From: Lachnospiraceae bacterium
Lineage (GTDB): Bacteria; Bacillota; Clostridia; Lachnospirales; Lachnospiraceae
Direction of reading: 5' to 3'
Assembly: GCA_017461045.1 (NCBI GenBank)
Contig: JAFTZJ010000010.1
Coordinates: 1 to 58,268 of the forward strand
Length of the DNA: 58,268 bases
The notes below the pieces were generated by a model, which worked only from the letters and a program-made list of their open reading frames with translations, was not told where the DNA came from and did no database searches. Each line of letters begins with the position of its first letter. Positions within the stretch are counted from its first letter, which is position 1. Below, in pieces: positions 1 to 58,268 of the stretch. The position numbers and the translations under genes are program-made.

Positions 1-39
1 ACTCATACATTTATTAAATGCAATATCTTTCTCGCCCAT
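1..39 (-). CDS. 5' end of an unidentified gene (partial)
   Basis: Thirteen codons starting MGEKDIAFNKCMS are preceded by a strong AAGGAGGT ribosome binding site at about 42-50, so a real gene seems to start here and run out of the left edge. The opening MGEKDIAFNK is reminiscent of the N-termini of Rpn-family PD-(D/E)XK recombination-promoting nucleases common in Lachnospiraceae, but thirteen residues cannot establish that. It lies after a strong terminator, so it is probably transcribed separately from the glycosylation island. Confidence 0.45.
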   Translation of the reverse strand, partial: MGEKDIAFNKCMS

Positions 40-122
40 ACTACCTCCTTGCTAATTTTAATTCGTTGAAATTCAGCAAGGATTCATATAGATTCTTGTA
101 GAAATAAGATTGGTTATACCAA

Positions 123-169
123 AAGAAATACACTTGCTTGTGTTTAGTATACAAGCAAGTGTATTTCTT
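123..169 (-). terminator. Rho-independent terminator after the flagellin-like gene
   Basis: There is a perfect 18-bp inverted repeat (123-140 with 152-169) around an 11-base loop. On the minus strand the stem is followed by a T-rich tract. It lies 25 bases beyond the stop codon of the flagellin-like gene and probably ends the whole glycosylation island transcript. Confidence 0.85.
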
Positions 170-193
170 GTCAATATGTTTTTTACATCCATC

Positions 194-943
194 TTACACA
201 AAGAAATTATTCCGCTTTTGTTGCTCTTCTTCCATTTTCTTTTTCTGCATAAGAATCTGTACTTGTTCCATTACATTATTCTTCTGTAACTTCATAATTT
301 CCTCAGCCATATCCGTATCACGAATTCTGCTATTGGAGGCTGTTAAATTATAAGAAGTATTTTGATTGCTCATAATCGTGTATGCCAACCGGTTAGACTC
401 TGCTCCGATTCCGGAACGAGCTTCATTTACTTGCTTAATTGCATTATCAATATCTTCGATGTTAAAATCCTTCGTTACATCAAAATCTTCAATACCTAAT
501 GCTTCTAAAGTTGCATTTACCAGTTTAATTTCCTGACCCTTTCCGGTCGGATTGGTTGCCAGATTCAAATCAGCCATACTGCCATCCAATAACTTATGTC
601 CGTTAAATTGTGTATTCTTCGCCACATCTGCAATGCTTTGCTTGATTTTATCAACCTCTGACTGCATCATGGAAAGTTCATCCTCTGAATATACAGCTGT
701 ATTCGATGCCTGAACTGCTATCTCACGAATTCTACCAAGGGAATCCTGCAAGTTTCCCAAAGCACCATCGGCAACGTTTAATAAATTATTACCTAACTCT
801 GCATTCTCTGTTGCCACATCATGAATCGTAATCTCACTTTTTAACTTCTCTGAAATTGACAATCCGGACGCATCATCTGCTGCACTGTTAATTCGATATC
901 CACTTGACAGATTTTGATAATTGGTTCCGATTGAAAGTGACAT
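194..943 (-). CDS. atypical flagellin-like protein lacking D0
   Basis: The 249-residue product has the conserved flagellin D1 core: LSSGYRINSAADDASGLSISEKL near residues 12-34, a DGALGNLQDSLGRIREIAVQASN helix, NTQFNGHKLLDG, and the C-terminal SRIRDTDMAEEIMK. It lacks the first roughly 20 residues that form the N-terminal half of D0 in ordinary flagellins. Its C-terminus replaces the usual hydrophobic QANQSNQGVLSLL-type end with a charged tail (QKKKMEEEQQKRNNFFV). D0 halves are required for export and filament polymerisation in known flagellins, so this protein may be a minor, regulatory or non-polymerising homologue. The start is ATG at 943 with AAAGGAGGGG upstream. It is the last gene of the island and has its own sigma-A-like promoter. 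Confidence 0.85.
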   Translation of the reverse strand: MSLSIGTNYQNLSSGYRINSAADDASGLSISEKLKSEITIHDVATENAELGNNLLNVADGALGNLQDSLGRIREIAVQASNTAVYSEDELSMMQSEVDKIKQSIADVAKNTQFNGHKLLDGSMADLNLATNPTGKGQEIKLVNATLEALGIEDFDVTKDFNIEDIDNAIKQVNEARSGIGAESNRLAYTIMSNQNTSYNLTASNSRIRDTDMAEEIMKLQKNNVMEQVQILMQKKKMEEEQQKRNNFFV

Positions 944-975
944 AATGAATCCCCTCCTTTATTGTTTGTAATAAA

Positions 976-1005
976 ATTATACTATATTAGAAAAATGGTT
1001 ATCAA
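976..1005 (-). promoter_or_regulatory. sigma-A-like promoter for the flagellin-like gene
   Basis: On the minus strand TTGATA (1005-1000) and TATAAT (981-976) are separated by 18 bases. The start codon is 33 bases beyond the -10 element. The site overlaps the pseG stop codon. It lacks the TAAA/CCGATA sigma-28 form seen before the other two flagellin genes. Confidence 0.5.
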
Positions 1006-2050
1006 TAGAAAACTTAGAATTACTGATTGATTCCATTAAAAATTCAGCAATTCGAATTGTACCTTTTCTATCGACTAATCCCTTCATCTTTTCTATGTAT
1101 GTGTTTCGCAATTCCGGTTGTTCTATCATTTTAACTAATGCATTCATAATTCTAGTACCACTCCATCCGTCATCTCTCGCATCCCCTACCGATAACATAA
1201 TTCCCTCTTTGCCCATACAATCTACAAACTCACGTTGATTATCAGCAAATGAAAAACAAATAGTAGGCGTCTGGCAAGCACACAATTCATACAAAGTCGT
1301 ACCTCCGGCAGAAATTGCACACTGACACAACCGCATATAATCTCCAACATTATTAATATTCTTATGCAGGATAATACTATCATCCATGTGTTCAAGGGAT
1401 TCCAATTCATCTGTAAATTGGTTCATTTTACCTACTAATACATGAAATGTATAGTCTTTCAATATCGGATATCGGTTCTTCATCTTCAAAATGATTTGTG
1501 TAATTCCCAAGGGGTCTGTCCCACCGGTTGTAACTAGTACTGCCTGAGAACGCTGCTTCTTATCTACATCCCAAAATTCTTTTCGTATTGGAATATAATC
1601 CGCTCCTGCGAGCACTGATGTATTCTTACCTTGATACAATTGCTCTGTTTCTGTATCATTCTTTAAATAACTATAATGTAAAATTGCTGCAATGCTATAA
1701 ACTGTTTCCGCAAAATCATCAATATACATAACATTACACACATCATTTAATTCTTCCAAATACTTTGCATCTGCCTGATATGTATCTACGATTAACCAAT
1801 GCAAATCATCTTTCCTCACTTGCTCCTGCATCTGATGTATTTCTGAGTGTAACTGTTCCCACGAAGTACCCAACACAGTATACGGAAATGCATTCTCTCG
1901 TAGTTTTTCTGTCATTTTATCTTCTGCCAGATAAAAGCGACACTCCATTCCCATTGCCTTGCATTCATTGGCAATTGTCATGCAACGCATTAAATGTCCA
2001 GTTGCCACATGCTCATTTGCGTCTACACGAAATCCAATCCTAACAGTCAT
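977..2050 (-). CDS. pseG: PseG-type UDP-sugar hydrolase, pseudaminic acid pathway
   Basis: A GT-B-fold nucleotide-sugar hydrolase of 357 residues. PseG removes UDP from UDP-2,4-diacetamido-2,4,6-trideoxy-altropyranose, the step before PseI. The N-terminus RIGFRVDANEHVATGHLMRCM matches the PseG glycine/histidine loop (GxGHxxRC); the C-terminal half has VTTGGTDPLG and the UDP-binding CAISAGGTTLYELCACQTPTICF. ATG at 2050 is chosen because AAAGGATTGCAA precedes it; a GTG five codons upstream is also possible. It sits after a KAS III gene and is separated from the other pse genes by about 8 kb of embedded genes, but is on the same strand with no terminator seen between. Confidence 0.88.
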   Translation of the reverse strand: MTVRIGFRVDANEHVATGHLMRCMTIANECKAMGMECRFYLAEDKMTEKLRENAFPYTVLGTSWEQLHSEIHQMQEQVRKDDLHWLIVDTYQADAKYLEELNDVCNVMYIDDFAETVYSIAAILHYSYLKNDTETEQLYQGKNTSVLAGADYIPIRKEFWDVDKKQRSQAVLVTTGGTDPLGITQIILKMKNRYPILKDYTFHVLVGKMNQFTDELESLEHMDDSIILHKNINNVGDYMRLCQCAISAGGTTLYELCACQTPTICFSFADNQREFVDCMGKEGIMLSVGDARDDGWSGTRIMNALVKMIEQPELRNTYIEKMKGLVDRKGTIRIAEFLMESISNSKFSIDNHFSNIV

Positions 2051-2086
2051 TTGCAATCCTTTCACATGCCTCCTGATGCTTCATCT

Positions 2087-3154
2087 TTATAAATCACTAT
2101 CAATAATTGTGCAGAAATCCATATCCCCGATTTCCATTAGTATTCCACCTAAAGCCAGTCCGGTTCCAAATCCGGTTAAGCAACACTGAAACCGTCGCTC
2201 TTTCATGTTCTCTGCCAAGTTATCTGCTATTACAAGGGGTATCGTAGAAGAATTTGAATTCCCGTAACGCTCTACCAGAGACATAAACATTTTTTCTTTT
2301 GGCACTTCGATTTTTTCTGCCAATTTCTCAAGCATAAATTGATTTGGCTGATGAAACAAAAAATAATCCATTTCATTTCTATCCTTCTTTGCATAGGCAA
2401 ATAACGCATCCAATAAAATCGGAACTTCCCGCTGTACAAAATTAAACACTGCTGTTCCATCCATATTCAACGCATAGGGTTCTCGCAGAATTCCATCGCC
2501 AACATCCACTTTTTCTTCAAACAGCTTCCCTTGTTCAAACCGAAATCCTCCGCATGGATAGATTAATGCATTATTCTCTTCTCCGCACATACGCATATCC
2601 AGAAAAATGTCACCGCAGTTCGGATCATTTTCCAAAATTGTAATGGTAGCCGCATCTCCACCGGACGGAGGATTCACAAACACTTCTTCCTCCTGTTCTT
2701 TCCGGCTCAGTACGTCACCGGTAATCAAAACCACCTTTTTATTCTGCATATGCTCCAATAACATAAAGGATTGCATAAGTCCCAATATGTATCCTGCACA
2801 TCCTTGCGGAATATCCATACAAATCACATCATGAGACAAACCACAATGCCCCTGAATCAGATTACTGACATGAGGAACAAAATAATCCGGCGATAATGTA
2901 ACCACAATTACTGCACCGATTTCTTCCTTCCGAATATACTGCTCATCCAATAACTTACGCATTCCATATAGACATAAATCCGTAGTACTTGTTCCCTTTT
3001 TTGCCCTACGTCGTTGTCCGTAACCCATAACCGTTTTCAAACGTTTTGCTCGTACGGTTGACATATTCTGCGTTTCTTCTTCAAAGGTGTATGAACATTC
3101 CGGAAGAATCCCAAGAATTCCTGTAATCTTTTTTCCAGAAAACATCGTCTGCAT
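2087..3154 (-). CDS. KAS III (FabH-like) ketoacyl-ACP synthase, copy 1
   Basis: A 355-residue thiolase-fold enzyme. The KAS III catalytic triad is visible: Cys119 (IPQGCAGYI), His268 (LFHQPNQ) and Asn299 (RYGNSNSSTIPL). Family members condense an acyl-CoA with a carrier-bound malonyl unit, or transfer acyl groups. The gene starts two bases after the stop of a carrier-protein gene and follows an adenylation enzyme, so its acyl acceptor or donor is probably that dedicated carrier protein rather than the fatty-acid ACP. No fatty-acid synthesis genes surround it. It is clearly diverged from the second KAS III at 9183-10265, so this is not a simple recent duplication. Substrate unknown. Confidence 0.88.
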   Translation of the reverse strand: MQTMFSGKKITGILGILPECSYTFEEETQNMSTVRAKRLKTVMGYGQRRRAKKGTSTTDLCLYGMRKLLDEQYIRKEEIGAVIVVTLSPDYFVPHVSNLIQGHCGLSHDVICMDIPQGCAGYILGLMQSFMLLEHMQNKKVVLITGDVLSRKEQEEEVFVNPPSGGDAATITILENDPNCGDIFLDMRMCGEENNALIYPCGGFRFEQGKLFEEKVDVGDGILREPYALNMDGTAVFNFVQREVPILLDALFAYAKKDRNEMDYFLFHQPNQFMLEKLAEKIEVPKEKMFMSLVERYGNSNSSTIPLVIADNLAENMKERRFQCCLTGFGTGLALGGILMEIGDMDFCTIIDSDL

Positions 3155-3156
3155 AC

Positions 3157-3387
3157 TTAAATCGCTCCTCCACTCTTCTTAATAAGTTGCACCATGGCAT
3201 CTATACTAATAAAATGCTCCGGCAAAATATCAAGTGCATCAATTTTAATTGCATATGCTCTTTCAAATGCATCCACAAGTGCTACCACATCAAAAGAATC
3301 CAACAAGCCATCTTCCATGAAGTTGGTTGACGAACGGAAATCACATTCCGGTCTTAATTCTGATAATATTTCCATTATTTCACTCAT
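3157..3387 (-). CDS. acyl/peptidyl carrier protein, copy 1
   Basis: This is a 76-residue acidic helical protein with the phosphopantetheine attachment motif GLLDSFDVV, Ser31 being the predicted prosthetic-group serine. DSF instead of the classical DSL is common in stand-alone carrier proteins of specialised pathways. It lies between the adenylation enzyme (1-base gap) and KAS III (2-base gap), so the three are almost certainly co-translated. Its likely role is to carry the unit activated by the upstream adenylation enzyme. Confidence 0.88.
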   Translation of the reverse strand: MSEIMEILSELRPECDFRSSTNFMEDGLLDSFDVVALVDAFERAYAIKIDALDILPEHFISIDAMVQLIKKSGGAI

Positions 3388-3388
3388 T

Positions 3389-4915
3389 TTAAGCGTCCTC
3401 CATAATGTGTTTCTTTAATTCTTTTCGATTAATTTTACCATTATCGTTTAATGGCAGCTGTTCCATCAAGTAATATCGAGTTGGTATCATATATTTCGGA
3501 AGAATATTCACTAACTTCTTTCGGATCTCCATTTCTGTCAAGTTCTCGCTTGCCTTACATACGGCAACAATTTCAGATACATTTTCATTATAAATACAAC
3601 ATGCATTTTGGACGCCTTCAATGCCCAATATCGCAGTTTCAATCTCGCCCAACTCGATTCGATATCCCATATGTTTAATCTGATAATCCTTTCGACCATC
3701 AAACATAATCTCACCATATTCATTATAGTGTGCCAAATCACCGGTTCGATATATCAATTCCTGATAATTATTATGTAACGGATTCTGTACGAATGCCTGC
3801 ATGGTTTTTTCCGGATTTCTATAATATCCTACTGAATTTCCGGTTCCTCGCACGCATAATTCTCCCATCGCATCTTTTGTTGTTATCAGATTGTCTTGAT
3901 CATCCAATAACATAATTTGCGTATTCTTACATGCTTTACCAATCGGCAACGGTTCATCATCCTCAAATTCCCGATTAACTACATAATAGGCACACACATC
4001 CGTAATTTCCGTAGGACCATACAAATTCGCATATACCTCAGCCCGAACGAATTTTCTCCAAATATTTAAATGTTTATTTGGCATTACTTCACCGCAGAAC
4101 AGAATCTTTTTTAAGCACGAACAATCTATCGTTTCTAACAAACCACTATTTGCAACACCGATTAATGCAGATGGTACCCAAAAAATAAAATTAATCTTCT
4201 GCTCTACAATATAGTTCAATAATTTTACAGGAAATGCATAATACATTTCTGGAATAATATGTAAATGTGCACCTGTACTCATACACAAATAAATATCCAA
4301 AATGGAATTGTCAAAATAGAACGGTGCCTGATTTCCAATAATAGTAGTCTCATCAATTTGAAACTCATGGATTGCCCAATCAATATAGTCCATAATGCTT
4401 CTCTGTGCTATGGACACCCCCTTTGGAACACCGGTAGAGCCACTTGTAAATAATACATACGCCAAATCTGTATCAATAATTGTATCTAAATACAAGCTAC
4501 TATCCAGATTACCACGAGTCATATCTACATCCTCGACAAAAATCATATTATCTGAAGGAATTCCACCATCCATCAACTTCTTTGCACATTCCCGATTCGT
4601 TATAATTACCTGCGGTTCCAATGCATTTATAATGGATTTTGCCTTTTCAAACGGAAACTTCACATCCGTCGGCGTATAGTAGTTACCACTATATAAAACA
4701 CCCACAAAGGCCACAAGCGACATTGCAGATTTCGGCAAATAAACAAATACAGGAATTGCTCGCTTATGATTCTTTCTCCGTATCTCTTCTGCCAAACACA
4801 ATCCCATATTCCGCCACTGAGCAAATGTAATATCTCCGGTTGCATCGGTCAATGCAATCTTGTTTGGGTATTTCTTAACTGTATCTTCTAAATAACACAA
4901 AACTGAATGGTTCAT
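3389..4915 (-). CDS. amino-acid adenylation (NRPS A-domain/DltA-like) ligase
   Basis: A 508-residue ANL-superfamily enzyme. It has the P-loop FTSGSTGVPKG (about 156-166), YGPTE, the YRTGDL hinge and a C-terminal subdomain ending NDNGKINRKEL with the catalytic Lys. At residues 200-206 it has YFDNSIL; the Asp of FDxS normally binds the substrate amino group in amino-acid-activating A domains and in DltA. An amino acid substrate is therefore more likely than a fatty acid. ATG at 4915 has GGAGGAAAAATC in front, preferred to the upstream in-frame start. It probably loads the adjacent carrier protein (3157-3387). It is unlikely to be DltA: no dltB, dltC or dltD neighbours. Confidence 0.85.
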   Translation of the reverse strand: MNHSVLCYLEDTVKKYPNKIALTDATGDITFAQWRNMGLCLAEEIRRKNHKRAIPVFVYLPKSAMSLVAFVGVLYSGNYYTPTDVKFPFEKAKSIINALEPQVIITNRECAKKLMDGGIPSDNMIFVEDVDMTRGNLDSSLYLDTIIDTDLAYVLFTSGSTGVPKGVSIAQRSIMDYIDWAIHEFQIDETTIIGNQAPFYFDNSILDIYLCMSTGAHLHIIPEMYYAFPVKLLNYIVEQKINFIFWVPSALIGVANSGLLETIDCSCLKKILFCGEVMPNKHLNIWRKFVRAEVYANLYGPTEITDVCAYYVVNREFEDDEPLPIGKACKNTQIMLLDDQDNLITTKDAMGELCVRGTGNSVGYYRNPEKTMQAFVQNPLHNNYQELIYRTGDLAHYNEYGEIMFDGRKDYQIKHMGYRIELGEIETAILGIEGVQNACCIYNENVSEIVAVCKASENLTEMEIRKKLVNILPKYMIPTRYYLMEQLPLNDNGKINRKELKKHIMEDA

Positions 4916-4965
4916 GATTTTTCCTCCATTACAATACATATGCACTCTACATTCGGTATCTTTAA

Positions 4966-5718
4966 CTAAAATATACCCGAATCCGTATGCATTGCTCTAC
5001 CTGTAATTGTACCGGATGCATCGCTTAATAAGAATAGTATCGCATCTGCAATCTCCTCCGGTTCCGGAACTCCTAATAATTGTCGGTCTGTGATTCTCTT
5101 TAATCCATCATCTCCCAACTCATCTAGAGCATTATAATAGATTGCGGTTCTTGTCATACCCGGCATGACAGTATTTACTCGGATTCCTTTACTACATAAT
5201 TCCTGGGCAACCGCCTGCACAGCTGCATTCATACCGGCTTTAGCTGCTGCATAAATGGTTTGACACTTTTCAGGCACCACTGCTGCCATAGATGAAACCG
5301 ATACAACATTACCACCTTGATTATGATACTTCTTTTTGGAAAACAGACGAAGCATATCTAATAAAACATAGATATTAATATGCATCATATCGTCAAACTG
5401 ACTCTTATTCAATGCGGTCATTGGTATAATCTTCGCAGTTCCGGCACTATGAACTATTCCATCTAGTTTTATTCCATCTGACACTGCTGTTTTAAAAATA
5501 TCTGTCATATCATCTACCTTATACAAATCAGCAAGTATTTGAATATGACCTTCTCCAGCCATCATTGAGTGGGTTTCCTGTAAACGCTCTTCATTTCGTC
5601 CCATGATAACTACTTTTGCACCTTGCTTTGAAAGGCGAATGGCGGTTGCCCGACCAATTCCTGAAGATGCTCCTGTTACCAAGTATTTCTTTCCTGTAAA
5701 ATCAAAATAATTCTTCAT
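4966..5718 (-). CDS. SDR-family oxidoreductase (FabG-like)
   Basis: A 250-residue classical short-chain dehydrogenase/reductase. It shows TGASSGIG for NAD(P) binding near residues 16-23, the HSAG motif, and the catalytic Ser plus YxxxK (SSMAAV...YAAAKAG). FabG-like SDRs reduce 3-ketoacyl-carrier-protein thioesters, which would be the logical step after the neighbouring KAS III; a sugar substrate cannot be excluded. The ATG directly follows the stop codon of the FrhB-like gene, so the two are translationally linked. Confidence 0.85.
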   Translation of the reverse strand: MKNYFDFTGKKYLVTGASSGIGRATAIRLSKQGAKVVIMGRNEERLQETHSMMAGEGHIQILADLYKVDDMTDIFKTAVSDGIKLDGIVHSAGTAKIIPMTALNKSQFDDMMHINIYVLLDMLRLFSKKKYHNQGGNVVSVSSMAAVVPEKCQTIYAAAKAGMNAAVQAVAQELCSKGIRVNTVMPGMTRTAIYYNALDELGDDGLKRITDRQLLGVPEPEEIADAILFLLSDASGTITGRAMHTDSGIF

Positions 5719-7383
5719 TTACTCACTCTCCTTATCCGTTCCAAATACTATTCCCGCCAATGCATTACTTAATGCGGCATAAACATCAGAATTATAATAC
5801 ATTGGTTCTACACCATAATCAAAATAGTCATAACAATACACATCTTTATCTTCAGAAACACAGATGCAATGAACCCCTGGCAACTGTTCCCGAAAAAATG
5901 AATAGCAGGATTCCAATTTTTTGTTTATGCTTCGAATTTTCTCCGTATCTGCAAAAGCTACCGTTTCCTGCTCTGTACCGTGCTTCTCTGTCAGGTACAA
6001 ACAATTCAGTATTATCTCTTCCGGCTGATAATACCGTCGTATCAGATGAATGAACGCCAAACAAGCTTCCTTCCATGTTTCCATTGACAGCTCCATAAAG
6101 GATATCAGCGGCACCTTAGGTATAAGCATCGTTTCATCAAAGGCTTCACTTTTAGTAATATATCTGTCATCGGAAAACATGTAGTTATCGTAACGTTCTT
6201 CTAAAAAATCTATGACTAACCAATTCTCCTTCTTGGGTGGTCGCACCATTCCCCAATCCTTCGTAACATCACGCAACACAGTTGATGTACGATACGGATT
6301 CTTGCAAGATATTTTCCCTATATCTATCTCATCTACCCTTTGAGAAGTCATACTCAAAATCGTAGAATTCATAATATGCCATGCCAATCTAACTCGTGAA
6401 TCTCTTAAATGTAATGTGTTTACGGTCAATCTGGAACTATAACCGCCAACAATTGCAATATTACAGAAAATGTCTTGCTGTTCCAGTTCTGTATAAATTT
6501 TAGCAAACCCGTGTTGTTGCTTTTTTAACTCAAAGAAAGAATTTCTAATTCTTCTATCCAAATTTGCACTTTCCAATGCAGGATTTCCACGAAGCACTTT
6601 CTGGTATTCTGACTCTAAACATACAAACTGCTCTTGGCAATTTGAAAATAATAACTGTCCTTTTTCATTTCTTATAATAACTGCTGATACGCCATTCGTA
6701 TTTGCAAATTTACTATGTTCCTTTCGAATCCCCCAATAATCTCCAATTGTTATATCTGCTTCTGAATGATTGCCCTTAAAATGACATTCATAACACGAAT
6801 TTCTTAAAAAATATTTCTTGTCAAATCCATAAAAGAAATTATCTTCAATTGACTTTATTACTTTATCTGCACCATCACTTTTATAACTGATATGCATATT
6901 TTCCCAGCCGAATCGACCATCACGAAATTGATATTCCTCTATCGCTCCATTTGGGGTAAGTTCATTCACATATTCCGTAAACATACTTTGACTTGGCACC
7001 CCATGACAAATAACTTCAATACAAAACAAATTCTCATGATATGCCATATCACCTAAAAAGCTTCTTAAGCCGGCAATTTGGCAAGGAGTACCGGAAAACA
7101 ATACTGGGGTATTATACTTTAAATAATTCTTTACTTCAATGTATGAATTACCAATTCTACTTTGCACGTATTTAGAGCCTCTTAGTCTATTTAATTCTTC
7201 CACTGTACGCGCAACTTGATGTTGTACCTTAAATGCATTATTCAGAGCTGCACCAAATACAACACCTCCCATTTGGATGATATATTGAGCCATACCATAA
7301 AACACACCACCGGATGAACTTTTCATTAATTGTTGCTCGTCTTTCAAATAGGCTGCATACACTCTATATTCATTGGTTGGCAT
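5719..7383 (-). CDS. FrhB-like iron-sulfur flavoprotein lacking its ferredoxin domain, fused to a DUF6270-like domain
   Basis: The first roughly 310 residues match the FrhB/coenzyme F420 hydrogenase beta-like family found in polysaccharide clusters: YAAYLKDEQQLMKSSSGG, a CQIAGLRSFL loop and conserved cysteines (CHGVPS, CYECHFKGNHSEADITIGDYWG). Such proteins normally begin with a two-cluster ferredoxin domain; here the protein starts directly at the FrhB part, and a separate 58-residue ferredoxin is encoded upstream at 9010-9186. The C-terminal part resembles DUF6270 (SGNH-like) proteins: NIAIVGGYSSRLTV, SRVRLAWHIMNSTI, and WLVIDFLEERYDN. ATG at 7383 has AAGGAGCC upstream and overlaps the preceding gene by 14 bases. 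A role in F420 chemistry is unlikely; a redox or sugar-modifying role is inferred from context only. Confidence 0.75.
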   Translation of the reverse strand: MPTNEYRVYAAYLKDEQQLMKSSSGGVFYGMAQYIIQMGGVVFGAALNNAFKVQHQVARTVEELNRLRGSKYVQSRIGNSYIEVKNYLKYNTPVLFSGTPCQIAGLRSFLGDMAYHENLFCIEVICHGVPSQSMFTEYVNELTPNGAIEEYQFRDGRFGWENMHISYKSDGADKVIKSIEDNFFYGFDKKYFLRNSCYECHFKGNHSEADITIGDYWGIRKEHSKFANTNGVSAVIIRNEKGQLLFSNCQEQFVCLESEYQKVLRGNPALESANLDRRIRNSFFELKKQQHGFAKIYTELEQQDIFCNIAIVGGYSSRLTVNTLHLRDSRVRLAWHIMNSTILSMTSQRVDEIDIGKISCKNPYRTSTVLRDVTKDWGMVRPPKKENWLVIDFLEERYDNYMFSDDRYITKSEAFDETMLIPKVPLISFMELSMETWKEACLAFIHLIRRYYQPEEIILNCLYLTEKHGTEQETVAFADTEKIRSINKKLESCYSFFREQLPGVHCICVSEDKDVYCYDYFDYGVEPMYYNSDVYAALSNALAGIVFGTDKESE

Positions 7384-8494
7384 CTTTTGGCTCCTTATAT
7401 GCATCGCATTTGTCAATAGCATCTTTTAAGAATTGAATCGATTCTTGTCGTTCCTTATACAGATTTGTTTCAACTTCTGTCCAATTAATATCCTCTACCT
7501 TATCAATATCGGAATTCAACAATATATATCTCTGAGTCAAACCTAATTTTGGCAAAAGACTTGCAAACCTTCTATCCTCTCCCATGGTATAGATTCGCTT
7601 CAAACTAAAAATATAAAACTCTCTTCGGAATACAAGTGAAAAGCACATACCATGAAATGAATCTGTGCAAACCACTTTGGCATACTTAATTAAAGATAAG
7701 AATTCTTCCGGTCCTACCGTTTTCTTTGACACATTTCCATTGTAATCCGAATAAACCTCATTACATGGTTTATCAATAAAATTTGTATCAATACATACCA
7801 CATGGTTTACGTTATACTTTTTCTTAATCTTTTCAATTGAAACTTGATGACATTCTATTCTTGATAAAATATAACAGACGATATAATCACCGGATATCAT
7901 TCGCTTTCCGGCTCGCTTTTCCCAAAAAGATTCCGAAACTGTTAACGTTGGATCTAATACTGTAGCAATTGGCTTATTATATTTACTCAATATCTGGCTT
8001 ACATACTTTTCTCTTCCGCTAATTGCTACAAATTTATCTATCACTCTCGACATGTCATAAGTAATTTCGCCTTTGTCCAAACCGGATGCATAAGCAATGT
8101 GTGGTAATCCATCCAATTCCTCATAATCCCAAAAGAATAACTGTCGGGTGTTATAAGCATCTCCCCAAATACAATCGCTACCGCAAAGCAAAATATCACT
8201 ATTTTCTTTTGCATAAGCTACTACATCATCATCAAAATAACATTGAGGTGATACATTTATATACTTCTTAATCCATTTCTTAAATCGAAAATACGTCTTT
8301 GCATACCCGGAACCTCTACTCATCAAGGTCATCATCCGTTCTTTTGCCGTCTTGCCCAAATACATAAATTTCATTGTTGTCGGAATGCAATTCTGATTCT
8401 TCAACAATTCCTGCATAGCTGTTGCCTGTAATGTAGCACCATAATTTAATGTTGTATCTCCCATCCATGTAATAATGGTTACTCTTTTCTTCAT
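7370..8494 (-). CDS. polysaccharide pyruvyl transferase family protein
   Basis: A 374-residue protein with GT-B-like features of the PS_pyruv_trans family: an N-terminal TWMGDTTLNYGATLQATAMQELL segment, SDILLCGSDCIWGD in the middle, and C-terminal VCTDSFHGMCFSLVFRREFYIF, the usual FHG signature. CsaB-like enzymes add pyruvate ketals to sugars. In many clusters this family sits beside FrhB-like proteins, as here, and the pair may act together. Its 3' end overlaps the start of the FrhB-like gene and supplies its ribosome binding site. Confidence 0.82.
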   Translation of the reverse strand: MKKRVTIITWMGDTTLNYGATLQATAMQELLKNQNCIPTTMKFMYLGKTAKERMMTLMSRGSGYAKTYFRFKKWIKKYINVSPQCYFDDDVVAYAKENSDILLCGSDCIWGDAYNTRQLFFWDYEELDGLPHIAYASGLDKGEITYDMSRVIDKFVAISGREKYVSQILSKYNKPIATVLDPTLTVSESFWEKRAGKRMISGDYIVCYILSRIECHQVSIEKIKKKYNVNHVVCIDTNFIDKPCNEVYSDYNGNVSKKTVGPEEFLSLIKYAKVVCTDSFHGMCFSLVFRREFYIFSLKRIYTMGEDRRFASLLPKLGLTQRYILLNSDIDKVEDINWTEVETNLYKERQESIQFLKDAIDKCDAYKEPKDANQ

Positions 8495-8496
8495 AG

Positions 8497-8997
8497 TTAT
8501 CCCCGCTTCTCCTTTGTCGCATTGATTACCAAATCCCGATATGAAATAATTTCTTTCTTTACGCCCAATTCGCGAAGTTCCTTTTCTATTTCCTTGGCAT
8601 GGTTATACGATGTAACTACAATACAATCATAAAAATCCTGTTTGGCAACTTCTGTAATACTATACACTCTCCGGTTATTTCCATTAAGTGTTTTGGCACT
8701 TCTGTCTGCCAGATAAATTTCATCAAACAAATTCTCTGATATGTCCTTTAAAAATTCTTCATGATATACACCCAGACCATAAACAACAATACGTTTATAA
8801 TTGTTTCTCAAAAAATAACCATCCAGTGCTATTTTATGGTTACGATTCTCACTCATACACGAATCGAATAGTTGTTTTTGATATCGCTCAAATCTGCCTT
8901 GATACATTACTTTTTCAGATATTTTCATAGCAAACAATGCACCTATCAAAAAGCCTACAAATATCCCTATTATGCCAATCACAATGTAAGCAATCAT
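8497..8997 (-). CDS. membrane-anchored protein with Rossmann-like domain, function unknown
   Basis: A 166-residue protein. Residues 2-24 form a strongly hydrophobic glycine-rich membrane segment. A soluble domain follows with RIVVYGLGVYHEEFLKDI, DEIYLADRSA and DCIVVTSYNHAKEIEKEL, the beta-alpha-beta pattern of small nucleotide- or sugar-binding domains often found fused to glycosyltransferases. ATG at 8997 follows AAAGGGAAATAT, and the stop is two bases before the pyruvyl-transferase-like gene. It lies between the two halves of the split ferredoxin/FrhB pair. I cannot assign a reaction. Confidence 0.7.
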   Translation of the reverse strand: MIAYIVIGIIGIFVGFLIGALFAMKISEKVMYQGRFERYQKQLFDSCMSENRNHKIALDGYFLRNNYKRIVVYGLGVYHEEFLKDISENLFDEIYLADRSAKTLNGNNRRVYSITEVAKQDFYDCIVVTSYNHAKEIEKELRELGVKKEIISYRDLVINATKEKRG

Positions 8998-9009
8998 ATA
9001 TTTCCCTTT

Positions 9010-9186
9010 CTACACAGCGTATACCGGACACACAGCCAAACATTTCCCACACTGAATACATTTGTCCACAACCTTCGGATACAGGAAGCCTTCCTCATCT
9101 TCCTGCATCTCAATACATTGCACCGGACATATTTGCCTGCATGCCTCACAACCACAACAACTGTTTTTCTCTACATTCTCTATCAT
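9010..9186 (-). CDS. stand-alone 2[4Fe-4S] ferredoxin, detached N-terminal domain of the FrhB-like protein
   Basis: This 58-residue protein has two CxxCxxCxxxCP cluster motifs (CCGCEACRQICP and CIQCGKCLAVCP) joined by EDEEGFLYPKV, the arrangement found at the N-terminus of full-length FrhB-like proteins of polysaccharide loci. It stops right after CPVYAV, the point where an intact protein would run on into the YAAY segment that begins the FrhB-like gene at 7383. Its ATG overlaps the KAS III stop codon (ATGA), with GGAG upstream, so it is translationally coupled. It probably still supplies electrons to the separated FrhB-like protein. Confidence 0.8.
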   Translation of the reverse strand: MIENVEKNSCCGCEACRQICPVQCIEMQEDEEGFLYPKVVDKCIQCGKCLAVCPVYAV

Positions 9187-10265
9187 TCTTTTGGCTCCAT
9201 AGCACCCATGCACTTAATTGCCTCAAATCCTTCTTCCCAATACTCATCCGTAGATATAATTGGCAATACATCACATGTATTCAAATCAAAGGCTACAACT
9301 GCCCAAGACAAACCAACACCAAATCCTGAACAAATCAACTTCAAAGTACGTTCCTCGTTCAATTCCTGACATAAATCTGCAATGCCCAATGGTATAGTTG
9401 CACCATCTGTATTGCCATACTTGTCCAACGATACGTGAAGCTTTTCATCTGCAATCTTTACTCGCTTTGCAATCTGCTTTAATATCATCAGATTTGGCTG
9501 ATGCAACATACAGTAATCAAAATCATCCATGGAGCATTCATACTTCTTGAAGAACTCTTTGAACAACTTCGGCACCTGCGTTATAGTAAACAAGAATGTA
9601 TCATCATTAATCATGTATGTGTCCGGTGTTCCTTTTGGATGTACCATATCCGGGAATCTAGCTCCGGGTATCGGTGCCATAATTACATTATATCCCGTTC
9701 CATCCGACATATTGGCACCATACATTCTGCCTTCGCCCTTTTCCAGCAACGTTGCTGTACCTGCCGCACCAAACATCAAACTATCCGTCAAGTCATCATT
9801 CTGCGGCGGATACAACATGGCATCACCAATGAGTAATAATGCCCGATTTACCAATCCGCCTTGAATCAATCCACCCAGAAAAGTCAATCCAACAGTAAAT
9901 CCGGAACATCCAACATTCACATCGAAGGTTAAACATTCCTTTTGGATTCCCAACCGCTTGTGCAGAGTAAAAGCAGTGGATGGTACTTTATAATCCGGAT
10001 CCTGTGTTATGAAAATTAACGCATCAATATCTTCTCCGGTTAATCCTTTATGTTCCATTAAGCGTTTTGCTGCCACACAACATAAATCAGATGCTGTCTG
10101 TTTTCCGTTTGAAAGATATCGTTGCTTGATTCCGGTTGTTTCTATGAACTTTTCAATATCCTTTTCTTCAAATACTCCTATGTAATCCCGGGTTTCTTTT
10201 CTGACTTCCGGCAATACGCATGAAATACCTGAAATAACTACCTGATTATAATCAAATCCCTTCAT
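9183..10265 (-). CDS. KAS III (FabH-like) ketoacyl-ACP synthase, copy 2
   Basis: A 360-residue KAS III-fold enzyme with catalytic Cys120 (VNVGCSGFTVG), His255 (MLHQPNLM) and Asn285 (KYGNTDGATIPLG). It is preceded by its own carrier-protein gene (6-base gap) and followed by the ferredoxin with a 4-base overlap. FITQDPDYKVPSTAF is typical of FabH-like proteins. With the other KAS III and two carrier proteins, it points to two condensation or acyl-transfer steps. Alternatively it could be an acyltransferase acting on a sugar amine. Substrate unknown. Confidence 0.88.
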   Translation of the reverse strand: MKGFDYNQVVISGISCVLPEVRKETRDYIGVFEEKDIEKFIETTGIKQRYLSNGKQTASDLCCVAAKRLMEHKGLTGEDIDALIFITQDPDYKVPSTAFTLHKRLGIQKECLTFDVNVGCSGFTVGLTFLGGLIQGGLVNRALLLIGDAMLYPPQNDDLTDSLMFGAAGTATLLEKGEGRMYGANMSDGTGYNVIMAPIPGARFPDMVHPKGTPDTYMINDDTFLFTITQVPKLFKEFFKKYECSMDDFDYCMLHQPNLMILKQIAKRVKIADEKLHVSLDKYGNTDGATIPLGIADLCQELNEERTLKLICSGFGVGLSWAVVAFDLNTCDVLPIISTDEYWEEGFEAIKCMGAMEPKE

Positions 10266-10271
10266 TCAATA

Positions 10272-10490
10272 TCACTCCATCATATCCATTAAGTCTTTTA
10301 CAGTTTCAAGTGCACGAATCTCAGCGCCTTTAACTGCCTTTCCAAACTCCTCATCCATTAATGCAATGAAAGACAGAATCGCTACCGAATCCCATTCTTC
10401 ATATTCACTTAATACGGTATCCTCATTGATTTCCTCCACCTCTAAGTCTAGTATTTCTGCAATGTGCTCCAATTTTTCTTGATTTGTCAT
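10272..10490 (-). CDS. acyl carrier protein, copy 2
   Basis: A 72-residue acidic protein with the phosphopantetheine motif EEWDSVAIL, Ser35 being the predicted attachment site. WDS-type carrier proteins are frequent in sugar-modification and specialised pathways. ATG at 10490 is chosen because AAAGGATGATTATT lies at proper spacing; the ATG three codons upstream touches the ribosome binding site. Its pairing with the following KAS III (6 bases away) suggests a dedicated partnership. Confidence 0.88.
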   Translation of the reverse strand: MTNQEKLEHIAEILDLEVEEINEDTVLSEYEEWDSVAILSFIALMDEEFGKAVKGAEIRALETVKDLMDMME

Positions 10491-10533
10491 AATAATCATC
10501 CTTTCTTAATATTATTTTCGTAATAATGTTCTT

Positions 10534-11118
10534 TTATTTGATTACTTCGTAATCATCATAGGCAAATTTTAATACTAATTTGCCTAATTTCTGCTTTTCA
10601 AAATCGTTCCAGTCCTGCTTCGTGCCTCTTACAATATTCACCCGATATTGCTGCCCATTTATCTCTACGGTTGTGTCTTTGTATTCTTCCTGTTCTCCGA
10701 AAAATCGACTAACCGAACCTGCATTCTTATTATATTCTATAATTTCTGCATACAAATTCTCATATCCAAGAACATTGTACATAATATCCAAACCAAAATA
10801 TGTCATTATCACACCATATCCAAGAGCTTGGAATTCTTCATCAATTAGATAATTACCGATTTCTACATGGTTTTCTTCCGGATCATAGGTGTAATTCTCT
10901 ACTCCAAAGGGTTTGTCATCCAAATAAAAAACAAACACATGACGATTCACGTCTTTCCTTATGTTCTCTACCCATCGCATATGATTTTCTTCAGAAATCT
11001 CATCTTGTGTAAACATATTCCGTCGTACAAAATCCTGATTTCTCCATTTACGAATCTCGCGAATTGTTGCCTCATCAAGACAATTCAATTCTACCGCTTT
11101 AAATCGTTTCTTAACCAC
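10534..11118 (-). CDS. pseH: PseH-like GNAT N-acyltransferase
   Basis: A 194-residue GNAT protein similar to PseH, which N-acetylates the 4-amino group of the UDP-sugar intermediate of pseudaminic acid. Visible features are IREIRKWRNQDFVRRNMF near the N-terminus, the acyl-CoA-binding strand region with FQALGYGVIMTYFGL, and YENLYAEIIEYNKNAGSVSRFFGF-like C-terminal core. The start is probably GTG at 11118, with GAGGGTG upstream, overlapping the preceding gene by 8 bases; a GTG five codons upstream is less likely. Lying next to a carrier protein and KAS III, it could use an acyl-carrier donor instead of acetyl-CoA (inference). Confidence 0.8.
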   Translation of the reverse strand: MVKKRFKAVELNCLDEATIREIRKWRNQDFVRRNMFTQDEISEENHMRWVENIRKDVNRHVFVFYLDDKPFGVENYTYDPEENHVEIGNYLIDEEFQALGYGVIMTYFGLDIMYNVLGYENLYAEIIEYNKNAGSVSRFFGEQEEYKDTTVEINGQQYRVNIVRGTKQDWNDFEKQKLGKLVLKFAYDDYEVIK

Positions 11119-11818
11119 GCCGGTCACCCTCACTCACTCGAAATTCTTCTTTCGTTCCGCTTTCTCCATGCCCCGGAAAAATTACCGCTGTCTCACATAT
11201 AGATTCCAAAAACGGAAGAGTCTTATTATAATAATCCTTTTTACTACCACCCGGTAATCGAAGAATGATATCCTCATTTAAAATCAATGTATCTCCTGTG
11301 AACACATAATCCTTGCCAATTACAATACAGGCACTTCCCTTTGAATGTCCCGGTGTATATACATAAGTAAAATTGATTCCTTCCCACTGAAGCACTTCCC
11401 GGTCTGCAAGTATTCTATCTCCTACACAAGAATAATCCTCCGGCATGTTATATACTTCTCGCCAGTTTTCCGGATAATCCCGAAACAATAACAAGGATTC
11501 CAGATAAGCTGCTAAATTCTTCTTGGGATTCTGAATTGCTTCCAAAGCAATTGCGTTCCCCATTACAGTGCAGTCAAAGTGTTCACGATAATAATTAATT
11601 CCTTGTATGTGGTCGTAATGTTCATGGGTAATAAATATCCAGATTTTCTTCACTCCACAATCCTGCATTTGTTGAAGTGCTTCTTCCGATTCCACACAAT
11701 CAATCATAACAGCAGATTCCTGCTCTATCATCAGATACATATTGGAATGAATCAAATCATATGAGTATCGATAAACCTTTTTTCCGTATATGTTTAAGTC
11801 ATCTTTTAGAATTAACAT
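11111..11818 (-). CDS. metallo-beta-lactamase-fold hydrolase, possible thioesterase
   Basis: A 235-residue MBL-fold protein with the metal ligands HEHYDH (65-70), TPGHSKGS, FTGDTL and FPGHGES in order, as in glyoxalase II-type hydrolases. These enzymes hydrolyse thioesters such as S-lactoylglutathione, and some MBL proteins serve as thioesterases in polyketide pathways. Position between pseI and the pseH-like gene, within the carrier-protein island, makes a thioesterase or editing function plausible but unproven. Start ATG 11818 follows AGGTAACAG. Confidence 0.78.
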   Translation of the reverse strand: MLILKDDLNIYGKKVYRYSYDLIHSNMYLMIEQESAVMIDCVESEEALQQMQDCGVKKIWIFITHEHYDHIQGINYYREHFDCTVMGNAIALEAIQNPKKNLAAYLESLLLFRDYPENWREVYNMPEDYSCVGDRILADREVLQWEGINFTYVYTPGHSKGSACIVIGKDYVFTGDTLILNEDIILRLPGGSKKDYYNKTLPFLESICETAVIFPGHGESGTKEEFRVSEGDRRG

Positions 11819-11862
11819 CTGTTACCTACTTTGTATATTGTTTTTCGCTTTGAAAATGCTCG

Positions 11863-12912
11863 CTATTCTATCATATCCCAAGTCAAAGGCATTCCTTTTT
11901 TTAAATCATGCCTTGCTTTTTTCCCCAGAATTTGTTCGTAATACTTCGTATGCAACCCGCCATTTGGACGTATAGAACGAACATTATTTTCTGTTAATGT
12001 TTCTCCAACTTTAACATCCTCTGTTATATAGAGAGAGCGCATGGTTTCTCTGGCTTCCTCCTGATTATCCGTCAATCGGAAGGTTGCGGTTCCCAAAGCT
12101 TTTTCCAGATTCCGAATCTGTTGAATCATTGAGGCAAACTCTTCTATCTCCATAGAAAAGGCTCCATCCGGACCACCATCTTCCCGTTTTAACGTAACGT
12201 GCTTTTCTACTACTTTTGCTCCCAGAGCAATCGCTCCCAATGCTACTTCACTACCTAATGTATGGTCTGACAAGCCGGTAATACAATCAAAGGTATTCCC
12301 CATTAATGGAATCGTTCGAAGGTTCATATCTTCATACGGAGAAGGATATGCAGACGTGCATTTCAGCAATATTACATTCGAATTCTGTTCTTCCTCGCAA
12401 GTACGCAATGCGAGTTCAATATCCGACATATGTGCTGCACCGGTTGAAATAATAATCGGTTTCCCTGTTTTAGCAATTTTACGAATCATTGGAATATCAT
12501 TAATTTCAAAGGATGCCACCTTATAAGCCGGCATTCCGATCTGCTCCATGAAATCAACCGCAGTCAAGTCAAACGGTGAGGAAAAACAATCGATACCCAA
12601 TTCCTTTGCATAATCAAAAAGTCCCTGCTGCCACTCCCAAGGTGTATATGCCTTCTGATACAATGAATACAACGTTTCACCATCCCACAATCCACCTTCT
12701 AATCGAAAAGGCTCTGTATCACAATCAATGGTAATGGTATCTGCGGTATATGTCTGTAATTTAATTGCATCTGCACCGGCTTCTTTTACCAAACGAATGA
12801 TTTCTTTGGCCCTGTCATAATCCATCAAATGATTGGCTGACATCTCTGCAATTATATATGCCGGAGCATCTTCATGAATATGACGATTTCCGATAAGTAT
12901 ATTCTTCTTCAT
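11863..12912 (-). CDS. pseI: pseudaminic acid synthase PseI
   Basis: A 349-residue NeuB-family enzyme condensing 6-deoxy-AltdiNAc with phosphoenolpyruvate to pseudaminic acid. It has the family N-terminus AYIIAEMSANHLMDYDRAKEII, KLQTYTADTITID, CFSSPFDLTAVDF, KVASFEINDIPMI, ISTGAAHMSD, LLKCTSAYPSP, GLSDHTLGSEV and KHVTL, then an antifreeze/SAF domain from about residue 290 (SLYITEDVKVGETLTENNVRSIRP). The TWEW-like YTPWEWQQ and CFSSPFD forms fit PseI better than sialic or legionaminic acid synthases. It lies 11 bases after pseF. Confidence 0.92.
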   Translation of the reverse strand: MKKNILIGNRHIHEDAPAYIIAEMSANHLMDYDRAKEIIRLVKEAGADAIKLQTYTADTITIDCDTEPFRLEGGLWDGETLYSLYQKAYTPWEWQQGLFDYAKELGIDCFSSPFDLTAVDFMEQIGMPAYKVASFEINDIPMIRKIAKTGKPIIISTGAAHMSDIELALRTCEEEQNSNVILLKCTSAYPSPYEDMNLRTIPLMGNTFDCITGLSDHTLGSEVALGAIALGAKVVEKHVTLKREDGGPDGAFSMEIEEFASMIQQIRNLEKALGTATFRLTDNQEEARETMRSLYITEDVKVGETLTENNVRSIRPNGGLHTKYYEQILGKKARHDLKKGMPLTWDMIE

Positions 12913-12923
12913 ATGTGTTCCTA

Positions 12924-13598
12924 CTATTTCTCCTGCATCATTCTATACTTCATTTCCGCCAGTTTCCAGTCATCTTCATTATCGATATCCTGTACTTCCA
13001 GTTCCGAACATATCAGTGGTACAGTCTTCAAGTCTTCATCATCCTCCGGACGCATCACATAAAATTGACCGCAATCATGATACACCGGCTCCAAATCCTG
13101 CGAACGCACTCCTGCATTTTCCGGATATTGATATTCCAACTCACCATCCCGTACCACCATTGCTCTTTGTGGGGGAAAGGAATATCGAACAACCGGTGTT
13201 ACCGCGCCTACATCCTCAGTCATTAATGCAACTGCTCGTTGTAACTTCTCTGCCGTTACAAACGGTGCAGTTGGATATATGCATACTGCAATTTCAAACT
13301 CTCTTCCCTGCTTTTTATATTCTTCAAAAACTTCATCCAATACATCTGCAGTTGTTGCGAAATCGTCTGAAGTCTTAGCAGTTCGCATAAAAGGTATCTT
13401 CGCTCCGTACTTTTTAGCAATCTCAGCAATCTCTTCACTATCGGTGGATACCATAACTTCATCAAACATCCCGGATTCTATAGCTGCTTCAATGGAATAT
13501 GCAATAATCGGTTTCCCGCAGAAGTCTTTAATATTCTTTTTCGGAATCCGTTTACTACCACCTCGTGCAGTAATAATTGCAATATTTCCTTGCTTCAT
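12924..13598 (-). CDS. pseF: CMP-pseudaminic acid cytidylyltransferase PseF
   Basis: A 224-residue nucleotidyltransferase that activates the nonulosonic acid with CTP. It begins IAIITARGGSKRIPKKNIKDFCGKPIIAYSI, the signature of the NeuA/PseF group, followed by VMVSTDSEEIAEIAKKYGAKIPFMR and CIYPTAPFV. ATG at 13598 is chosen: AGGTGGAG lies just upstream and the product then starts at the signature; the longer upstream frame overlaps pseB. The enzyme supplies the donor for the two Maf transferases. Confidence 0.92.
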   Translation of the reverse strand: MKQGNIAIITARGGSKRIPKKNIKDFCGKPIIAYSIEAAIESGMFDEVMVSTDSEEIAEIAKKYGAKIPFMRTAKTSDDFATTADVLDEVFEEYKKQGREFEIAVCIYPTAPFVTAEKLQRAVALMTEDVGAVTPVVRYSFPPQRAMVVRDGELEYQYPENAGVRSQDLEPVYHDCGQFYVMRPEDDEDLKTVPLICSELEVQDIDNEDDWKLAEMKYRMMQEK

Positions 13599-13630
13599 TC
13601 TCCACCTCTCACTTTCTGTCATTCTCTGGA

Positions 13631-14626
13631 TTATAGGTTGTTCAGTGCTTTCTTCAACATATCCACATCCATCCACTCCTTATTGTTATCGGATGTATAA
13701 CTAAATCCTTCCGGAACTTTGGTTCCACCCGGCAGGATATCCTGTTCTAATTTCGCCCAATCATAATGTGGATATATAATAAAATGCTTATCATACTCAT
13801 AAGTTGTCCATGAATCATCCTTAGTTACCATGATTTCATGCAACTTCTCGCCTTCGCGAATTCCAAATTCATCAATCTTACAGCCCGGTAACATAGCCTC
13901 TGCCAAATCACCAATATGGAAAGAAGGAATCTTAGATATATAAGTCTCTCCACCCTTGGATTCTTCCAATGCTTTGAATACCAATTCTACTCCCTGCTCC
14001 AAGGTAATCCAGAACCGAGTCATACGCATATCCGTAACACCAAGTGTAGTGCCACCATTTTCAATAATCTTTTTCCAAATTGGAATAACAGAACCACGAC
14101 TTCCTGCTACATTCCCATAGCGTACCACCGAGAAAATTGTCTGGTAATTATCTCCACGATATGCATTGGCTGCCACAAACAGCTTATCTGAAACAAGCTT
14201 AGTGCCACCATACAAATTAATTGGATTTACCGCCTTATCTGTTGAAAGTGCTACCACTTTCTTAACGCTGCAATCCAAGGCTGCATCAATTACATTCTGC
14301 GCACCATGAATATTCGTTTTAATTGCCTCAAATGGATTGTATTCGCATGTCGGAACCTGCTTCATAGCCGCTGCATGAATCACATAATCCACACCGGCAA
14401 AAGCACGGTACAAACGTTCCTTGTCTCTTACATCACCAATGAAGAATCGAACTTTATTCATATCTACTTTGTCTGCATATTCAGACTTCATAACACTTTG
14501 CTTATATTCATCCCGAGAATATATAATTACTTTTTGCGGATTATAGTTTGCAAAAACCATTTCCAGAAACTTCTTACCAAAAGAACCGGTTCCACCTGTG
14601 ATTAAAATTGTTTTATTGTTCAACAT
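13631..14626 (-). CDS. pseB: UDP-N-acetylglucosamine 4,6-dehydratase (inverting) PseB
   Basis: This 331-residue SDR-fold enzyme makes the first step of pseudaminic acid synthesis. It shows ILITGGTGSFGKKF at the N-terminus, HAAAMKQVPTCEYNP, the STDKAVNPINLYGGTK segment carrying the modified active site, and RYGNVAGSRGSVIP, all PseB hallmarks. Start ATG 14626 follows GGAGGGTACATA. The next pathway gene, pseC (aminotransferase), would be expected here but pseF follows directly. Confidence 0.95.
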   Translation of the reverse strand: MLNNKTILITGGTGSFGKKFLEMVFANYNPQKVIIYSRDEYKQSVMKSEYADKVDMNKVRFFIGDVRDKERLYRAFAGVDYVIHAAAMKQVPTCEYNPFEAIKTNIHGAQNVIDAALDCSVKKVVALSTDKAVNPINLYGGTKLVSDKLFVAANAYRGDNYQTIFSVVRYGNVAGSRGSVIPIWKKIIENGGTTLGVTDMRMTRFWITLEQGVELVFKALEESKGGETYISKIPSFHIGDLAEAMLPGCKIDEFGIREGEKLHEIMVTKDDSWTTYEYDKHFIIYPHYDWAKLEQDILPGGTKVPEGFSYTSDNNKEWMDVDMLKKALNNL

Positions 14627-14660
14627 TATGTACCCTCCACTTACATTGAGTGTCTCTTAT

Positions 14661-16331
14661 CTACATGTGCAAATATTCCTGCAACGTCATATTTACAAAC
14701 CCCTTTTTCAAGGCTCCGCCCTCTGTTGCATCTACAACCTTCATACCTGCGTCTGCCTCTGTAATGCGCCGTTCCATCCATTCACGATACTGAATAAATA
14801 CTAAGCTTGCATTTAATTCCGTTCCGTCCATGCCTTGAACCTTCCGCATCTCATATCCGGCAAAGGTTTCTTGTGCCGTTCCGGAAGCATGTGCTTGTGT
14901 TCCGTAGTAGGCCAAATCCAAGCCTATAAATGCTATTGATTCCGCCTGAAGCCGAATGGCAATGTCCAAAGCCAGCGTTGCTACAGACCCTCCACTATTA
15001 TAACACATATAGTGATGATTTTCAGCATATTCAGTTGCCAAATTATACCCTTTTTGACAAACCAAATACTTTGGTCCCTGATAATTCTGTGCCACCCTTC
15101 GATCTGCCGTTGCCAATATCATAATTGGTATATCCCGTTGCTCTTCTCCTTGGATTTGCGGATAAATAAACGCGTCTGAAACCACCACATAATCCATATG
15201 AATTCCTTCACGCAAAAGTAGTTTGAAAACAGTACCCACCGCAATAACTACAACATCCTGAGGACATTCTTTCAAGTAGTGCAAATTTTTATCTAAAGAC
15301 GGTCCCCCTGCCACGATTATCACTTTTTTACCACGGATCGTTTCTTGAAGTTCATCTACATAACCACTACAATTCTTGATATTTGCCCGTGTGTTCTGAG
15401 GAAAAATCAACTTAAAGTCTTCTATGGAATCTTTACGATTAGCGATATTTTCCAATTGTTCACGAATGCCATTTTCTTGTATAGTTGCAAGCTCCGGACG
15501 ATATAGGATAAGCTCTCTTCCTTCCTTCAACGGCATTTTCTCATATTCCGTAATAATCTTTACGTGACTTAAGATATCTGTCCAATCTCCATTGGATAGA
15601 GAATAATATAGAACCGAAAGATTCGGCTCCACAACCACCAAATCCATATCTGTATATAATTTCCATAATTCCCGAACATGATAGCCCATGCCCCAGCCAA
15701 AAAGCAGATATTTCTCTTTTTCTACAGAATACATCCGCTTTGCGAACGCTTTCGCTTCTGCAACTGGATCCTTATTGCTATGAAGATACCAACGGCGATT
15801 TCCCATTTGAAGCGCCATGGTAAAAGCGCCGACACCGGTAGGTTCTACCATGCATTGAATGTTAGATTCATCTTCCGCATAGTTCTCCTCATTCTTCCGG
15901 AATTCCATTAACAATTTCCACAATTCTTCATCGCGTTTTTGAAGCACTTCCATATTCTGCTCAAACCACTGTTCTTTTGCCAGTTCAATTCCCATATTGC
16001 TAATCACAGCTTGAACATCGCACAGAATCGGAAGCATCTGTAACTCGTATAAGTCACCCATTAAAATGGTATCTCCTGACACCTGCGCATTTTCTATCTC
16101 TGTCAATACTGAAAGCACATATTCTGCATCCCATGTAATTCCATTCTCCAATAAAAAATCCAAATTCAGCATAACCTGTTCCAATGCCATCTTCACAGAT
16201 TTGCCCACATATGGCATCAGAATAGAAAGCCCGTGTTCATTTTGTACCCGTACCAAATCTACCAAATCATTTACACGATTAATAGCTTCATTCGTATTCC
16301 AAAATAATTCTCTCAATTCTGTCTGATTCAT
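14661..16331 (-). CDS. Maf/DUF115 flagellin glycosyltransferase, copy 1
   Basis: A 556-residue motility accessory factor-type protein. Maf proteins transfer nonulosonic acids from CMP donors to flagellin Ser/Thr. The DUF115/MptE-like core runs from about residue 195 to 490: YLLFGWGMGYHVRELW, VIIVAGGPSLDKNLHYLK, SDAFIYPQ, YNSGGSVATLALDIA, and FIGLDLAYYGTQAHASG. The N-terminal 110 residues form a separate helical domain that resembles the small protein encoded at 18224-18490. It lies just downstream of the second Maf and just upstream of pseB, as in other glycosylation islands. Confidence 0.88.
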   Translation of the reverse strand: MNQTELRELFWNTNEAINRVNDLVDLVRVQNEHGLSILMPYVGKSVKMALEQVMLNLDFLLENGITWDAEYVLSVLTEIENAQVSGDTILMGDLYELQMLPILCDVQAVISNMGIELAKEQWFEQNMEVLQKRDEELWKLLMEFRKNEENYAEDESNIQCMVEPTGVGAFTMALQMGNRRWYLHSNKDPVAEAKAFAKRMYSVEKEKYLLFGWGMGYHVRELWKLYTDMDLVVVEPNLSVLYYSLSNGDWTDILSHVKIITEYEKMPLKEGRELILYRPELATIQENGIREQLENIANRKDSIEDFKLIFPQNTRANIKNCSGYVDELQETIRGKKVIIVAGGPSLDKNLHYLKECPQDVVVIAVGTVFKLLLREGIHMDYVVVSDAFIYPQIQGEEQRDIPIMILATADRRVAQNYQGPKYLVCQKGYNLATEYAENHHYMCYNSGGSVATLALDIAIRLQAESIAFIGLDLAYYGTQAHASGTAQETFAGYEMRKVQGMDGTELNASLVFIQYREWMERRITEADAGMKVVDATEGGALKKGFVNMTLQEYLHM

Positions 16332-16353
16332 GTGCTACCTCGAAATCCAAATA

Positions 16354-18204
16354 CTATTCCAGATGATACTTTTCGTTAATTTCATCCAGTACTTCTTTCC
16401 AAATTGGAAGTAATTCATCAACTGCTTCCAGCAAATTGGACAAATACGTTTTCATCTGTCCGTACAAACGGATACTTTCCTGTTGCAAATCATCTTCTGC
16501 TTTCCACAACTCTTCTGAAACTGCAATGTCTGCATCAATCATTCTCTTAATCAGTATCCGCATTTCTAATTTATCACTGACTTCTCGTGTCACTTTTTCC
16601 AACTGTTTATCTATTGCATTTAATTCTTTGGGATTACCATTTCCACGTTGTAACAGTGTAATTGCACGTTCTGCCTGATGAAGCCCATCTGATACCATAC
16701 GCTGCAGATTCTTATATCTTGAATGTAACTGCTTTAGTTCTTGATATAAGTCCAATTTTTCTTCCTGCGTATTCCATACCTTCGGCACCTGATTCAGAAT
16801 TTCTGTTACGTTCCATTCCTGAACACAGTATGTATCCACCGCTTCTTTCAACGGCATTTGTACCGCACCCTGTAACTTCGCACCGCCTTCAGTTGCATTA
16901 ATGATTCGTCTATCTTCCAACGCAGGAATAGTCATATTATACCAGTCAATATATATTTTAAAGTCAGCTCTGGTTAGAATTTCACCACCATTATAACCTT
17001 CAACCATCAAGAGACCATAAAACAAGTCACCCTTATTCAGTTCACCTTTGCCGGCATGTGCCTTATCATCCGAAAACGCCAAATCCTGTCCTACTATTAT
17101 GATTGTTCGGAAGCCTAACTCAACTCCCATTTGAAAACATAAAGTAGCTACGGACCCGCCACCTTCCAGATAATCCAATCGCAAACCCTTACGACTCAGA
17201 ATTTCCGTATAATAGTCGTTTGTAGTAGATACATAAATCGGCTTTACTTCTCCGATTGCCTCTACAGAGTTATAATCCGAATCCGTTGCCAATGCCATCG
17301 GAATCTCTTTGGTCATCGGGTGTTGAAAATAACCGGCACCCTTCTGCGGGTCTACCGTACAAGCCAAATCCGGAACAATTCCTCTCTCTAACAGGAAACT
17401 TAGTGCACTATCTACGCAAATAATAAATGCCTTTCCCTTTGCCCTCCTAAGTTCCTCTGCATTTTTTTCCAAAGAAGGACCTGCTGCAACTATGATACAT
17501 GGCATCTCCTGTGGAAATACTCCTCGCATAGAATCAAATACCTTACAATCCAACAGCCACTTCAAAGCCTTTACTTCATTCTTCATTCCTGCTTGAGCAA
17601 ATCGCACCAATGACCTACGCTCTCCACCTTTACCGGATGCAATCCGCTTATGCATAGCTTTTACAACTTTATATTCCTCCGGAAATAGAACATCGTACTT
17701 CGAAAGAGCGCAAAGCAAAAAATGATTCCAATTTCTGAAATTTATATGTTCATACAATATTGATTCTAAAGAATTATCATTTATTCCTTTTACAATCAAT
17801 AATAATTTCCTATCTTCTAATAACCGTCTAACATCATATTCTTCCAGCACTTTACGAAAAATTGATATAGACGGCTCGTATACCACACATTTCCCGATTG
17901 GGCATTCATCTTTCATGATGGCTTCTACAACCATTCCATTCCCCATACCGAATAACAATAATACAGAACCAGGAGCCTCATCCTTAAATTGTGCCACATA
18001 ACGAATGGCTTCATTTGTGGGATGGTAGGTGCTATTCAAAACATGGACATCTTGGTTTCTAACATAAGCAAGGAATTTCTCTCCATCCAAAGCATCGCCA
18101 ACAAGCACCTGCTCTGCTTCTTCCGTATTCTGCTCCATTAGTCCTATATACAAGTCCTCGCGTTCACTTTTTAATACTTCCAGATTCTCTTCGTAAATAC
18201 CCAT
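16354..18204 (-). CDS. Maf/DUF115 flagellin glycosyltransferase, copy 2
   Basis: A 616-residue protein with the same core as its neighbour: VLLLFGMGNGMVVEAIM (about residue 80), CIIVAAGPSLEKNAEELRRAKG (about 253), LEGGGSVATLCFQMG and IIVGQDLAFSDDKAHAGKG. It lacks the N-terminal helical domain of copy 1 and has a long helical C-terminal extension after about residue 480. ATG at 18204 has GGAG eight bases upstream; the upstream in-frame codons lack a good site. Two different Mafs suggest two acceptors or two sugars; three flagellin types are present in the window. Confidence 0.88.
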   Translation of the reverse strand: MGIYEENLEVLKSEREDLYIGLMEQNTEEAEQVLVGDALDGEKFLAYVRNQDVHVLNSTYHPTNEAIRYVAQFKDEAPGSVLLLFGMGNGMVVEAIMKDECPIGKCVVYEPSISIFRKVLEEYDVRRLLEDRKLLLIVKGINDNSLESILYEHINFRNWNHFLLCALSKYDVLFPEEYKVVKAMHKRIASGKGGERRSLVRFAQAGMKNEVKALKWLLDCKVFDSMRGVFPQEMPCIIVAAGPSLEKNAEELRRAKGKAFIICVDSALSFLLERGIVPDLACTVDPQKGAGYFQHPMTKEIPMALATDSDYNSVEAIGEVKPIYVSTTNDYYTEILSRKGLRLDYLEGGGSVATLCFQMGVELGFRTIIIVGQDLAFSDDKAHAGKGELNKGDLFYGLLMVEGYNGGEILTRADFKIYIDWYNMTIPALEDRRIINATEGGAKLQGAVQMPLKEAVDTYCVQEWNVTEILNQVPKVWNTQEEKLDLYQELKQLHSRYKNLQRMVSDGLHQAERAITLLQRGNGNPKELNAIDKQLEKVTREVSDKLEMRILIKRMIDADIAVSEELWKAEDDLQQESIRLYGQMKTYLSNLLEAVDELLPIWKEVLDEINEKYHLE

Positions 18205-18223
18205 TATCCAACTCCAATTCCCC

Positions 18224-18490
18224 TTAGTTATCTTCAATAAACGGTTGCAATTCAAACACTAAAACATCTGCCAAAAGCACATATTCTTTTGTCTCCATCG
18301 CTTCCATTACATTTTTAACCAGCAACAAGCATGTACCCTGTACTTCTAATGGTAGTTGCATCAAGTATGTATTTAACTCCTGTACAAAGTTCGGCAATTT
18401 TGCTATTCCGCTTTCTAACCGATTCTGATAAAATGCATCTGCTATTTCTTGCAATTGAATCAATAATTTTTCATTTTGTTCCTTTGTCAT
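18224..18490 (-). CDS. small helical protein resembling a Maf N-terminal domain
   Basis: The 88-residue product ends VKNVMEAMETKEYVLLADVLVFELQPFIED. That pattern closely follows the Maf copy 1 segment near residues 80-110 (LTEIENAQVSGDTILMGDLYELQMLPILCD). The adjacent Maf copy 2 lacks such a domain. I infer a stand-alone accessory domain for a Maf, perhaps helping flagellin recognition. ATG at 18490 follows GAGGGTGTAT. It lies directly after the flagellin terminator and begins the island. Confidence 0.7.
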   Translation of the reverse strand: MTKEQNEKLLIQLQEIADAFYQNRLESGIAKLPNFVQELNTYLMQLPLEVQGTCLLLVKNVMEAMETKEYVLLADVLVFELQPFIEDN

Positions 18491-18525
18491 ATACACCCTC
18501 ATACATTATTCCGGATACAAATAAA

Positions 18526-18545
18526 GCTGACCCCTGAGGGCCAGC
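18526..18545 (-). terminator. terminator after the main flagellin gene
   Basis: An 8-bp stem GCTGGCCC/GGGGTCAGC-type (18526-18533 with 18538-18545, one G-T pair on the minus strand) with a 4-base loop and a following TTTATTT tract. It separates flagellin from the glycosylation island; incomplete termination would let the island be expressed at lower level than flagellin. Confidence 0.75.
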
Positions 18546-18569
18546 CCTATTTGCAATAACCTTATTTGA

Positions 18570-19361
18570 TTACTGAAGTAATGATAATACGCCCTGGTTA
18601 GACTGATTTGCCTGAGCCAACATAGACTGTGCAGCCTGCTGTACAATCTGTGACTTGCTGTAGTTAACCATTTCAGAAGCCATATCTGTATCACGGATAC
18701 GAGACTCAGCATCTGTTAAGTTCTCAGAGTAGTTCTCTAAGTTGTTAACTGTGTACTCAAGACGGTTCTGAACAGCACCAAGTGCAGAACGGTTAGCAGA
18801 TACAGACTTAATTGCTTCCTGTACTGCTTCAATTGTTGTACTAGCATTATCAAAGCTAGATACATCCTTAGAAGCTAATGAAACGCTTACCTTAATGGTA
18901 ATTGCCATGCTATCACCACTGTTAGCACCAATCTGTAAGTTACCGGTGAAATCTTTCAATTCCTTACCGTTGAACTTAGCGCGGCTAGCGATAGCCTTTA
19001 ATTCTGAATCCAATTGATCCATTTCATCCTGAATGGTATCACGATCTTCAGTAGCGTTAACATCGTTAGCTGCCTTAACTGACAGTTCTTCCATTCTCTG
19101 TAAGATAGCGTGCATCTCGTTCATGTTACCTTCAGCTGTCTGAATCATAGAAATACCATCTTCAGCATTGCTTACTGCCTGGTTCAAACCACGAATCTGT
19201 GCTCTCATCTTTTCAGAAATACTAAGACCTGCTGCATCGTCAGCTGCTCTGTTAATTCTGTAGCCGGAAGCCAACTTTTCAGAAGACTTCTTAACTACCT
19301 TAACGTTCTGACCTAACATTCTGTTTGTGTTGTTCGCTTGCAAATTGTGTTGTACTATCAT
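18570..19361 (-). CDS. hag: flagellin, minimal D0-D1 type
   Basis: This 263-residue flagellin consists almost only of D0/D1: MIVQHNLQANNTNRMLGQN, KLASGYRINRAADDAAGLSISEKMRAQIRGL, the helix ISMIQTAEGNMNEMHAILQRMEELSVKAAND, and a C-terminus ending AAQSMLAQANQSNQGVLSLLQ. There is no large variable D2/D3 domain. ATG at 19361 has CAAGGAGGAATTATT upstream; the in-frame codons further upstream are leader. It has a sigma-28 promoter, a structured leader with a CsrA-type site, and a strong terminator. It is probably the major filament protein and the likely substrate of the neighbouring Maf enzymes. Confidence 0.95.
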   Translation of the reverse strand: MIVQHNLQANNTNRMLGQNVKVVKKSSEKLASGYRINRAADDAAGLSISEKMRAQIRGLNQAVSNAEDGISMIQTAEGNMNEMHAILQRMEELSVKAANDVNATEDRDTIQDEMDQLDSELKAIASRAKFNGKELKDFTGNLQIGANSGDSMAITIKVSVSLASKDVSSFDNASTTIEAVQEAIKSVSANRSALGAVQNRLEYTVNNLENYSENLTDAESRIRDTDMASEMVNYSKSQIVQQAAQSMLAQANQSNQGVLSLLQ

Positions 19362-19383
19362 AATAATTCCTCCTTGAATATAA

Positions 19384-19457
19384 TGTAGCGTCCTTGCTAC
19401 ATGTACTAGAAGCCTTTGGCTTCCGTTGATTGATAGCTGAGTTGATACTTTATCAAC
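19384..19457 (-). promoter_or_regulatory. flagellin leader with three hairpins and a CsrA-type site
   Basis: Three small perfect hairpins follow one another in the minus-strand leader: GTTGATA/TATCAAC (19457-19441, 3-base loop), GAAGCC/GGCTTC (19423-19409, 3-base loop) and TGTAGC/GCTACA (19401-19384) with loop AAGGAC. The third presents GGA in the loop as in the known CsrA consensus, and the ribosome binding site CAAGGAGG downstream gives a second GGA. This is the two-site layout by which CsrA represses hag in Bacillus subtilis; csrA and fliW lie about 4 kb away. Confidence 0.7.
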
Positions 19458-19469
19458 CCTTGTATTATA

Positions 19470-19496
19470 TATATCGGACACTTTCTCCGATACTTA
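19470..19496 (-). promoter_or_regulatory. sigma-28 promoter of the flagellin gene
   Basis: On the minus strand TAAG (19496-19493), 15 bases, then CCGATATA (19477-19470), close to the TAAA-N15-GCCGATAA flagellar consensus. The predicted transcript would start near 19463, just before the first leader hairpin. Confidence 0.75.
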
Positions 19497-19526
19497 ATAC
19501 CTTTTTTGAAATTTTTTTAAAAATAT

Positions 19527-20009
19527 TTATTTTTTTTGATCCATAAAGATAGAATCGATATTTTGCGCACCTGCCATGGACTTATAATAGGACGAAGCCG
19601 CCTTTGATGAAGTCTTTACCTGTCGAATTTCTCGTTGCTGCACTGAAAATCTGGCTGCCAATTTCGTCTTGTTACGTTCTTCTAATGCCTGTAACTCTAC
19701 ACTTAAGTCTGTACACTTACGAATACTATTCTGAATGCGTTCGATTTCATTTCGGTATTTCGACTTGTTATCCTTTAGTTCTGCTTCTACACCATGAAAT
19801 ACATTCTCAAATCCCTCGTCTAACTCTGTCAACTGTGATAACAATGCATCCTTCTGTTCCATAGTCCCTTCAAAGGCATCCATATCCAAACTTTCTTCTT
19901 CTGCAAGAACGCTTTGTCTTCGAGTAGCCTCTAACAACGCCTGCAGTACAGAGATTTTTTTATTCAGTGATTCTTCCAAAATCTTTAAGTAATCTATTGT
20001 TGTTGCCAT
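19527..20009 (-). CDS. fliT: FliT-like flagellar chaperone
   Basis: A 160-residue, largely alpha-helical, charged protein (TIDYLKILEESLNKKISVLQALLEATRRQ...) located directly after fliS, the usual place of fliT. FliT binds the FliD cap protein and sometimes represses flagellar genes. Sequence similarity among FliT proteins is weak, so position carries most of the weight. ATG at 20009 follows GAGGTCTAT, overriding a longer in-frame start that would overlap fliS. An FlgN/YvyG-like helical chaperone is the alternative. Confidence 0.65.
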   Translation of the reverse strand: MATTIDYLKILEESLNKKISVLQALLEATRRQSVLAEEESLDMDAFEGTMEQKDALLSQLTELDEGFENVFHGVEAELKDNKSKYRNEIERIQNSIRKCTDLSVELQALEERNKTKLAARFSVQQREIRQVKTSSKAASSYYKSMAGAQNIDSIFMDQKK

Positions 20010-20026
20010 ATAGACCTCGCATTCTC

Positions 20027-20407
20027 TTATAATCTCGGTGCCTTTGCCAGCCGCATAATTTCCTTCCATGCATCTCGCATATCACGAATTTCCGTTAATG
20101 CCTCTTCCAAGATTACCGGATCCTTTTTCAAATTCGCTTGCACCAGCTTATGAAAAATATAGTCATAAATCACATCGAATTCTTCCGCAACTTTATAGCG
20201 ATGATCCAATGTTGTCTGCAATTCCACAATAATGTTTCTTGCCTTTTGGATATTAGTATTTGCTTTTTCGTAGTCCTTCTTCTCAATGGCACCCATTGCG
20301 ATATTACAGAACTTAATTGCTCCTTCATATAACATCAATGTCAATTCCGCCGGAGAAGCAGTTTCTACTTTTCTCGCGCCATAAGCCTGTGCTGCATTTT
20401 TTACCAT
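20027..20407 (-). CDS. fliS: flagellin export chaperone FliS
   Basis: A 126-residue protein matching FliS: NAAQAYGARKVETASPAELTLMLYEGAIKFCNIA, KANTNIQKARNIIVELQTTLD, and YDYIFHKLVQANLKKDPVILEEALTEIRDMRDAWKEI. FliS binds the C-terminal D0 of flagellin in the cytoplasm and prevents premature polymerisation. ATG 20407 has AGAGGTGGCAAT upstream. A divergent FliS-like paralogue lies at 43434-43913. Confidence 0.95.
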   Translation of the reverse strand: MVKNAAQAYGARKVETASPAELTLMLYEGAIKFCNIAMGAIEKKDYEKANTNIQKARNIIVELQTTLDHRYKVAEEFDVIYDYIFHKLVQANLKKDPVILEEALTEIRDMRDAWKEIMRLAKAPRL

Positions 20408-20428
20408 ATTGCCACCTCTAATGTACTA

Positions 20429-22450
20429 TTAATTGCCAAACAATCCGGACAAGCTGGATTGATTTGCCTGCATCTCAGCCATTGCTGCTTCCATCGCCGC
20501 AAATTGCTTATAATACTTATCTTCTATCTTGTTCATTCGTTCCTGAAGTTTATCCAACTTGTCATCGTAGCTCTCTATCTTCTTATCTAAATCTTTATCA
20601 TTATAGAAAGTTAATGCACTACTCAAGCTGGTTCCTTTCATTGAATTTTGGAAACTGCTATATAACTGCGTTCCTAATTCATTCAAGGTTTCAATCAAAG
20701 CATCCGGATTGTCTTCAATCGCCTTCCGCAACTGATCATCATACGCAGCATATTCCGGATCATCTGCATTTCCATTAATATGCAACTGTCCGTACTCATT
20801 CCACTTTCCGGTTACAATACCGAAAGAAGCCAACGAGTACCGCTTCGTTTCACCATCCGAACCTGTATACTCTACAGATTTATTCAATGTTGAACGCATG
20901 GTTGATAACAAAGAACTGATTGTGTTATCACGACGAAGTAAAGAACCCTTAATCTTATCTTCCCATTCCTTTACATCATCTTCAGACATTGCATCCTTCT
21001 CTTCATCTGTCAGCATATTGTAGTCTTTCGCACTGTCTGCATTATAAAGAGTGTTCATCTCCTTAATCAAGGCATTGTACTCTTTTACAAAATCTTTAAC
21101 TGCATTATAAATGGTATCTGTATCCGTTGACACCGTCAAACGAATTGGATTATCCTTCACTGTTCCGTCTGCATTCTTGGTTTCTGTCACATCGTTAACT
21201 GTAAAATTCAAACCATTCAAGCTAAAGTTATTAGATGACTGTTGGAAGGTTGCCCCATTATATACAACTATCGCATCTGAAGCATTTACTTTAGTAGAGG
21301 ATGCTGCATCCAATCCAAGCGTTTTTAATGCAGCGTCATTGTCTGCGGTCAATTCAAAATCAAAATCCGCTCCAGATTCTGTTGAGTTAACAAAGAACCG
21401 TCCCTGTTTCTCATCATAGCTAGCCGTTACACCCATCTTAGAGAACTGTGCAGCCAATCCGGATAAGGTTGTATTCTTGTCTATAGCAAAGGTATATTCC
21501 TTAGCCGAATCTCCCTTACCAACCTTCAATGTATAGGTTGTACCTTCTGCGATTCCCATATCTGTTAACTTAGTACTGCCTGTTACAGCTGCTTCCGTAT
21601 CAGATACGCTTGTTACGTTAAAGGCATTATCCATAGTTAAGATATTATCGCCGGTATCCTTTGTCTGTTTGCTAACCACAACACCCTTATTACTAATACC
21701 TAACGCTTTGGCAGAATCTTCATCTGTCGCCTTCAAAGTATAATTCATTCCGCCTTCATAACCGGTTACTTTACCTTCATCGTCTTTTACTTCCGTTGCA
21801 GTATTGTTCGTAAACTGCAAACCGCCTCTTGCCGCATTATAGCTTACAGTCATATCAATTCCTTCAGAGGCCAACGACTGATTCATGTTATCAATCATGC
21901 TCTGTAAAGTTCCGTCTGCTCCAACCTCTGCGGTAATGGTCTTAGTAATGGTTTGTTCATTACCATCTGCATCTGTAGTTGTATAGGAAATATCGAAACT
22001 CTTTCCTGCCAAATCAATAGCATTTCCCTTGTTGTCTACTAAATCTGCAACCTGAATATCCGCATTCTCGCTTGGCACATATGAAGTTGTCTTGAATGCT
22101 TTTCCCTTCAAACTTGCGCCTGTCAGATATGCAGAACTTGCCATCTGCTTTACAGACAAGGTATGCGCGCCTGTAACTGCATTGTTACTGGTGCTTACTT
22201 TAATCTTTGTGTTATCGCTTGCCTCTACTTTCTTCGCCTTGTAGGTACCAACCGACTTGAACTTACTTAAAGCACCTGTATAGAAGGAGTACAGCTTTGT
22301 GTTCAAAGAAGACCAAGCTTCTTTTTTCCATTTTAACTTTTCCTGTTCACCCTTTGCGGTATCTACCTTTGCTTTCTGTCCACTAATTAACTGGGTGATG
22401 ATTGTTTCGGTATCTAAGCCTGATGCCAGACCTGTCATTCTCATTGCCAT
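20429..22450 (-). CDS. fliD: flagellar filament cap protein FliD
   Basis: The 673-residue product starts RMTGLASGLDTETIITQLISGQKAKVDTAKGEQEKLKWKKEAW, the FliD N-terminal signature, and ends in a coiled region (DDKLDKLQERMNKIEDKYYKQFAAMEAAMAEMQANQSSLSGLFG). The middle holds extracellular domains rich in Asp, Thr and Lys, making the protein longer than the B. subtilis one. FliD caps the growing filament and folds flagellin at the tip. It lies between flaG and fliS in the sigma-28 operon. Confidence 0.95.
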   Translation of the reverse strand: MAMRMTGLASGLDTETIITQLISGQKAKVDTAKGEQEKLKWKKEAWSSLNTKLYSFYTGALSKFKSVGTYKAKKVEASDNTKIKVSTSNNAVTGAHTLSVKQMASSAYLTGASLKGKAFKTTSYVPSENADIQVADLVDNKGNAIDLAGKSFDISYTTTDADGNEQTITKTITAEVGADGTLQSMIDNMNQSLASEGIDMTVSYNAARGGLQFTNNTATEVKDDEGKVTGYEGGMNYTLKATDEDSAKALGISNKGVVVSKQTKDTGDNILTMDNAFNVTSVSDTEAAVTGSTKLTDMGIAEGTTYTLKVGKGDSAKEYTFAIDKNTTLSGLAAQFSKMGVTASYDEKQGRFFVNSTESGADFDFELTADNDAALKTLGLDAASSTKVNASDAIVVYNGATFQQSSNNFSLNGLNFTVNDVTETKNADGTVKDNPIRLTVSTDTDTIYNAVKDFVKEYNALIKEMNTLYNADSAKDYNMLTDEEKDAMSEDDVKEWEDKIKGSLLRRDNTISSLLSTMRSTLNKSVEYTGSDGETKRYSLASFGIVTGKWNEYGQLHINGNADDPEYAAYDDQLRKAIEDNPDALIETLNELGTQLYSSFQNSMKGTSLSSALTFYNDKDLDKKIESYDDKLDKLQERMNKIEDKYYKQFAAMEAAMAEMQANQSSLSGLFGN

Positions 22451-22467
22451 AACAATCCCCTCCTATC

Positions 22468-22914
22468 CTATCGCTTTTCATCTACCAGGATGCCAGCTAA
22501 TTCCAATGATTTTGCAATCATATCCAAAGTCTTCTCCGGCGGTATCTCTCGAATTACTTCTCCTGATTCCTGATCCATTACCTTAATCGAAATACGTTTC
22601 GTTGCCTCATGATAAGAAAATTGACACTCTGTATGTGTCGGACGAATCTTTGCATTGATATCACGCAAAGCACTCTCAACCTTTTCCTTAGATACTTCCT
22701 GAATCGGAACACCTTCTGAATACATCTGATCCTGCATGTTCTGATTCTGGTTTTGGTTGTTGTTTGCTCCGCTGTTATCTGCCGGATTCGATACTCTTAC
22801 ATAATTCTCACCTGCCGGCACTGCCGATTGTACACTGGTAACTTCCGGCGCTGCAGGCTTAATATTCCGTACAGTATTCGAAGCTACACTTGATTCAATT
22901 CCACCAATTCCCAT
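22468..22914 (-). CDS. flaG: FlaG family protein
   Basis: A 148-residue protein whose C-terminal half (RPTHTECQFSYHEATKRISIKVMDQESGEVIREIPPEKTLDMIAKSLELAGILVDEKR) is the FlaG domain; the N-terminal half is low-complexity and Asn/Gln-rich. FlaG affects filament length in several bacteria. ATG at 22914 follows GGAGGTGGAAATT; the in-frame GTG three codons upstream overlaps that site. First gene of the flaG-fliD-fliS-fliT operon. Confidence 0.9.
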   Translation of the reverse strand: MGIGGIESSVASNTVRNIKPAAPEVTSVQSAVPAGENYVRVSNPADNSGANNNQNQNQNMQDQMYSEGVPIQEVSKEKVESALRDINAKIRPTHTECQFSYHEATKRISIKVMDQESGEVIREIPPEKTLDMIAKSLELAGILVDEKR

Positions 22915-22991
22915 AATTTCCACCTCCGTGTGATTCTCTAACTTATTGTTCCTTCAATAAAATAGTAATAACAAAGATACTGCTAACTACT

Positions 22992-23018
22992 ATATCGACC
23001 ATCTTCCTCAATATATTA
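22992..23018 (-). promoter_or_regulatory. sigma-28 promoter of flaG-fliD-fliS-fliT
   Basis: On the minus strand TAAT (23018-23015), 15 bases, then GTCGATAT (22999-22992). Seven of eight -10 positions agree with the GCCGATAT form. It lies between the csrA terminator and flaG. Confidence 0.7.
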
Positions 23019-23067
23019 ACACTTTTTCCATATTTTTTCTATGATTCTAAAGAAAAAAGTCCAAAAA

Positions 23068-23089
23068 GGAGTTGCTTTACAGCAACCCC
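23068..23089 (-). terminator. terminator overlapping the csrA stop codon
   Basis: Stem GGGGTTGC/GCAACTCC (23089-23082 with 23075-23068, one G-T pair) with loop TGTAAA that contains the csrA stop codon; TTTTT and TTTTTT tracts follow. It ends the flgM-to-csrA operon before flaG. Confidence 0.75.
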
Positions 23090-23295
23090 TTCAATGCCTC
23101 CACTGCATTTGCCTGCTCAATAGCTTCCTTATTGGCATCTTTAATCTGAACATATAACTCTTTCCGGTACACCGGCACAGATTTCGGTGCGGTTATACCA
23201 ATCTTTACCTGTTCACCTTTAATTTCCAGGATTGTGATTTCGATATCATTTCCTACTACGATTGCTTCATTTTGTTTTCTGGATAATGCTAACAT
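23077..23295 (-). CDS. csrA: translational regulator CsrA
   Basis: A 72-residue CsrA: MLALSRKQNEAIVVGNDIEITILEIKGEQVKIGITAPKSVPVYRKELY is the full RNA-binding fold, with the usual charged C-terminal helix. CsrA represses flagellin translation by binding GGA loops in its leader and is antagonised by FliW. ATG at 23295 follows AGGTGAGTGATT, two bases after the fliW stop, so fliW and csrA are co-translated. Confidence 0.95.
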   Translation of the reverse strand: MLALSRKQNEAIVVGNDIEITILEIKGEQVKIGITAPKSVPVYRKELYVQIKDANKEAIEQANAVEALKGLL

Positions 23296-23297
23296 AA

Positions 23298-23756
23298 TCA
23301 CTCACCTGCCTTCTTTTTCTGAACTGCATCATACACATTAAATTTCGCTTCATACTCCGGATTCTCCACGATAATCTGTCCACCCTTACAGGTTGCAGAA
23401 TTAATCACAATCGGAGCCTTCATATTCGCTGTTACCTTGGTTACATCAGAAGATATAATTAATGTCAACAACACAACAATATCTTCATCTGCAGGATTAT
23501 CGATTGGCTCTAATAATGCATCCTCGATAATCGGATTGTATTCATCTAAGATTGCAAATGGCTCAATCACCGGCAACGCCAGATACGGATCTTCCATTGA
23601 CTGCAACCAACGAATTGCAGATTCCTCACCTTTTTCTAAATCATAGATAATTGCAAACTTGTGCTTATCTTCAATACCAATGATTCCGTTCGGGAATTCC
23701 AGAACCTTATCATCATCAATTGTAACTTCCCCAAATAGTCTTGTTTGTGCTACCAT
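23298..23756 (-). CDS. fliW: flagellar assembly factor FliW
   Basis: A 152-residue FliW: TRLFGEVTIDDDKVLEFPNGIIGIEDKHKFAIIYD, then FLWLQS-like IRWLQSMEDPYLALPVIEPF, and a C-terminal VNSATCKGGQIIVENPEY segment typical of the family. FliW binds flagellin and CsrA alternately, linking flagellin export to translation. ATG at 23756 has AAAAGGAGAA just before it; the longer upstream frame lacks homology and overlaps the flgL end. Confidence 0.95.
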   Translation of the reverse strand: MVAQTRLFGEVTIDDDKVLEFPNGIIGIEDKHKFAIIYDLEKGEESAIRWLQSMEDPYLALPVIEPFAILDEYNPIIEDALLEPIDNPADEDIVVLLTLIISSDVTKVTANMKAPIVINSATCKGGQIIVENPEYEAKFNVYDAVQKKKAGE

Positions 23757-23832
23757 ACCATTTCTCCTTTTCCGTCTTAATCTAAGATGCTTTTTCAAAG
23801 CCTCTCCCCATAAAGTAACTTTCCCATACTTC

Positions 23833-25341
23833 TTACAGGAAGTCAAGCAAAGACTTCTGTAACACGCCACCGGTCACCTGCAATGCTGCGTTGTAAACAA
23901 TAGCGTTGGCTGAATATTCGATGGCTTTATCTTCATATTCAACTTCCTCATTCGCTGACATCAAATCCGTAAAGTTCGTATATTGGTCAGCCACTCTGGA
24001 AGCAATCATATCTAACTTCGCATTTCTGGCACCGGAATCCGACTGCAACGATGTAACATCTGTCTGGAAACTCTGGAACACCGAAATGTGTGCATTGAAT
24101 AATTCCTGCATCTCCTGATTCTTCATCTTTACTTCATTCTCAGCATCTGCAATCATATAATTAATTTGCTCTACCGCTGCCGGGTTATGCATATACTTTG
24201 GATTGGTCAACATTCCTTCCAATTCAGCAAGACGACTTTCTGCATCTGCCACCTCTTCAACTTTAGATGCCAATTCATCAATGGCGCGACCCATGTCATG
24301 GGTAATCAAATCCCGACCCAATGTGTTAACACGAATGTTCTGATTGAAATTCACTTCATATTCAATCTTCTGGTCATCCTCTGTGATTTCAAAATTAACA
24401 GTTTCACCTGTCTCTTTATTGGTCTGCACGCAATTGAAATAATGCTCCGGACGCAAATCATTCTGCTTGAATTCATCCTTTGTATAATCAATTGTAATCT
24501 TTTCCGTATTCTGAATATCAGAATAAACATTCTTGCCGAATACAATCTCACCGGTTTCCGGAATATAACGAACCTCGTCATCTCCCAAATCCTTGTAATA
24601 CACTTCCTGCCGAGTACTATCCAGTGTACTGTTAACCGTAATTGTCTGTTCATTACCGGCATCATCCAGATAAGTGATAGTCGGCGTGGTTCCGGTTGCC
24701 AAATCCTCATATCCCAAGCGTAACCGGTATATGGTCTGCTGTTCCGGATACTGGTCTGTTGTATAATCCAGGCTACCATCTAAATACCCATCCAAATCTG
24801 CCGGATCCACCGGATTCACAGTGATTGTGCGCACATCTATATCGCTTTTATCCAACTCTTCCGTAATTTCATAAGAATACTTTGGCGCTTCCGTTGCACT
24901 GAAAATCAGACTTGTATCTGTCTTATATCCCGAGAAGATGTAACGGCCTGCGTAGGTTGCATTTCCTTCTGAAAAAATCATATCCTTATAAGAACGAATG
25001 GTTTCTGCAATAGCTGAACGGTCATCATTGTTAAAGGAATCCGTCGAGCCTTGTGTACAATATCCATTCATATACTCTAAGTAATTAGAAATACTGGTAA
25101 TAGAATTCTCTGTCAACTCCATCCAGGAATTGGCATCCTTAATGTTCTTTTCCTTAAATTGCTGCAACTGACCAACCGTATTACGAAGTTTTAATGCTCG
25201 TACTGCAACAACAGGATCCTCACTTGCACGCTGAATCTTCTGTCCGGTTGTTAATTGCTGGGTCAGGGAATCCAACCGTTTTGTACTTGTCTGCAAATTC
25301 CGCAAGGAATTATTACTAATCATTTGATTGGTTACACGCAT
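23833..25341 (-). CDS. flgL: hook-filament junction protein FlgL (HAP3)
   Basis: The 502-residue protein has the flagellin-like N-terminus MRVTNQMISNNSLRNLQTSTKRLDSLTQQLTTGQKIQRASEDPVVAVRALKLR, YAGRYIFSGYKTD typical of FlgL, and a flagellin-type C-terminus (YSANAIVYNAALQVTGGVLQKSLLDFL). It bridges hook and filament. It is longer than B. subtilis FlgL because of a central inserted domain (about residues 125-320). It follows flgK by 12 bases. Confidence 0.93.
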   Translation of the reverse strand: MRVTNQMISNNSLRNLQTSTKRLDSLTQQLTTGQKIQRASEDPVVAVRALKLRNTVGQLQQFKEKNIKDANSWMELTENSITSISNYLEYMNGYCTQGSTDSFNNDDRSAIAETIRSYKDMIFSEGNATYAGRYIFSGYKTDTSLIFSATEAPKYSYEITEELDKSDIDVRTITVNPVDPADLDGYLDGSLDYTTDQYPEQQTIYRLRLGYEDLATGTTPTITYLDDAGNEQTITVNSTLDSTRQEVYYKDLGDDEVRYIPETGEIVFGKNVYSDIQNTEKITIDYTKDEFKQNDLRPEHYFNCVQTNKETGETVNFEITEDDQKIEYEVNFNQNIRVNTLGRDLITHDMGRAIDELASKVEEVADAESRLAELEGMLTNPKYMHNPAAVEQINYMIADAENEVKMKNQEMQELFNAHISVFQSFQTDVTSLQSDSGARNAKLDMIASRVADQYTNFTDLMSANEEVEYEDKAIEYSANAIVYNAALQVTGGVLQKSLLDFL

Positions 25342-25353
25342 ATGCTATCCCTC

Positions 25354-27228
25354 CTAAACTCCGGTTCCGTTAATCAGCTTGTCATAAATCTCATCTAATA
25401 CTGACATTACTTTACATGCCAGATTATATCCGTTCTGCTGTACAATCAGGCTGGACGCTTCTTCATTTGCATCTACGCTTGATTCTGATAAACGCTGATA
25501 ATTAATACTGTATACAATGTTATCCTGGTGTTCCATGGATACTTTGCTCTTCTTAGTCTGAACACCTAATGTGGAAATAATAGACTCCAGATACTGACTT
25601 GGTGTTCCCTGCTTAAATATACTGGCATCATTCAAGCTTGCCTGAATTTCCTTCAACAAGTTGCAATCTTCTACATTCCCTTGCTCAATAGCCCGCTCAT
25701 CTGATACTACTACCTTGTTCGGGTCTTTCATAATATCATCATGGATATCCCAATTCAATGCTGTTAAACGATAATAAGAAACACCTTTTGATGTAAAACT
25801 GGTATCACCGGTGGTCGCTGCCAAATCCAAACTTTCACCATTCACATCCAATGTATTCAGCATATCTAAACCAACATCTCCATTGGCATCTACACCGGAG
25901 GTACAAATATCATTCATGTGCCTTGAGAAAGTACGAACAAACTCGTTTAACTTCAACATGTAATATGGTACACCTTCAAAATTCACATTGGTTCCGATTC
26001 TTGCTGTCACACCGGTTTTAATATCTGCTGCATTAGCCGGTTCCTGAGAAGCTCCGTCTTCAGATAAAACCTTCAAATTATGAAATGTATAACTGGTGAT
26101 TTCTCCTGTTTCATTGTCATAATTTGCTTCGAAATCATCAAAGTAATAATCTGTATCATGAATCCGAATCTTACCTTCATCTACTACATTCAATGTATTC
26201 AACGTGAAATTCTTATCAGTTTCCATGGTCACGTAAACACCCCGGTCATTCACACCTGCGTCCACTGATTTACCTACAAAACCATGATTATTATTACCAT
26301 CTCGAACCGCTACCAGACCTGCCAGTTTACCAGTCAGGGTTGGGCTGTTAATATCAAAGGCATCCCCGGCAGTACCATCTATATTCCGCCAAGCCAATTC
26401 ATATAATCCCTTTACATCAGTAGCATTGACTCTTTCATCTCGCGGCACTTCCATTAATTGCTTACATTGTAAATCATCCAACAACACTTCACCATTAATC
26501 CATACGGTAAAGCGGGTCGCACCGGAATCATGACCATCTTCTGATAAAATTGGTTTTTCTTCCGTGGTTACATTCACCAATTCCGACAACTGATCCACTA
26601 ACAGCAAACGCTGATCCCGTAAATCATTGGCATTGCCATCTCGCAGTTCAATGTTGGCAATCTGGTCATTCAAAGTAAAAATCTCTTTCGCAATGGAGTT
26701 AATCTCTCCAACACGAACTACAATTTCATCGTTAATACTCTTCTGTGTATTCTGTAAATTATTTGCCATCTCGTTAAATAATTCTGTATAGCTCTGAAAA
26801 TCATTTACATACTGTACACGAGTAGTTGCACTGGACGGGTCATCCGCCATATCCTTCATGGAATTCTGTAAATTCGTAAGCAAGGTTGTATAACCGGTTG
26901 GGGAATTCATTTCGTTGAAGTAAGTCTCGATTTCATATGAATAATCATACTTACAACCGTATTCACCCTTCAAGCTGTTATTGCTCCAATATTTAACATC
27001 GTAATAAGAATTACGAATCTGTTCAACACCGGTAATGGTTACACCGGTACCCTGCATACCGGACGAATTACCGATACGCAATGCGCTGGATGCCTGACTG
27101 GTTACCTTCTGTCTGGAATAACCTTCGGTCTCTGCATTTGAAACATTATGTGCAGTGGTATTGATTGCTGCCTGATAATAGTTCAAACCGGATTTGGTTG
27201 TATTTAAGCCTAAAAATGTTGATGCCAT
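25354..27228 (-). CDS. flgK: hook-associated protein FlgK (HAP1), copy 1
   Basis: A 624-residue FlgK. The N-terminus STFLGLNTTKSGLNYYQAAINTTAHNVSNAETEGYSRQKV is the rod/hook-type helix and ANN-like motif; the C-terminus ISTLGVQTKKSKVSMEHQDNIVYSINYQRLSESSVDANEEASSLIVQQNGYNLACKVMSVLDEIYDKLING is D0/D1. FlgK forms the first junction layer above the hook. It sits immediately downstream of a second flgK gene and before flgL. Confidence 0.93.
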   Translation of the reverse strand: MASTFLGLNTTKSGLNYYQAAINTTAHNVSNAETEGYSRQKVTSQASSALRIGNSSGMQGTGVTITGVEQIRNSYYDVKYWSNNSLKGEYGCKYDYSYEIETYFNEMNSPTGYTTLLTNLQNSMKDMADDPSSATTRVQYVNDFQSYTELFNEMANNLQNTQKSINDEIVVRVGEINSIAKEIFTLNDQIANIELRDGNANDLRDQRLLLVDQLSELVNVTTEEKPILSEDGHDSGATRFTVWINGEVLLDDLQCKQLMEVPRDERVNATDVKGLYELAWRNIDGTAGDAFDINSPTLTGKLAGLVAVRDGNNNHGFVGKSVDAGVNDRGVYVTMETDKNFTLNTLNVVDEGKIRIHDTDYYFDDFEANYDNETGEITSYTFHNLKVLSEDGASQEPANAADIKTGVTARIGTNVNFEGVPYYMLKLNEFVRTFSRHMNDICTSGVDANGDVGLDMLNTLDVNGESLDLAATTGDTSFTSKGVSYYRLTALNWDIHDDIMKDPNKVVVSDERAIEQGNVEDCNLLKEIQASLNDASIFKQGTPSQYLESIISTLGVQTKKSKVSMEHQDNIVYSINYQRLSESSVDANEEASSLIVQQNGYNLACKVMSVLDEIYDKLINGTGV

Positions 27229-27258
27229 GTCGTCACATCCTTTACTCTAATTTCCTCT

Positions 27259-28989
27259 TTATGCACCTAATTTCTCAATAATGTGTGCAATCATATCTGA
27301 TACAACGGTAATATAACGGGAAGATGCATTGTATGCATGCTGGTATTTAATCAGATTGGTTAATTCTTCATCAGAAGAAACACCTACTACTTCCTGCCGT
27401 TGATTATTTACTTCATTTACCAAGGTTGCCTGCTTATCTGCAATGCTACTGTAGGTGTAGCCCTTATTCGCATAATCTCCTACCATTGCTGCGTAGTAGT
27501 TATTGAAATTATTCATAACCAAGGTATTCGGATCCAAGGTTGCAAAATCATTGTTCCACAACTGAAGAAGTTCATCCGCAACTGCTTGGTACTCTTCTCC
27601 ATTCACTCTGGTCAATGGCAACAATGCCGGGTCCTTCACCAATCGGTCATTCACCTGTATCTGACCTACTGTGTATAGAGAATAATAATCGTCCGGATTC
27701 TCCGGATTGAATATCTTAACGGTCTGCTGAGTTTGGTTTCCATTCTCATCCAAAACTGTTATTGTCTGTTCCCGATAACGCTCCACGCCTTTTCGAACAA
27801 ACAATTCAATTCCCTGCACTTCATTGCCTTCACCAAAGCCTTTACCTGCTTTCTCTGTATCCAATACTGTATAGGCAATGCCGTTCACATCTGTGATGGT
27901 GGTATTCGGACAAAGCACATCGTTAATCTTGGTCACCATGCCATGAATTAATTGGTCAAACTGTGCAATCATGGCAGATACATCCCGGTTGCTCAGGGTG
28001 CGGTTATAATTCACCAACGCGTCCTGATATTCTGCTTCTGTATTAAAATTCTCCCGAAGCGGAATGTGTGTATAATCCGGGGTATAATCACCTCTTGCGG
28101 ATAACATACCCTTCAAAGAACCGGTATCTGAATTGTCGCCTGCCACACTGATTCTTTCCAGATTGAACACGTCTGTTTCATCCGCTTTCCAGAATACAGT
28201 GAGCAAATCAGAACCGGGAGCCACCGGCTCGGTTCCGATTTCAAAGGTTCGGTCATCCGATACCAGCAAATGTTGCTCTGCGTATACATTTACTGTACCA
28301 TTTGACTGCTCCTTAATCTCTATGGAAATCAATCCGGACAGCTCATCCAGCAATTGATTTCTTGCATCTTTATAGTCGTTGGCAGTTTCTATTTCTCCTG
28401 CCTCACACTTCAGAATCTTCTGATTCAAATCATATATTTTAGTCGCAATGGAATTAATTTCATCTGCTTGCGATTGAATTTCGTCATTTAAGTTCTTCTG
28501 ATAGTCTCGCAGCTGATTGTAAATCTCTGTGGCACGTTCCACAAAAGATGCCGCTGTCGCTACCAAAGCAGTTCGTTCAACATATCCGTTAGGAGTTTTC
28601 TGTACTTCCTGTATAGCTCCCCACATATTTTCCATATAATCCCGGAATGTACTGCCTTCTGTTTCACCAAAGTACTCTTGCGTTTCCAGAATTACTTCTG
28701 ACTTCGCCTGATAATACTGTTGTCTGCTGCTTTGCAAACGGTACTTATTATCCAAATACTTGTCACGGGTCGTTCTCGTTTCTTCCACCCGGGTACCCAG
28801 ACCCGTCTGCTTGATTCCTACTTTTGTGTAGCCTAATTTCTGATAAGACAGGTCTGTCAACAATACCTGTTGGCGGGAATATCCTTCCGTGTCCAGGTTG
28901 GTCAGATTGTGTGCAGTTGTATTAATCGCATTCTGGTGTGCCTGCAAACCGGATGTACCGATATACATTCTTCCCATTGTTCCAGCCAT
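27259..28989 (-). CDS. hook-associated protein FlgK (HAP1), copy 2
   Basis: A 576-residue second FlgK: MYIGTSGLQAHQNAINTTAHNLTNLDTEGYSRQQVLLTD at the N-terminus and INNQRQEVVGVS-type C-terminal end (VNNQRQEVVGVSSDEELTNLIKYQHAYNASSRYITVVSDMIAHIIEKLG). The central domain differs strongly from copy 1, so the two are old paralogues. Most flagellated bacteria have one FlgK; here the pair is tandem with a 30-base gap. ATG 28989 follows AAGGAGATGAGCAC. Which one forms the functional junction is unknown. Confidence 0.88.
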   Translation of the reverse strand: MAGTMGRMYIGTSGLQAHQNAINTTAHNLTNLDTEGYSRQQVLLTDLSYQKLGYTKVGIKQTGLGTRVEETRTTRDKYLDNKYRLQSSRQQYYQAKSEVILETQEYFGETEGSTFRDYMENMWGAIQEVQKTPNGYVERTALVATAASFVERATEIYNQLRDYQKNLNDEIQSQADEINSIATKIYDLNQKILKCEAGEIETANDYKDARNQLLDELSGLISIEIKEQSNGTVNVYAEQHLLVSDDRTFEIGTEPVAPGSDLLTVFWKADETDVFNLERISVAGDNSDTGSLKGMLSARGDYTPDYTHIPLRENFNTEAEYQDALVNYNRTLSNRDVSAMIAQFDQLIHGMVTKINDVLCPNTTITDVNGIAYTVLDTEKAGKGFGEGNEVQGIELFVRKGVERYREQTITVLDENGNQTQQTVKIFNPENPDDYYSLYTVGQIQVNDRLVKDPALLPLTRVNGEEYQAVADELLQLWNNDFATLDPNTLVMNNFNNYYAAMVGDYANKGYTYSSIADKQATLVNEVNNQRQEVVGVSSDEELTNLIKYQHAYNASSRYITVVSDMIAHIIEKLGA

Positions 28990-29022
28990 GTGCTCATCTC
29001 CTTGCTACTTTCATGTGCGTGT

Positions 29023-29538
29023 TTAACTCTTGCTGTCAAACTGACTATATGCCACGCCCAACATATCGCCACTGTAAGATTTCTTGTCGTAGTTTGCCGT
29101 TTCCGGCGCCTGCCCGGCGGTTTGAAGGATATTAATGTTGAATTCCGTCATTTCCAATGCATTCTCAAGCAAATCCCGATTCTGTGCATTTACCTGTTGC
29201 AATTTCATAACCACCTCGCGAAGTCGATGATGCAATTCGCTTAGCGGTTTCTGGAATTCCGGCTGATTCTCCATAATTCGGACAATATCAGCAATCGTCA
29301 TAGCATTTGCCTTCTGATTCAACACAACCGCAATATTATCTACAATACCTTGCCGCCGTTTTTCCAGAACCAGAATCTTGTCTATAACATTCTGTTCACT
29401 TTCTGTAATCTTCTGAAGTTCTTCAATATCTCCCTTTACAATTACCTGAGTCTTGGTATCCGATACCTTGTACAGGTCTTCGTAAATGATACATTCCTGC
29501 TCCAGAACATCCATTAATTCTTCAATCAAACTAGCCAT
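29023..29538 (-). CDS. flgN: FlgN family flagellar chaperone
   Basis: A 171-residue helical protein (MASLIEELMDVLEQECIIYEDLYKVSDTKTQVIVKGDIEELQKITESEQNVIDKILVLEKRR) matching FlgN/YvyG, the chaperone for FlgK and FlgL. It sits between flgM and the flgK pair, exactly where yvyG lies in Bacillus. The C-terminal tail (YSGDMLGVAYSQFDSKS) is probably unstructured. Confidence 0.88.
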   Translation of the reverse strand: MASLIEELMDVLEQECIIYEDLYKVSDTKTQVIVKGDIEELQKITESEQNVIDKILVLEKRRQGIVDNIAVVLNQKANAMTIADIVRIMENQPEFQKPLSELHHRLREVVMKLQQVNAQNRDLLENALEMTEFNINILQTAGQAPETANYDKKSYSGDMLGVAYSQFDSKS

Positions 29539-29559
29539 GCTGATACTCCTATCCTTTCC

Positions 29560-29850
29560 TTACGCCATGGTACGCTCTGCATATGCTGACATCAATTTCT
29601 CTGCAAAGCTTTCATTGCTTACATTGTATTCGCCATTCTGAATAGCGGTCTTCAATGCATCCACCTTGTCCTGACGAACATCCGGGGTCTTTGCCAATGC
29701 AGCCTTTGCAATCTGCATATCTTTACCAATAGAAGAAAAAGACACCTGATCCATGGTACTTACGCTACTGGCATAGCCGGTTTTTCCAGTCTTCTTAGAC
29801 TTGCCAACGCCGTATAATTGATTGATTTGGTTATAAGCATCTATACGCAT
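29560..29850 (-). CDS. flgM: anti-sigma-28 factor FlgM
   Basis: A 96-residue FlgM: N-terminal MRIDAYNQINQLYGV, a disordered middle, and the sigma-binding C-terminal part DVRQDKVDALKTAIQNGEYNVSNESFAEKLMSAYAERT. It holds sigma-28 inactive until the hook is complete and FlgM is exported. ATG 29850 is preferred (AGGTGGCTATT upstream); a GTG three codons earlier is possible. It is driven by a sigma-28-type promoter, giving the classical feedback loop. Confidence 0.92.
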   Translation of the reverse strand: MRIDAYNQINQLYGVGKSKKTGKTGYASSVSTMDQVSFSSIGKDMQIAKAALAKTPDVRQDKVDALKTAIQNGEYNVSNESFAEKLMSAYAERTMA

Positions 29851-29893
29851 AATAGCCACCTTCCTCCTTGAAAATTATTCTCCTATACAATAT

Positions 29894-29920
29894 TTATCGT
29901 CAATTTCCACATATACTTTA
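29894..29920 (-). promoter_or_regulatory. sigma-28 promoter of flgM-flgN-flgK-flgL-fliW-csrA
   Basis: On the minus strand TAAA (29920-29917), exactly 15 bases, then GACGATAA (29901-29894): one mismatch to TAAA-N15-GCCGATAA. It lies between the symporter terminator and flgM, so the late operon is independent of upstream genes. Confidence 0.8.
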
Positions 29921-29938
29921 GCAATTTTTTAAAAAAGA

Positions 29939-29985
29939 ATAAGGTTATCGCCGGATGCAAAATGCCGCCAAAGCAATAACCTTAT
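29939..29985 (-). terminator. terminator after the symporter gene
   Basis: Ten-base arms ATAAGGTTAT (29985-29976 on the minus strand) and ATAACCTTAT (29948-29939), with an internal partly paired loop, followed on the minus strand by TTCTTTTTT. It lies 28 bases after the symporter stop codon. Confidence 0.8.
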
Positions 29986-30012
29986 GCCTATTTATTTCTC
30001 AATTTTAGAGCT

Positions 30013-31539
30013 TTATTCACTAAGCGAAGTTTTCTCTGTTACCGTTACAGTCTTGTCATAACATGTGAAAATTTCATCAACGGTTTCTTTCTTCATTTTC
30101 GGTGTAATCAGACTAACAAGCGGTACTACTACCAAGCCTGCAAGCATAGCAATTGCTCCTGCATTAATCGGAGACGCAATGAACTTAAAGAACATATTTG
30201 CCACTGTCAAACCTACGCCCACTGCAAAACTTGCCCACACAGATGCTTTGGTAACTTTTTTGAAGTATAAACCATACATAAATGGTGCAAGGAAGGCACC
30301 TGCCAATGCACCCCAGGAAATTCCCATAAGCTGTGCTATAAATGTCGGAGGATTCAATGCAATTACTACGGAAAGGATGATGAAAAATGCAATCAAAACT
30401 CGCATTACAATCATCTGTGTTTTCTCTTTCATTTCCTTCACAATGGTGCCCTTGATAAAATCCAAGGTCAAGGTAGAACTTGAGGTTAACACCAATGATG
30501 ATAAAGTAGACATAGAAGCCGACAACACCAACACAATTACAATACCAATCAGAACATCCGGTAATTTTGATAACATCTCCGGAACAATCGCATCGTACAT
30601 AACGCTACCGTCCGGTTTATATATATCCGCATCTGCATATAATCTTGCAAATCCGCCCAAGAAGTAACAACCACCGGAAATAACAATTGCAAATATAGTA
30701 GATATTATGGTTCCTGTCTTAACAGATCGTTCATCCTTAATTGCATAGAACTTATGTACCATCTGTGGCAGACCCCAGGTTCCTAAAGAAGTCAAAATTA
30801 CAACGCCTATCAAATTCACAACATCCGGCCCGAAGAAGGAAGCAAATACACCCTTCTGACCCATTGTTATCGCTACATCACTTTCAATTTCAGCCAGTTT
30901 AAATACTGCCTCATAAAAACCGCCATGTCCATTTAACACAGCTACAATAACTGCCACAATACCAATCAACATGATAATACCCTGAATAAAATCATTGATT
31001 GCCGTCGCCATATATCCACCAAGAATTACGTATACACCGGTCAGTACTGCCATTGTAATAATACAAACTGCATACGGAATATCAAATGCCATTGCAAACA
31101 ACCGGGACAAACCATTATAAATAGACGCGGTATACGGAATCAGGAAAATAAAGCAGATTGCAGACGCTGCCAGCTTCAAAGCATTACTGTCATAACGCTT
31201 TCCAAAGAAATCCGGCATAGTTGCAGATTCCAGTTTCTGACTCATAACACGGGTTCTTCTACCTAAAACCACCCATGCCAGAAGACTTCCGATAAATGCA
31301 TTACCAAGTCCAATCCAGGTGGACGCCAGACCATACTTCCAACCAAACTGACCTGCATATCCTACAAATACTACGGACGAAAAGTACGAAGTACCAAATG
31401 CAAATGCAGTCATCCAAGGTCCTACACTTCTTCCTCCCAACACAAAATCGTTTACATTCGTCGCTTTCTTTCTGGAATATAAACCTACTGCAATCATAAT
31501 TGCAAAGAATATTACCAGCAGAATAATTTTTACTACCAT
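30013..31539 (-). CDS. solute:sodium symporter (SSS/PutP family)
   Basis: A 508-residue integral membrane protein with about 13 hydrophobic segments. It has ATNVNDFVLGGRSVGPWMTAFAFGTSYFSSVVFVGYAGQFGWKYG near residues 22-66, the SSS-family signature, YVILGGYMATAINDFIQGIIML, and TSLGTWGLPQMVHKFYAIKD. Substrate could be proline, pantothenate or another small organic acid; I cannot choose. ATG 31539 follows AAAGAGGAAAGAGAA. It has its own promoter and terminator and interrupts the yvyF-flgM neighbourhood, so it is not a flagellar gene. Confidence 0.88.
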   Translation of the reverse strand: MVVKIILLVIFFAIMIAVGLYSRKKATNVNDFVLGGRSVGPWMTAFAFGTSYFSSVVFVGYAGQFGWKYGLASTWIGLGNAFIGSLLAWVVLGRRTRVMSQKLESATMPDFFGKRYDSNALKLAASAICFIFLIPYTASIYNGLSRLFAMAFDIPYAVCIITMAVLTGVYVILGGYMATAINDFIQGIIMLIGIVAVIVAVLNGHGGFYEAVFKLAEIESDVAITMGQKGVFASFFGPDVVNLIGVVILTSLGTWGLPQMVHKFYAIKDERSVKTGTIISTIFAIVISGGCYFLGGFARLYADADIYKPDGSVMYDAIVPEMLSKLPDVLIGIVIVLVLSASMSTLSSLVLTSSSTLTLDFIKGTIVKEMKEKTQMIVMRVLIAFFIILSVVIALNPPTFIAQLMGISWGALAGAFLAPFMYGLYFKKVTKASVWASFAVGVGLTVANMFFKFIASPINAGAIAMLAGLVVVPLVSLITPKMKKETVDEIFTCYDKTVTVTEKTSLSE

Positions 31540-31625
31540 TTCTCTTTCCTCTTTCCTAAATGTTTTCGCACGCTTCTGTTGCATATCTGTATTTACAACA
31601 TGCAAATCTGCGCCAGATTGTTCCT

Positions 31626-31654
31626 ATTGTATCACAACTACTCTGTTAATGCAA
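31626..31654 (-). promoter_or_regulatory. sigma-A promoter of the symporter gene
   Basis: On the minus strand TTGCAT (31654-31649), 17 bases, TACAAT (31631-31626). The start codon is about 87 bases downstream; no clear structure was seen in the leader. Confidence 0.7.
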
Positions 31655-31720
31655 TGCACTAAAGCGTTAAAAGTCTAAATTGTTGAATTATTTATATTTT
31701 AGTCATTAAAGAACAGAAAA

Positions 31721-31756
31721 CACCGCACAAACTGCATACTTGCAATCTACGCGGTG
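31721..31756 (-). terminator. terminator after yvyF
   Basis: CACCGC arms (31721-31726 with 31751-31756), partly paired loop including TGCA/TGCA, followed by TTTTCTG on the minus strand. Lies 64 bases beyond the yvyF stop. Confidence 0.6.
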
Positions 31757-31819
31757 CTTCCTATTCTATTACAATTCAATTGTATGTTCTTTCCAATATG
31801 CAATTACATATCAATCGGC

Positions 31820-32224
31820 TTACTTGCCATCCAAAAAACGCATTCTTGCGGATTCTTTCTGCTTTGTCTCTATCTTCGGCTCCGGCTTCTTCTTGATAAC
31901 ACTGGATAAATTATTCTGCATGGTCAGCTTACACACTTCACAAAAACGACCAGTCTTAATCATGGCACCACAACCTTCACACTCCAAACCAACCATAGAT
32001 GCATCCGAGAACGACAAACGTTCTTGACGAACCCAACGCTTAATCTGATTAACCGACACTTCATTCTCCTCTGCAACCACTGTAATCGGCGCTTCCGGGT
32101 GATCCTTTACATACTTCTTAACAACTTGAAATTTATCCTCTAAATTCTTTTCACAAGTTGGGCACATAGGTTTTCCAATATAGTTAAACATTTTACCGCA
32201 GCCCTTACAATTTCTTAAATCCAT
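31820..32224 (-). CDS. yvyF: flagellar operon protein YvyF family
   Basis: A 134-residue protein with an N-terminal zinc-finger-like pair (CKGCGKMFNYIGKPMCPTC), a helix-turn-helix-like middle (ITVVAEENEVSVNQIKRWVRQERL), and a second cysteine pair (CEGCGAMIKTGRFCEVC). This matches the TIGR03826/YvyF family encoded upstream of flgM in Firmicutes. In Bacillus the family is linked to flagellar gene control. It follows comF by 28 bases. Confidence 0.88.
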   Translation of the reverse strand: MDLRNCKGCGKMFNYIGKPMCPTCEKNLEDKFQVVKKYVKDHPEAPITVVAEENEVSVNQIKRWVRQERLSFSDASMVGLECEGCGAMIKTGRFCEVCKLTMQNNLSSVIKKKPEPKIETKQKESARMRFLDGK

Positions 32225-32252
32225 ATCTAGTCCTCCTTATCTTCTATCTAAT

Positions 32253-32972
32253 TTAATTAAATCCTTTTCCTATACAGATACTGGTGTAATATACCCGTTG
32301 AACACCACCTTGAAGCAATGCATCTGTGCATGCTTCTATGGTAGCACCGGAAGTATAAATATCATCTACCAATAATACCTTTTTTAATTTTACATCATTT
32401 TCACAAAAGAAAAAAGCCCTTTTTAAATTATCCAACCGTTCTTTATCATTCAGCGCTTTTTGTGGCAAGGTATTAATCTGCCGAATTAAAAGCTTCTCAT
32501 AATCGGGAACTTGTAGCTTACGACTTAATCCTCTCGCCAGAAGCTCAGTCTGATTATATCCCCGACTTCGTCGCTTACGCCCATGTATGGGTACCGGTAT
32601 AATTCCATCCAAATTCAGCTTCAGCAAGTCTTTTCCATGTACCTTCCAGATTTCATCCACATAAAAATCGGCATACTCTCTCCGGTTCTGATACTTAAAT
32701 ACGCCCACTCCTTCTTTCAACGGTTCTACATAATTAAACACCGGATATCCTTGCGTAAACCGTTTCGGCATGCGCACACAGTCACTACAATACTCCTGTT
32801 CCGGATTCTCTATTTCTTTTCCGCATTTCATACACGCCGGTGTTTGCACATAGGGGAGCTTCTCTTTACAACCTATGCAAATCAACGCCTGTCTATCCGT
32901 ATTTTCTACAATCCCCTGACACACCGGACAACGGCGGGGATATATTAAATCAATGATTGGTATGTTACTCAA
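32253..32972 (-). CDS. comF: ComF family phosphoribosyltransferase-like protein
   Basis: A 239-residue ComFC-type protein with two N-terminal zinc-binding CxxC pairs (RRCPVC...CIGC; CMKCGKEI...CSDC), RKRRSRGYNQTELLARGLSRKL, and the PRPP-binding loop KVLLVDDIYTSGATIEAC. ComFC takes part in DNA uptake/transformation. The start is TTG at 32972, overlapping the recD2 stop codon, with AGGAGAAATGG upstream; this coupling to recD2 replaces the comFA link of Bacillus. Confidence 0.92.
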   Translation of the reverse strand: MSNIPIIDLIYPRRCPVCQGIVENTDRQALICIGCKEKLPYVQTPACMKCGKEIENPEQEYCSDCVRMPKRFTQGYPVFNYVEPLKEGVGVFKYQNRREYADFYVDEIWKVHGKDLLKLNLDGIIPVPIHGRKRRSRGYNQTELLARGLSRKLQVPDYEKLLIRQINTLPQKALNDKERLDNLKRAFFFCENDVKLKKVLLVDDIYTSGATIEACTDALLQGGVQRVYYTSICIGKGFN

Positions 32973-35238
32973 CCATTTCTCCTTTCTGTACTAATTCCCG
33001 AATTGCCCAACACAATCCGGAATATCGTTTTTGCTCATCTACGTTGTCTACCATTTCATGAACTTTATAGCCATTCCCCACAATTACTACGCATTTCTTA
33101 GCGCGGGTAATTGCAGTATACAACAGGTTCCTATGGAGCAACACTCTCGGCCCGTTAAGAATTGGTAAAATCACCGCCGGATACTCACTTCCCTGAGATT
33201 TATGTATGGTAATGGCATATGCCAGTTCCAACTCATCCAGCATTTTGAAATCATAGGTCACCACTTTATCATCATCCATCAGAACCTTTAGTTCTTCTGC
33301 ATAATCATCAACGGTCTGCACAATTCCGATATCACCGTTAAACACACCAACGCCCTTATCCAGCTCAAAATAACCGCTTTTATCATAAATCGCCCATTCC
33401 AGCTTGTAATTATTCTTTATCTGCATAACCTTATCCCCTTCCCGGAATGTAATGTTACGCACGGTATGTTCTTTCTTCTTCGGGGAGGCAGGATTCAATA
33501 TCGCCTGTAGTTCCCGATTCAAATTTTCTACACCAAGTTCTCCTTGACGCATAGGTGTTAACACCTGCACTTCATAAGGTTTTGCCTGAACATATTTCGG
33601 CATCTTAACCGAAGTCAACTTGCCAACTTCTTCAATAATCGCCCGTATCTGATTCCGGGGCAACAGGAAGAAGTCTTTGCTTTGGTTGTCCATAACCGGA
33701 TATTCGCCACGATTAATTCTATGGGCATTCATTACAATATCGCTGTTTTCCTCCTGACGATATACCGTAGACAATTCGATTACCGGGAATTCTTTTGAAT
33801 TAATAATGTCTTTCAATACATTTCCGGGACCCACACTTGGTAGCTGGTTCACATCACCTACCATTATCAAATGAGTTCCGGGAATAATTGCCTGAAGCAA
33901 GGCATGCGCCAGATAGATATCTACCATGGACATTTCATCGATAATCACCACATCTGCTTCCAAAGGATTCTGTGCATTTCGATCAAACCGAAATCCGGCA
34001 TCACCTTCTACGCCTCCACTTAGTTCCAGTAAACGATGTATAGTCTGTGCCTGATACCCGGTTGCTTCCGTCATTCGCTTTGCCGCACGGCCGGTTGGCG
34101 CCGCCAACCGAAGTTCCATGCCTTCCTGCTCAAAATACTGAATAATCGTATTTATAACTGTAGTCTTTCCGGTACCCGGTCCACCTGTTATAATTACTAG
34201 TCCGGAGGTTGCCGCCTGACGCACCGCATTCCGTTGGAGCTGGTCCAATTCAATTTCAGACTTTTCTTCAATTCGCTTTAATGTATTTTCAATTTCTATA
34301 TTAGGAATATCGTAGGTCAAATCCAGGTCTAACAGCATTCTTGCTGTATCCAATTCCTTGTGATATTGCATACCGCCATAAACCGCCGTAACGCCTTCGA
34401 TTTCTTTCAGAATAATTTTCCGCTCCAGCTGAAGTTCCATCAATTGTTGCTCGATGACTTCTTCGTAAGAATACTCAAATACATCTCCACCCTCCGGCAC
34501 CAGAAAACTGGCCACTTTCCGAACCAACATAGCCTTAGGCAAAAACATATGACCAAGGGTCCCGGATTGATTCAATGTATATAGAATTGCAGAACGCACT
34601 CGAAATTCCGAATCCAGACCGATACCCGCCCGTCTGGCAATTTCATCTGCAATCTTGAATCCCACACCTTGAATATCCTCTGCCAATTGATAAGGATTCT
34701 CTTCCAAAACCTTGTACATACGATTGCCGTATTCATTATATATCTTCACTGCCAAATGTGCATTGATACCATACTTTCCAAGAAACATCATTGCCTGACG
34801 AATATCTTGGCTTTCATGAAATTGGATACCAATCTCTCTTGCCTTACGTTCGGATATGCCCTTAATCTCTGCCAGCCGTTCCGGTTCAAATTCAATAATC
34901 CGAAAGGTATCCTTTTTGAATTTCTTCACGATATGCAATGCCAGAACCGGGCCAATTCCTTTTATAGCCCCGGAGCTCAAATAGCGTTCCATACTATCTA
35001 AATCATCCGGCATACGAAACTCATAGGACTGAATTTTAAACTGACTCTCATAATACGGATGTTCTACCTCTTCTCCCTCTGCTGTGATGTATAAGCCTTG
35101 TTCTGCTCCTTCTACATATCCAACAAACACTTGGGTGTCATCATGTTTTTCATCAATTACAACTGATAATACTGTATATCCATTTTCTTCATTTCGATAT
35201 ATAATTTTCTCAATGTAACCTTCTAATCTCAATTTCAT
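32965..35238 (-). CDS. recD2: RecD2-type SF1B DNA helicase
   Basis: A 757-residue ATP-dependent 5'-3' helicase. N-terminal OB-like region (LEGYIEKIIYRNEENGYTVLSVV), helix-hairpin-helix repeats (GAIKGIGPVLALHIVKKF; IQGVGFKIADEIARR), Walker A ITGGPGTGKTTVI, Walker B VVIIDEMSMVD, GDVNQLPSVGPG, and a UvrD-type C-terminus AYAITIHKSQGSEYP...LYTAITRAKK. ATG 35238 is preferred because it gives the family N-terminus; its ribosome binding site (GGAGA) is close. Roles include DNA repair and replication-fork processing. Confidence 0.93.
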   Translation of the reverse strand: MKLRLEGYIEKIIYRNEENGYTVLSVVIDEKHDDTQVFVGYVEGAEQGLYITAEGEEVEHPYYESQFKIQSYEFRMPDDLDSMERYLSSGAIKGIGPVLALHIVKKFKKDTFRIIEFEPERLAEIKGISERKAREIGIQFHESQDIRQAMMFLGKYGINAHLAVKIYNEYGNRMYKVLEENPYQLAEDIQGVGFKIADEIARRAGIGLDSEFRVRSAILYTLNQSGTLGHMFLPKAMLVRKVASFLVPEGGDVFEYSYEEVIEQQLMELQLERKIILKEIEGVTAVYGGMQYHKELDTARMLLDLDLTYDIPNIEIENTLKRIEEKSEIELDQLQRNAVRQAATSGLVIITGGPGTGKTTVINTIIQYFEQEGMELRLAAPTGRAAKRMTEATGYQAQTIHRLLELSGGVEGDAGFRFDRNAQNPLEADVVIIDEMSMVDIYLAHALLQAIIPGTHLIMVGDVNQLPSVGPGNVLKDIINSKEFPVIELSTVYRQEENSDIVMNAHRINRGEYPVMDNQSKDFFLLPRNQIRAIIEEVGKLTSVKMPKYVQAKPYEVQVLTPMRQGELGVENLNRELQAILNPASPKKKEHTVRNITFREGDKVMQIKNNYKLEWAIYDKSGYFELDKGVGVFNGDIGIVQTVDDYAEELKVLMDDDKVVTYDFKMLDELELAYAITIHKSQGSEYPAVILPILNGPRVLLHRNLLYTAITRAKKCVVIVGNGYKVHEMVDNVDEQKRYSGLCWAIRELVQKGEMVE

Positions 35239-35251
35239 TCTCCATAAAAAA

Positions 35252-35299
35252 GGCTGCCTTGAACAAAGCCGAAATCTCCGTACTTCATTCATGGCAGCC
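35252..35299 (-). terminator. terminator between flgJ-like gene and recD2
   Basis: Arms GGCTGCC (35299-35293) and GGCAGCC (35258-35252) on the minus strand followed by TTTTTT, 54 bases after the flgJ-like stop and just upstream of the recD2 start. The loop is long (34 bases), which weakens the call. Confidence 0.55.
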
Positions 35300-35352
35300 C
35301 CTTACCATGTTCCAAAGTTCATTTGCGAAGCTTCATGCATCCTCGCATTCAA

Positions 35353-35808
35353 TTATAAGCGAATACTCTGAGCCGCTGTATTTGCCGACTGCTCTGCCTC
35401 ACCTGTATTCGCATCTTTCTTCTCGGTATCCTTAACTCCGGTTACCGATTCTGCCGCCTTAATATTCACCGCGTTCATGTTGTTCTTCATGGATTCATAC
35501 AACATCTGTGCGATTCCTAAATCGCCCTTCTCAGTCAAAATACCGGCATATTCCTGGGTCATCATATCACCAAAGTATTCCACATACTGGTTGTCCTCTT
35601 CTTCCGACTTCGGAATACTTTCCTGCACCTGCTTCATAACCTGTTCAATCAGATAAGCTTCAAATTCCTGACAAGCCTCCATTAATTCTTCGTCAGTTGC
35701 TTCTTTAATTGCCTTGTTTTTCAACTTATTCTCTAATGCAGATGCCTTTATACTACCGGCATCATTCTGCGTATAGTAGTTGTTATAAAGATTACTAATA
35801 GAATCCAT
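35353..35808 (-). CDS. flgJ: FlgJ-like rod-binding protein
   Basis: A 151-residue protein with the rod-binding domain: EELMEACQEFEAYLIEQVMKQVQESIPKS then YVEYFGDMMTQEYAGILTEKGDLGIAQMLYESMK. It lacks the C-terminal muramidase domain of proteobacterial FlgJ, as is normal in Firmicutes. It is the third flagellar gene after mbl. ATG 35808 follows AGGTGTAGCGT. Confidence 0.88.
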   Translation of the reverse strand: MDSISNLYNNYYTQNDAGSIKASALENKLKNKAIKEATDEELMEACQEFEAYLIEQVMKQVQESIPKSEEEDNQYVEYFGDMMTQEYAGILTEKGDLGIAQMLYESMKNNMNAVNIKAAESVTGVKDTEKKDANTGEAEQSANTAAQSIRL

Positions 35809-35817
35809 ACGCTACAC

Positions 35818-36666
35818 CTACCTTCTTAAGTTGTTTGCCTGCTCCAACATCTCATCTGATGCTTGAATAATCTTCGAATTCATCTGATATGCACGCTGTG
35901 CCACAATTAAATTTACCATCTCATCTGCAACCTGCACATTGGATGCCTCTATGTATCTCTGATGAGTCTGACTCAATTTCAATCCCTGTGTCTGGGATTC
36001 TTCCATCGGTGCACCGGATGCTACGGTCTGTGCATATCGGTTTCCGGAAGCCTTTTCTAATCCTGCCGGATTATTAAACTGTACAATACCAAGTTGTATA
36101 TTATATAACGGATTGCCGTTGGCATCTCTACGAACCAGATTTATCTGTTCCCCATTCTGATCTGTTACAGAAAGTCTTCCGTCCTTAGCAATTCCAATAT
36201 CCGCAGCATTGTAATCATCCGGAATAATAATTGTGTTATTAAACTGATCCAACACCGGATTACCATCTGTGGTACAAAGCATCGTACCACCATTTACCGG
36301 CGATACTGCAAAATTACCATCTCTGGTATACTGAATTTCACCTGTCTCAATTCGAACCTTAAAGAAACCATCACCTTCAATTGCTACTGCAAACGGGCTT
36401 TCACTAGGTGTCAGATTACCCTGAGTAAACTGACTGGTAATCGCTGCCGTCCGGCTTCCCAAGCCCACCTGAGCCCCTACGGGCTTTTCTTCTCCTACGT
36501 TATTCGTAGAACGGGTCTGTAAGGTCTGATATAACAATGACTTAAACTCTGCAGTCTCTGTCTTATATCCGGTTGTATTCAAATTCGCCAGATTGTTGGC
36601 GATTGTATCTACATTTTCCTGCTGAGCGATCATTCCGCTTCTCGCAGTCCATAATGATCTTACCAC
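35818..36666 (-). CDS. flgG: flagellar hook/rod protein FlgG-like (FlhP position)
   Basis: A 282-residue rod/hook-family protein: MVRSLWTARSGMIAQQENVDTIANNLANLNTTGYKTETAEFKSLLYQTL at the N-terminus, FAVAIEGDGFFKV in the middle and SNVQVADEMVNLIVAQRAYQMNSKIIQASDEMLEQANNLRR at the C-terminus. This length and end fit the distal rod protein FlgG. The start is GTG at 36666, with AAAGGAGCAGAAC upstream. It lies 33 bases after a paralogous gene, as flhP follows flhO in Bacillus. Confidence 0.88.
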   Translation of the reverse strand: MVRSLWTARSGMIAQQENVDTIANNLANLNTTGYKTETAEFKSLLYQTLQTRSTNNVGEEKPVGAQVGLGSRTAAITSQFTQGNLTPSESPFAVAIEGDGFFKVRIETGEIQYTRDGNFAVSPVNGGTMLCTTDGNPVLDQFNNTIIIPDDYNAADIGIAKDGRLSVTDQNGEQINLVRRDANGNPLYNIQLGIVQFNNPAGLEKASGNRYAQTVASGAPMEESQTQGLKLSQTHQRYIEASNVQVADEMVNLIVAQRAYQMNSKIIQASDEMLEQANNLRR

Positions 36667-36699
36667 GTTCTGCTCCTTTCTATTGCCATACTAAGACAA

Positions 36700-37479
36700 T
36701 TATACCTTACCAATCTGATTCACTGCCTTGTCTAAGGTTGAATCAATGGTCTGCATCATTTTCTGATTGGTTTCATAAGCTCTTGTAACCGTAATCATAG
36801 AAACCATTTCATTAATGACATTCACATTGGAAGTTTCTAAATATCCTTGACGGGTTAATGCTGCACCTGCCACCATACCGGCTTCCGGCAAGGCTTCGAA
36901 CATATTCTCACCATATAAACTCAGCGCTTCGTAATTCTCAAAATCCACAATCTGAAGCTGACCTACTGGAACTTCATTGGCAAAAATATTGCCCAACGAG
37001 TCCATAGATACCTCTGCGGTATCTGCTCCCGGAATTCGGATTCTCTGATTATTCGCGCCCAGCACAAAATCTCCATCCTTAGTCACAAGATAACCTTCCC
37101 TGGTAACAGTGAATGAGCCATCACGTGTATAACGTATATGTTCTACTCCACTCTTGTCTGTTGTGCTAATGGTAAAAAATCCGTTGCCTTCTAATGCCAC
37201 ATCATATGGATTACCGGTCTCACGAAAACCACCCTGGGAAAAATCCGTATAAGTTTCGCCGATTTTTACACCCAGACTTACGGTTCCGATTCCTTTATAC
37301 AAATATGCATCGGAGGTATCGTCTACCCGTATCGCCAGTTCCCGGTCAAAAGACTGTGATGTAGCACCCATCTTCTTGTATCCGGTTGTGTTTGAATTCG
37401 CCATATTGTTCGCAATTACATCCAGACGTCTTTGCTCATTCCGCAATCCCGTATACGCTGTGTATAGGCCTTTTACCAT
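36700..37479 (-). CDS. flgF: flagellar hook/rod protein FlgF/FlhO-like
   Basis: A 259-residue rod/hook-family protein: MVKGLYTAYTGLRNEQRRLDVIANNMANSNTTGYKKMG, GNPYDVALEGNGFFTIS, and C-terminal TSNVNVINEMVSMITVTRAYETNQKMMQTIDSTLDKAVNQIGKV. FlgF versus FlgG is decided mainly by position after the mreB-like gene (the flhO position). ATG 37479 follows AAAAGGAGTTGAAAGA. Confidence 0.82.
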   Translation of the reverse strand: MVKGLYTAYTGLRNEQRRLDVIANNMANSNTTGYKKMGATSQSFDRELAIRVDDTSDAYLYKGIGTVSLGVKIGETYTDFSQGGFRETGNPYDVALEGNGFFTISTTDKSGVEHIRYTRDGSFTVTREGYLVTKDGDFVLGANNQRIRIPGADTAEVSMDSLGNIFANEVPVGQLQIVDFENYEALSLYGENMFEALPEAGMVAGAALTRQGYLETSNVNVINEMVSMITVTRAYETNQKMMQTIDSTLDKAVNQIGKV

Positions 37480-37543
37480 TCTTTCAACTCCTTTTAACTA
37501 TTCTGCGTGCGGATTCTGTCACCAGAACACCGCGTCACCTTCG

Positions 37544-38536
37544 CTAGTCTCTCTTTCCAGACAAGAATTCAATGTATTTTCCGGTTCCAATTGCAACTGC
37601 TGTCAATGGATTATCAGCAGTAATGGTTGTAATACCGGTCTTTTCCTCAATCAATTCTTCCAAACCATTTAACAGTGCTCCACCGCCTGTTAATACAATA
37701 CCGCGGTCTGAAATATCCGCTGCCAATTCCGGTGGAGTACGCTCCAATACGCTGTGTACCGCTTCTACAATCTGTGCGGTTACTTCCCGTAACGCCTCCT
37801 CAGTTTCCGTTGAGGTTACTGTAATGGTCTTTGGCAAACCGGTTACCAGATTACGTCCACGGACTTCCATAGACACTTCATCCGGTCTCTTATAACAGGT
37901 ACCAATGTTAATCTTCAACTCTTCTGCTGTTCGTTCACCAATCAACAGATTGTGCTTCTTACGCATGTAACGAACAATTGCTTCATCAAAGTCATCACCT
38001 GCAGTCTTTACAGATGTACTAACTACAGTACCTCCCAAAGAAATAACTGCGATATCTGCAGTACCACCACCGATATCAACAATCATATTACCGCATGGTC
38101 TTGCAATATCAATACCTGCACCAATTGCTGCAGCTACAGGTTCTTCGATAATAGAAACATCTCTTGCACCTGCCTGATAAGTCGCATCTTCTACTGCCTT
38201 CTTTTCAACTTCTGTTACACCACTTGGTACACAGACACTGATTCTTGGCTTTCTTCCAAAGATACTTCTACCAACTGCTTTTTGGATAAAATACTTCAAC
38301 ATCTTCTCTGTAATGGTATAGTCGGAAATAACACCCTGCTTCAAAGGACGTACGGCTACAATATTACCCGGTGTTCTACCAAGCATCAATCGTGCCTCTT
38401 CACCAATTGCCTTAATCTTGTTGGTATCCCGATCAAAAGCAACTACAGAAGGCTCCTTCAATACAACGCCTTTTCCTTTTACATATACCAATATACTAGC
38501 GGTTCCTAAATCAATTCCAATATCTGAACTTGCCAT
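37544..38536 (-). CDS. mbl: MreB/Mbl family actin-like cell-shape protein
   Basis: A 330-residue actin homologue: DIGIDLGTASILVYVKGKGVVLKEPSVVAFD (phosphate 1), MIVDIGGGTADIAVISLGG (phosphate 2), EPVAAAIGAGI, and LTGGGALLNGLEELI. MreB-type filaments organise cell-wall synthesis along the cylinder. It precedes two rod genes as mbl precedes flhO-flhP in Bacillus; the Mbl label rests on that synteny. ATG 38536 follows AAAGGGGATTAAC. Confidence 0.9.
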   Translation of the reverse strand: MASSDIGIDLGTASILVYVKGKGVVLKEPSVVAFDRDTNKIKAIGEEARLMLGRTPGNIVAVRPLKQGVISDYTITEKMLKYFIQKAVGRSIFGRKPRISVCVPSGVTEVEKKAVEDATYQAGARDVSIIEEPVAAAIGAGIDIARPCGNMIVDIGGGTADIAVISLGGTVVSTSVKTAGDDFDEAIVRYMRKKHNLLIGERTAEELKINIGTCYKRPDEVSMEVRGRNLVTGLPKTITVTSTETEEALREVTAQIVEAVHSVLERTPPELAADISDRGIVLTGGGALLNGLEELIEEKTGITTITADNPLTAVAIGTGKYIEFLSGKRD

Positions 38537-38737
38537 GTTAATCCCCTTTCTAATGGACAAAAATAAATCTCTGCTCCTATTATAAACACTCTGGAAATAT
38601 TTTCAAAGTGGATTTCAAGATTTCAGCAAATTCACCGATACTGTTACTAACTTATCCTTATATATCGACATTTTGCATACAAATCTTTACTTTCATTTTA
38701 ACCATTATTTCATTTTTAAAACATCACTGTTGAAAAA

Positions 38738-41218
38738 CTATGATTTTTTATTCTCACGCATAATGACCATTTTGGCGTCTTCGCCGTTTTGCCATTTTAT
38801 GGACAATTCCTGAATGTTCATAATCTTATTCACCTGACGAATGTAACTCTGCCATTTTATATCCCCAATCGGTTGAATACCTTCCCTGGTATAGGTCGGT
38901 GTCGGCTCTGATAAAAAGGCCCGGCTATCCATATCCGTCACATCCATGCCGAACAGATTCTCCATTGCTTCATTGGCAAACAGCACTTTGCCATCTTGAA
39001 GATCTTTTACAAATACACAATCCGACACGAAATTATATGCATTCAACAAATCCTTGTTCAAAGCAACCATATGATCTGTATTATTACTTCGAACCATAAT
39101 TCCCTGAATAATATCTGCCACATCCTGACAATAAGCAATTTCCCGTTCTAAGAATACCCGCTTGCTTTGACTGGTAAACATAATTCCACCATAAATCTCG
39201 TCATTTACTACCAAGCCAAAAATCATCATAGCATTGGAATTCGTAGAGGCCGCAAAATATTCCATCAAGGCATCCTCCGATTCCTCACCACGAATTACAT
39301 AGCCGCCATTGGATACAATCGGATTCTTACGGCAAAGCTCTGCCATCCGCCAGCTTTGTTCCGGAAACACATTATAATCCGTTTCCGAAGCATTCCACTT
39401 TGCTACGCAGGAATATGTCTCTTGATTACTGTTACCGCAATATACTGCAATAGAGGTTAAATGCAACAGCTCACATGTCTTCTCCAAAATCTCTTGCATG
39501 GTCGCATTCGCATCATTTCGCATATTCGCAAAGGCTCTTGCCAAAATCAACTGACCTTCCAGTTCTTCACTCATTTCACGTTCTGCCAATCGACTCTTTT
39601 GGGAATCCATGGCGAGATACTGATTATCAAATCCTGCTTTGGTCATCAACTCTATCATCTTCTGTAAAGACTCAATGGAGTTATGCAATCTGGAAACCGC
39701 TTCTTCATCAAAGGCACAAATCAAGCACGCCGCCAACTGTTTATCACTGACCCGCAAAGGAATTGCACCCATTTGCTTTTCAAAATTATTCTGCTCCAAT
39801 TCCCAGACAGTGAATTTTCGTTTTGACGACATTTTCTTCAATGTTTCATTGATTCGTTCCCGATACTGCGGCCGTTCTAAAATGTCATAAAACTCTCCCA
39901 GATGAATCATCGGTCCTGCAGGTTTTGTCAACAACTGACCTTTTACATCCACTAAGACCGCATACAATTGATTATTCTCTGCAAATGCATTTAAGAATTC
40001 CTGTATCTCATCTTTTTGCAGAAACTCCTCAAAAAACTCCTCTGAAGCTTGTGCCTGTCCGCTCATTACATAATCGAGCTTTTCTTCCAGTGCTTTCTGA
40101 TTATCCAGAAGATTCTGTTCGTAACTGCTTTCATCTGTGGCATCCTGCATCAACAATTCCACATCATACATATATTCATCGATAATTCGCACCGACGCAC
40201 AGAAGCGAACCCATCGGATATTTCCGTCTTCGCCTTTAATCCGGCATTTATTCATATAATTATCGATTGGGATATTCTTCGCATTCGTTAAGATTTCATT
40301 TACCCGTTCCCGGTCTTCCGGCACGACATAATCCGTAAAGGTTTTTCTGCCTTTTCGCAAGTCTTCCACATCCATACCAATTCCGCTGGCATTGGAAGAT
40401 ACATATTTAACGGTTCCCTTGCCATTCAATACCCGTTTCACCAGAACAACACTCTTGCTTTGCTCAATTGCTGCACGCAAATACTGATTCTCATCCTTCT
40501 CCAGCTTTTCTCCTGTCACATCTACCATGACAATTTCCATGCCTTCGATGCCACCGGTTGCATTCCGCACCATGCGAACATTACCGCGCACATAGCACAC
40601 TTTACGGCTTTCCGTAACGATACGATATTCCATACAATCAATATCCTGTGCATCCCGCTCCCGTTCCGCAAAGCTACCTAATACAGAATCCAAATCATCC
40701 GGATGAATCAAATCCTTAAACTGCATTTTTCCGGTATAGAATTCTTCGCAAGTATATCCGTATTGCTTAACATTCTTACTAATATAATTTAATTTTATCT
40801 CTTCCTGATCTTCAAAGCTTAAATGTGCAATGATTACATGACTGTTCTCAATAATCCGTTCCAACAGCCAACTATTCATTCCGGTTCCCGGACGTTGTTC
40901 AAACAACAGCATATACATCCGTTGTTCATCCACTTCAAATTCGTTTACTATTCCAACTATCGGATATTCCCGAACCCCATTGGACAGCACCAAATGATAT
41001 TCCACAATTGCTTTCCGATCATGCAACTGAGTCCAAAACCGATTTGCATCGGCAATTTTTTCAATTTCTATACTTAAATTCTGTGTCTTCTGTCCCAGAA
41101 GCAGTTTTGCTTCATAGTTCATAAGCACTACATTTCCGGTATCTGCTTCTACAATAACCACCGGAAATTCGATTCGCTTTGCAAAATCTTCATAGCAGTC
41201 ATATCGTAACTTACCCAT
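38738..41218 (-). CDS. multi-PAS/GAF sensory protein without an output domain
   Basis: An 826-residue cytoplasmic protein. In order: PAS-like segment at 15-105 (FPVVIVEADTGNVVLMNYEAKLLLG), PAS at about 120-235 (ending GMEIVMVDVTGEKLEKDE), PAS at about 245-365 (YVSSNASGIGMDVEDL; YDVELLMQDATDES), a PocR-like ligand-binding stretch at about 400-510, GAF at about 560-700 (ILEKTCELLHLTSIAVYCG), and a last PAS at about 715-826 (SDCVFVKDLQDGKVLFANEAMENLFGMD). No GGDEF, EAL, histidine kinase or HTH follows; the protein ends after the last PAS. No transmembrane segment is evident. It may signal through protein contacts. Start ATG 41218 follows AAGGAAGGAGCAGAAGC. Confidence 0.82.
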   Translation of the reverse strand: MGKLRYDCYEDFAKRIEFPVVIVEADTGNVVLMNYEAKLLLGQKTQNLSIEIEKIADANRFWTQLHDRKAIVEYHLVLSNGVREYPIVGIVNEFEVDEQRMYMLLFEQRPGTGMNSWLLERIIENSHVIIAHLSFEDQEEIKLNYISKNVKQYGYTCEEFYTGKMQFKDLIHPDDLDSVLGSFAERERDAQDIDCMEYRIVTESRKVCYVRGNVRMVRNATGGIEGMEIVMVDVTGEKLEKDENQYLRAAIEQSKSVVLVKRVLNGKGTVKYVSSNASGIGMDVEDLRKGRKTFTDYVVPEDRERVNEILTNAKNIPIDNYMNKCRIKGEDGNIRWVRFCASVRIIDEYMYDVELLMQDATDESSYEQNLLDNQKALEEKLDYVMSGQAQASEEFFEEFLQKDEIQEFLNAFAENNQLYAVLVDVKGQLLTKPAGPMIHLGEFYDILERPQYRERINETLKKMSSKRKFTVWELEQNNFEKQMGAIPLRVSDKQLAACLICAFDEEAVSRLHNSIESLQKMIELMTKAGFDNQYLAMDSQKSRLAEREMSEELEGQLILARAFANMRNDANATMQEILEKTCELLHLTSIAVYCGNSNQETYSCVAKWNASETDYNVFPEQSWRMAELCRKNPIVSNGGYVIRGEESEDALMEYFAASTNSNAMMIFGLVVNDEIYGGIMFTSQSKRVFLEREIAYCQDVADIIQGIMVRSNNTDHMVALNKDLLNAYNFVSDCVFVKDLQDGKVLFANEAMENLFGMDVTDMDSRAFLSEPTPTYTREGIQPIGDIKWQSYIRQVNKIMNIQELSIKWQNGEDAKMVIMRENKKS

Positions 41219-41298
41219 GCTTCTGCTCCTTCCTTACAATCTATCTTCATACCTTCGTATGAAATACTATTTTGCCAACATTACTAATACATAAGAAA

Positions 41299-41328
41299 GG
41301 CTGTCCCAAGGAACACTTCGGGACAGCC
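41299..41328 (-). terminator. terminator after the coiled-coil gene
   Basis: Nine-base perfect arms GGCTGTCCC (minus 41328-41320) and GGGACAGCC (41307-41299), 12-base loop, TTTCTT after it. It lies 12 bases after the stop codon of the coiled-coil gene. Confidence 0.85.
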
Positions 41329-41339
41329 AGAACATCTAC

Positions 41340-42653
41340 TTAAAACCGATAAAAATTGTTCTCGTACTCTGACATCTGTTCTTCTTTTATTCCTGTATCT
41401 TCTTTCGATGTCTCTTCCGTCGGATTCTCATCTGCCAAACTCATCTCTACAGATTGCACTTCCACCGAATCGGTTTGCATCTCCTCTTCTTTCTGTGCAT
41501 CTGTAACAGCAGCCTCCTCTTCCTGTGGGAACACAGAAAATCCTGCAGTTGCAATTTCCTTCGTCTGATTGCATGCATTTGACAGGTTATCAATTGCCTG
41601 CTTCATATTCTCCATGTACGTATTCACACTGTCGCATTGCTCCTGAACACGTTGGCGAATAGTCGCTACCTGTTTTTCAGTCTCTGCAATCTTTTGATCA
41701 CATTCTTCCTGGGTCACACGCATAAGCTCATCACATTCTGCTTCTGTCTGCGCCAATTTTTCTTCCTGTTGCTGTTTTGTAGTAGTAATCAACTCTTCTT
41801 TTTCTGCTTCTGCCTGTTGCTTTATCTTGCGACTTTCTTCTTCTGCAGCTGCCACTACTTGGTCTGCACGTTCCCGTGCTTCTATCAAGGTCTTAGAAAT
41901 CGCTTCGTATTTTCCGGCATAGGAGGTTTCTTTTTCCTTCAGTTCATCCAATTCCTGCTTCATGCCGGCATATTCCTGCTTTTGCTCTTCCGCATCTGCC
42001 TTTGCCTGCACAATCCGTTCTTCATACTCTGCTTTCACAGCAGCAATTTCTTCATTCTGCTTAATCAATAATTCTGCAATCTGATTTTCACAATCTTCTT
42101 TCATCGCAGTTAACGCAGTATCCTTTTCCTGCTTCAACTGCTCTATCCGGGATTCGTAGTCGGATTTCATGGAATTTGATGCGGATTCCTGTTCTGCTTT
42201 CATAGCCTCTAACTGATCGCCACCACTGCGCTTTGCATCTTCAGTCATACGCTTCTGCTCATCTAATTCAGAATTTAACTCGATGCACTTTGCAATACGT
42301 TCATCCAGTTTCTGCTGTAATTCAGCAATCTCCGCATTCTTTGCGTCAATTGTAGATTTCAGTTCTTCTTTTTCTGCAATTTGCTCTTCTAGCTGCTGCT
42401 TTACTTCATCGTTCTGAACGAAAGAGCTTTCTAATTCTAATTTTAATTTTTCAATATCTTCACTTGCCGCGGTCTTCACTTGCTCCTTTGCAACCTGAAG
42501 CGTCCGAACGGTCTCGCTCAATTTACCTATAGTAGTCTTCAAATCAGCAATATCACTTTGATGACTTCGATTGGTCTCTGCCACATATTCATCTACAATC
42601 GCTTTGTCATATCCCCCGAATGATACCGTCTTAAACATCTCATCCCTTGCCAT
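41340..42653 (-). CDS. long coiled-coil protein with DivIVA-like N-terminus
   Basis: A 437-residue protein. The first 25 residues (FKTVSFGGYDKAIVDEYVAETNRS) follow the membrane-targeting/dimerisation pattern of DivIVA/GpsB family N-termini. Residues about 30-370 are heptad-rich coiled coil, heavy in Glu, Lys, Gln and Ala. The C-terminus is acidic and Ser/Thr-rich and ends FYRF. DivIVA-like proteins mark poles and septa, so a role in placing flagella or chemosensory proteins is possible (inference). It has a strong sigma-A promoter and its own terminator. Confidence 0.75.
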   Translation of the reverse strand: MARDEMFKTVSFGGYDKAIVDEYVAETNRSHQSDIADLKTTIGKLSETVRTLQVAKEQVKTAASEDIEKLKLELESSFVQNDEVKQQLEEQIAEKEELKSTIDAKNAEIAELQQKLDERIAKCIELNSELDEQKRMTEDAKRSGGDQLEAMKAEQESASNSMKSDYESRIEQLKQEKDTALTAMKEDCENQIAELLIKQNEEIAAVKAEYEERIVQAKADAEEQKQEYAGMKQELDELKEKETSYAGKYEAISKTLIEARERADQVVAAAEEESRKIKQQAEAEKEELITTTKQQQEEKLAQTEAECDELMRVTQEECDQKIAETEKQVATIRQRVQEQCDSVNTYMENMKQAIDNLSNACNQTKEIATAGFSVFPQEEEAAVTDAQKEEEMQTDSVEVQSVEMSLADENPTEETSKEDTGIKEEQMSEYENNFYRF

Positions 42654-42761
42654 ACACGAACCTCCTAACTTGTATTGCCCCCTCGCTTTGCTCGGCGACT
42701 TATTGCTGTGTGCATCTGCTCATATGCACACTTCTTAGCGAATTTTGTATAAACTGCAATA

Positions 42762-42790
42762 ATTATAGCATAGTAAAAAACAAAATGCAA
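42762..42790 (-). promoter_or_regulatory. sigma-A promoter of the coiled-coil gene
   Basis: On the minus strand TTGCAT (42790-42785), 17 bases, TATAAT (42767-42762); the start codon is 109 bases downstream. Confidence 0.7.
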
Positions 42791-42833
42791 TATTTTTTAA
42801 ATCCTCCCGCATATTCATTGGTAAGTACTAAAA

Positions 42834-42876
42834 AAGCTTTGACACTTGAGGGATTGCATCTCTCTTGTCAAAGCTT
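42834..42876 (-). terminator. terminator after the HIT gene
   Basis: Eleven-base perfect arms AAGCTTTGACA/TGTCAAAGCTT (42834-42844 with 42866-42876), 21-base loop, flanked by TTTTT on the minus strand. Lies 37 bases beyond the HIT stop codon. Confidence 0.8.
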
Positions 42877-42912
42877 CTTTTCATTATGTATTCAAATATT
42901 TCGCATTCGAAA

Positions 42913-43329
42913 TTATATCTTCTTTCGAATTTCTTTTGCCAACTCCTGTAACTCTGTTGGTGATGACTCACCCGGTTGCCAACCAATTTTCACTCCATCA
43001 TTCGCATATCGCGGAATCAAATGCAAATGAAAATGGAACACCGTCTGTCCAGCTACCGTTCCGTTGTTCTGTACCAAATTCATTCCGTCACAATTCAATA
43101 CGCTCTTCATGGCTCTTGCTACTTCGGTTGCCAAGGAAAACAACTTGCCGGCTGTCATTGCATCAATATCAAAAATATCTTTGAAATGCTCCTTCGGAAC
43201 AATCAATACATGTCCGCGGTTTGCCGGTGCTACGTCCATAAATACGCGAAAATCACTGTTTTCATATATAGTTGCTGACGGTATTTCTCCGCCTGCTAAT
43301 TTACAAAAAATACAATCCTTATCTTCCAT
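42913..43329 (-). CDS. HIT family nucleotide hydrolase
   Basis: A 138-residue histidine-triad protein: CIFCKLAGGEIPSATIYENSDFRVFMDVAP, GHVLIVPKEHF, and the triad HFHLHLIPRY. The N-terminal CxxC plus later residues may bind zinc as in Hinf-type HIT proteins. They hydrolyse nucleoside phosphoramidates. ATG 43329 is chosen (GGAGGACAGATATA upstream); ten in-frame codons precede it. Confidence 0.9.
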   Translation of the reverse strand: MEDKDCIFCKLAGGEIPSATIYENSDFRVFMDVAPANRGHVLIVPKEHFKDIFDIDAMTAGKLFSLATEVARAMKSVLNCDGMNLVQNNGTVAGQTVFHFHLHLIPRYANDGVKIGWQPGESSPTELQELAKEIRKKI

Positions 43330-43433
43330 TATATCTGTCCTCCATAAATCGTCACTCACATTATTGTAAACCGAATTACAAAAATTTACAAGTTAAATTT
43401 TTATAACCAATCTCTGCACAGACACCACGTTTT

Positions 43434-43913
43434 CTATGCTTGTAGCCCACGATTATGTGCACCTAACGGGTCGCAGCTCTCATTCAGATATCCTTTTCCA
43501 TAGGTCAAACCGGCATACACCTGCTGACTACCCTGCATCAGTGGAGCATCCGTATCCTTCTTGCTGATTTCCACAAAGGAACTGCGTAATTGCTCCAAAT
43601 AGCCTGCACATTCTTCCAGATTCACCGGTTGTTGTTTTACGATAGACATAAGCATTTGCTTATCTACAAACAGATAAATGGACATTACATCACAGCCCAC
43701 CTGGCTATCCATTTTCGACATACTCATCAGTTCCTGCAGAAAGCCTTGGGCCTGACTTAAGCTACGCTGGAACTGTGCCGGATTCTCTTCTGCAAATGCC
43801 TGCTTTGCTTCGCCAATGCATTCTAATACTATATCAAACAAAACCACTGCCATAGCCGAAGCGTTTGCCTGACTAATTCGCATGGTATATGCACTAATTT
43901 GCTCTTTTGTCAT
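43434..43913 (-). CDS. divergent FliS-like protein
   Basis: A 159-residue helical protein. Its layout follows FliS: NASAMAVVLFDIVLECIGEAKQAF matches the LTLMLYEGAIKF helix, FQRSLSQAQGFLQELMSMS matches the KARNIIVELQTTLD helix, VGCDVMSIYLFVDKQMLMSIVKQ matches the LYxYxxxxL helix, and LEECAGYLEQLRSSFVEI matches the last FliS helix. The N-terminal alanine/serine-rich start replaces the FliS QAYGARKVETASPAE segment. It is far from fliS-fliD (23 kb). It could be a chaperone for a different flagellin. ATG 43913 follows GGAGGAATGGAT; upstream in-frame starts lack a site. Confidence 0.65.
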   Translation of the reverse strand: MTKEQISAYTMRISQANASAMAVVLFDIVLECIGEAKQAFAEENPAQFQRSLSQAQGFLQELMSMSKMDSQVGCDVMSIYLFVDKQMLMSIVKQQPVNLEECAGYLEQLRSSFVEISKKDTDAPLMQGSQQVYAGLTYGKGYLNESCDPLGAHNRGLQA

Positions 43914-44020
43914 ATCCATTCCTCCATTCACATTAAAGTCACTAGTAATTATATCGTCTAATTCCTTCAAAACATTAATTAGAGTCACATGTAAAAGCTT
44001 TGTAAAATCTTTCACGTTTG

Positions 44021-44050
44021 TTGCTTACATTCTTTTCCCTGTGATATACT
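44021..44050 (+). promoter_or_regulatory. sigma-A-like promoter of the HD-domain gene
   Basis: TTGCTT (44021-44026), 18 bases, TATACT (44045-44050), 56 bases before the start codon, in the divergent space with the FliS-like gene. Confidence 0.5.
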
Positions 44051-44105
44051 ATAAATGTCGCTAAAATAATAGTAAGCAATGATTACGTAATTGACAAGGA
44101 GATTT

Positions 44106-44765
44106 ATGAAAATTACATTTGAAGATATTAAGAACAACGAAGCTGTTAATACCTATATCCGGAAAGCAGATGAATCCCTTATTGCTCTTGGTTTTACAGA
44201 ACATAGCTTCACGCATGTGTTACGAGTAGCCGGCGTAGCTAAGGACATTCTGTTAACGCTTGGGTATTCCGAACGGGAGGCAGAGCTTGCCCAAATTGCG
44301 GGCTATCTCCATGACATTGGTAATGTGGTCAATCGAACAGACCACGCCCAGTCCGGTGCCGTTATGGCATTCCGAATCCTGGATAAAATGGGGGCTGACC
44401 CGGAGGATATTGCTACCATTATCACTGCCATCGGAAACCATGATGAATCTACGGCATATCCGGTTAATCCAATTGCCGCCGCTTTAATTCTTGGGGACAA
44501 AACCGATGTCCGCTATACAAGAGTCCGAAATCAGGATTTCGCAAGCTTTGATATTCATGACCGGGTAAACTATTCCGTAAAGGAAAGCCATGTAAAGGTT
44601 GTGAAGGATTCCCATATTGAATTGGATTTAAAAATAGACACAAAAATGTGTGCTGTTATGGACTATTTTGAAATCTTCTTAAACCGAATGATTCTTTGCA
44701 GAAAAGCCGCCGAAAAACTTGGTGTTGAATTCTGGTTGTATATTAATGAACAACGATTAATGTAA
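44106..44765 (+). CDS. HD-domain phosphohydrolase
   Basis: A 219-residue HD-superfamily protein: SFTHVLRVAGVAKDILLTLGYSEREAELAQIAGYLHDIGNVVNRTDHAQSGAVMAF carries the H...HD metal ligands, with GNHDES and LILGDKTDVRYTRVR as later elements. Substrate may be a nucleotide or cyclic nucleotide. It does not show the HD-GYP motif of c-di-GMP phosphodiesterases. ATG 44106 follows AAGGAGATTT. Transcription ends at the bidirectional hairpin right after it. Confidence 0.85.
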   Translation: MKITFEDIKNNEAVNTYIRKADESLIALGFTEHSFTHVLRVAGVAKDILLTLGYSEREAELAQIAGYLHDIGNVVNRTDHAQSGAVMAFRILDKMGADPEDIATIITAIGNHDESTAYPVNPIAAALILGDKTDVRYTRVRNQDFASFDIHDRVNYSVKESHVKVVKDSHIELDLKIDTKMCAVMDYFEIFLNRMILCRKAAEKLGVEFWLYINEQRLM

Positions 44766-44826
44766 AAATCCTGTGCGTTAGATTGCCAATCTCATGTATT
44801 TGCACATCTCAACGCACAGGATTTTT
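44764..44826. terminator. bidirectional terminator between convergent genes
   Basis: Sixteen-base arms AAAAATCCTGTGCGTT/AACGCACAGGATTTTT (44764-44779 with 44811-44826). A/T runs on both ends serve the HD gene (plus) and the gene at 44826-45260 (minus). Confidence 0.88.
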
Positions 44827-45260
44827 TATAAGAATTTCTGAATATCTTTGGTCAAATCTTCTTCTAATTTGATTAGTTTCTTCGCAATATCCTTGGATAC
44901 TTCATCTGCTGCTTCATACTGATTCAGATACTTATTTAAGGATTTCACTCCCATATCGCAACCATCTGTAATCAAATCTGCAATCGTTTCGTCCGATTCA
45001 TTCATGGCTAATTTAACATTGGTTTTCACCCAGGACATTCCCTTTGCCATTGGTGCCGGTTCTTTTCCTTCATCATGATACCGATCCAATAATTCTTGAA
45101 TCTTCACTTTTAGGTCTTCATGTTCATCTTTACACTTATTCAAACATTCTTTTAATTCTTCGTCTTTTACATAATTCATTACTTCATCTATGGATGCCAC
45201 TCCCATTTTCACTCCCGCATCACACTCCCGAAGCAAACGAATGGTGTCTTGTTCTATCAT
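44826..45260 (-). CDS. small helical protein, ferritin-like/DUF2383-type
   Basis: A 144-residue, all-helical protein: IRLLRECDAGVKMGVASIDEVMNYVKDEELKECLNKCKDEHEDLKVKIQELLDRYHDEGKEP and ADLITDGCDMGVKSLNKYLNQYEAADEVSKDIAKKLIKLEEDLTKDIQKFL. The repeated helical pairs with E/H residues resemble ferritin-like small proteins, but metal ligands are not convincing. Function unknown. ATG 45260 follows AGGAGGTAAAGCG. Confidence 0.7.
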   Translation of the reverse strand: MIEQDTIRLLRECDAGVKMGVASIDEVMNYVKDEELKECLNKCKDEHEDLKVKIQELLDRYHDEGKEPAPMAKGMSWVKTNVKLAMNESDETIADLITDGCDMGVKSLNKYLNQYEAADEVSKDIAKKLIKLEEDLTKDIQKFL

Positions 45261-45358
45261 CGCTTTACCTCCTAATTTTTAATATACAAATAGTGTTACC
45301 GAAAATGCGCATACTTACTCCTATTTCCCTTAATACCCACCACATTTTATTAAATTCA

Positions 45359-45388
45359 TTGACACTTTCATTTAATTTATGGTGTAAT
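45359..45388 (+). promoter_or_regulatory. sigma-A promoter of the diguanylate cyclase gene
   Basis: TTGACA (45359-45364), 18 bases, TGTAAT (45383-45388), 50 bases before the ATG. Confidence 0.6.
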
Positions 45389-45437
45389 TATATATATTCA
45401 TTTTGATTTCAGTAGTTTTTAAATGGGAGGAAAAAAC

Positions 45438-46577
45438 ATGACGATTTTAATCATTCGATCCGAAATCATTTGCATGCTTGTACTAATCTTCTTAATTTGT
45501 TATAAGGCATTTTATCGGGACAAAAAGAACGAAAATGGTTTTCTTCGAGTTGCATTATGTGGTCTTTCCCATGTATTGCTTGACTTGACAACTGTAATTA
45601 CCGTTAACAAAATATATGACATTCCACTGGGCGTTAACCGTTTTTTACATATTTTGTACTATTATTCCGGAATGCTGTTTACTGTAGAATTTTTCAGTTA
45701 TGTTGTCCGACTAACCATGCCCCACAATCTGTGGAAACGCATGCGAATCATTTCCTATATTCCGTTCATTGTATATGTGGTACTATCCTTCATTTTGCCA
45801 ATTCAGTACATTACAGGAAATGGTACGAATTACAGTTACGGACCTCTTGTTTTCGCCGGATATGGTATTTTTCTTGTATTCTGTATTACCTGTATAGCAT
45901 TAACCATTCTCCGTCGCAATCATCTGGAATTCAAAGTACGTCTTGCCATAATTCCAACCAGTTTGTTAATGCTTATCATGATAATTGTACAGGCATTTAT
46001 CCCGGAATTATTAATGACAGGTGCAGGTATCACCATTGTCTGCATCGGTTTATTTGTTACCATTAACAATCCTGTGGAAGCCTTCAAGGAGGAAGCTCAC
46101 TGGGATATGTCAACCGGTGTCCGGAACAAAAACGGATTCAAAAAGCATCTGGAGATTATTAGTAAAAAGCATCATAAAAAGAACACGCAAATCGGTTTTA
46201 TCATCGGCGATATGAATGGTTTGAAGGTTATTAACGATACTTATGGTCACGCCGAAGGCGACAAGCTTATTAAGGCTGCTGCAACCACATTATTAAATAA
46301 CCTTAATACCGCCTATGGTGTATATCGAATCGGCGGAGATGAATTTGCTGCTATTTATATTTCTCCAAATGATGAAAAGGTCAAAGCAGAAATTGAAGCA
46401 GTCTATTCCGCTTGTCAGCAATACAACGACAGCCCAATACCCCTCAGCATCGCCATAAGATATGCCTCAGGTCCGTATTCCGCTGATTACATGGATATCT
46501 ATAATGCAGCAGATGAATTGATGTATACAAATAAAGTTGAAATTAAAAAGAATCATCCGGAACTATGCGGAAGATAA
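45438..46577 (+). CDS. membrane diguanylate cyclase (GGDEF)
   Basis: A 379-residue protein. About six hydrophobic segments in residues 1-215 form an integral sensor region. The GGDEF domain follows at about 220-370: DMSTGVRNKNGFKKHLEII, GFIIGDMNGLKVINDTYGHAEGDKLI and YRIGGDEFAAIY, with intact GGDEF and metal Asp. An RxxD inhibitory site is not obvious. c-di-GMP commonly suppresses motility, so its place in this region is fitting. ATG 45438 is used because the first in-frame ATG lies within the GGGAGG site. Confidence 0.9.
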   Translation: MTILIIRSEIICMLVLIFLICYKAFYRDKKNENGFLRVALCGLSHVLLDLTTVITVNKIYDIPLGVNRFLHILYYYSGMLFTVEFFSYVVRLTMPHNLWKRMRIISYIPFIVYVVLSFILPIQYITGNGTNYSYGPLVFAGYGIFLVFCITCIALTILRRNHLEFKVRLAIIPTSLLMLIMIIVQAFIPELLMTGAGITIVCIGLFVTINNPVEAFKEEAHWDMSTGVRNKNGFKKHLEIISKKHHKKNTQIGFIIGDMNGLKVINDTYGHAEGDKLIKAAATTLLNNLNTAYGVYRIGGDEFAAIYISPNDEKVKAEIEAVYSACQQYNDSPIPLSIAIRYASGPYSADYMDIYNAADELMYTNKVEIKKNHPELCGR

Positions 46578-46583
46578 TGAAAA

Positions 46584-46616
46584 GGCCAACCAGATGTCAC
46601 CGACATCCGATTGGCC
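46584..46616. terminator. bidirectional terminator shared by GGDEF and flagellin genes
   Basis: GGCCAACCAGATGTC/GACATCCGATTGGCC arms (46584-46598 with 46602-46616) pair with two mismatches around a 3-base loop; A and T runs flank it. It ends both convergent genes. Confidence 0.85.
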
Positions 46617-46635
46617 CTTTTTATGCCATAAAATC

Positions 46636-48165
46636 CTAATTTTGCTGTAATAACTGCAAAATGCTTTCCGGATGAGCATTTGCTTTTGCCAGCATATTGG
46701 TAGCAGTCTGTGTTAACAGATTCTGCTGTGTATAGTTGGTCATTTCTGCTGCCATATCGCAATCCAGAATACGTGCCAAAGAATTAGTCATGCTTTCTTC
46801 TGACACACCCAAACTGGTCTCAGTATGCTCCAAACGATTCTGGTATGCTCCCAGTTTCGCACGCACATCTGAAACCATCTTAATCGCCTCATCAATCTTA
46901 GCAATTGCCTCTGATGCATCCTGTCCGCATACTAAATTAATATCATCAGTTCCAAGAATTTCCGGAGAAACTCTCGGAATCGTAACGGTCATCGTTTCTT
47001 CTTCGTTGGCTCCAATCTGGAACACCATCTGACCGGCACTGAGTACTTCCACTTTTGCTTCATAGGTCTGACTTCCGGTTGCCTGTGCACTACCGCCAGC
47101 TGCCATAGTCGGATCTGTAAAGGAAGTCTCACAAGCACCCTGTCTTGCTTCCATTACCATCTTAAATCCACTGCTATCTGTTACTGTAATGGTATTACCG
47201 TCACATGCAACCGTTGCGGTTGGAGAGAACCCATCTCCTAACTCTACTGCCACATCGGTTCCGGTTGCAATACTATCTGTAATTCCTAACAATCCTGCAA
47301 GTTCATCATTATTGCATGAAATATCAATTTTCTCAGAAGAACCATAATAGTCAGATACAATCACCAACTGTCCTCCATTACCAAATGGATTGGCACTCGG
47401 CGTATATCCCGCGTTCTCCTCTAAGCCGGCAGTATTATCCAAGTCATCCGCTACAAATATCTTGTTACCTGTCCACTCGCACAAATCCTGTAACTTCGAG
47501 TAAATCTGATCGGTAGAGTCGCCCGGCTGAATCTCAATAGTTTCACCATTGATTGTAACTGTTCCTGCCTGCTGTGCAGTCACAACAGTACCGGCAGCCA
47601 TTGTAATCGGACCGCCTACAGACACCGCCTGTCTGGCATCCTGAGATACTTCGAAGGAATACTCTTCCAAATCTACTGCATCGGAAATCTCCAGGGTCTT
47701 AACACCCTTTACTACATCGCCGGTATCAATATAACTTGCCCGGCCCAAATCACCATTCAACAGTTTTTTCTGGTTGAATTGTGTGCTATCTGAAATTCTC
47801 TGAATCTCCTGATTCATAACTTCAATTTCATCCTGAAGTGTCTGACGGTCTTCTGCACAATTCACATCATTTGCAGCCTTTACAGCCAGTTCCTTCATAC
47901 GCTGTAACATTGCATGCACTTCTGTTAAAGCACCTTCTGCCGTCTCAATAACGGAAATACCGTCACCGGCATTCCGATTCGCCTGCTGCAAGCCCCGAAT
48001 CTGCGTCCGCATTTTCTGAGATATTGCAAGGCCTGCAGAATCATCCTTCGCATAATTGATACGGTATCCGGAAGATAACCGTTCAATTGCGGTTGACATA
48101 GCATTGTGGTTCTTGTTCAATGTATTATTGGCAAGCATTGCCGTAATATTATGGTTAATTCGCAT
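46636..48165 (-). CDS. flagellin with large variable domain
   Basis: The 509-residue flagellin has canonical D0/D1 ends: MRINHNITAMLANNTLNKNHNAMSTAIERLSSGYRINYAKDDSAGLAISQKMRTQIRGLQQ at the N-terminus and MAAEMTNYTQQNLLTQTATNMLAKANAHPESILQLLQQN at the C-terminus. Residues about 145-400 form a Gly/Thr/Asp-rich variable domain, likely surface-exposed D2/D3. A canonical filament protein is expected, in contrast to the island flagellin-like gene. It has its own sigma-28 promoter and leader, 27 kb away from hag, so it may be a second filament type or minor component. ATG 48165 follows AAAAGGGGTGTAGAAT. Confidence 0.93.
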   Translation of the reverse strand: MRINHNITAMLANNTLNKNHNAMSTAIERLSSGYRINYAKDDSAGLAISQKMRTQIRGLQQANRNAGDGISVIETAEGALTEVHAMLQRMKELAVKAANDVNCAEDRQTLQDEIEVMNQEIQRISDSTQFNQKKLLNGDLGRASYIDTGDVVKGVKTLEISDAVDLEEYSFEVSQDARQAVSVGGPITMAAGTVVTAQQAGTVTINGETIEIQPGDSTDQIYSKLQDLCEWTGNKIFVADDLDNTAGLEENAGYTPSANPFGNGGQLVIVSDYYGSSEKIDISCNNDELAGLLGITDSIATGTDVAVELGDGFSPTATVACDGNTITVTDSSGFKMVMEARQGACETSFTDPTMAAGGSAQATGSQTYEAKVEVLSAGQMVFQIGANEEETMTVTIPRVSPEILGTDDINLVCGQDASEAIAKIDEAIKMVSDVRAKLGAYQNRLEHTETSLGVSEESMTNSLARILDCDMAAEMTNYTQQNLLTQTATNMLAKANAHPESILQLLQQN

Positions 48166-48204
48166 ATTCTACACCCCTTTTGCTTTAGAGGTTCTTCATA
48201 AGCT

Positions 48205-48216
48205 ATCATCCTTGAT
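48205..48216 (-). promoter_or_regulatory. possible CsrA site in the large flagellin leader
   Basis: ATCA-AGGA-TGAT forms a 4-bp stem with AGGA in the loop, and the stretch CAAGGATGA resembles the CsrA consensus. It is about 40 bases upstream of the start codon, similar to the site before hag. Confidence 0.5.
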
Positions 48217-48252
48217 TCGTTATTCCGAAACTCATTTTTCTTTCTGCATAAA

Positions 48253-48280
48253 TTATCGGAGGGGTTCCCGAAAATCTTTA
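48253..48280 (-). promoter_or_regulatory. sigma-28 promoter of the large flagellin gene
   Basis: On the minus strand TAAA (48280-48277), 16 bases, TCCGATAA (48260-48253). It overlaps the end of the hemolysin-III family gene. Confidence 0.75.
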
Positions 48281-48940
48281 GACCAAATATAAATACACCA
48301 GCATAAAATGACAAAAACTTCCGCCCATACAGAACAAATGGAATATTTCATGTGTGCCGAAATACTTGTGTTTTTCGTTAAATTTCTTACCTTTCAATGC
48401 ATAAATCACGCCACCAATGGTATAGATAATTCCACCGGTTAACAACCAGCCAAATGCCCCCATTCCAAGCTTTCGAATCAGCATTGGTGCTGCAATAATA
48501 CACAGCCAGCCCATAACAATATACATAACAGAGGATACCCACTTCGGACAGGTCACCCAGAACATTTTGAATGTAATTCCCAAGGCAGCCACACTCCAGA
48601 TTGTTGTCAGCATTAAATATCCGATTCGGTCACCCAAGCCAATTACGCAGACAGGCGTATAGGTTCCTGCAATCAGTACAAAAATCATGGCATGATCGAA
48701 TTTCTTCAACGCGGTATTCACCTTTTCTGAAATATCAAATGTATGATAAGAAGTGCTGGCCCCATATAACAGAATCATGCTAACAATAAAAACCACCGTT
48801 GCAATTACATGTCCTCTGTGAAAGCCTTCCTTTGCTTTCAGAATTAATGGAGTTGCGGCAGAAGCTGCCATAAGCATACCGATAAGATGTGTAATAGCAC
48901 TTCCCGGATCTTTGATTTTACGAATGATATTGTGTTCCAC
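48278..48940 (-). CDS. hemolysin III/PAQR-family membrane protein
   Basis: A 220-residue protein with about seven membrane helices. The family marks are present: SAITHLIGMLMAASA, YGASTSYHTFDIS (S-H motif), FDHAMIFVLIAGTYTPV and HEIFHLFCMGGSFCHF, whose Ser/His/Asp residues bind metal in PAQR-type hydrolases. The start is probably GTG at 48940, since AAGGAGGG lies seven bases before it and inside the longer frame. The name does not imply haemolysis. Confidence 0.85.
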   Translation of the reverse strand: MEHNIIRKIKDPGSAITHLIGMLMAASAATPLILKAKEGFHRGHVIATVVFIVSMILLYGASTSYHTFDISEKVNTALKKFDHAMIFVLIAGTYTPVCVIGLGDRIGYLMLTTIWSVAALGITFKMFWVTCPKWVSSVMYIVMGWLCIIAAPMLIRKLGMGAFGWLLTGGIIYTIGGVIYALKGKKFNEKHKYFGTHEIFHLFCMGGSFCHFMLVYLYLV

Positions 48941-49039
48941 ATAAATTCCCTCCTTCATATTTACTTTCACAAATTATTCTTGTTATAAGTCAATTTCACG
49001 CGTATACTAAATACATAAATGCACAGTTCAAAACGCAAA

Positions 49040-49078
49040 TGTAGTTTTGATATTTTCAGATGTAGTTTTCAAAACTAC
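49040..49078. promoter_or_regulatory. operator-like repeats in a divergent intergenic region
   Basis: GTAGTTTT occurs at 49041-49048 and 49062-49069, and its inverse AAAACTAC at 49071-49078, giving a perfect 8-base palindrome with a single central base. It lies between the hemolysin-III-like gene and the nitrilase gene, so it could bind a regulator of either. Confidence 0.45.
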
Positions 49079-49156
49079 GTCTTGTTGACTTGATATTATC
49101 ATATGCAGATAGTATGTGCAAGTATTATTTCATTTATTTTTATTTAAGGAGTTTTT

Positions 49157-49933
49157 ATGAAGATTGCATTGACACAAATGGATATCATATGGGAAAATCC
49201 GGCAGAAAATCAGAAAACCTGTCAACGGCTTACAGAAGAAGCCAGCCGGAACAACTGCAATTGGATTATTTTCCCGGAAATGACCTTAACCGGTTTTACC
49301 ATGAATCCGGAGCCTTTCCGCGAAACTATTACCACTTCTCCTACTAAAGCATTCTTTCAACAATTATCCACCGACTACAACATTAATATTGCCTTTGGGT
49401 ACATTGCCGAGAAAAATGATAAGAACTATAACCATTTGGTTTGTGTAGAACATGGGAAAACCATCCTTGAATATGCCAAGATTCATCCATTTTCTTATGG
49501 CGATGAATCAAAACATTATACAGGTGGTGATGAAATTCTTATTACGAATCTAATAGATGGGGCAGCTTGCTTGTCCGGTTTTATTTGCTATGATTTGCGT
49601 TTCCCGGAGGTGTTCCAAGTAGCGTCTGAGCAGGCTACTGTTATTTTCGTGATTGCCAACTGGCCGGAAGTGCGAATTGCCCACTGGTATACTTTATTAC
49701 AGGCTCGAGCCATTGAAAATCAATGTTTTATCATGGGTGTAAACCGTACCGGCGAAGGTAACGGATTGCAATATATACCTAGCTCGGTCGCATTTAATCC
49801 TTATGGAGAACGATTAACACCGGAATCGACAGACGAATTATTATATATAGATATTCAACCGGAACTGGCAGAGTTATATAGAAAAGAGTTTCCTGTAAGG
49901 GAGGATCGTAAAACACGAATACTAATTACGTAA
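49157..49933 (+). CDS. nitrilase-superfamily amidase (omega-amidase-like)
   Basis: A 258-residue carbon-nitrogen hydrolase with the Glu-Lys-Cys triad: Glu41 (IIFPEMTLTGF), Lys108 (YAKIHPFSYG) and Cys144 (GFICYDLRFPE), followed by NWPEVRIAHWYTLLQARAIENQCFIMGVNRTG. This is the omega-amidase/YafV-like branch, which removes alpha-ketoglutaramate-type amides. Stop codon overlaps the toxN stop by 8 bases (convergent). Confidence 0.88.
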   Translation: MKIALTQMDIIWENPAENQKTCQRLTEEASRNNCNWIIFPEMTLTGFTMNPEPFRETITTSPTKAFFQQLSTDYNINIAFGYIAEKNDKNYNHLVCVEHGKTILEYAKIHPFSYGDESKHYTGGDEILITNLIDGAACLSGFICYDLRFPEVFQVASEQATVIFVIANWPEVRIAHWYTLLQARAIENQCFIMGVNRTGEGNGLQYIPSSVAFNPYGERLTPESTDELLYIDIQPELAELYRKEFPVREDRKTRILIT

Positions 49934-50444
49934 GTTTTGTGTTATATTTATCACACGCTTCCTCCAATTTTAAAAAATCTAAACACCGTTTCTTTGCCTT
50001 AAATTCTTGACCACTTATATACATCTGATATAGAAGCTTTGCCTTTCCTTTAATTTCTTCTTCATGTTTACGACACCACCTTAGTTCCTGTTCGCACAAT
50101 TTCTTATATTTTCTCCAATATTCATTATCTGTTTTCAAAACTTTAATATTGTACTTAACAATCTGCGAGTCAGTCACAGGTATCATTTGATTATAATTTA
50201 GAACCGCTATTAAGTTATGATGACTATCATATATCTTGCTTATATCTATACGTTTGCCCATATCACAATGCTTTGGTTTTGCAGAAGACAAAGGGATACA
50301 GTAACTCCTCTCATTTACGACTATTACTGTTCCAATAAATAGCCTATGTGCTTTTCCTACTTGTGGCGAAACGGAAGGAACCTTATCATCAACTTTATGC
50401 AAATCACGTATGTATTTCATATCGATTGTATATAAATTCAGCAA
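49926..50444 (-). CDS. toxN: ToxN/AbiQ-family type III toxin (endoribonuclease)
   Basis: A 172-residue protein matching ToxN/AbiQ: LNLYTIDMKYIRDLH...KVP at the start, KAHRLFIGTVIVV, the YCIPLSSAKPKH catalytic segment, MGKRIDISKIYD, IAVLNYNQMIPV, and C-terminal RCLDFLKLEEACDKYN. ToxN toxins cut RNA and are held by an RNA antitoxin encoded upstream; many act in phage defence. The start is TTG at 50444 with AAGGGGAGTTTTCA upstream. A hairpin terminator and promoter upstream give the typical promoter-RNA-terminator-toxin layout. Confidence 0.85.
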   Translation of the reverse strand: MLNLYTIDMKYIRDLHKVDDKVPSVSPQVGKAHRLFIGTVIVVNERSYCIPLSSAKPKHCDMGKRIDISKIYDSHHNLIAVLNYNQMIPVTDSQIVKYNIKVLKTDNEYWRKYKKLCEQELRWCRKHEEEIKGKAKLLYQMYISGQEFKAKKRCLDFLKLEEACDKYNTKLT

Positions 50445-50464
50445 TGAAAACTCCCCTTAAACAT

Positions 50465-50494
50465 AAAAAAGGCTATGTACTAAAACATAGCCTT
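50465..50494 (-). terminator. intrinsic terminator between the antitoxin RNA and toxN
   Basis: Nine-base arms AAGGCTATG (50494-50486 on minus) and CATAGCCTT (50477-50469) with an 8-base loop, then TTTTTT. Partial read-through would make toxN mRNA in a fixed ratio to the antitoxin RNA. Confidence 0.85.
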
Positions 50495-50559
50495 CTGCAA
50501 ACCCTCCAACAGAGGTTTTGCCCTATTATCAGTTCCACTTAAGGCAGGACACTCCTTTG
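50465..50559 (-). ncRNA. putative ToxI-type RNA antitoxin
   Basis: From the promoter to the terminator a transcript of about 95 bases is predicted. It contains a 10-bp stem with one mismatch at 50521-50497 (GCAAAACCTC/GAGGGTTTGC) and a small AGGA/TCCT hairpin near its 5' end. Known ToxI antitoxins are tandem repeats of about 34-45 bases; I see no clear tandem repeat, so this would be a single-unit or very degenerate antitoxin. Confidence 0.55.
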
Positions 50560-50565
50560 ACTATG

Positions 50566-50593
50566 ATTTTACCACCAAATACTTTTTTGTCAA
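50566..50593 (-). promoter_or_regulatory. promoter of the antitoxin RNA/toxN operon
   Basis: Minus strand TTGACA (50593-50588), 16 bases, TAAAAT (50571-50566). Confidence 0.7.
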
Positions 50594-50730
50594 CATTTTT
50601 TTATCATTTTCTTACATATTACAACTCGCCTTAATTAAAGTCAATAGTTTTTTTGTCTTTTTACACTATAATAATTTCCCACCTTCTCACCGACATATAT
50701 ATTAGATACTTTGAAAAGGAAGGGCAATCT

Positions 50731-53700
50731 ATGTCATATCAATACAATCATTCAACTACATATCAATCATATACAGAAGCCAGTCTTCAGCTTGGCATAC
50801 AATCGGACAACCGTTACAACAAAACGGTTGGCAATTCCACAGATGCAAAGAAGAATTCTGCCCTTTCACTGGGTGCGGTTGGTGACATTCTGACCGGAAC
50901 CGTATTGCAGGGTGGCGATTCTCCAATTGTGGAAATGAACGGAACGCCAATCAAGGTACGCTCTGATGCCTTGAAACAAACGCAGAAGGGCGAACAAATT
51001 TATTTACAGATTACGAAGAGTTCTTCCTCTGAAATTACAATGAAGATTGTAGACCAGAAGTCCATTTCGACTGCAACAAGAAATGGTGCAATGCAAACGG
51101 AAATCATGAAAAATACTGCTCAATTCGTAGAGAATTGGAAGCAATATCAAGAGGAACATACACCAAATTCAGAAGCCATGAAAGATGATGCGGATTATGT
51201 ACTTCAAAGCATGACCTCCGAGGAGAAAGCAAAGCTTCGCCAGATGGGTATTGATGTATCCAGTTCGAATCTGACCATGGTAAAAAGCCTACTGGCCCAA
51301 ATGCGTGGCAAGGAGCAAGATGCAGATTTGCAACGTGCCATTGAAGATATCCGTCAGGAAATCCTTATGGCAAATCCGCAGAAAGCTCCGGAGGAATTCC
51401 AGATTACCATTCAGGAAGAAACCTTGCAGATATCAGACGTTACCAAAGAAGCCAATGCATTTCTACCGATTACAGAGGAACAGTCTGTTTATTTAATTCA
51501 GAACAACCTTCCTCTGAACCTGGATAATTTATACAAGGCAGAATATAGTGCCAAGCCAATGCCGGCTAAAGCAGGCATCTCCCAAAATGCTTTTCAGCAG
51601 ATGCAGCCGCAGATTGAACGTTCCATTCAAACCGCCGGCATGGAGGTAAATGATGACACCTTGAATACAGCCCGTTTCCTGTTGGATCACCAGTTACCGG
51701 TGAATACTGATTCCCTGCGTATGATGACCGCCATTCAGGATGTAAATGAAAATGGTTTTTCTTCATCACAAATACTGGAAAATATTACAGATGCTACTGC
51801 GGATGCCGTATCTGACAATCATTTACCAAACAAGCAAGAAACAACGGAAACATTTACTTTTACTTTCGAATATTACCGCCGGACAGAGCTTTACTTCTCT
51901 GCCCCATCCGTAACTGCCAATCAAATCATGGCAGACTTAAATCAGATTACAGATCAGGGATTCCGTGCGTTTAGCGAAACAGGTTTACCATATACCCTGG
52001 AGCAGTTGTCTGCCTTCTGTCAGGCTTACCAACCGGCTGCCATGCAGGCTTCCGGAGAAGGATTATTTGACCCATCTGCATTCCAGTCCGAACACCGTCT
52101 GGAAACAGCAGAATTCACTGCTTTAACCGCCCATCGCCAGTTAGAGGAAATCCGACTGAAAATGACTTGGGAAGCCAGTTACACATTGGCAGCCGAGGAT
52201 ATTCATATTCGTGCAAGAGAATTAACTGAAGTAGTGGATGCACTTCGCAATCAGGAGCGGAATTATTTTGCTAAGCAGTATCAGACACAGGGCATTGAGC
52301 CGACTTCCGATATGATGCGCTTAACGCAGGACACTAATCGCAAGATGCAGGAATTGCCATATTTACCTGCTTCTGCTTTGAGTGCAACCTTATTTTCCGG
52401 TTCCTTTACATTAGAGCGTTTGCACGCACAAGGCACCACAGCAATCAGCGAAATGCATACCAGCATTTCATATACACAGGTGTCCTCTTACGAAACCTTA
52501 ATGACCCGTCCTCGCGGGGATATGGGCGATTCCATTCAGAAAGCATTCCGTAATGTGGATGATATATTAGAGGACATGCAGATTCCTGCTACTGAGGACA
52601 ACCAGCGTGCCGTTCGAATTCTCGGTTATAACCAAATGGAAATCACTACTGAGAATCTGGCACAGGTAAAAGCCGCAGACCAGCAGGTACAAAGCCTAAT
52701 CCGAAACCTACAGCCATCTATGGTTTTAAATCTGGTTCGGGATGGCATCAATCCTCTAAACATGCCGATTGAAGAATTAAATGATTTGATTCAGAACTAT
52801 ATTCATGAAGACGGAATTACTGATGAGGGTAAATACAGCGAATTCTTACAGAAATTAGATCGTAAAAACGGAATTACTCCGGAAGAACGTCAAAGTTATA
52901 TCGGTATTTACCGCCTGTTAGATAAAGTAACAAAGTCCAAAGGAAAAGATATCGGAACCTTGGTTCGCAACGGTCAGGAAATTACGTTGCAGAATCTGTT
53001 AACTGCACATCGCAGTAATCGGGCAACCGGTATGAATACTACTATTGATGAAACCTTTGGCGGTCTCGAAGTAAACAGTGTGGGGACTTCTATTACATCG
53101 CAAATCGAAGAAGCCTTTGCACCGGACGCTTCTAATTCGGAAACAAACTATGCAGAAGCCAATAATGCAACCCCTTCCGATACAGAAGCATCCCCTGTGG
53201 AATCTGCTACGATTCAGTATAACCAACAGTTGACTCAGCAGTTATTTAACCGACTTACTCCGGATTTGATTGCAGAAATGACTCAGCAGGTAGCAACCGG
53301 TATTACTTTGGAAGAATTCTTCGACACTATCCAAGATCAATTAGTAGATGATTTTAACAACGAAGCACCGGAGAATTCCGGCGATGACAAAGTAGCTGAA
53401 CAAGAAATAGACGAAGCACTTATGCAAAGTTTGGATGGTCTTCCGGAAGACACCGGAACCTTTATGAATACCATGAATATCTTCCCGTCATTAACAAACA
53501 TGATGATGTCAGCAGATATTCTCCGCAGAGGCAACCGTACATTCCGGGATACTGCCCGCCTTGGCAAACAGGTTCCGAATCCTTCCCAAGCACCGGCAAA
53601 TGAGCAAAGTGAAAATCGGATTGATAATCAGCTGGAACAGTTGGCAGAACATCTGAATTCAGCAGAAGAAATGGAACAGGCATATGCAGAATTAGAGGCC

Positions 53701-54153
53701 AATATTACCGAAACCGTCCATCAGGCAGATACTACCGGCGCCATTACAGCCATGGATATTCAAGCGCTCAAGCAGGTTCGCTCCGGCTTACGTATTATGC
53801 AGAAAATGAGTCGAAAAGAACAATTTGAAATTCCATTTTCTGTTAATGGACAGTGGAATGTTATGCATTTGTCCATCGTCCAAAACGCAGAAGTAACCGG
53901 ACTGTTGCAGGCAGATGTTCCAACCGAATCTGGAACACTCTCCGCCTCAATCTCTTGGAAAGAATCTCATTGGGAAGGTAACTTCTCATCAGATACCCAG
54001 GAAGGAACGGTTCTGTTGGAACGGAATCAGGCAACCATTTCTGAAGCATTAGCTGCTATGTCTTCTATCGAGGAAGACACACCAACTACCAATGAGATGT
54101 ATCGTATGGCAAAGCAGTTAGTTGTATTGATGAAGCATGTTACAACTGCTTAA
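50731..54153 (+). CDS. large FliK-like/DUF6240-type protein
   Basis: A 1140-residue acidic protein. Near residues 45-100 is GDILTGTVLQGGDSPIVEMNGTPIKVRSDALKQTQKGEQIYLQITK, the beta-rich pattern at the start of FliK-like hook-length proteins. The long middle consists of repeated helix-turn units (NLPLNLDNLYKAEY; HQLPVNTDSLRMM; TGLPYTLEQLSAF; GINPLNMPIEELNDL), suggesting a ruler-like array. The C-terminus (FEIPFSVNGQWNVMHLSIVQNAEVTGLLQADVPTESGTLSASISW) resembles the FliK C-terminal domain. It lies beside no other hook genes. ATG 50731 follows GGAAGGGCAATCT. A sigma-28-like CCGACATA lies upstream but is weak. Confidence 0.7.
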   Translation: MSYQYNHSTTYQSYTEASLQLGIQSDNRYNKTVGNSTDAKKNSALSLGAVGDILTGTVLQGGDSPIVEMNGTPIKVRSDALKQTQKGEQIYLQITKSSSSEITMKIVDQKSISTATRNGAMQTEIMKNTAQFVENWKQYQEEHTPNSEAMKDDADYVLQSMTSEEKAKLRQMGIDVSSSNLTMVKSLLAQMRGKEQDADLQRAIEDIRQEILMANPQKAPEEFQITIQEETLQISDVTKEANAFLPITEEQSVYLIQNNLPLNLDNLYKAEYSAKPMPAKAGISQNAFQQMQPQIERSIQTAGMEVNDDTLNTARFLLDHQLPVNTDSLRMMTAIQDVNENGFSSSQILENITDATADAVSDNHLPNKQETTETFTFTFEYYRRTELYFSAPSVTANQIMADLNQITDQGFRAFSETGLPYTLEQLSAFCQAYQPAAMQASGEGLFDPSAFQSEHRLETAEFTALTAHRQLEEIRLKMTWEASYTLAAEDIHIRARELTEVVDALRNQERNYFAKQYQTQGIEPTSDMMRLTQDTNRKMQELPYLPASALSATLFSGSFTLERLHAQGTTAISEMHTSISYTQVSSYETLMTRPRGDMGDSIQKAFRNVDDILEDMQIPATEDNQRAVRILGYNQMEITTENLAQVKAADQQVQSLIRNLQPSMVLNLVRDGINPLNMPIEELNDLIQNYIHEDGITDEGKYSEFLQKLDRKNGITPEERQSYIGIYRLLDKVTKSKGKDIGTLVRNGQEITLQNLLTAHRSNRATGMNTTIDETFGGLEVNSVGTSITSQIEEAFAPDASNSETNYAEANNATPSDTEASPVESATIQYNQQLTQQLFNRLTPDLIAEMTQQVATGITLEEFFDTIQDQLVDDFNNEAPENSGDDKVAEQEIDEALMQSLDGLPEDTGTFMNTMNIFPSLTNMMMSADILRRGNRTFRDTARLGKQVPNPSQAPANEQSENRIDNQLEQLAEHLNSAEEMEQAYAELEANITETVHQADTTGAITAMDIQALKQVRSGLRIMQKMSRKEQFEIPFSVNGQWNVMHLSIVQNAEVTGLLQADVPTESGTLSASISWKESHWEGNFSSDTQEGTVLLERNQATISEALAAMSSIEEDTPTTNEMYRMAKQLVVLMKHVTTA

Positions 54154-54251
54154 GATTCTTACGTTTTCATTTCACTTAATTCTACATAATAGGAATCAAT
54201 CATAAAATATGGTATATTGTTTTACATAACTTACAAAAGGGAGGAAACAAT

Positions 54252-55799
54252 ATGCCATTTTTAGTTGGACCAATTATTTTTATTGCAGTTGTAGTAATCA
54301 TCTTTTTAGTCGTTCTGTTCTTTACCGGTTATGTAAAGGCTTCACCGGATAAGGCCTACATCATCTCCGGTTTGAGAAAGACTCCAAAGGTCTTAATCGG
54401 TAAGGCCGGAATCAAAATTCCGTTCTTGGAGAAGAAGGACGAGTTGAGCTTACAGTTGATTTCCATTGATGTTAAGACATCCAATGCCGTACCAACTGCT
54501 GATTACATCAATATCAATGTAGATGCAACGGTTAACGTAAAAATCAGCGACAATCCGGAGCGCTTGAAGCTGGCCGCTCAGAACTTCTTGAACAAGAAGA
54601 CCGAGTACATCGCACAGGTTGCAAGAGAGGTTCTGGAAGGTAACGTCCGTGAAATTGTTGGTAAGATGAAGCTGGAGGAAATGGTTTCTGACCGTCAGAA
54701 ATTCGCCAACTTAGTAAAAGAAAATGCAGAGCCGGACCTTGGAGAAATGGGCTTGGACATCATCAGTTTCAACGTTCAGAACTTCGTAGATAACAACGCA
54801 GTTATTGAGAACCTTGGTGTGGATAACATCGTAAAAATCCAAAAGAATGCTGCTATTTCCAGAGCAGAAAGTGAAAAGGAAATCGCAAAAGCAAGAGCTA
54901 TGGCTGAGCAGGAGGCCAACGATGCAAGAGTTGCTTCTGACACCGCCATTGCAGAGCGTCAGAATGAATTAGCAATTAAGAAAGCAGAATTGAAGCGAGA
55001 AGCCGACATTAAGCAGGCGGAAGCTGATGCTGCTTACGAAATCCAGAAAGAGGAACAAAGAAAGACCATCGAAGTAAAATCAGCAGACGCGAACATTGCA
55101 AAGCAGGAAAAAGAAATCCTCTTAAAGCAGAAAGAAGCCGATGTAGAAGCGCAGAAGTTAGATGCTGAGATTAAGAAAAAGGCTGAGGCTGACAAATTCG
55201 CTCGTCAACAGAAGGCAGAAGCTGACCTCTACGAGCGTCAGAAACGCGCAGAAGCTGAGAAATTCGAACGGGAAAAAGAAGCGGAAGCAAAGAAGGTTCA
55301 GGCTGAAGCCGATTTGTTTGCCAAGGCAAAAGAAGCCGAAGGTATCCGCATGGTAGGTGAAGCAGAAGCGAAGGCTATCGAAGCAAAGGGTATTGCTGAG
55401 GCAGAGGCTTTAGAGAAGAAAGCAGAGGCTATGAAGAAGTATGGCCAGGCTGCTATGATGGAAATGATTGTAAATGCTTTACCGGAAATGGCAAAAGCAA
55501 TTGCAGAACCATTATCAACCATCGACAAGGTTACTATTATTGATAGCGGCAATGGTGACACCGGCGTTTCCAGCATGGGCTCTTATGTACCAAATGTACT
55601 GGCTCAGACCATTGAAGCTGTAAAGGAAACCACCGGCTTAGACATTGTTGAAGTTATGAAAGCAAACACATATGATGCCAAGGTAAACCGCAATATTAAC
55701 ATTACCGGCTTGGAAGATGCCGATGCTCAGACTAAGAGTGAGGTTGCTGCGGCTGTAATAAATAGTGTGGCAAGGGAAGACACCACAGGAGCAAAATAG
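54252..55799 (+). CDS. floT: flotillin-like SPFH protein
   Basis: A 515-residue flotillin: one N-terminal membrane segment (residues 4-28), an SPFH domain about 40-200 (LISIDVKTSNAVPTADYININVDATVNVKI), a long Ala/Glu/Lys coiled region with EAEA repeats about 215-410, and a C-terminal oligomerisation domain (AMMEMIVNALPEMAKAIAEPLSTIDKVTIIDSG). Flotillins form membrane scaffolds. ATG 54252 follows AAAGGGAGGAAACAAT. No NfeD-type partner adjoins it. Confidence 0.92.
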   Translation: MPFLVGPIIFIAVVVIIFLVVLFFTGYVKASPDKAYIISGLRKTPKVLIGKAGIKIPFLEKKDELSLQLISIDVKTSNAVPTADYININVDATVNVKISDNPERLKLAAQNFLNKKTEYIAQVAREVLEGNVREIVGKMKLEEMVSDRQKFANLVKENAEPDLGEMGLDIISFNVQNFVDNNAVIENLGVDNIVKIQKNAAISRAESEKEIAKARAMAEQEANDARVASDTAIAERQNELAIKKAELKREADIKQAEADAAYEIQKEEQRKTIEVKSADANIAKQEKEILLKQKEADVEAQKLDAEIKKKAEADKFARQQKAEADLYERQKRAEAEKFEREKEAEAKKVQAEADLFAKAKEAEGIRMVGEAEAKAIEAKGIAEAEALEKKAEAMKKYGQAAMMEMIVNALPEMAKAIAEPLSTIDKVTIIDSGNGDTGVSSMGSYVPNVLAQTIEAVKETTGLDIVEVMKANTYDAKVNRNINITGLEDADAQTKSEVAAAVINSVAREDTTGAK

Positions 55800-55821
55800 G
55801 ACTTATTCAATTCATGAGTAA

Positions 55822-55995
55822 TTTGAACACAATGTTCTACTCCGAAAGGTGCTTGAAAGTGATAGAGATTTAGATAAATATTTTAGAATAATTGTGGACA
55901 CGGATGGTGCCGATTGGACTTTCGTAGTTCCAAATGATTATAAGTTGAAGTTCTTTATCTCAAATATAATTCAAAGAGCAGAAACAACATTTTAG
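55822..55995 (+). pseudogene. 57-codon ORF remnant without start codon
   Basis: From 55822 an open frame reads to TAG at 55993-55995 with no ATG; internal VLESDRDLDKYFRIIVDTDG and DWTFVVPNDYKLKFFISNII look protein-like (charged helix, then hydrophobic strand). It may be the tail of a lost gene such as an orphan immunity gene beside the Rhs locus, or it may be chance. The 549-base space 55800-56348 contains otherwise only a terminator and a palindrome. Confidence 0.35.
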
Positions 55996-56010
55996 TCGTT
56001 TCTGCTCTTT
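55973..56010. terminator. terminator with perfect 13-bp stem
   Basis: AAAGAGCAGAAAC/GTTTCTGCTCTTT (55973-55985 with 55998-56010), then TTT. It ends the flotillin transcript on the plus strand or the remnant ORF. Confidence 0.85.
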
Positions 56011-56018
56011 TTTGCAAT

Positions 56019-56295
56019 TCACTTATTCCGCCTCCACCCTACTACCTACCCCTGTCAACCTAACCGGCGGTTCCAGAACCTCTAAGTGCATGGCGATGCG
56101 TTTTTTGATTGAAGACTGCTCTCATAAACTCGCCTTCCAACTCACTATGGATTGTACGAACCGTCCTTTTATTACGGAAGGCTCAGACATATTCGAGCAG
56201 TCTTCATTCACGCACCGCCTTATGCACTAACAGGTTCTATGCAACCGCCTACACGGTGTGTCAGGGGTAGGTGTAGGGCGGTCGGCGGCAAGTGA
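56019..56295. repeat. 277-base imperfect palindromic element (MITE-like)
   Basis: Both halves pair over nearly the whole length: TCACTT/AAGTGA at the ends, CCTACCCCTG, GGCGGTT, AGAACCT and AGTGCAT blocks within 56046-56090 and their complements at 56219-56270, then GAAGACTGCTC (56111-56121) with GAGCAGTCTTC (56195-56205), and GCCTTCC (56132-56138) with GGAAGGC (56176-56182). It would form one long hairpin. It lies between a terminator and the Rhs immunity gene. A miniature inverted-repeat element or a structured RNA are the main options. Confidence 0.65.
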
Positions 56296-56348
56296 TGATA
56301 TCAAAAGCTTCCGTACCACAATCGATTCATTTCAATTTTTAACTTTGT

Positions 56349-56735
56349 CTATTGATTTTCATAATTAAGCAACTTTTCTCTTAATCCGAGCAATACAGTC
56401 TGATCTGCCCTAAATTTAAACTTTAGCATATTATCCTCATAACTCCCTCCTATTTGACCTATTACATAAAAATTCATGTCATTTTCAAAATAGAATTTCA
56501 AATACGCATCACTTTCACAATCCAAAATCTCTATTTCTCCGTCCAAAGATTGAATCATTTTATCAACAATCTGAATGTATTCTGTAAGTTTATTCTCATT
56601 AATACAAAAACAACAAATTCCAGAAAAACTATTCGTTGAAACAAACACTCTATAAGTAATGTATCCTCCTATAAAATACAATGATTGAATAGATATCATA
56701 CTATTATGTCCTTGATATATCAATTGATTATCCAT
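56349..56735 (-). CDS. putative immunity protein for the Rhs toxin
   Basis: A 128-residue small soluble protein (MDNQLIYQGHNSMISIQSLYFIGGYITYRVFVSTNSFSGICCF...) with alternating beta-rich hydrophobic segments, GEIEILDCESDAYLKFYFENDMNFYVIGQIGG and a C-terminal FRADQTVLLGLREKLLNY. It starts 11 bases after the toxin stop codon, with AAAGGAGTAAAT in front. Position and size fit a cognate immunity protein. Its fold is not recognised with certainty. Confidence 0.65.
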   Translation of the reverse strand: MDNQLIYQGHNSMISIQSLYFIGGYITYRVFVSTNSFSGICCFCINENKLTEYIQIVDKMIQSLDGEIEILDCESDAYLKFYFENDMNFYVIGQIGGSYEDNMLKFKFRADQTVLLGLREKLLNYENQ

Positions 56736-56746
56736 ATTTACTCCTT

Positions 56747-58268
56747 TTATTTGAATTTGAAATCGTCAAACTCACCTGTAATTCTATTATAAACAAAATG
56801 AATTTCTATTCCATTTACATTATTACTCATCTTTATCCATCCTTCTGATGCAGGCCATCTAGGATCATTCATGATAACTGGCCTGTCTAACTGACTCAAA
56901 TCAATAGCTCCTTCCAAAGGATTGGACATAACTTGATTCATTGCCATTTGTTCTTCGAGCGTATTGGGTATCGTTCTACCTGTACTACCTCTCCCTTCAA
57001 CTCTAACTGGATTACCTACTCCTTGTACTGAACTACCACCTTGCACTGATACATGCCCACCTGTTGTTCCAGCATCAGTCACATCACTATTCTTGCCTAC
57101 AGCCTCTGCGGTTTCATCAATATCGTTTTTCTTGCCAAAAATATTGTCAATGAAATCTTTGACTTTTTTGGCACCATCTTCTACCGGCTCTGCTGTTATA
57201 TCGGCTATAGTGTCTGCTCCTTGTGAAAAGCAGGTATCCTGTCTTCCATAGATAAAATCGGCGATTGCTTTTTCAGCCGGTAAGTTTTTAATTATTTTTC
57301 CGGCAATTTTATCTGTGCCAAATCCGACTAATCCTCCTGCACCTCCGATAACTACATCCACTGCTAACGATGTAGGATCCAGTGCATTTGATACAGGATT
57401 CACATGTGGCTCATTTGTAAACCAGTTATACAACAAGCTTTCCGTATAACGAGTTATAGCTCCGTCTACGGTGTTACTAAACGCACTAACCGGAACCTGT
57501 GACAACGGACTTGGTGCAGCAACAGTTAATGCTCCTTCTATTGCTCCTCCTACAAATCCTCCAATTCCACCTGATATACCTCCGATTACGCTGTCTCGAA
57601 ATACAATTCCATAGTTTACGCTTCCAGTTGCTTTTTGTCTCTGGTAGCTTTCTATGGCTCCAGATATCCATCCAGCATTTAGGCCAATGACACCTCCGAC
57701 CATACCTCCGATAACTCCGCCTATCAGCATTCCTGCTATCAGTTGTGGCATATGCCCGCTCTTATCCCCATACATGACAGGATTATTTCCGGTATATCCG
57801 TATCGGTTCTGACTGATTGGTTGTATCAGGCTTCCCAGATAGCTGTCCGGTGTCTGGAAGCGTCCGGCGGCGGTATCGTAGTAACGATAGCGTAGGTACT
57901 GCATGCCGGTTGTCGGATTGGTTTCTTCTCCACGGTAGCCGTAGTAGTTACTTTCGCCTACGTTGCCACTGGTTAGCGTTCCGTATGGGTCGTAGCGGTA
58001 GGTGTTGAGCAGGTCTGCTCTCTGGTTCACTTGTTCCGTTACGCTTCCGGTTCCATCATAGAGGTAGTATGCAGTTGTATCTCCCGTTCCGTAGATTCGC
58101 TGGTTGCCGTAGACATAGTCGGTTAGGACTTGGATTTCTTCGGTTCCGGTAATGCTACTGAATATATTGTCTGTCTTGCTACCACTGACGGTATACTCCG
58201 TTAGGACTTCTGTGTATTCCCGATTGATGTCGTTGACATAGCAGGTCAAGGCATACTCAGTGTTGATG
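56747..58268 (-). CDS. Rhs-repeat protein with variable C-terminal toxin (partial at right edge)
   Basis: The frame is open through the right edge. Residues visible: YD-repeats (TAYYLYDGTGSVTEQVN, LLNTYRYDPYGTL), then the RHS core ending MQYLRYRYYDTAAGRFQTPDSYLG...QNRYGYTGNNPVMYGDKSG. After it a glycine-zipper hydrophobic stretch (GMLIGGVIGGMVGGVIGLNAGW) probably helps membrane entry. The last 75 residues (NTLEEQMAMNQVMSNPLEG...DRPVIMNDPRWPASEGWIKMSNNVNGIEIHFVYNRITGEFDDFKFK) are the variable toxin tip. Rhs/WapA toxins act in contact-dependent competition. I do not know its activity. Confidence 0.85.
   Translation of the reverse strand, partial: INTEYALTCYVNDINREYTEVLTEYTVSGSKTDNIFSSITGTEEIQVLTDYVYGNQRIYGTGDTTAYYLYDGTGSVTEQVNQRADLLNTYRYDPYGTLTSGNVGESNYYGYRGEETNPTTGMQYLRYRYYDTAAGRFQTPDSYLGSLIQPISQNRYGYTGNNPVMYGDKSGHMPQLIAGMLIGGVIGGMVGGVIGLNAGWISGAIESYQRQKATGSVNYGIVFRDSVIGGISGGIGGFVGGAIEGALTVAAPSPLSQVPVSAFSNTVDGAITRYTESLLYNWFTNEPHVNPVSNALDPTSLAVDVVIGGAGGLVGFGTDKIAGKIIKNLPAEKAIADFIYGRQDTCFSQGADTIADITAEPVEDGAKKVKDFIDNIFGKKNDIDETAEAVGKNSDVTDAGTTGGHVSVQGGSSVQGVGNPVRVEGRGSTGRTIPNTLEEQMAMNQVMSNPLEGAIDLSQLDRPVIMNDPRWPASEGWIKMSNNVNGIEIHFVYNRITGEFDDFKFK

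What the first reader, a model, noticed from the sequence alone, without database searches (positions are those of the whole stretch)
2087..10490. Carrier-protein (NRPS/PKS-like) module embedded in a flagellin pseudaminic-acid island
Within one co-directional run are an amino-acid-type adenylation enzyme, two carrier proteins, two KAS III enzymes with intact Cys-His-Asn, a FabG-like SDR, and nearby an MBL-fold hydrolase and a GNAT. The adenylation enzyme, carrier protein and KAS III are 1-2 bases apart. All sit between pseG and pseB/F/I with two Maf transferases. Carrier-protein-derived acyl groups on flagellin sugars are known for modified viosamine in Pseudomonas syringae; I know of no such module described for pseudaminic acid in Firmicutes. 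The pathway may build a hydroxyacyl or aminoacyl substituent on the nonulosonic acid before or after transfer to flagellin.
Basis: partly seen in the sequence, partly recalled or inferred. Interest (0 to 1): 0.85.

Follow-up and report, generated by a model that had tools for sequence, protein, structure and literature searches.

The report
Carrier-protein cassette for flagellin sugar acylation
A gut-type bacterium appears to carry, inside the gene island that decorates its flagella with the sugar pseudaminic acid, a small assembly line that probably builds an unusual acyl group for that sugar; relatives of this assembly line sit beside many other bacterial sugar genes.

Summary
In one minus-strand run (2087-10499) lie a stand-alone amino-acid adenylation enzyme, two carrier proteins, two KAS III enzymes and a FabG-like SDR, between pseI/F/B and pseG, with two Maf genes and flagellin. 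The 'nearby GNAT' is PseH-like. A ferredoxin/pyruvyltransferase/FrhB block, absent from a same-genus copy, interrupts the run. The module is not pse-specific: 76 of 80 fetched relatives show no clear pse cluster, but a NeuB-family sugar synthase lies within 15 kb of a relative in 10 of 77 genomes searched, and a Campylobacterales pse-like island has it too. GNAT, PseI and PseF of four islands sharing the PseH-type GNAT cluster in trees; PseB and PseG do not, and one further pse island with a related module (no PseH-type GNAT hit) falls outside. The acyl-building enzymes are scattered among other loci. Best reading: the cassette makes a carrier-bound (amino/hydroxy)acyl that the PseH-like GNAT places on the amine that becomes N-7 of pseudaminic acid, before Maf transfer. 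The acyl is unknown; no activity was tested. Type II acyl modules for flagellar and O-antigen sugars are known (vioS/R/B/acp, wfpC-G, Aeromonas group II), so this is a new variant of a known kind.

The parts
2087..3154 (-). KAS3b: KAS III-like condensing enzyme, intact Cys-His-Asn
   Evidence: PF08541 2e-17; best NCBIfam PRK12880, 165.7 bits, below the 436 cut-off; triad 81 of 81 rows
3157..3387 (-). ACPb: carrier protein paired with the adenylation enzyme
   Evidence: PF00550 21.2 bits, cut-off 20.8; Ser in 73 of 73 rows
3389..4915 (-). AMPlig: stand-alone amino-acid adenylation enzyme, DltA-like; pocket code D-N-L-F-L-C-L-D-V by motif mapping
   Evidence: PF00501 4.3e-56; DltA models 318.3 and 307.8 bits, both below cut-off; TIGR01733 301.5 of 317.4; code
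4966..5718 (-). FabG-like SDR (YxxxK present)
   Evidence: PF13561 6e-50; motif
5719..7422 (-). FrhB/FdhB-type protein fused to DUF6270; part of a block absent from the same-genus copy
   Evidence: PF04432, PF04422, PF19786; absent between KAS3a and SDR in L016
7370..8494 (-). polysaccharide pyruvyl transferase
   Evidence: PF04230 1.5e-21
8497..8997 (-). hyp166, unknown; relatives beside KAS3b and FrhB in L046 and L049
   Evidence: no Pfam family; neighbours
9010..9201 (-). ferredoxin-like 4Fe-4S piece, fused to FrhB in G003
   Evidence: Fer4 families; L174:5276-6373 (by eye)
9183..10265 (-). KAS3a: second KAS III, intact Cys-His-Asn
   Evidence: PF08541, PF08545; 9 of 9 rows
10272..10499 (-). 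ACPa: acyl carrier protein
   Evidence: PF00550 1.9e-07; Ser 90 of 90 rows
10534..11133 (-). PseH-type GNAT, proposed user of the acyl-ACPa
   Evidence: TIGR03585 74.1 bits, below the 93.1 cut-off; profile best PDB hit 4xpk PseH 2.8e-07; tree
11111..11818 (-). MBL-fold hydrolase, proposed editing thioesterase
   Evidence: PF00753 1.2e-17; GloB model 56.9 bits, below cut-off
11863..12912 (-). pseI
   Evidence: TIGR03586 480.9 bits
12924..13676 (-). pseF
   Evidence: TIGR03584 270.7 bits
13631..14626 (-). pseB
   Evidence: TIGR03589 518.8 bits
977..2065 (-). pseG
   Evidence: TIGR03590 188.5 bits
14661..16331 (-). Maf1 glycosyltransferase
   Evidence: PF01973, PF20157
16354..18255 (-). Maf2 glycosyltransferase
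   Evidence: PF01973
18570..19481 (-). flagellin, likely acceptor
   Evidence: flagellin models

Best explanation
The cassette is a dissociated (type II) NRPS/PKS-like acyl-building line that serves the N-acylation step of pseudaminic acid (Pse) synthesis. Proposed steps. (1) The adenylation enzyme loads an alpha-amino acid on ACPb (inferred from family and the kept pocket Asp). (2) KAS III enzymes start chains with malonyl-ACPa: KAS3b from the acyl group on ACPb, KAS3a from an acyl-CoA (inferred from the intact triads). (3) The SDR reduces the keto group, giving a (amino)hydroxyacyl-ACPa (inferred). (4) The PseH-type GNAT moves that acyl, in place of acetyl, to the 4-amine of UDP-4-amino-4,6-dideoxy-AltNAc, which becomes N-7 of Pse (inferred from GNAT-ACPa adjacency and the GNAT clade). 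(5) PseG, PseI and PseF finish CMP-Pse, and Maf transfers it to flagellin (established pathway). The MBL hydrolase may clear wrong thioesters (inferred). Shown here: the genes, their order, the intact catalytic residues, the recurrence, and the clustering of GNAT, PseI and PseF in the islands that share this GNAT. Not shown: any activity or any glycan structure.
For: GNAT, ACPa, KAS3a and SDR follow each other in G004, L050 and L066, in the window with the four-gene block before SDR, and in L060 as GNAT-ACPa-SDR-KAS3a-SDR. GNAT tree: five module GNATs are one clade (97/96) and eight GNATs from FkbH loci another (97/92). PseI: window, L050, L060, L066 one clade, 99; PseF likewise, 98 (quick trees). 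Window PseB instead groups (99) with L060, L066 and G003, a same-genus genome without the module, whose PseI lies elsewhere. KAS3b, adenylation enzyme and KAS3a of six pse-type loci (L283 included) are scattered among other loci: starred branches force at least 3, 4 and 3 label changes. So these Pse enzymes go together while acyl builders vary. None of 80 other PseI loci examined has a KAS III or MBL hit, whereas window, G004, L050, L060, L066 and L283 all have an MBL. Precedent: vioR mutant flagellin loses modified viosamine (PMC3927599, passages).
Against: A further clear pse island, G420 contig C19, carries a related module (two KAS3b, two adenylation enzymes) but no PseH-type GNAT or MBL hit; with it, PseI of module islands is rejected as one clade (AU p 0.00017), and PseF does not group either. 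PseG also acts after acylation, yet module rows are rejected as one clade (AU p 0.0013). L060's second, 156-aa GNAT falls elsewhere. With Campylobacterales rows added and three long rows left out, GNAT-clade support falls to 87/91, unstarred. Linkage of pseF, pseI and GNAT could explain part of the signal; only a handful of islands are known. The GNAT is below the PseH cut-off. 49 of 80 KAS3b loci have no KAS3a hit. The L283 synthase scores higher as NeuB than as PseI. [quoted passage not shown] The MAG is incomplete and pseC was not found above cut-off.
Confidence: 0.55

Rival explanations
1. Plain hydroxyacyl: KAS3a, KAS3b, ACPa and SDR make 3-hydroxybutyryl or 3,5-dihydroxyhexanoyl from acetyl and malonyl units; the adenylation enzyme and ACPb only load a side acid. 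(This overlaps the best explanation: same role, other acyl.)
For: F. psychrophilum wfpC and wfpE (two ketoacyl synthases), wfpD (ACP), wfpF (reductase) and wfpG (acyltransferase) are predicted to make 3,5-dihydroxyhexanoyl on Qui2NAc4N (PMC6519341, passages). The vioS/vioR/acp/vioB set as listed has no adenylation enzyme (PMC3927599, passages).
Against: An adenylation enzyme is present in 74 of 80 KAS3b loci, with the pocket Asp in 81 of 81 rows, three of them dlt-type and one a duplicate; it looks integral to KAS3b.
Confidence: 0.35
2. Amino acid passed on unchanged: the adenylation enzyme loads ACPb, KAS3b only shuttles the aminoacyl to ACPa without condensation, and the GNAT makes an aminoacyl amide. 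A KAS III-like shuttle was proposed for CloN2/CouN2 in aminocoumarin synthesis (recalled; one search returned no paper on it).
For: L099 has adenylation enzyme-ACPb-KAS3b-ACPa and no SDR hit.
Against: Cys-His-Asn is intact in 81 of 81, fitting condensation; an SDR hit is present in 66 of 80 loci.
Confidence: 0.2
3. The acyl group goes to a second sugar of the flagellar glycan (for example one that the pyruvyltransferase acts on) or to an unrelated product, and the pse neighbourhood is incidental.
For: 76 of 80 fetched relatives show no clear pse cluster; the island has extra glycan genes.
Against: The same-genus G004 copy lacks the pyruvyltransferase block but keeps GNAT, ACPa and KAS3a on one contig and ACPb, KAS3b and pseG on another; NeuB-family synthases recur near the module; GNAT, PseI and PseF trees.
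Confidence: 0.17
4. A D-alanine (Dlt) system for teichoic acid.
For: The adenylation enzyme and ACPb are DltA/DltC-like.
Against: No MBOAT (DltB) or DltD seen among island ORFs (by eye); these occur beside several 35-46% relatives in the family (labels by eye). DltA cut-offs are not met.
Confidence: 0.02

Closest known systems
Pseudomonas syringae viosamine island vioS-vioR-acp-vioB (PMC3927599, passages)
   Same: KAS III, ketoreductase, ACP and an N-acyltransferase gene for a flagellin amino sugar; vioR role shown by mutant and MS
   Different: Viosamine not Pse; one KAS III; no adenylation enzyme or second carrier in the list seen
Aeromonas polar flagellin island group II orf1-3 (PMC7874193, passages)
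   Same: ACP, 3-oxoacyl-ACP reductase and AMP-dependent synthetase lying with pse genes; A. piscicola AH-3 flagellin carries a 376-Da Pse derivative
   Different: LuxC/LuxE genes present; no KAS III in the passages read; role not assigned
Flavobacterium psychrophilum wfpC-wfpG (PMC6519341, passages)
   Same: Two ketoacyl synthases, ACP, reductase and acyltransferase for an N-acyl on an amino sugar
   Different: O-antigen, Qui2NAc4N; no adenylation enzyme mentioned in the passages read; pathway predicted, not tested
   Same: L283 holds adenylation enzyme, ACPs, KAS3a, KAS3b, SDR, MBL and PseH-like GNAT with pseF, pseC and pseB; G574 has adenylation enzyme, ACPs, KAS III and SDR between pseB/pseC and pseF/pseG
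   Different: Distant sequence (KAS3b 27-39%); L283's synthase is ambiguous between NeuB and PseI; G541 has FkbH and no adenylation hit; AAC3-like transferases added
Aminocoumarin pyrrole line CloN4/CloN5/CloN2/CloN1/CloN7 (recalled)
   Same: Adenylation enzyme, carrier, KAS III-like enzyme and second carrier feeding a sugar acylation
   Different: O-acylation of an antibiotic sugar; not compared here

Membership tests
Type II carrier-protein acyl module for amino-sugar N-acylation (vio/wfp kind) | KAS, ACP, ketoreductase and N-acyltransferase together in a glycan locus | tested here: met
Type II carrier-protein acyl module for amino-sugar N-acylation (vio/wfp kind) | acyl group made and placed on the sugar | not testable with these tools
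   needs mass spectrometry
KAS III (FabH-like) | Cys-His-Asn triad | tested here: met
   81 of 81 KAS3b, 9 of 9 KAS3a
FabH proper (TIGR00747) | curated score | tested here: not met
   115 and 161 bits against 292
PRK12880 (family of the Campylobacterales pse-island KAS III) | curated score | tested here: not met
   window KAS3b 165.7 against 436; L278 enzyme 559.8
DltA / D-alanine incorporation | curated score and DltB/DltD neighbours | tested here: not met
   307.8 against 559.85; no MBOAT or DltD seen among window ORFs 1-26000 (by eye)
NRPS adenylation domain (TIGR01733) | curated score | tested here: not met
   301.5 against 317.4, a near miss
Amino-acid adenylation enzyme | pocket Asp (GrsA 235, recalled numbering) | tested here: met
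   D in 81 of 81 rows
PseH (TIGR03585) | curated score | tested here: not met
   74.1 against 93.1; three module relatives 65.7-78.4
PseH-like GNAT | nearest solved relative by sequence | tested here: met
   4xpk PseH best, 2.8e-07
Pse pathway | PseB, PseF, PseG, PseI over cut-off | tested here: met
Pse pathway | PseC | tested here: inconclusive
   best DegT 293 against 423.5 at a contig edge in a 67.5%-complete assembly

The most novel reading that the evidence does not exclude
A dissociated NRPS/PKS hybrid line primes with an amino acid on a stand-alone carrier and extends it once with malonyl-ACP to give a statine-like gamma-amino-beta-hydroxyacyl group, which a PseH variant installs at N-7 of pseudaminic acid on flagellin. 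The group varies between species as cassettes are swapped, as a flagellar serotype would. Related lines decorate other nonulosonic acids and glycans across several phyla.
Probability: 0.22. Interest if true: 0.82.

Novelty: new variant of a known kind. Interest (0 to 1): 0.56.

Why it matters
It gives a testable route by which bacteria could vary the chemistry of flagellar nonulosonic acids with natural-product-type enzymes. It also points to a widespread cassette (adenylation enzyme, two carriers, KAS III, usually an SDR), for which the paper searches here showed no assigned role, in glycan-type loci of several phyla. The grouping of PseH-type GNATs by the donor-making genes beside them (KAS/ACP against FkbH/ACP) may help predict non-acetyl Pse derivatives from sequence.

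Tried and rejected
Dlt/teichoic acid reading: rejected on scores and neighbours. A pse-specific module: rejected, 76 of 80 fetched relatives show no clear pse cluster in the fetched stretch (at most 21 kb, several on short contigs). A later wider search corrected this picture: a NeuB-family gene lies within 15 kb of a KAS3b on the same contig in 10 of 77 genomes (L083's genome was not held). PseI is over cut-off there in 4 (G420, G425, G426, G427), not in 5 (G419, G421, G422, G424, G428), and untested in G585. The single pseF or pseB hits of L044, L045, L051 and L077 thus lie near NeuB-type genes; L101's genome has no NeuB hit at E <= 1e-20. FrhB, pyruvyltransferase, hyp166 and ferredoxin as a core part: rejected, absent in G004, although hyp166 and FrhB recur beside KAS3b in L046 and L049. 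Reading the amino acid from the pocket code: not possible; the code matches no assignment I trust, and the serine-like Asp at the last position of other codes is a recalled hint. One search for KAS III shuttles gave nothing of use. A structure prediction of the GNAT gave no result.

What was seen of papers: passages for PMC3765264, PMC7874193, PMC3068675, PMC3283744, PMC6519341, PMC3927599 and PMC5109656; passages plus section 15 of PMC13317340; passages plus section 9 of PMC4875605; the rest as search listings only. That no paper describes such a module in a Firmicutes pse island rests on paper searches, in open-licence PMC only.
Full report
Check of the observation. The run 2087-10499 on the minus strand encodes, in transcription order after pseB, pseF, pseI, an MBL hydrolase and a GNAT: ACPa, KAS3a, a ferredoxin piece, hyp166, a pyruvyltransferase, FrhB-DUF6270, a FabG-like SDR, a stand-alone adenylation enzyme (AMPlig), ACPb and KAS3b, then pseG. 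Gaps from pseB to pseG are at most 50 bases, several genes overlap, and AMPlig-ACPb and ACPb-KAS3b are 1 and 2 bases apart, so a single operon is likely. PseB, PseF, PseG and PseI pass their cut-offs. The GNAT is PseH-like but below the PseH cut-off (74.1 against 93.1); a profile of four module GNATs finds PseH (4xpk) as its best solved relative. No PseC is in the window, and none over cut-off in the 67.5%-complete assembly.

Catalytic features. KAS3b has Cys119, His268, Asn299, kept in 81 of 81 rows (80 loci plus window); KAS3a's triad is kept in 9 of 9 rows; carrier serines are kept in 73 of 73 ACPb and 90 of 90 ACPa rows. The adenylation enzyme keeps the pocket Asp in 81 of 81 aligned rows, of which three are dlt-type and one a duplicate; GrsA numbering and motif placement were recalled and done by eye. 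The window code is D-N-L-F-L-C-L-D-V; the commonest others are D-I-F-F-W-A-L-L-D (24 rows) and D-N-L-F-L-A-L-V-D (15 rows). DltA models are among its best hits but under cut-off, and the NRPS domain model narrowly misses.

Distribution. KAS3b relatives (E <= 1e-40) were found in 7 of 397 family genomes, window included. A scan of named genome contigs confirmed 105 relatives and kept the best 80. By my local annotation these 80 loci hold an adenylation enzyme in 74, ACPb in 74, ACPa in 63, an SDR in 66, KAS3a in 31, an MBL in 30 and a protein like p260/p260b in 60; p260b has a GNAT domain, p260 hit no Pfam family. Record titles name Lachnospiraceae and other Clostridia, Selenomonadaceae, Paenibacillus, Flavobacteria and other Bacteroidota, a Helicobacter, Planctomycetia, Fibrobacter and others. 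Many loci also hold aminotransferase-, acyltransferase- or formyltransferase-like genes. Clear pse genes accompany it in 4 of 80 fetched stretches (L043, L050, L060, L066); L043 is the same-genus G004 contig, and L060 and L066 also have flagellin and Maf genes.

Wider neighbourhood. G420 contig C19 is a further clear pse island: two KAS3b, two ACPb, two adenylation enzymes, KAS3a, ACPa and SDRs, then pseB, pseF, pseI and pseG, without a PseH-type GNAT or MBL hit. G421, G422 and G585 have a pseB relative (70%) and a NeuB-like gene near the module. So the module's link to nonulosonic acids is wider than Pse alone.

The converse. PseI is over cut-off in 84 of 397 family genomes. Of 85 PseI places I fetched 80; none had a KAS III or MBL hit, 4 had an adenylation-enzyme hit, and 10 had an FkbH gene (TIGR01686 for the one tested), 8 of these 10 with an ACP hit. 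Three places (in G284, G289, G298) were not fetched; the other two are the window and G210, both with the module. Some fetched stretches were short contigs, so absences are lower bounds.

The same slot in the genus. In the 8 genomes of the genus: G004 has MBL-GNAT-ACPa-KAS3a-SDR-AMPlig (first part) on one contig and AMPlig (rest)-ACPb-KAS3b-pseG on another, without the FrhB block. G003 has Maf, pseB, pseI, an ATP-grasp protein, a pyruvyltransferase, FrhB, pseG and pseF, without module or GNAT hit. G001 and G005 carry NeuB- and NeuA-like genes plus an ORF that looks like NeuC (by eye) after Maf. G006 has a partial KAS3b at a contig edge. The slot behind flagellin and Maf thus differs between species.

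Tree tests. GNATs of five module islands form one clade (97/96) and eight GNATs from FkbH loci another (97/92) in a 33-row tree of rows of 140-240 residues; L060's second GNAT lies elsewhere. After adding Campylobacterales rows and leaving out three long rows flagged, the module clade has 87/91, not starred. In quick trees PseI (84 rows) and PseF (58 rows) of window, L050, L060 and L066 form clades (99 and 98). PseB does not: the window's groups with L060, L066 and same-genus G003, which has no module. PseG does not: one clade is rejected, AU p 0.0013. When G420 is added, PseI of module islands is rejected as one clade (AU p 0.00017) and its PseF stands apart too; that island has no PseH-type GNAT hit, so the PseI/PseF clade goes with this GNAT rather than with the module as such. 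The acyl builders of six pse-type loci (window, G004, L050, L060, L066, L283; L043 left out as a copy) are scattered: starred branches force at least 3 (KAS3b), 4 (AMPlig) and 3 (KAS3a) changes between pse and other loci. I read this as coupling of one GNAT-PseI-PseF lineage with varied acyl builders; the PseG and G420 results and gene linkage temper it.

Mechanism. The favoured reading is that the cassette makes an acyl-ACPa that the PseH-type GNAT attaches before PseG, PseI, PseF and Maf act. Whether the acyl is amino-acid-primed, a plain hydroxyacyl, or the amino acid itself is open; about half of my weight within this reading goes to a hydroxyacyl without nitrogen. The MBL as editing thioesterase is an inference from family and recurrence: it is present in the window, G004, L050, L060, L066 and L283 but not hit in the G420 island.

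Comparison with what is known. vioS, vioR, acp and vioB act on flagellar viosamine (PMC3927599). wfpC-G are predicted to make 3,5-dihydroxyhexanoyl on an O-antigen amino sugar (PMC6519341). Aeromonas group II islands hold an ACP, a reductase and an AMP-dependent synthetase with pse genes, and A. piscicola AH-3 has a 376-Da Pse derivative (PMC7874193). Enterobacterial islands with ACP, FabG and CaiC genes are reported in 71-72 strains (PMC4875605, section 9). C. jejuni flagellin carries a di-O-methylglyceric acid derivative of Pse (PMC3068675, passages). In 149 Campylobacterales genomes searched I looked at the neighbourhoods of the ten best hits: L283 holds the whole module beside pseF, pseC, pseB and a PseH-like GNAT; G574 has adenylation enzyme, ACPs, KAS III and SDR between pseB/pseC and pseF/pseG; G541 has an FkbH variant. 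[quoted passage not shown] I therefore file this as a new variant of a known kind.

Noticed in passing
window 194-943: A flagellin paralog lacking about the first 20 residues of the N-terminal domain lies just behind pseG at the contig end; the stretch upstream in frame holds stops.
   Followed up: partly
window 18224-18502: A 92-aa protein between flagellin and Maf2, with 29-42% relatives in the same slot of L066, L254 and L255; a candidate GlfM partner of Maf-2 as described in PMC13317340 section 15.
   Followed up: no
L153, L158, L163, L164, L165, L176, L180, L183, L208, L221: FkbH genes, 8 of 10 with an ACP hit, in 10 of 80 other Lachnospiraceae PseI loci: a second carrier-protein route that may put glyceryl-type acyls on Pse. 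Eight PseH-type GNATs of these loci form their own clade.
   Followed up: partly
L291/L292 (G420 contig C19): A pse island with a doubled module (two KAS3b, two ACPb, two adenylation enzymes side by side) and no PseH-type GNAT hit.
   Followed up: partly
L298 (G428 contig C16): NeuB-like gene flanked by ORFs that look like TPP-dependent enzymes (by eye) next to the module; recalls the Shewanella sfmA/sfmB pair described in PMC3765264.
   Followed up: no
L153-L232: An ATP-grasp protein occurs in 23 of 80 PseI loci, perhaps an alternative amide-forming step.
   Followed up: no
window 5719-9201 against L174:5276-6373: The ferredoxin and FrhB parts are separate genes in the window but look like one fused ORF in same-genus G003.
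   Followed up: partly
L254, L255, L174, L015/L016: The slot behind flagellin and Maf carries different sugar cassettes in species of one genus (NeuB-type, pse with ATP-grasp, pse with carrier module).
   Followed up: partly
window 56747-58267: An ORF that looks like an RHS-repeat protein (by eye) runs off the other contig end.
   Followed up: no
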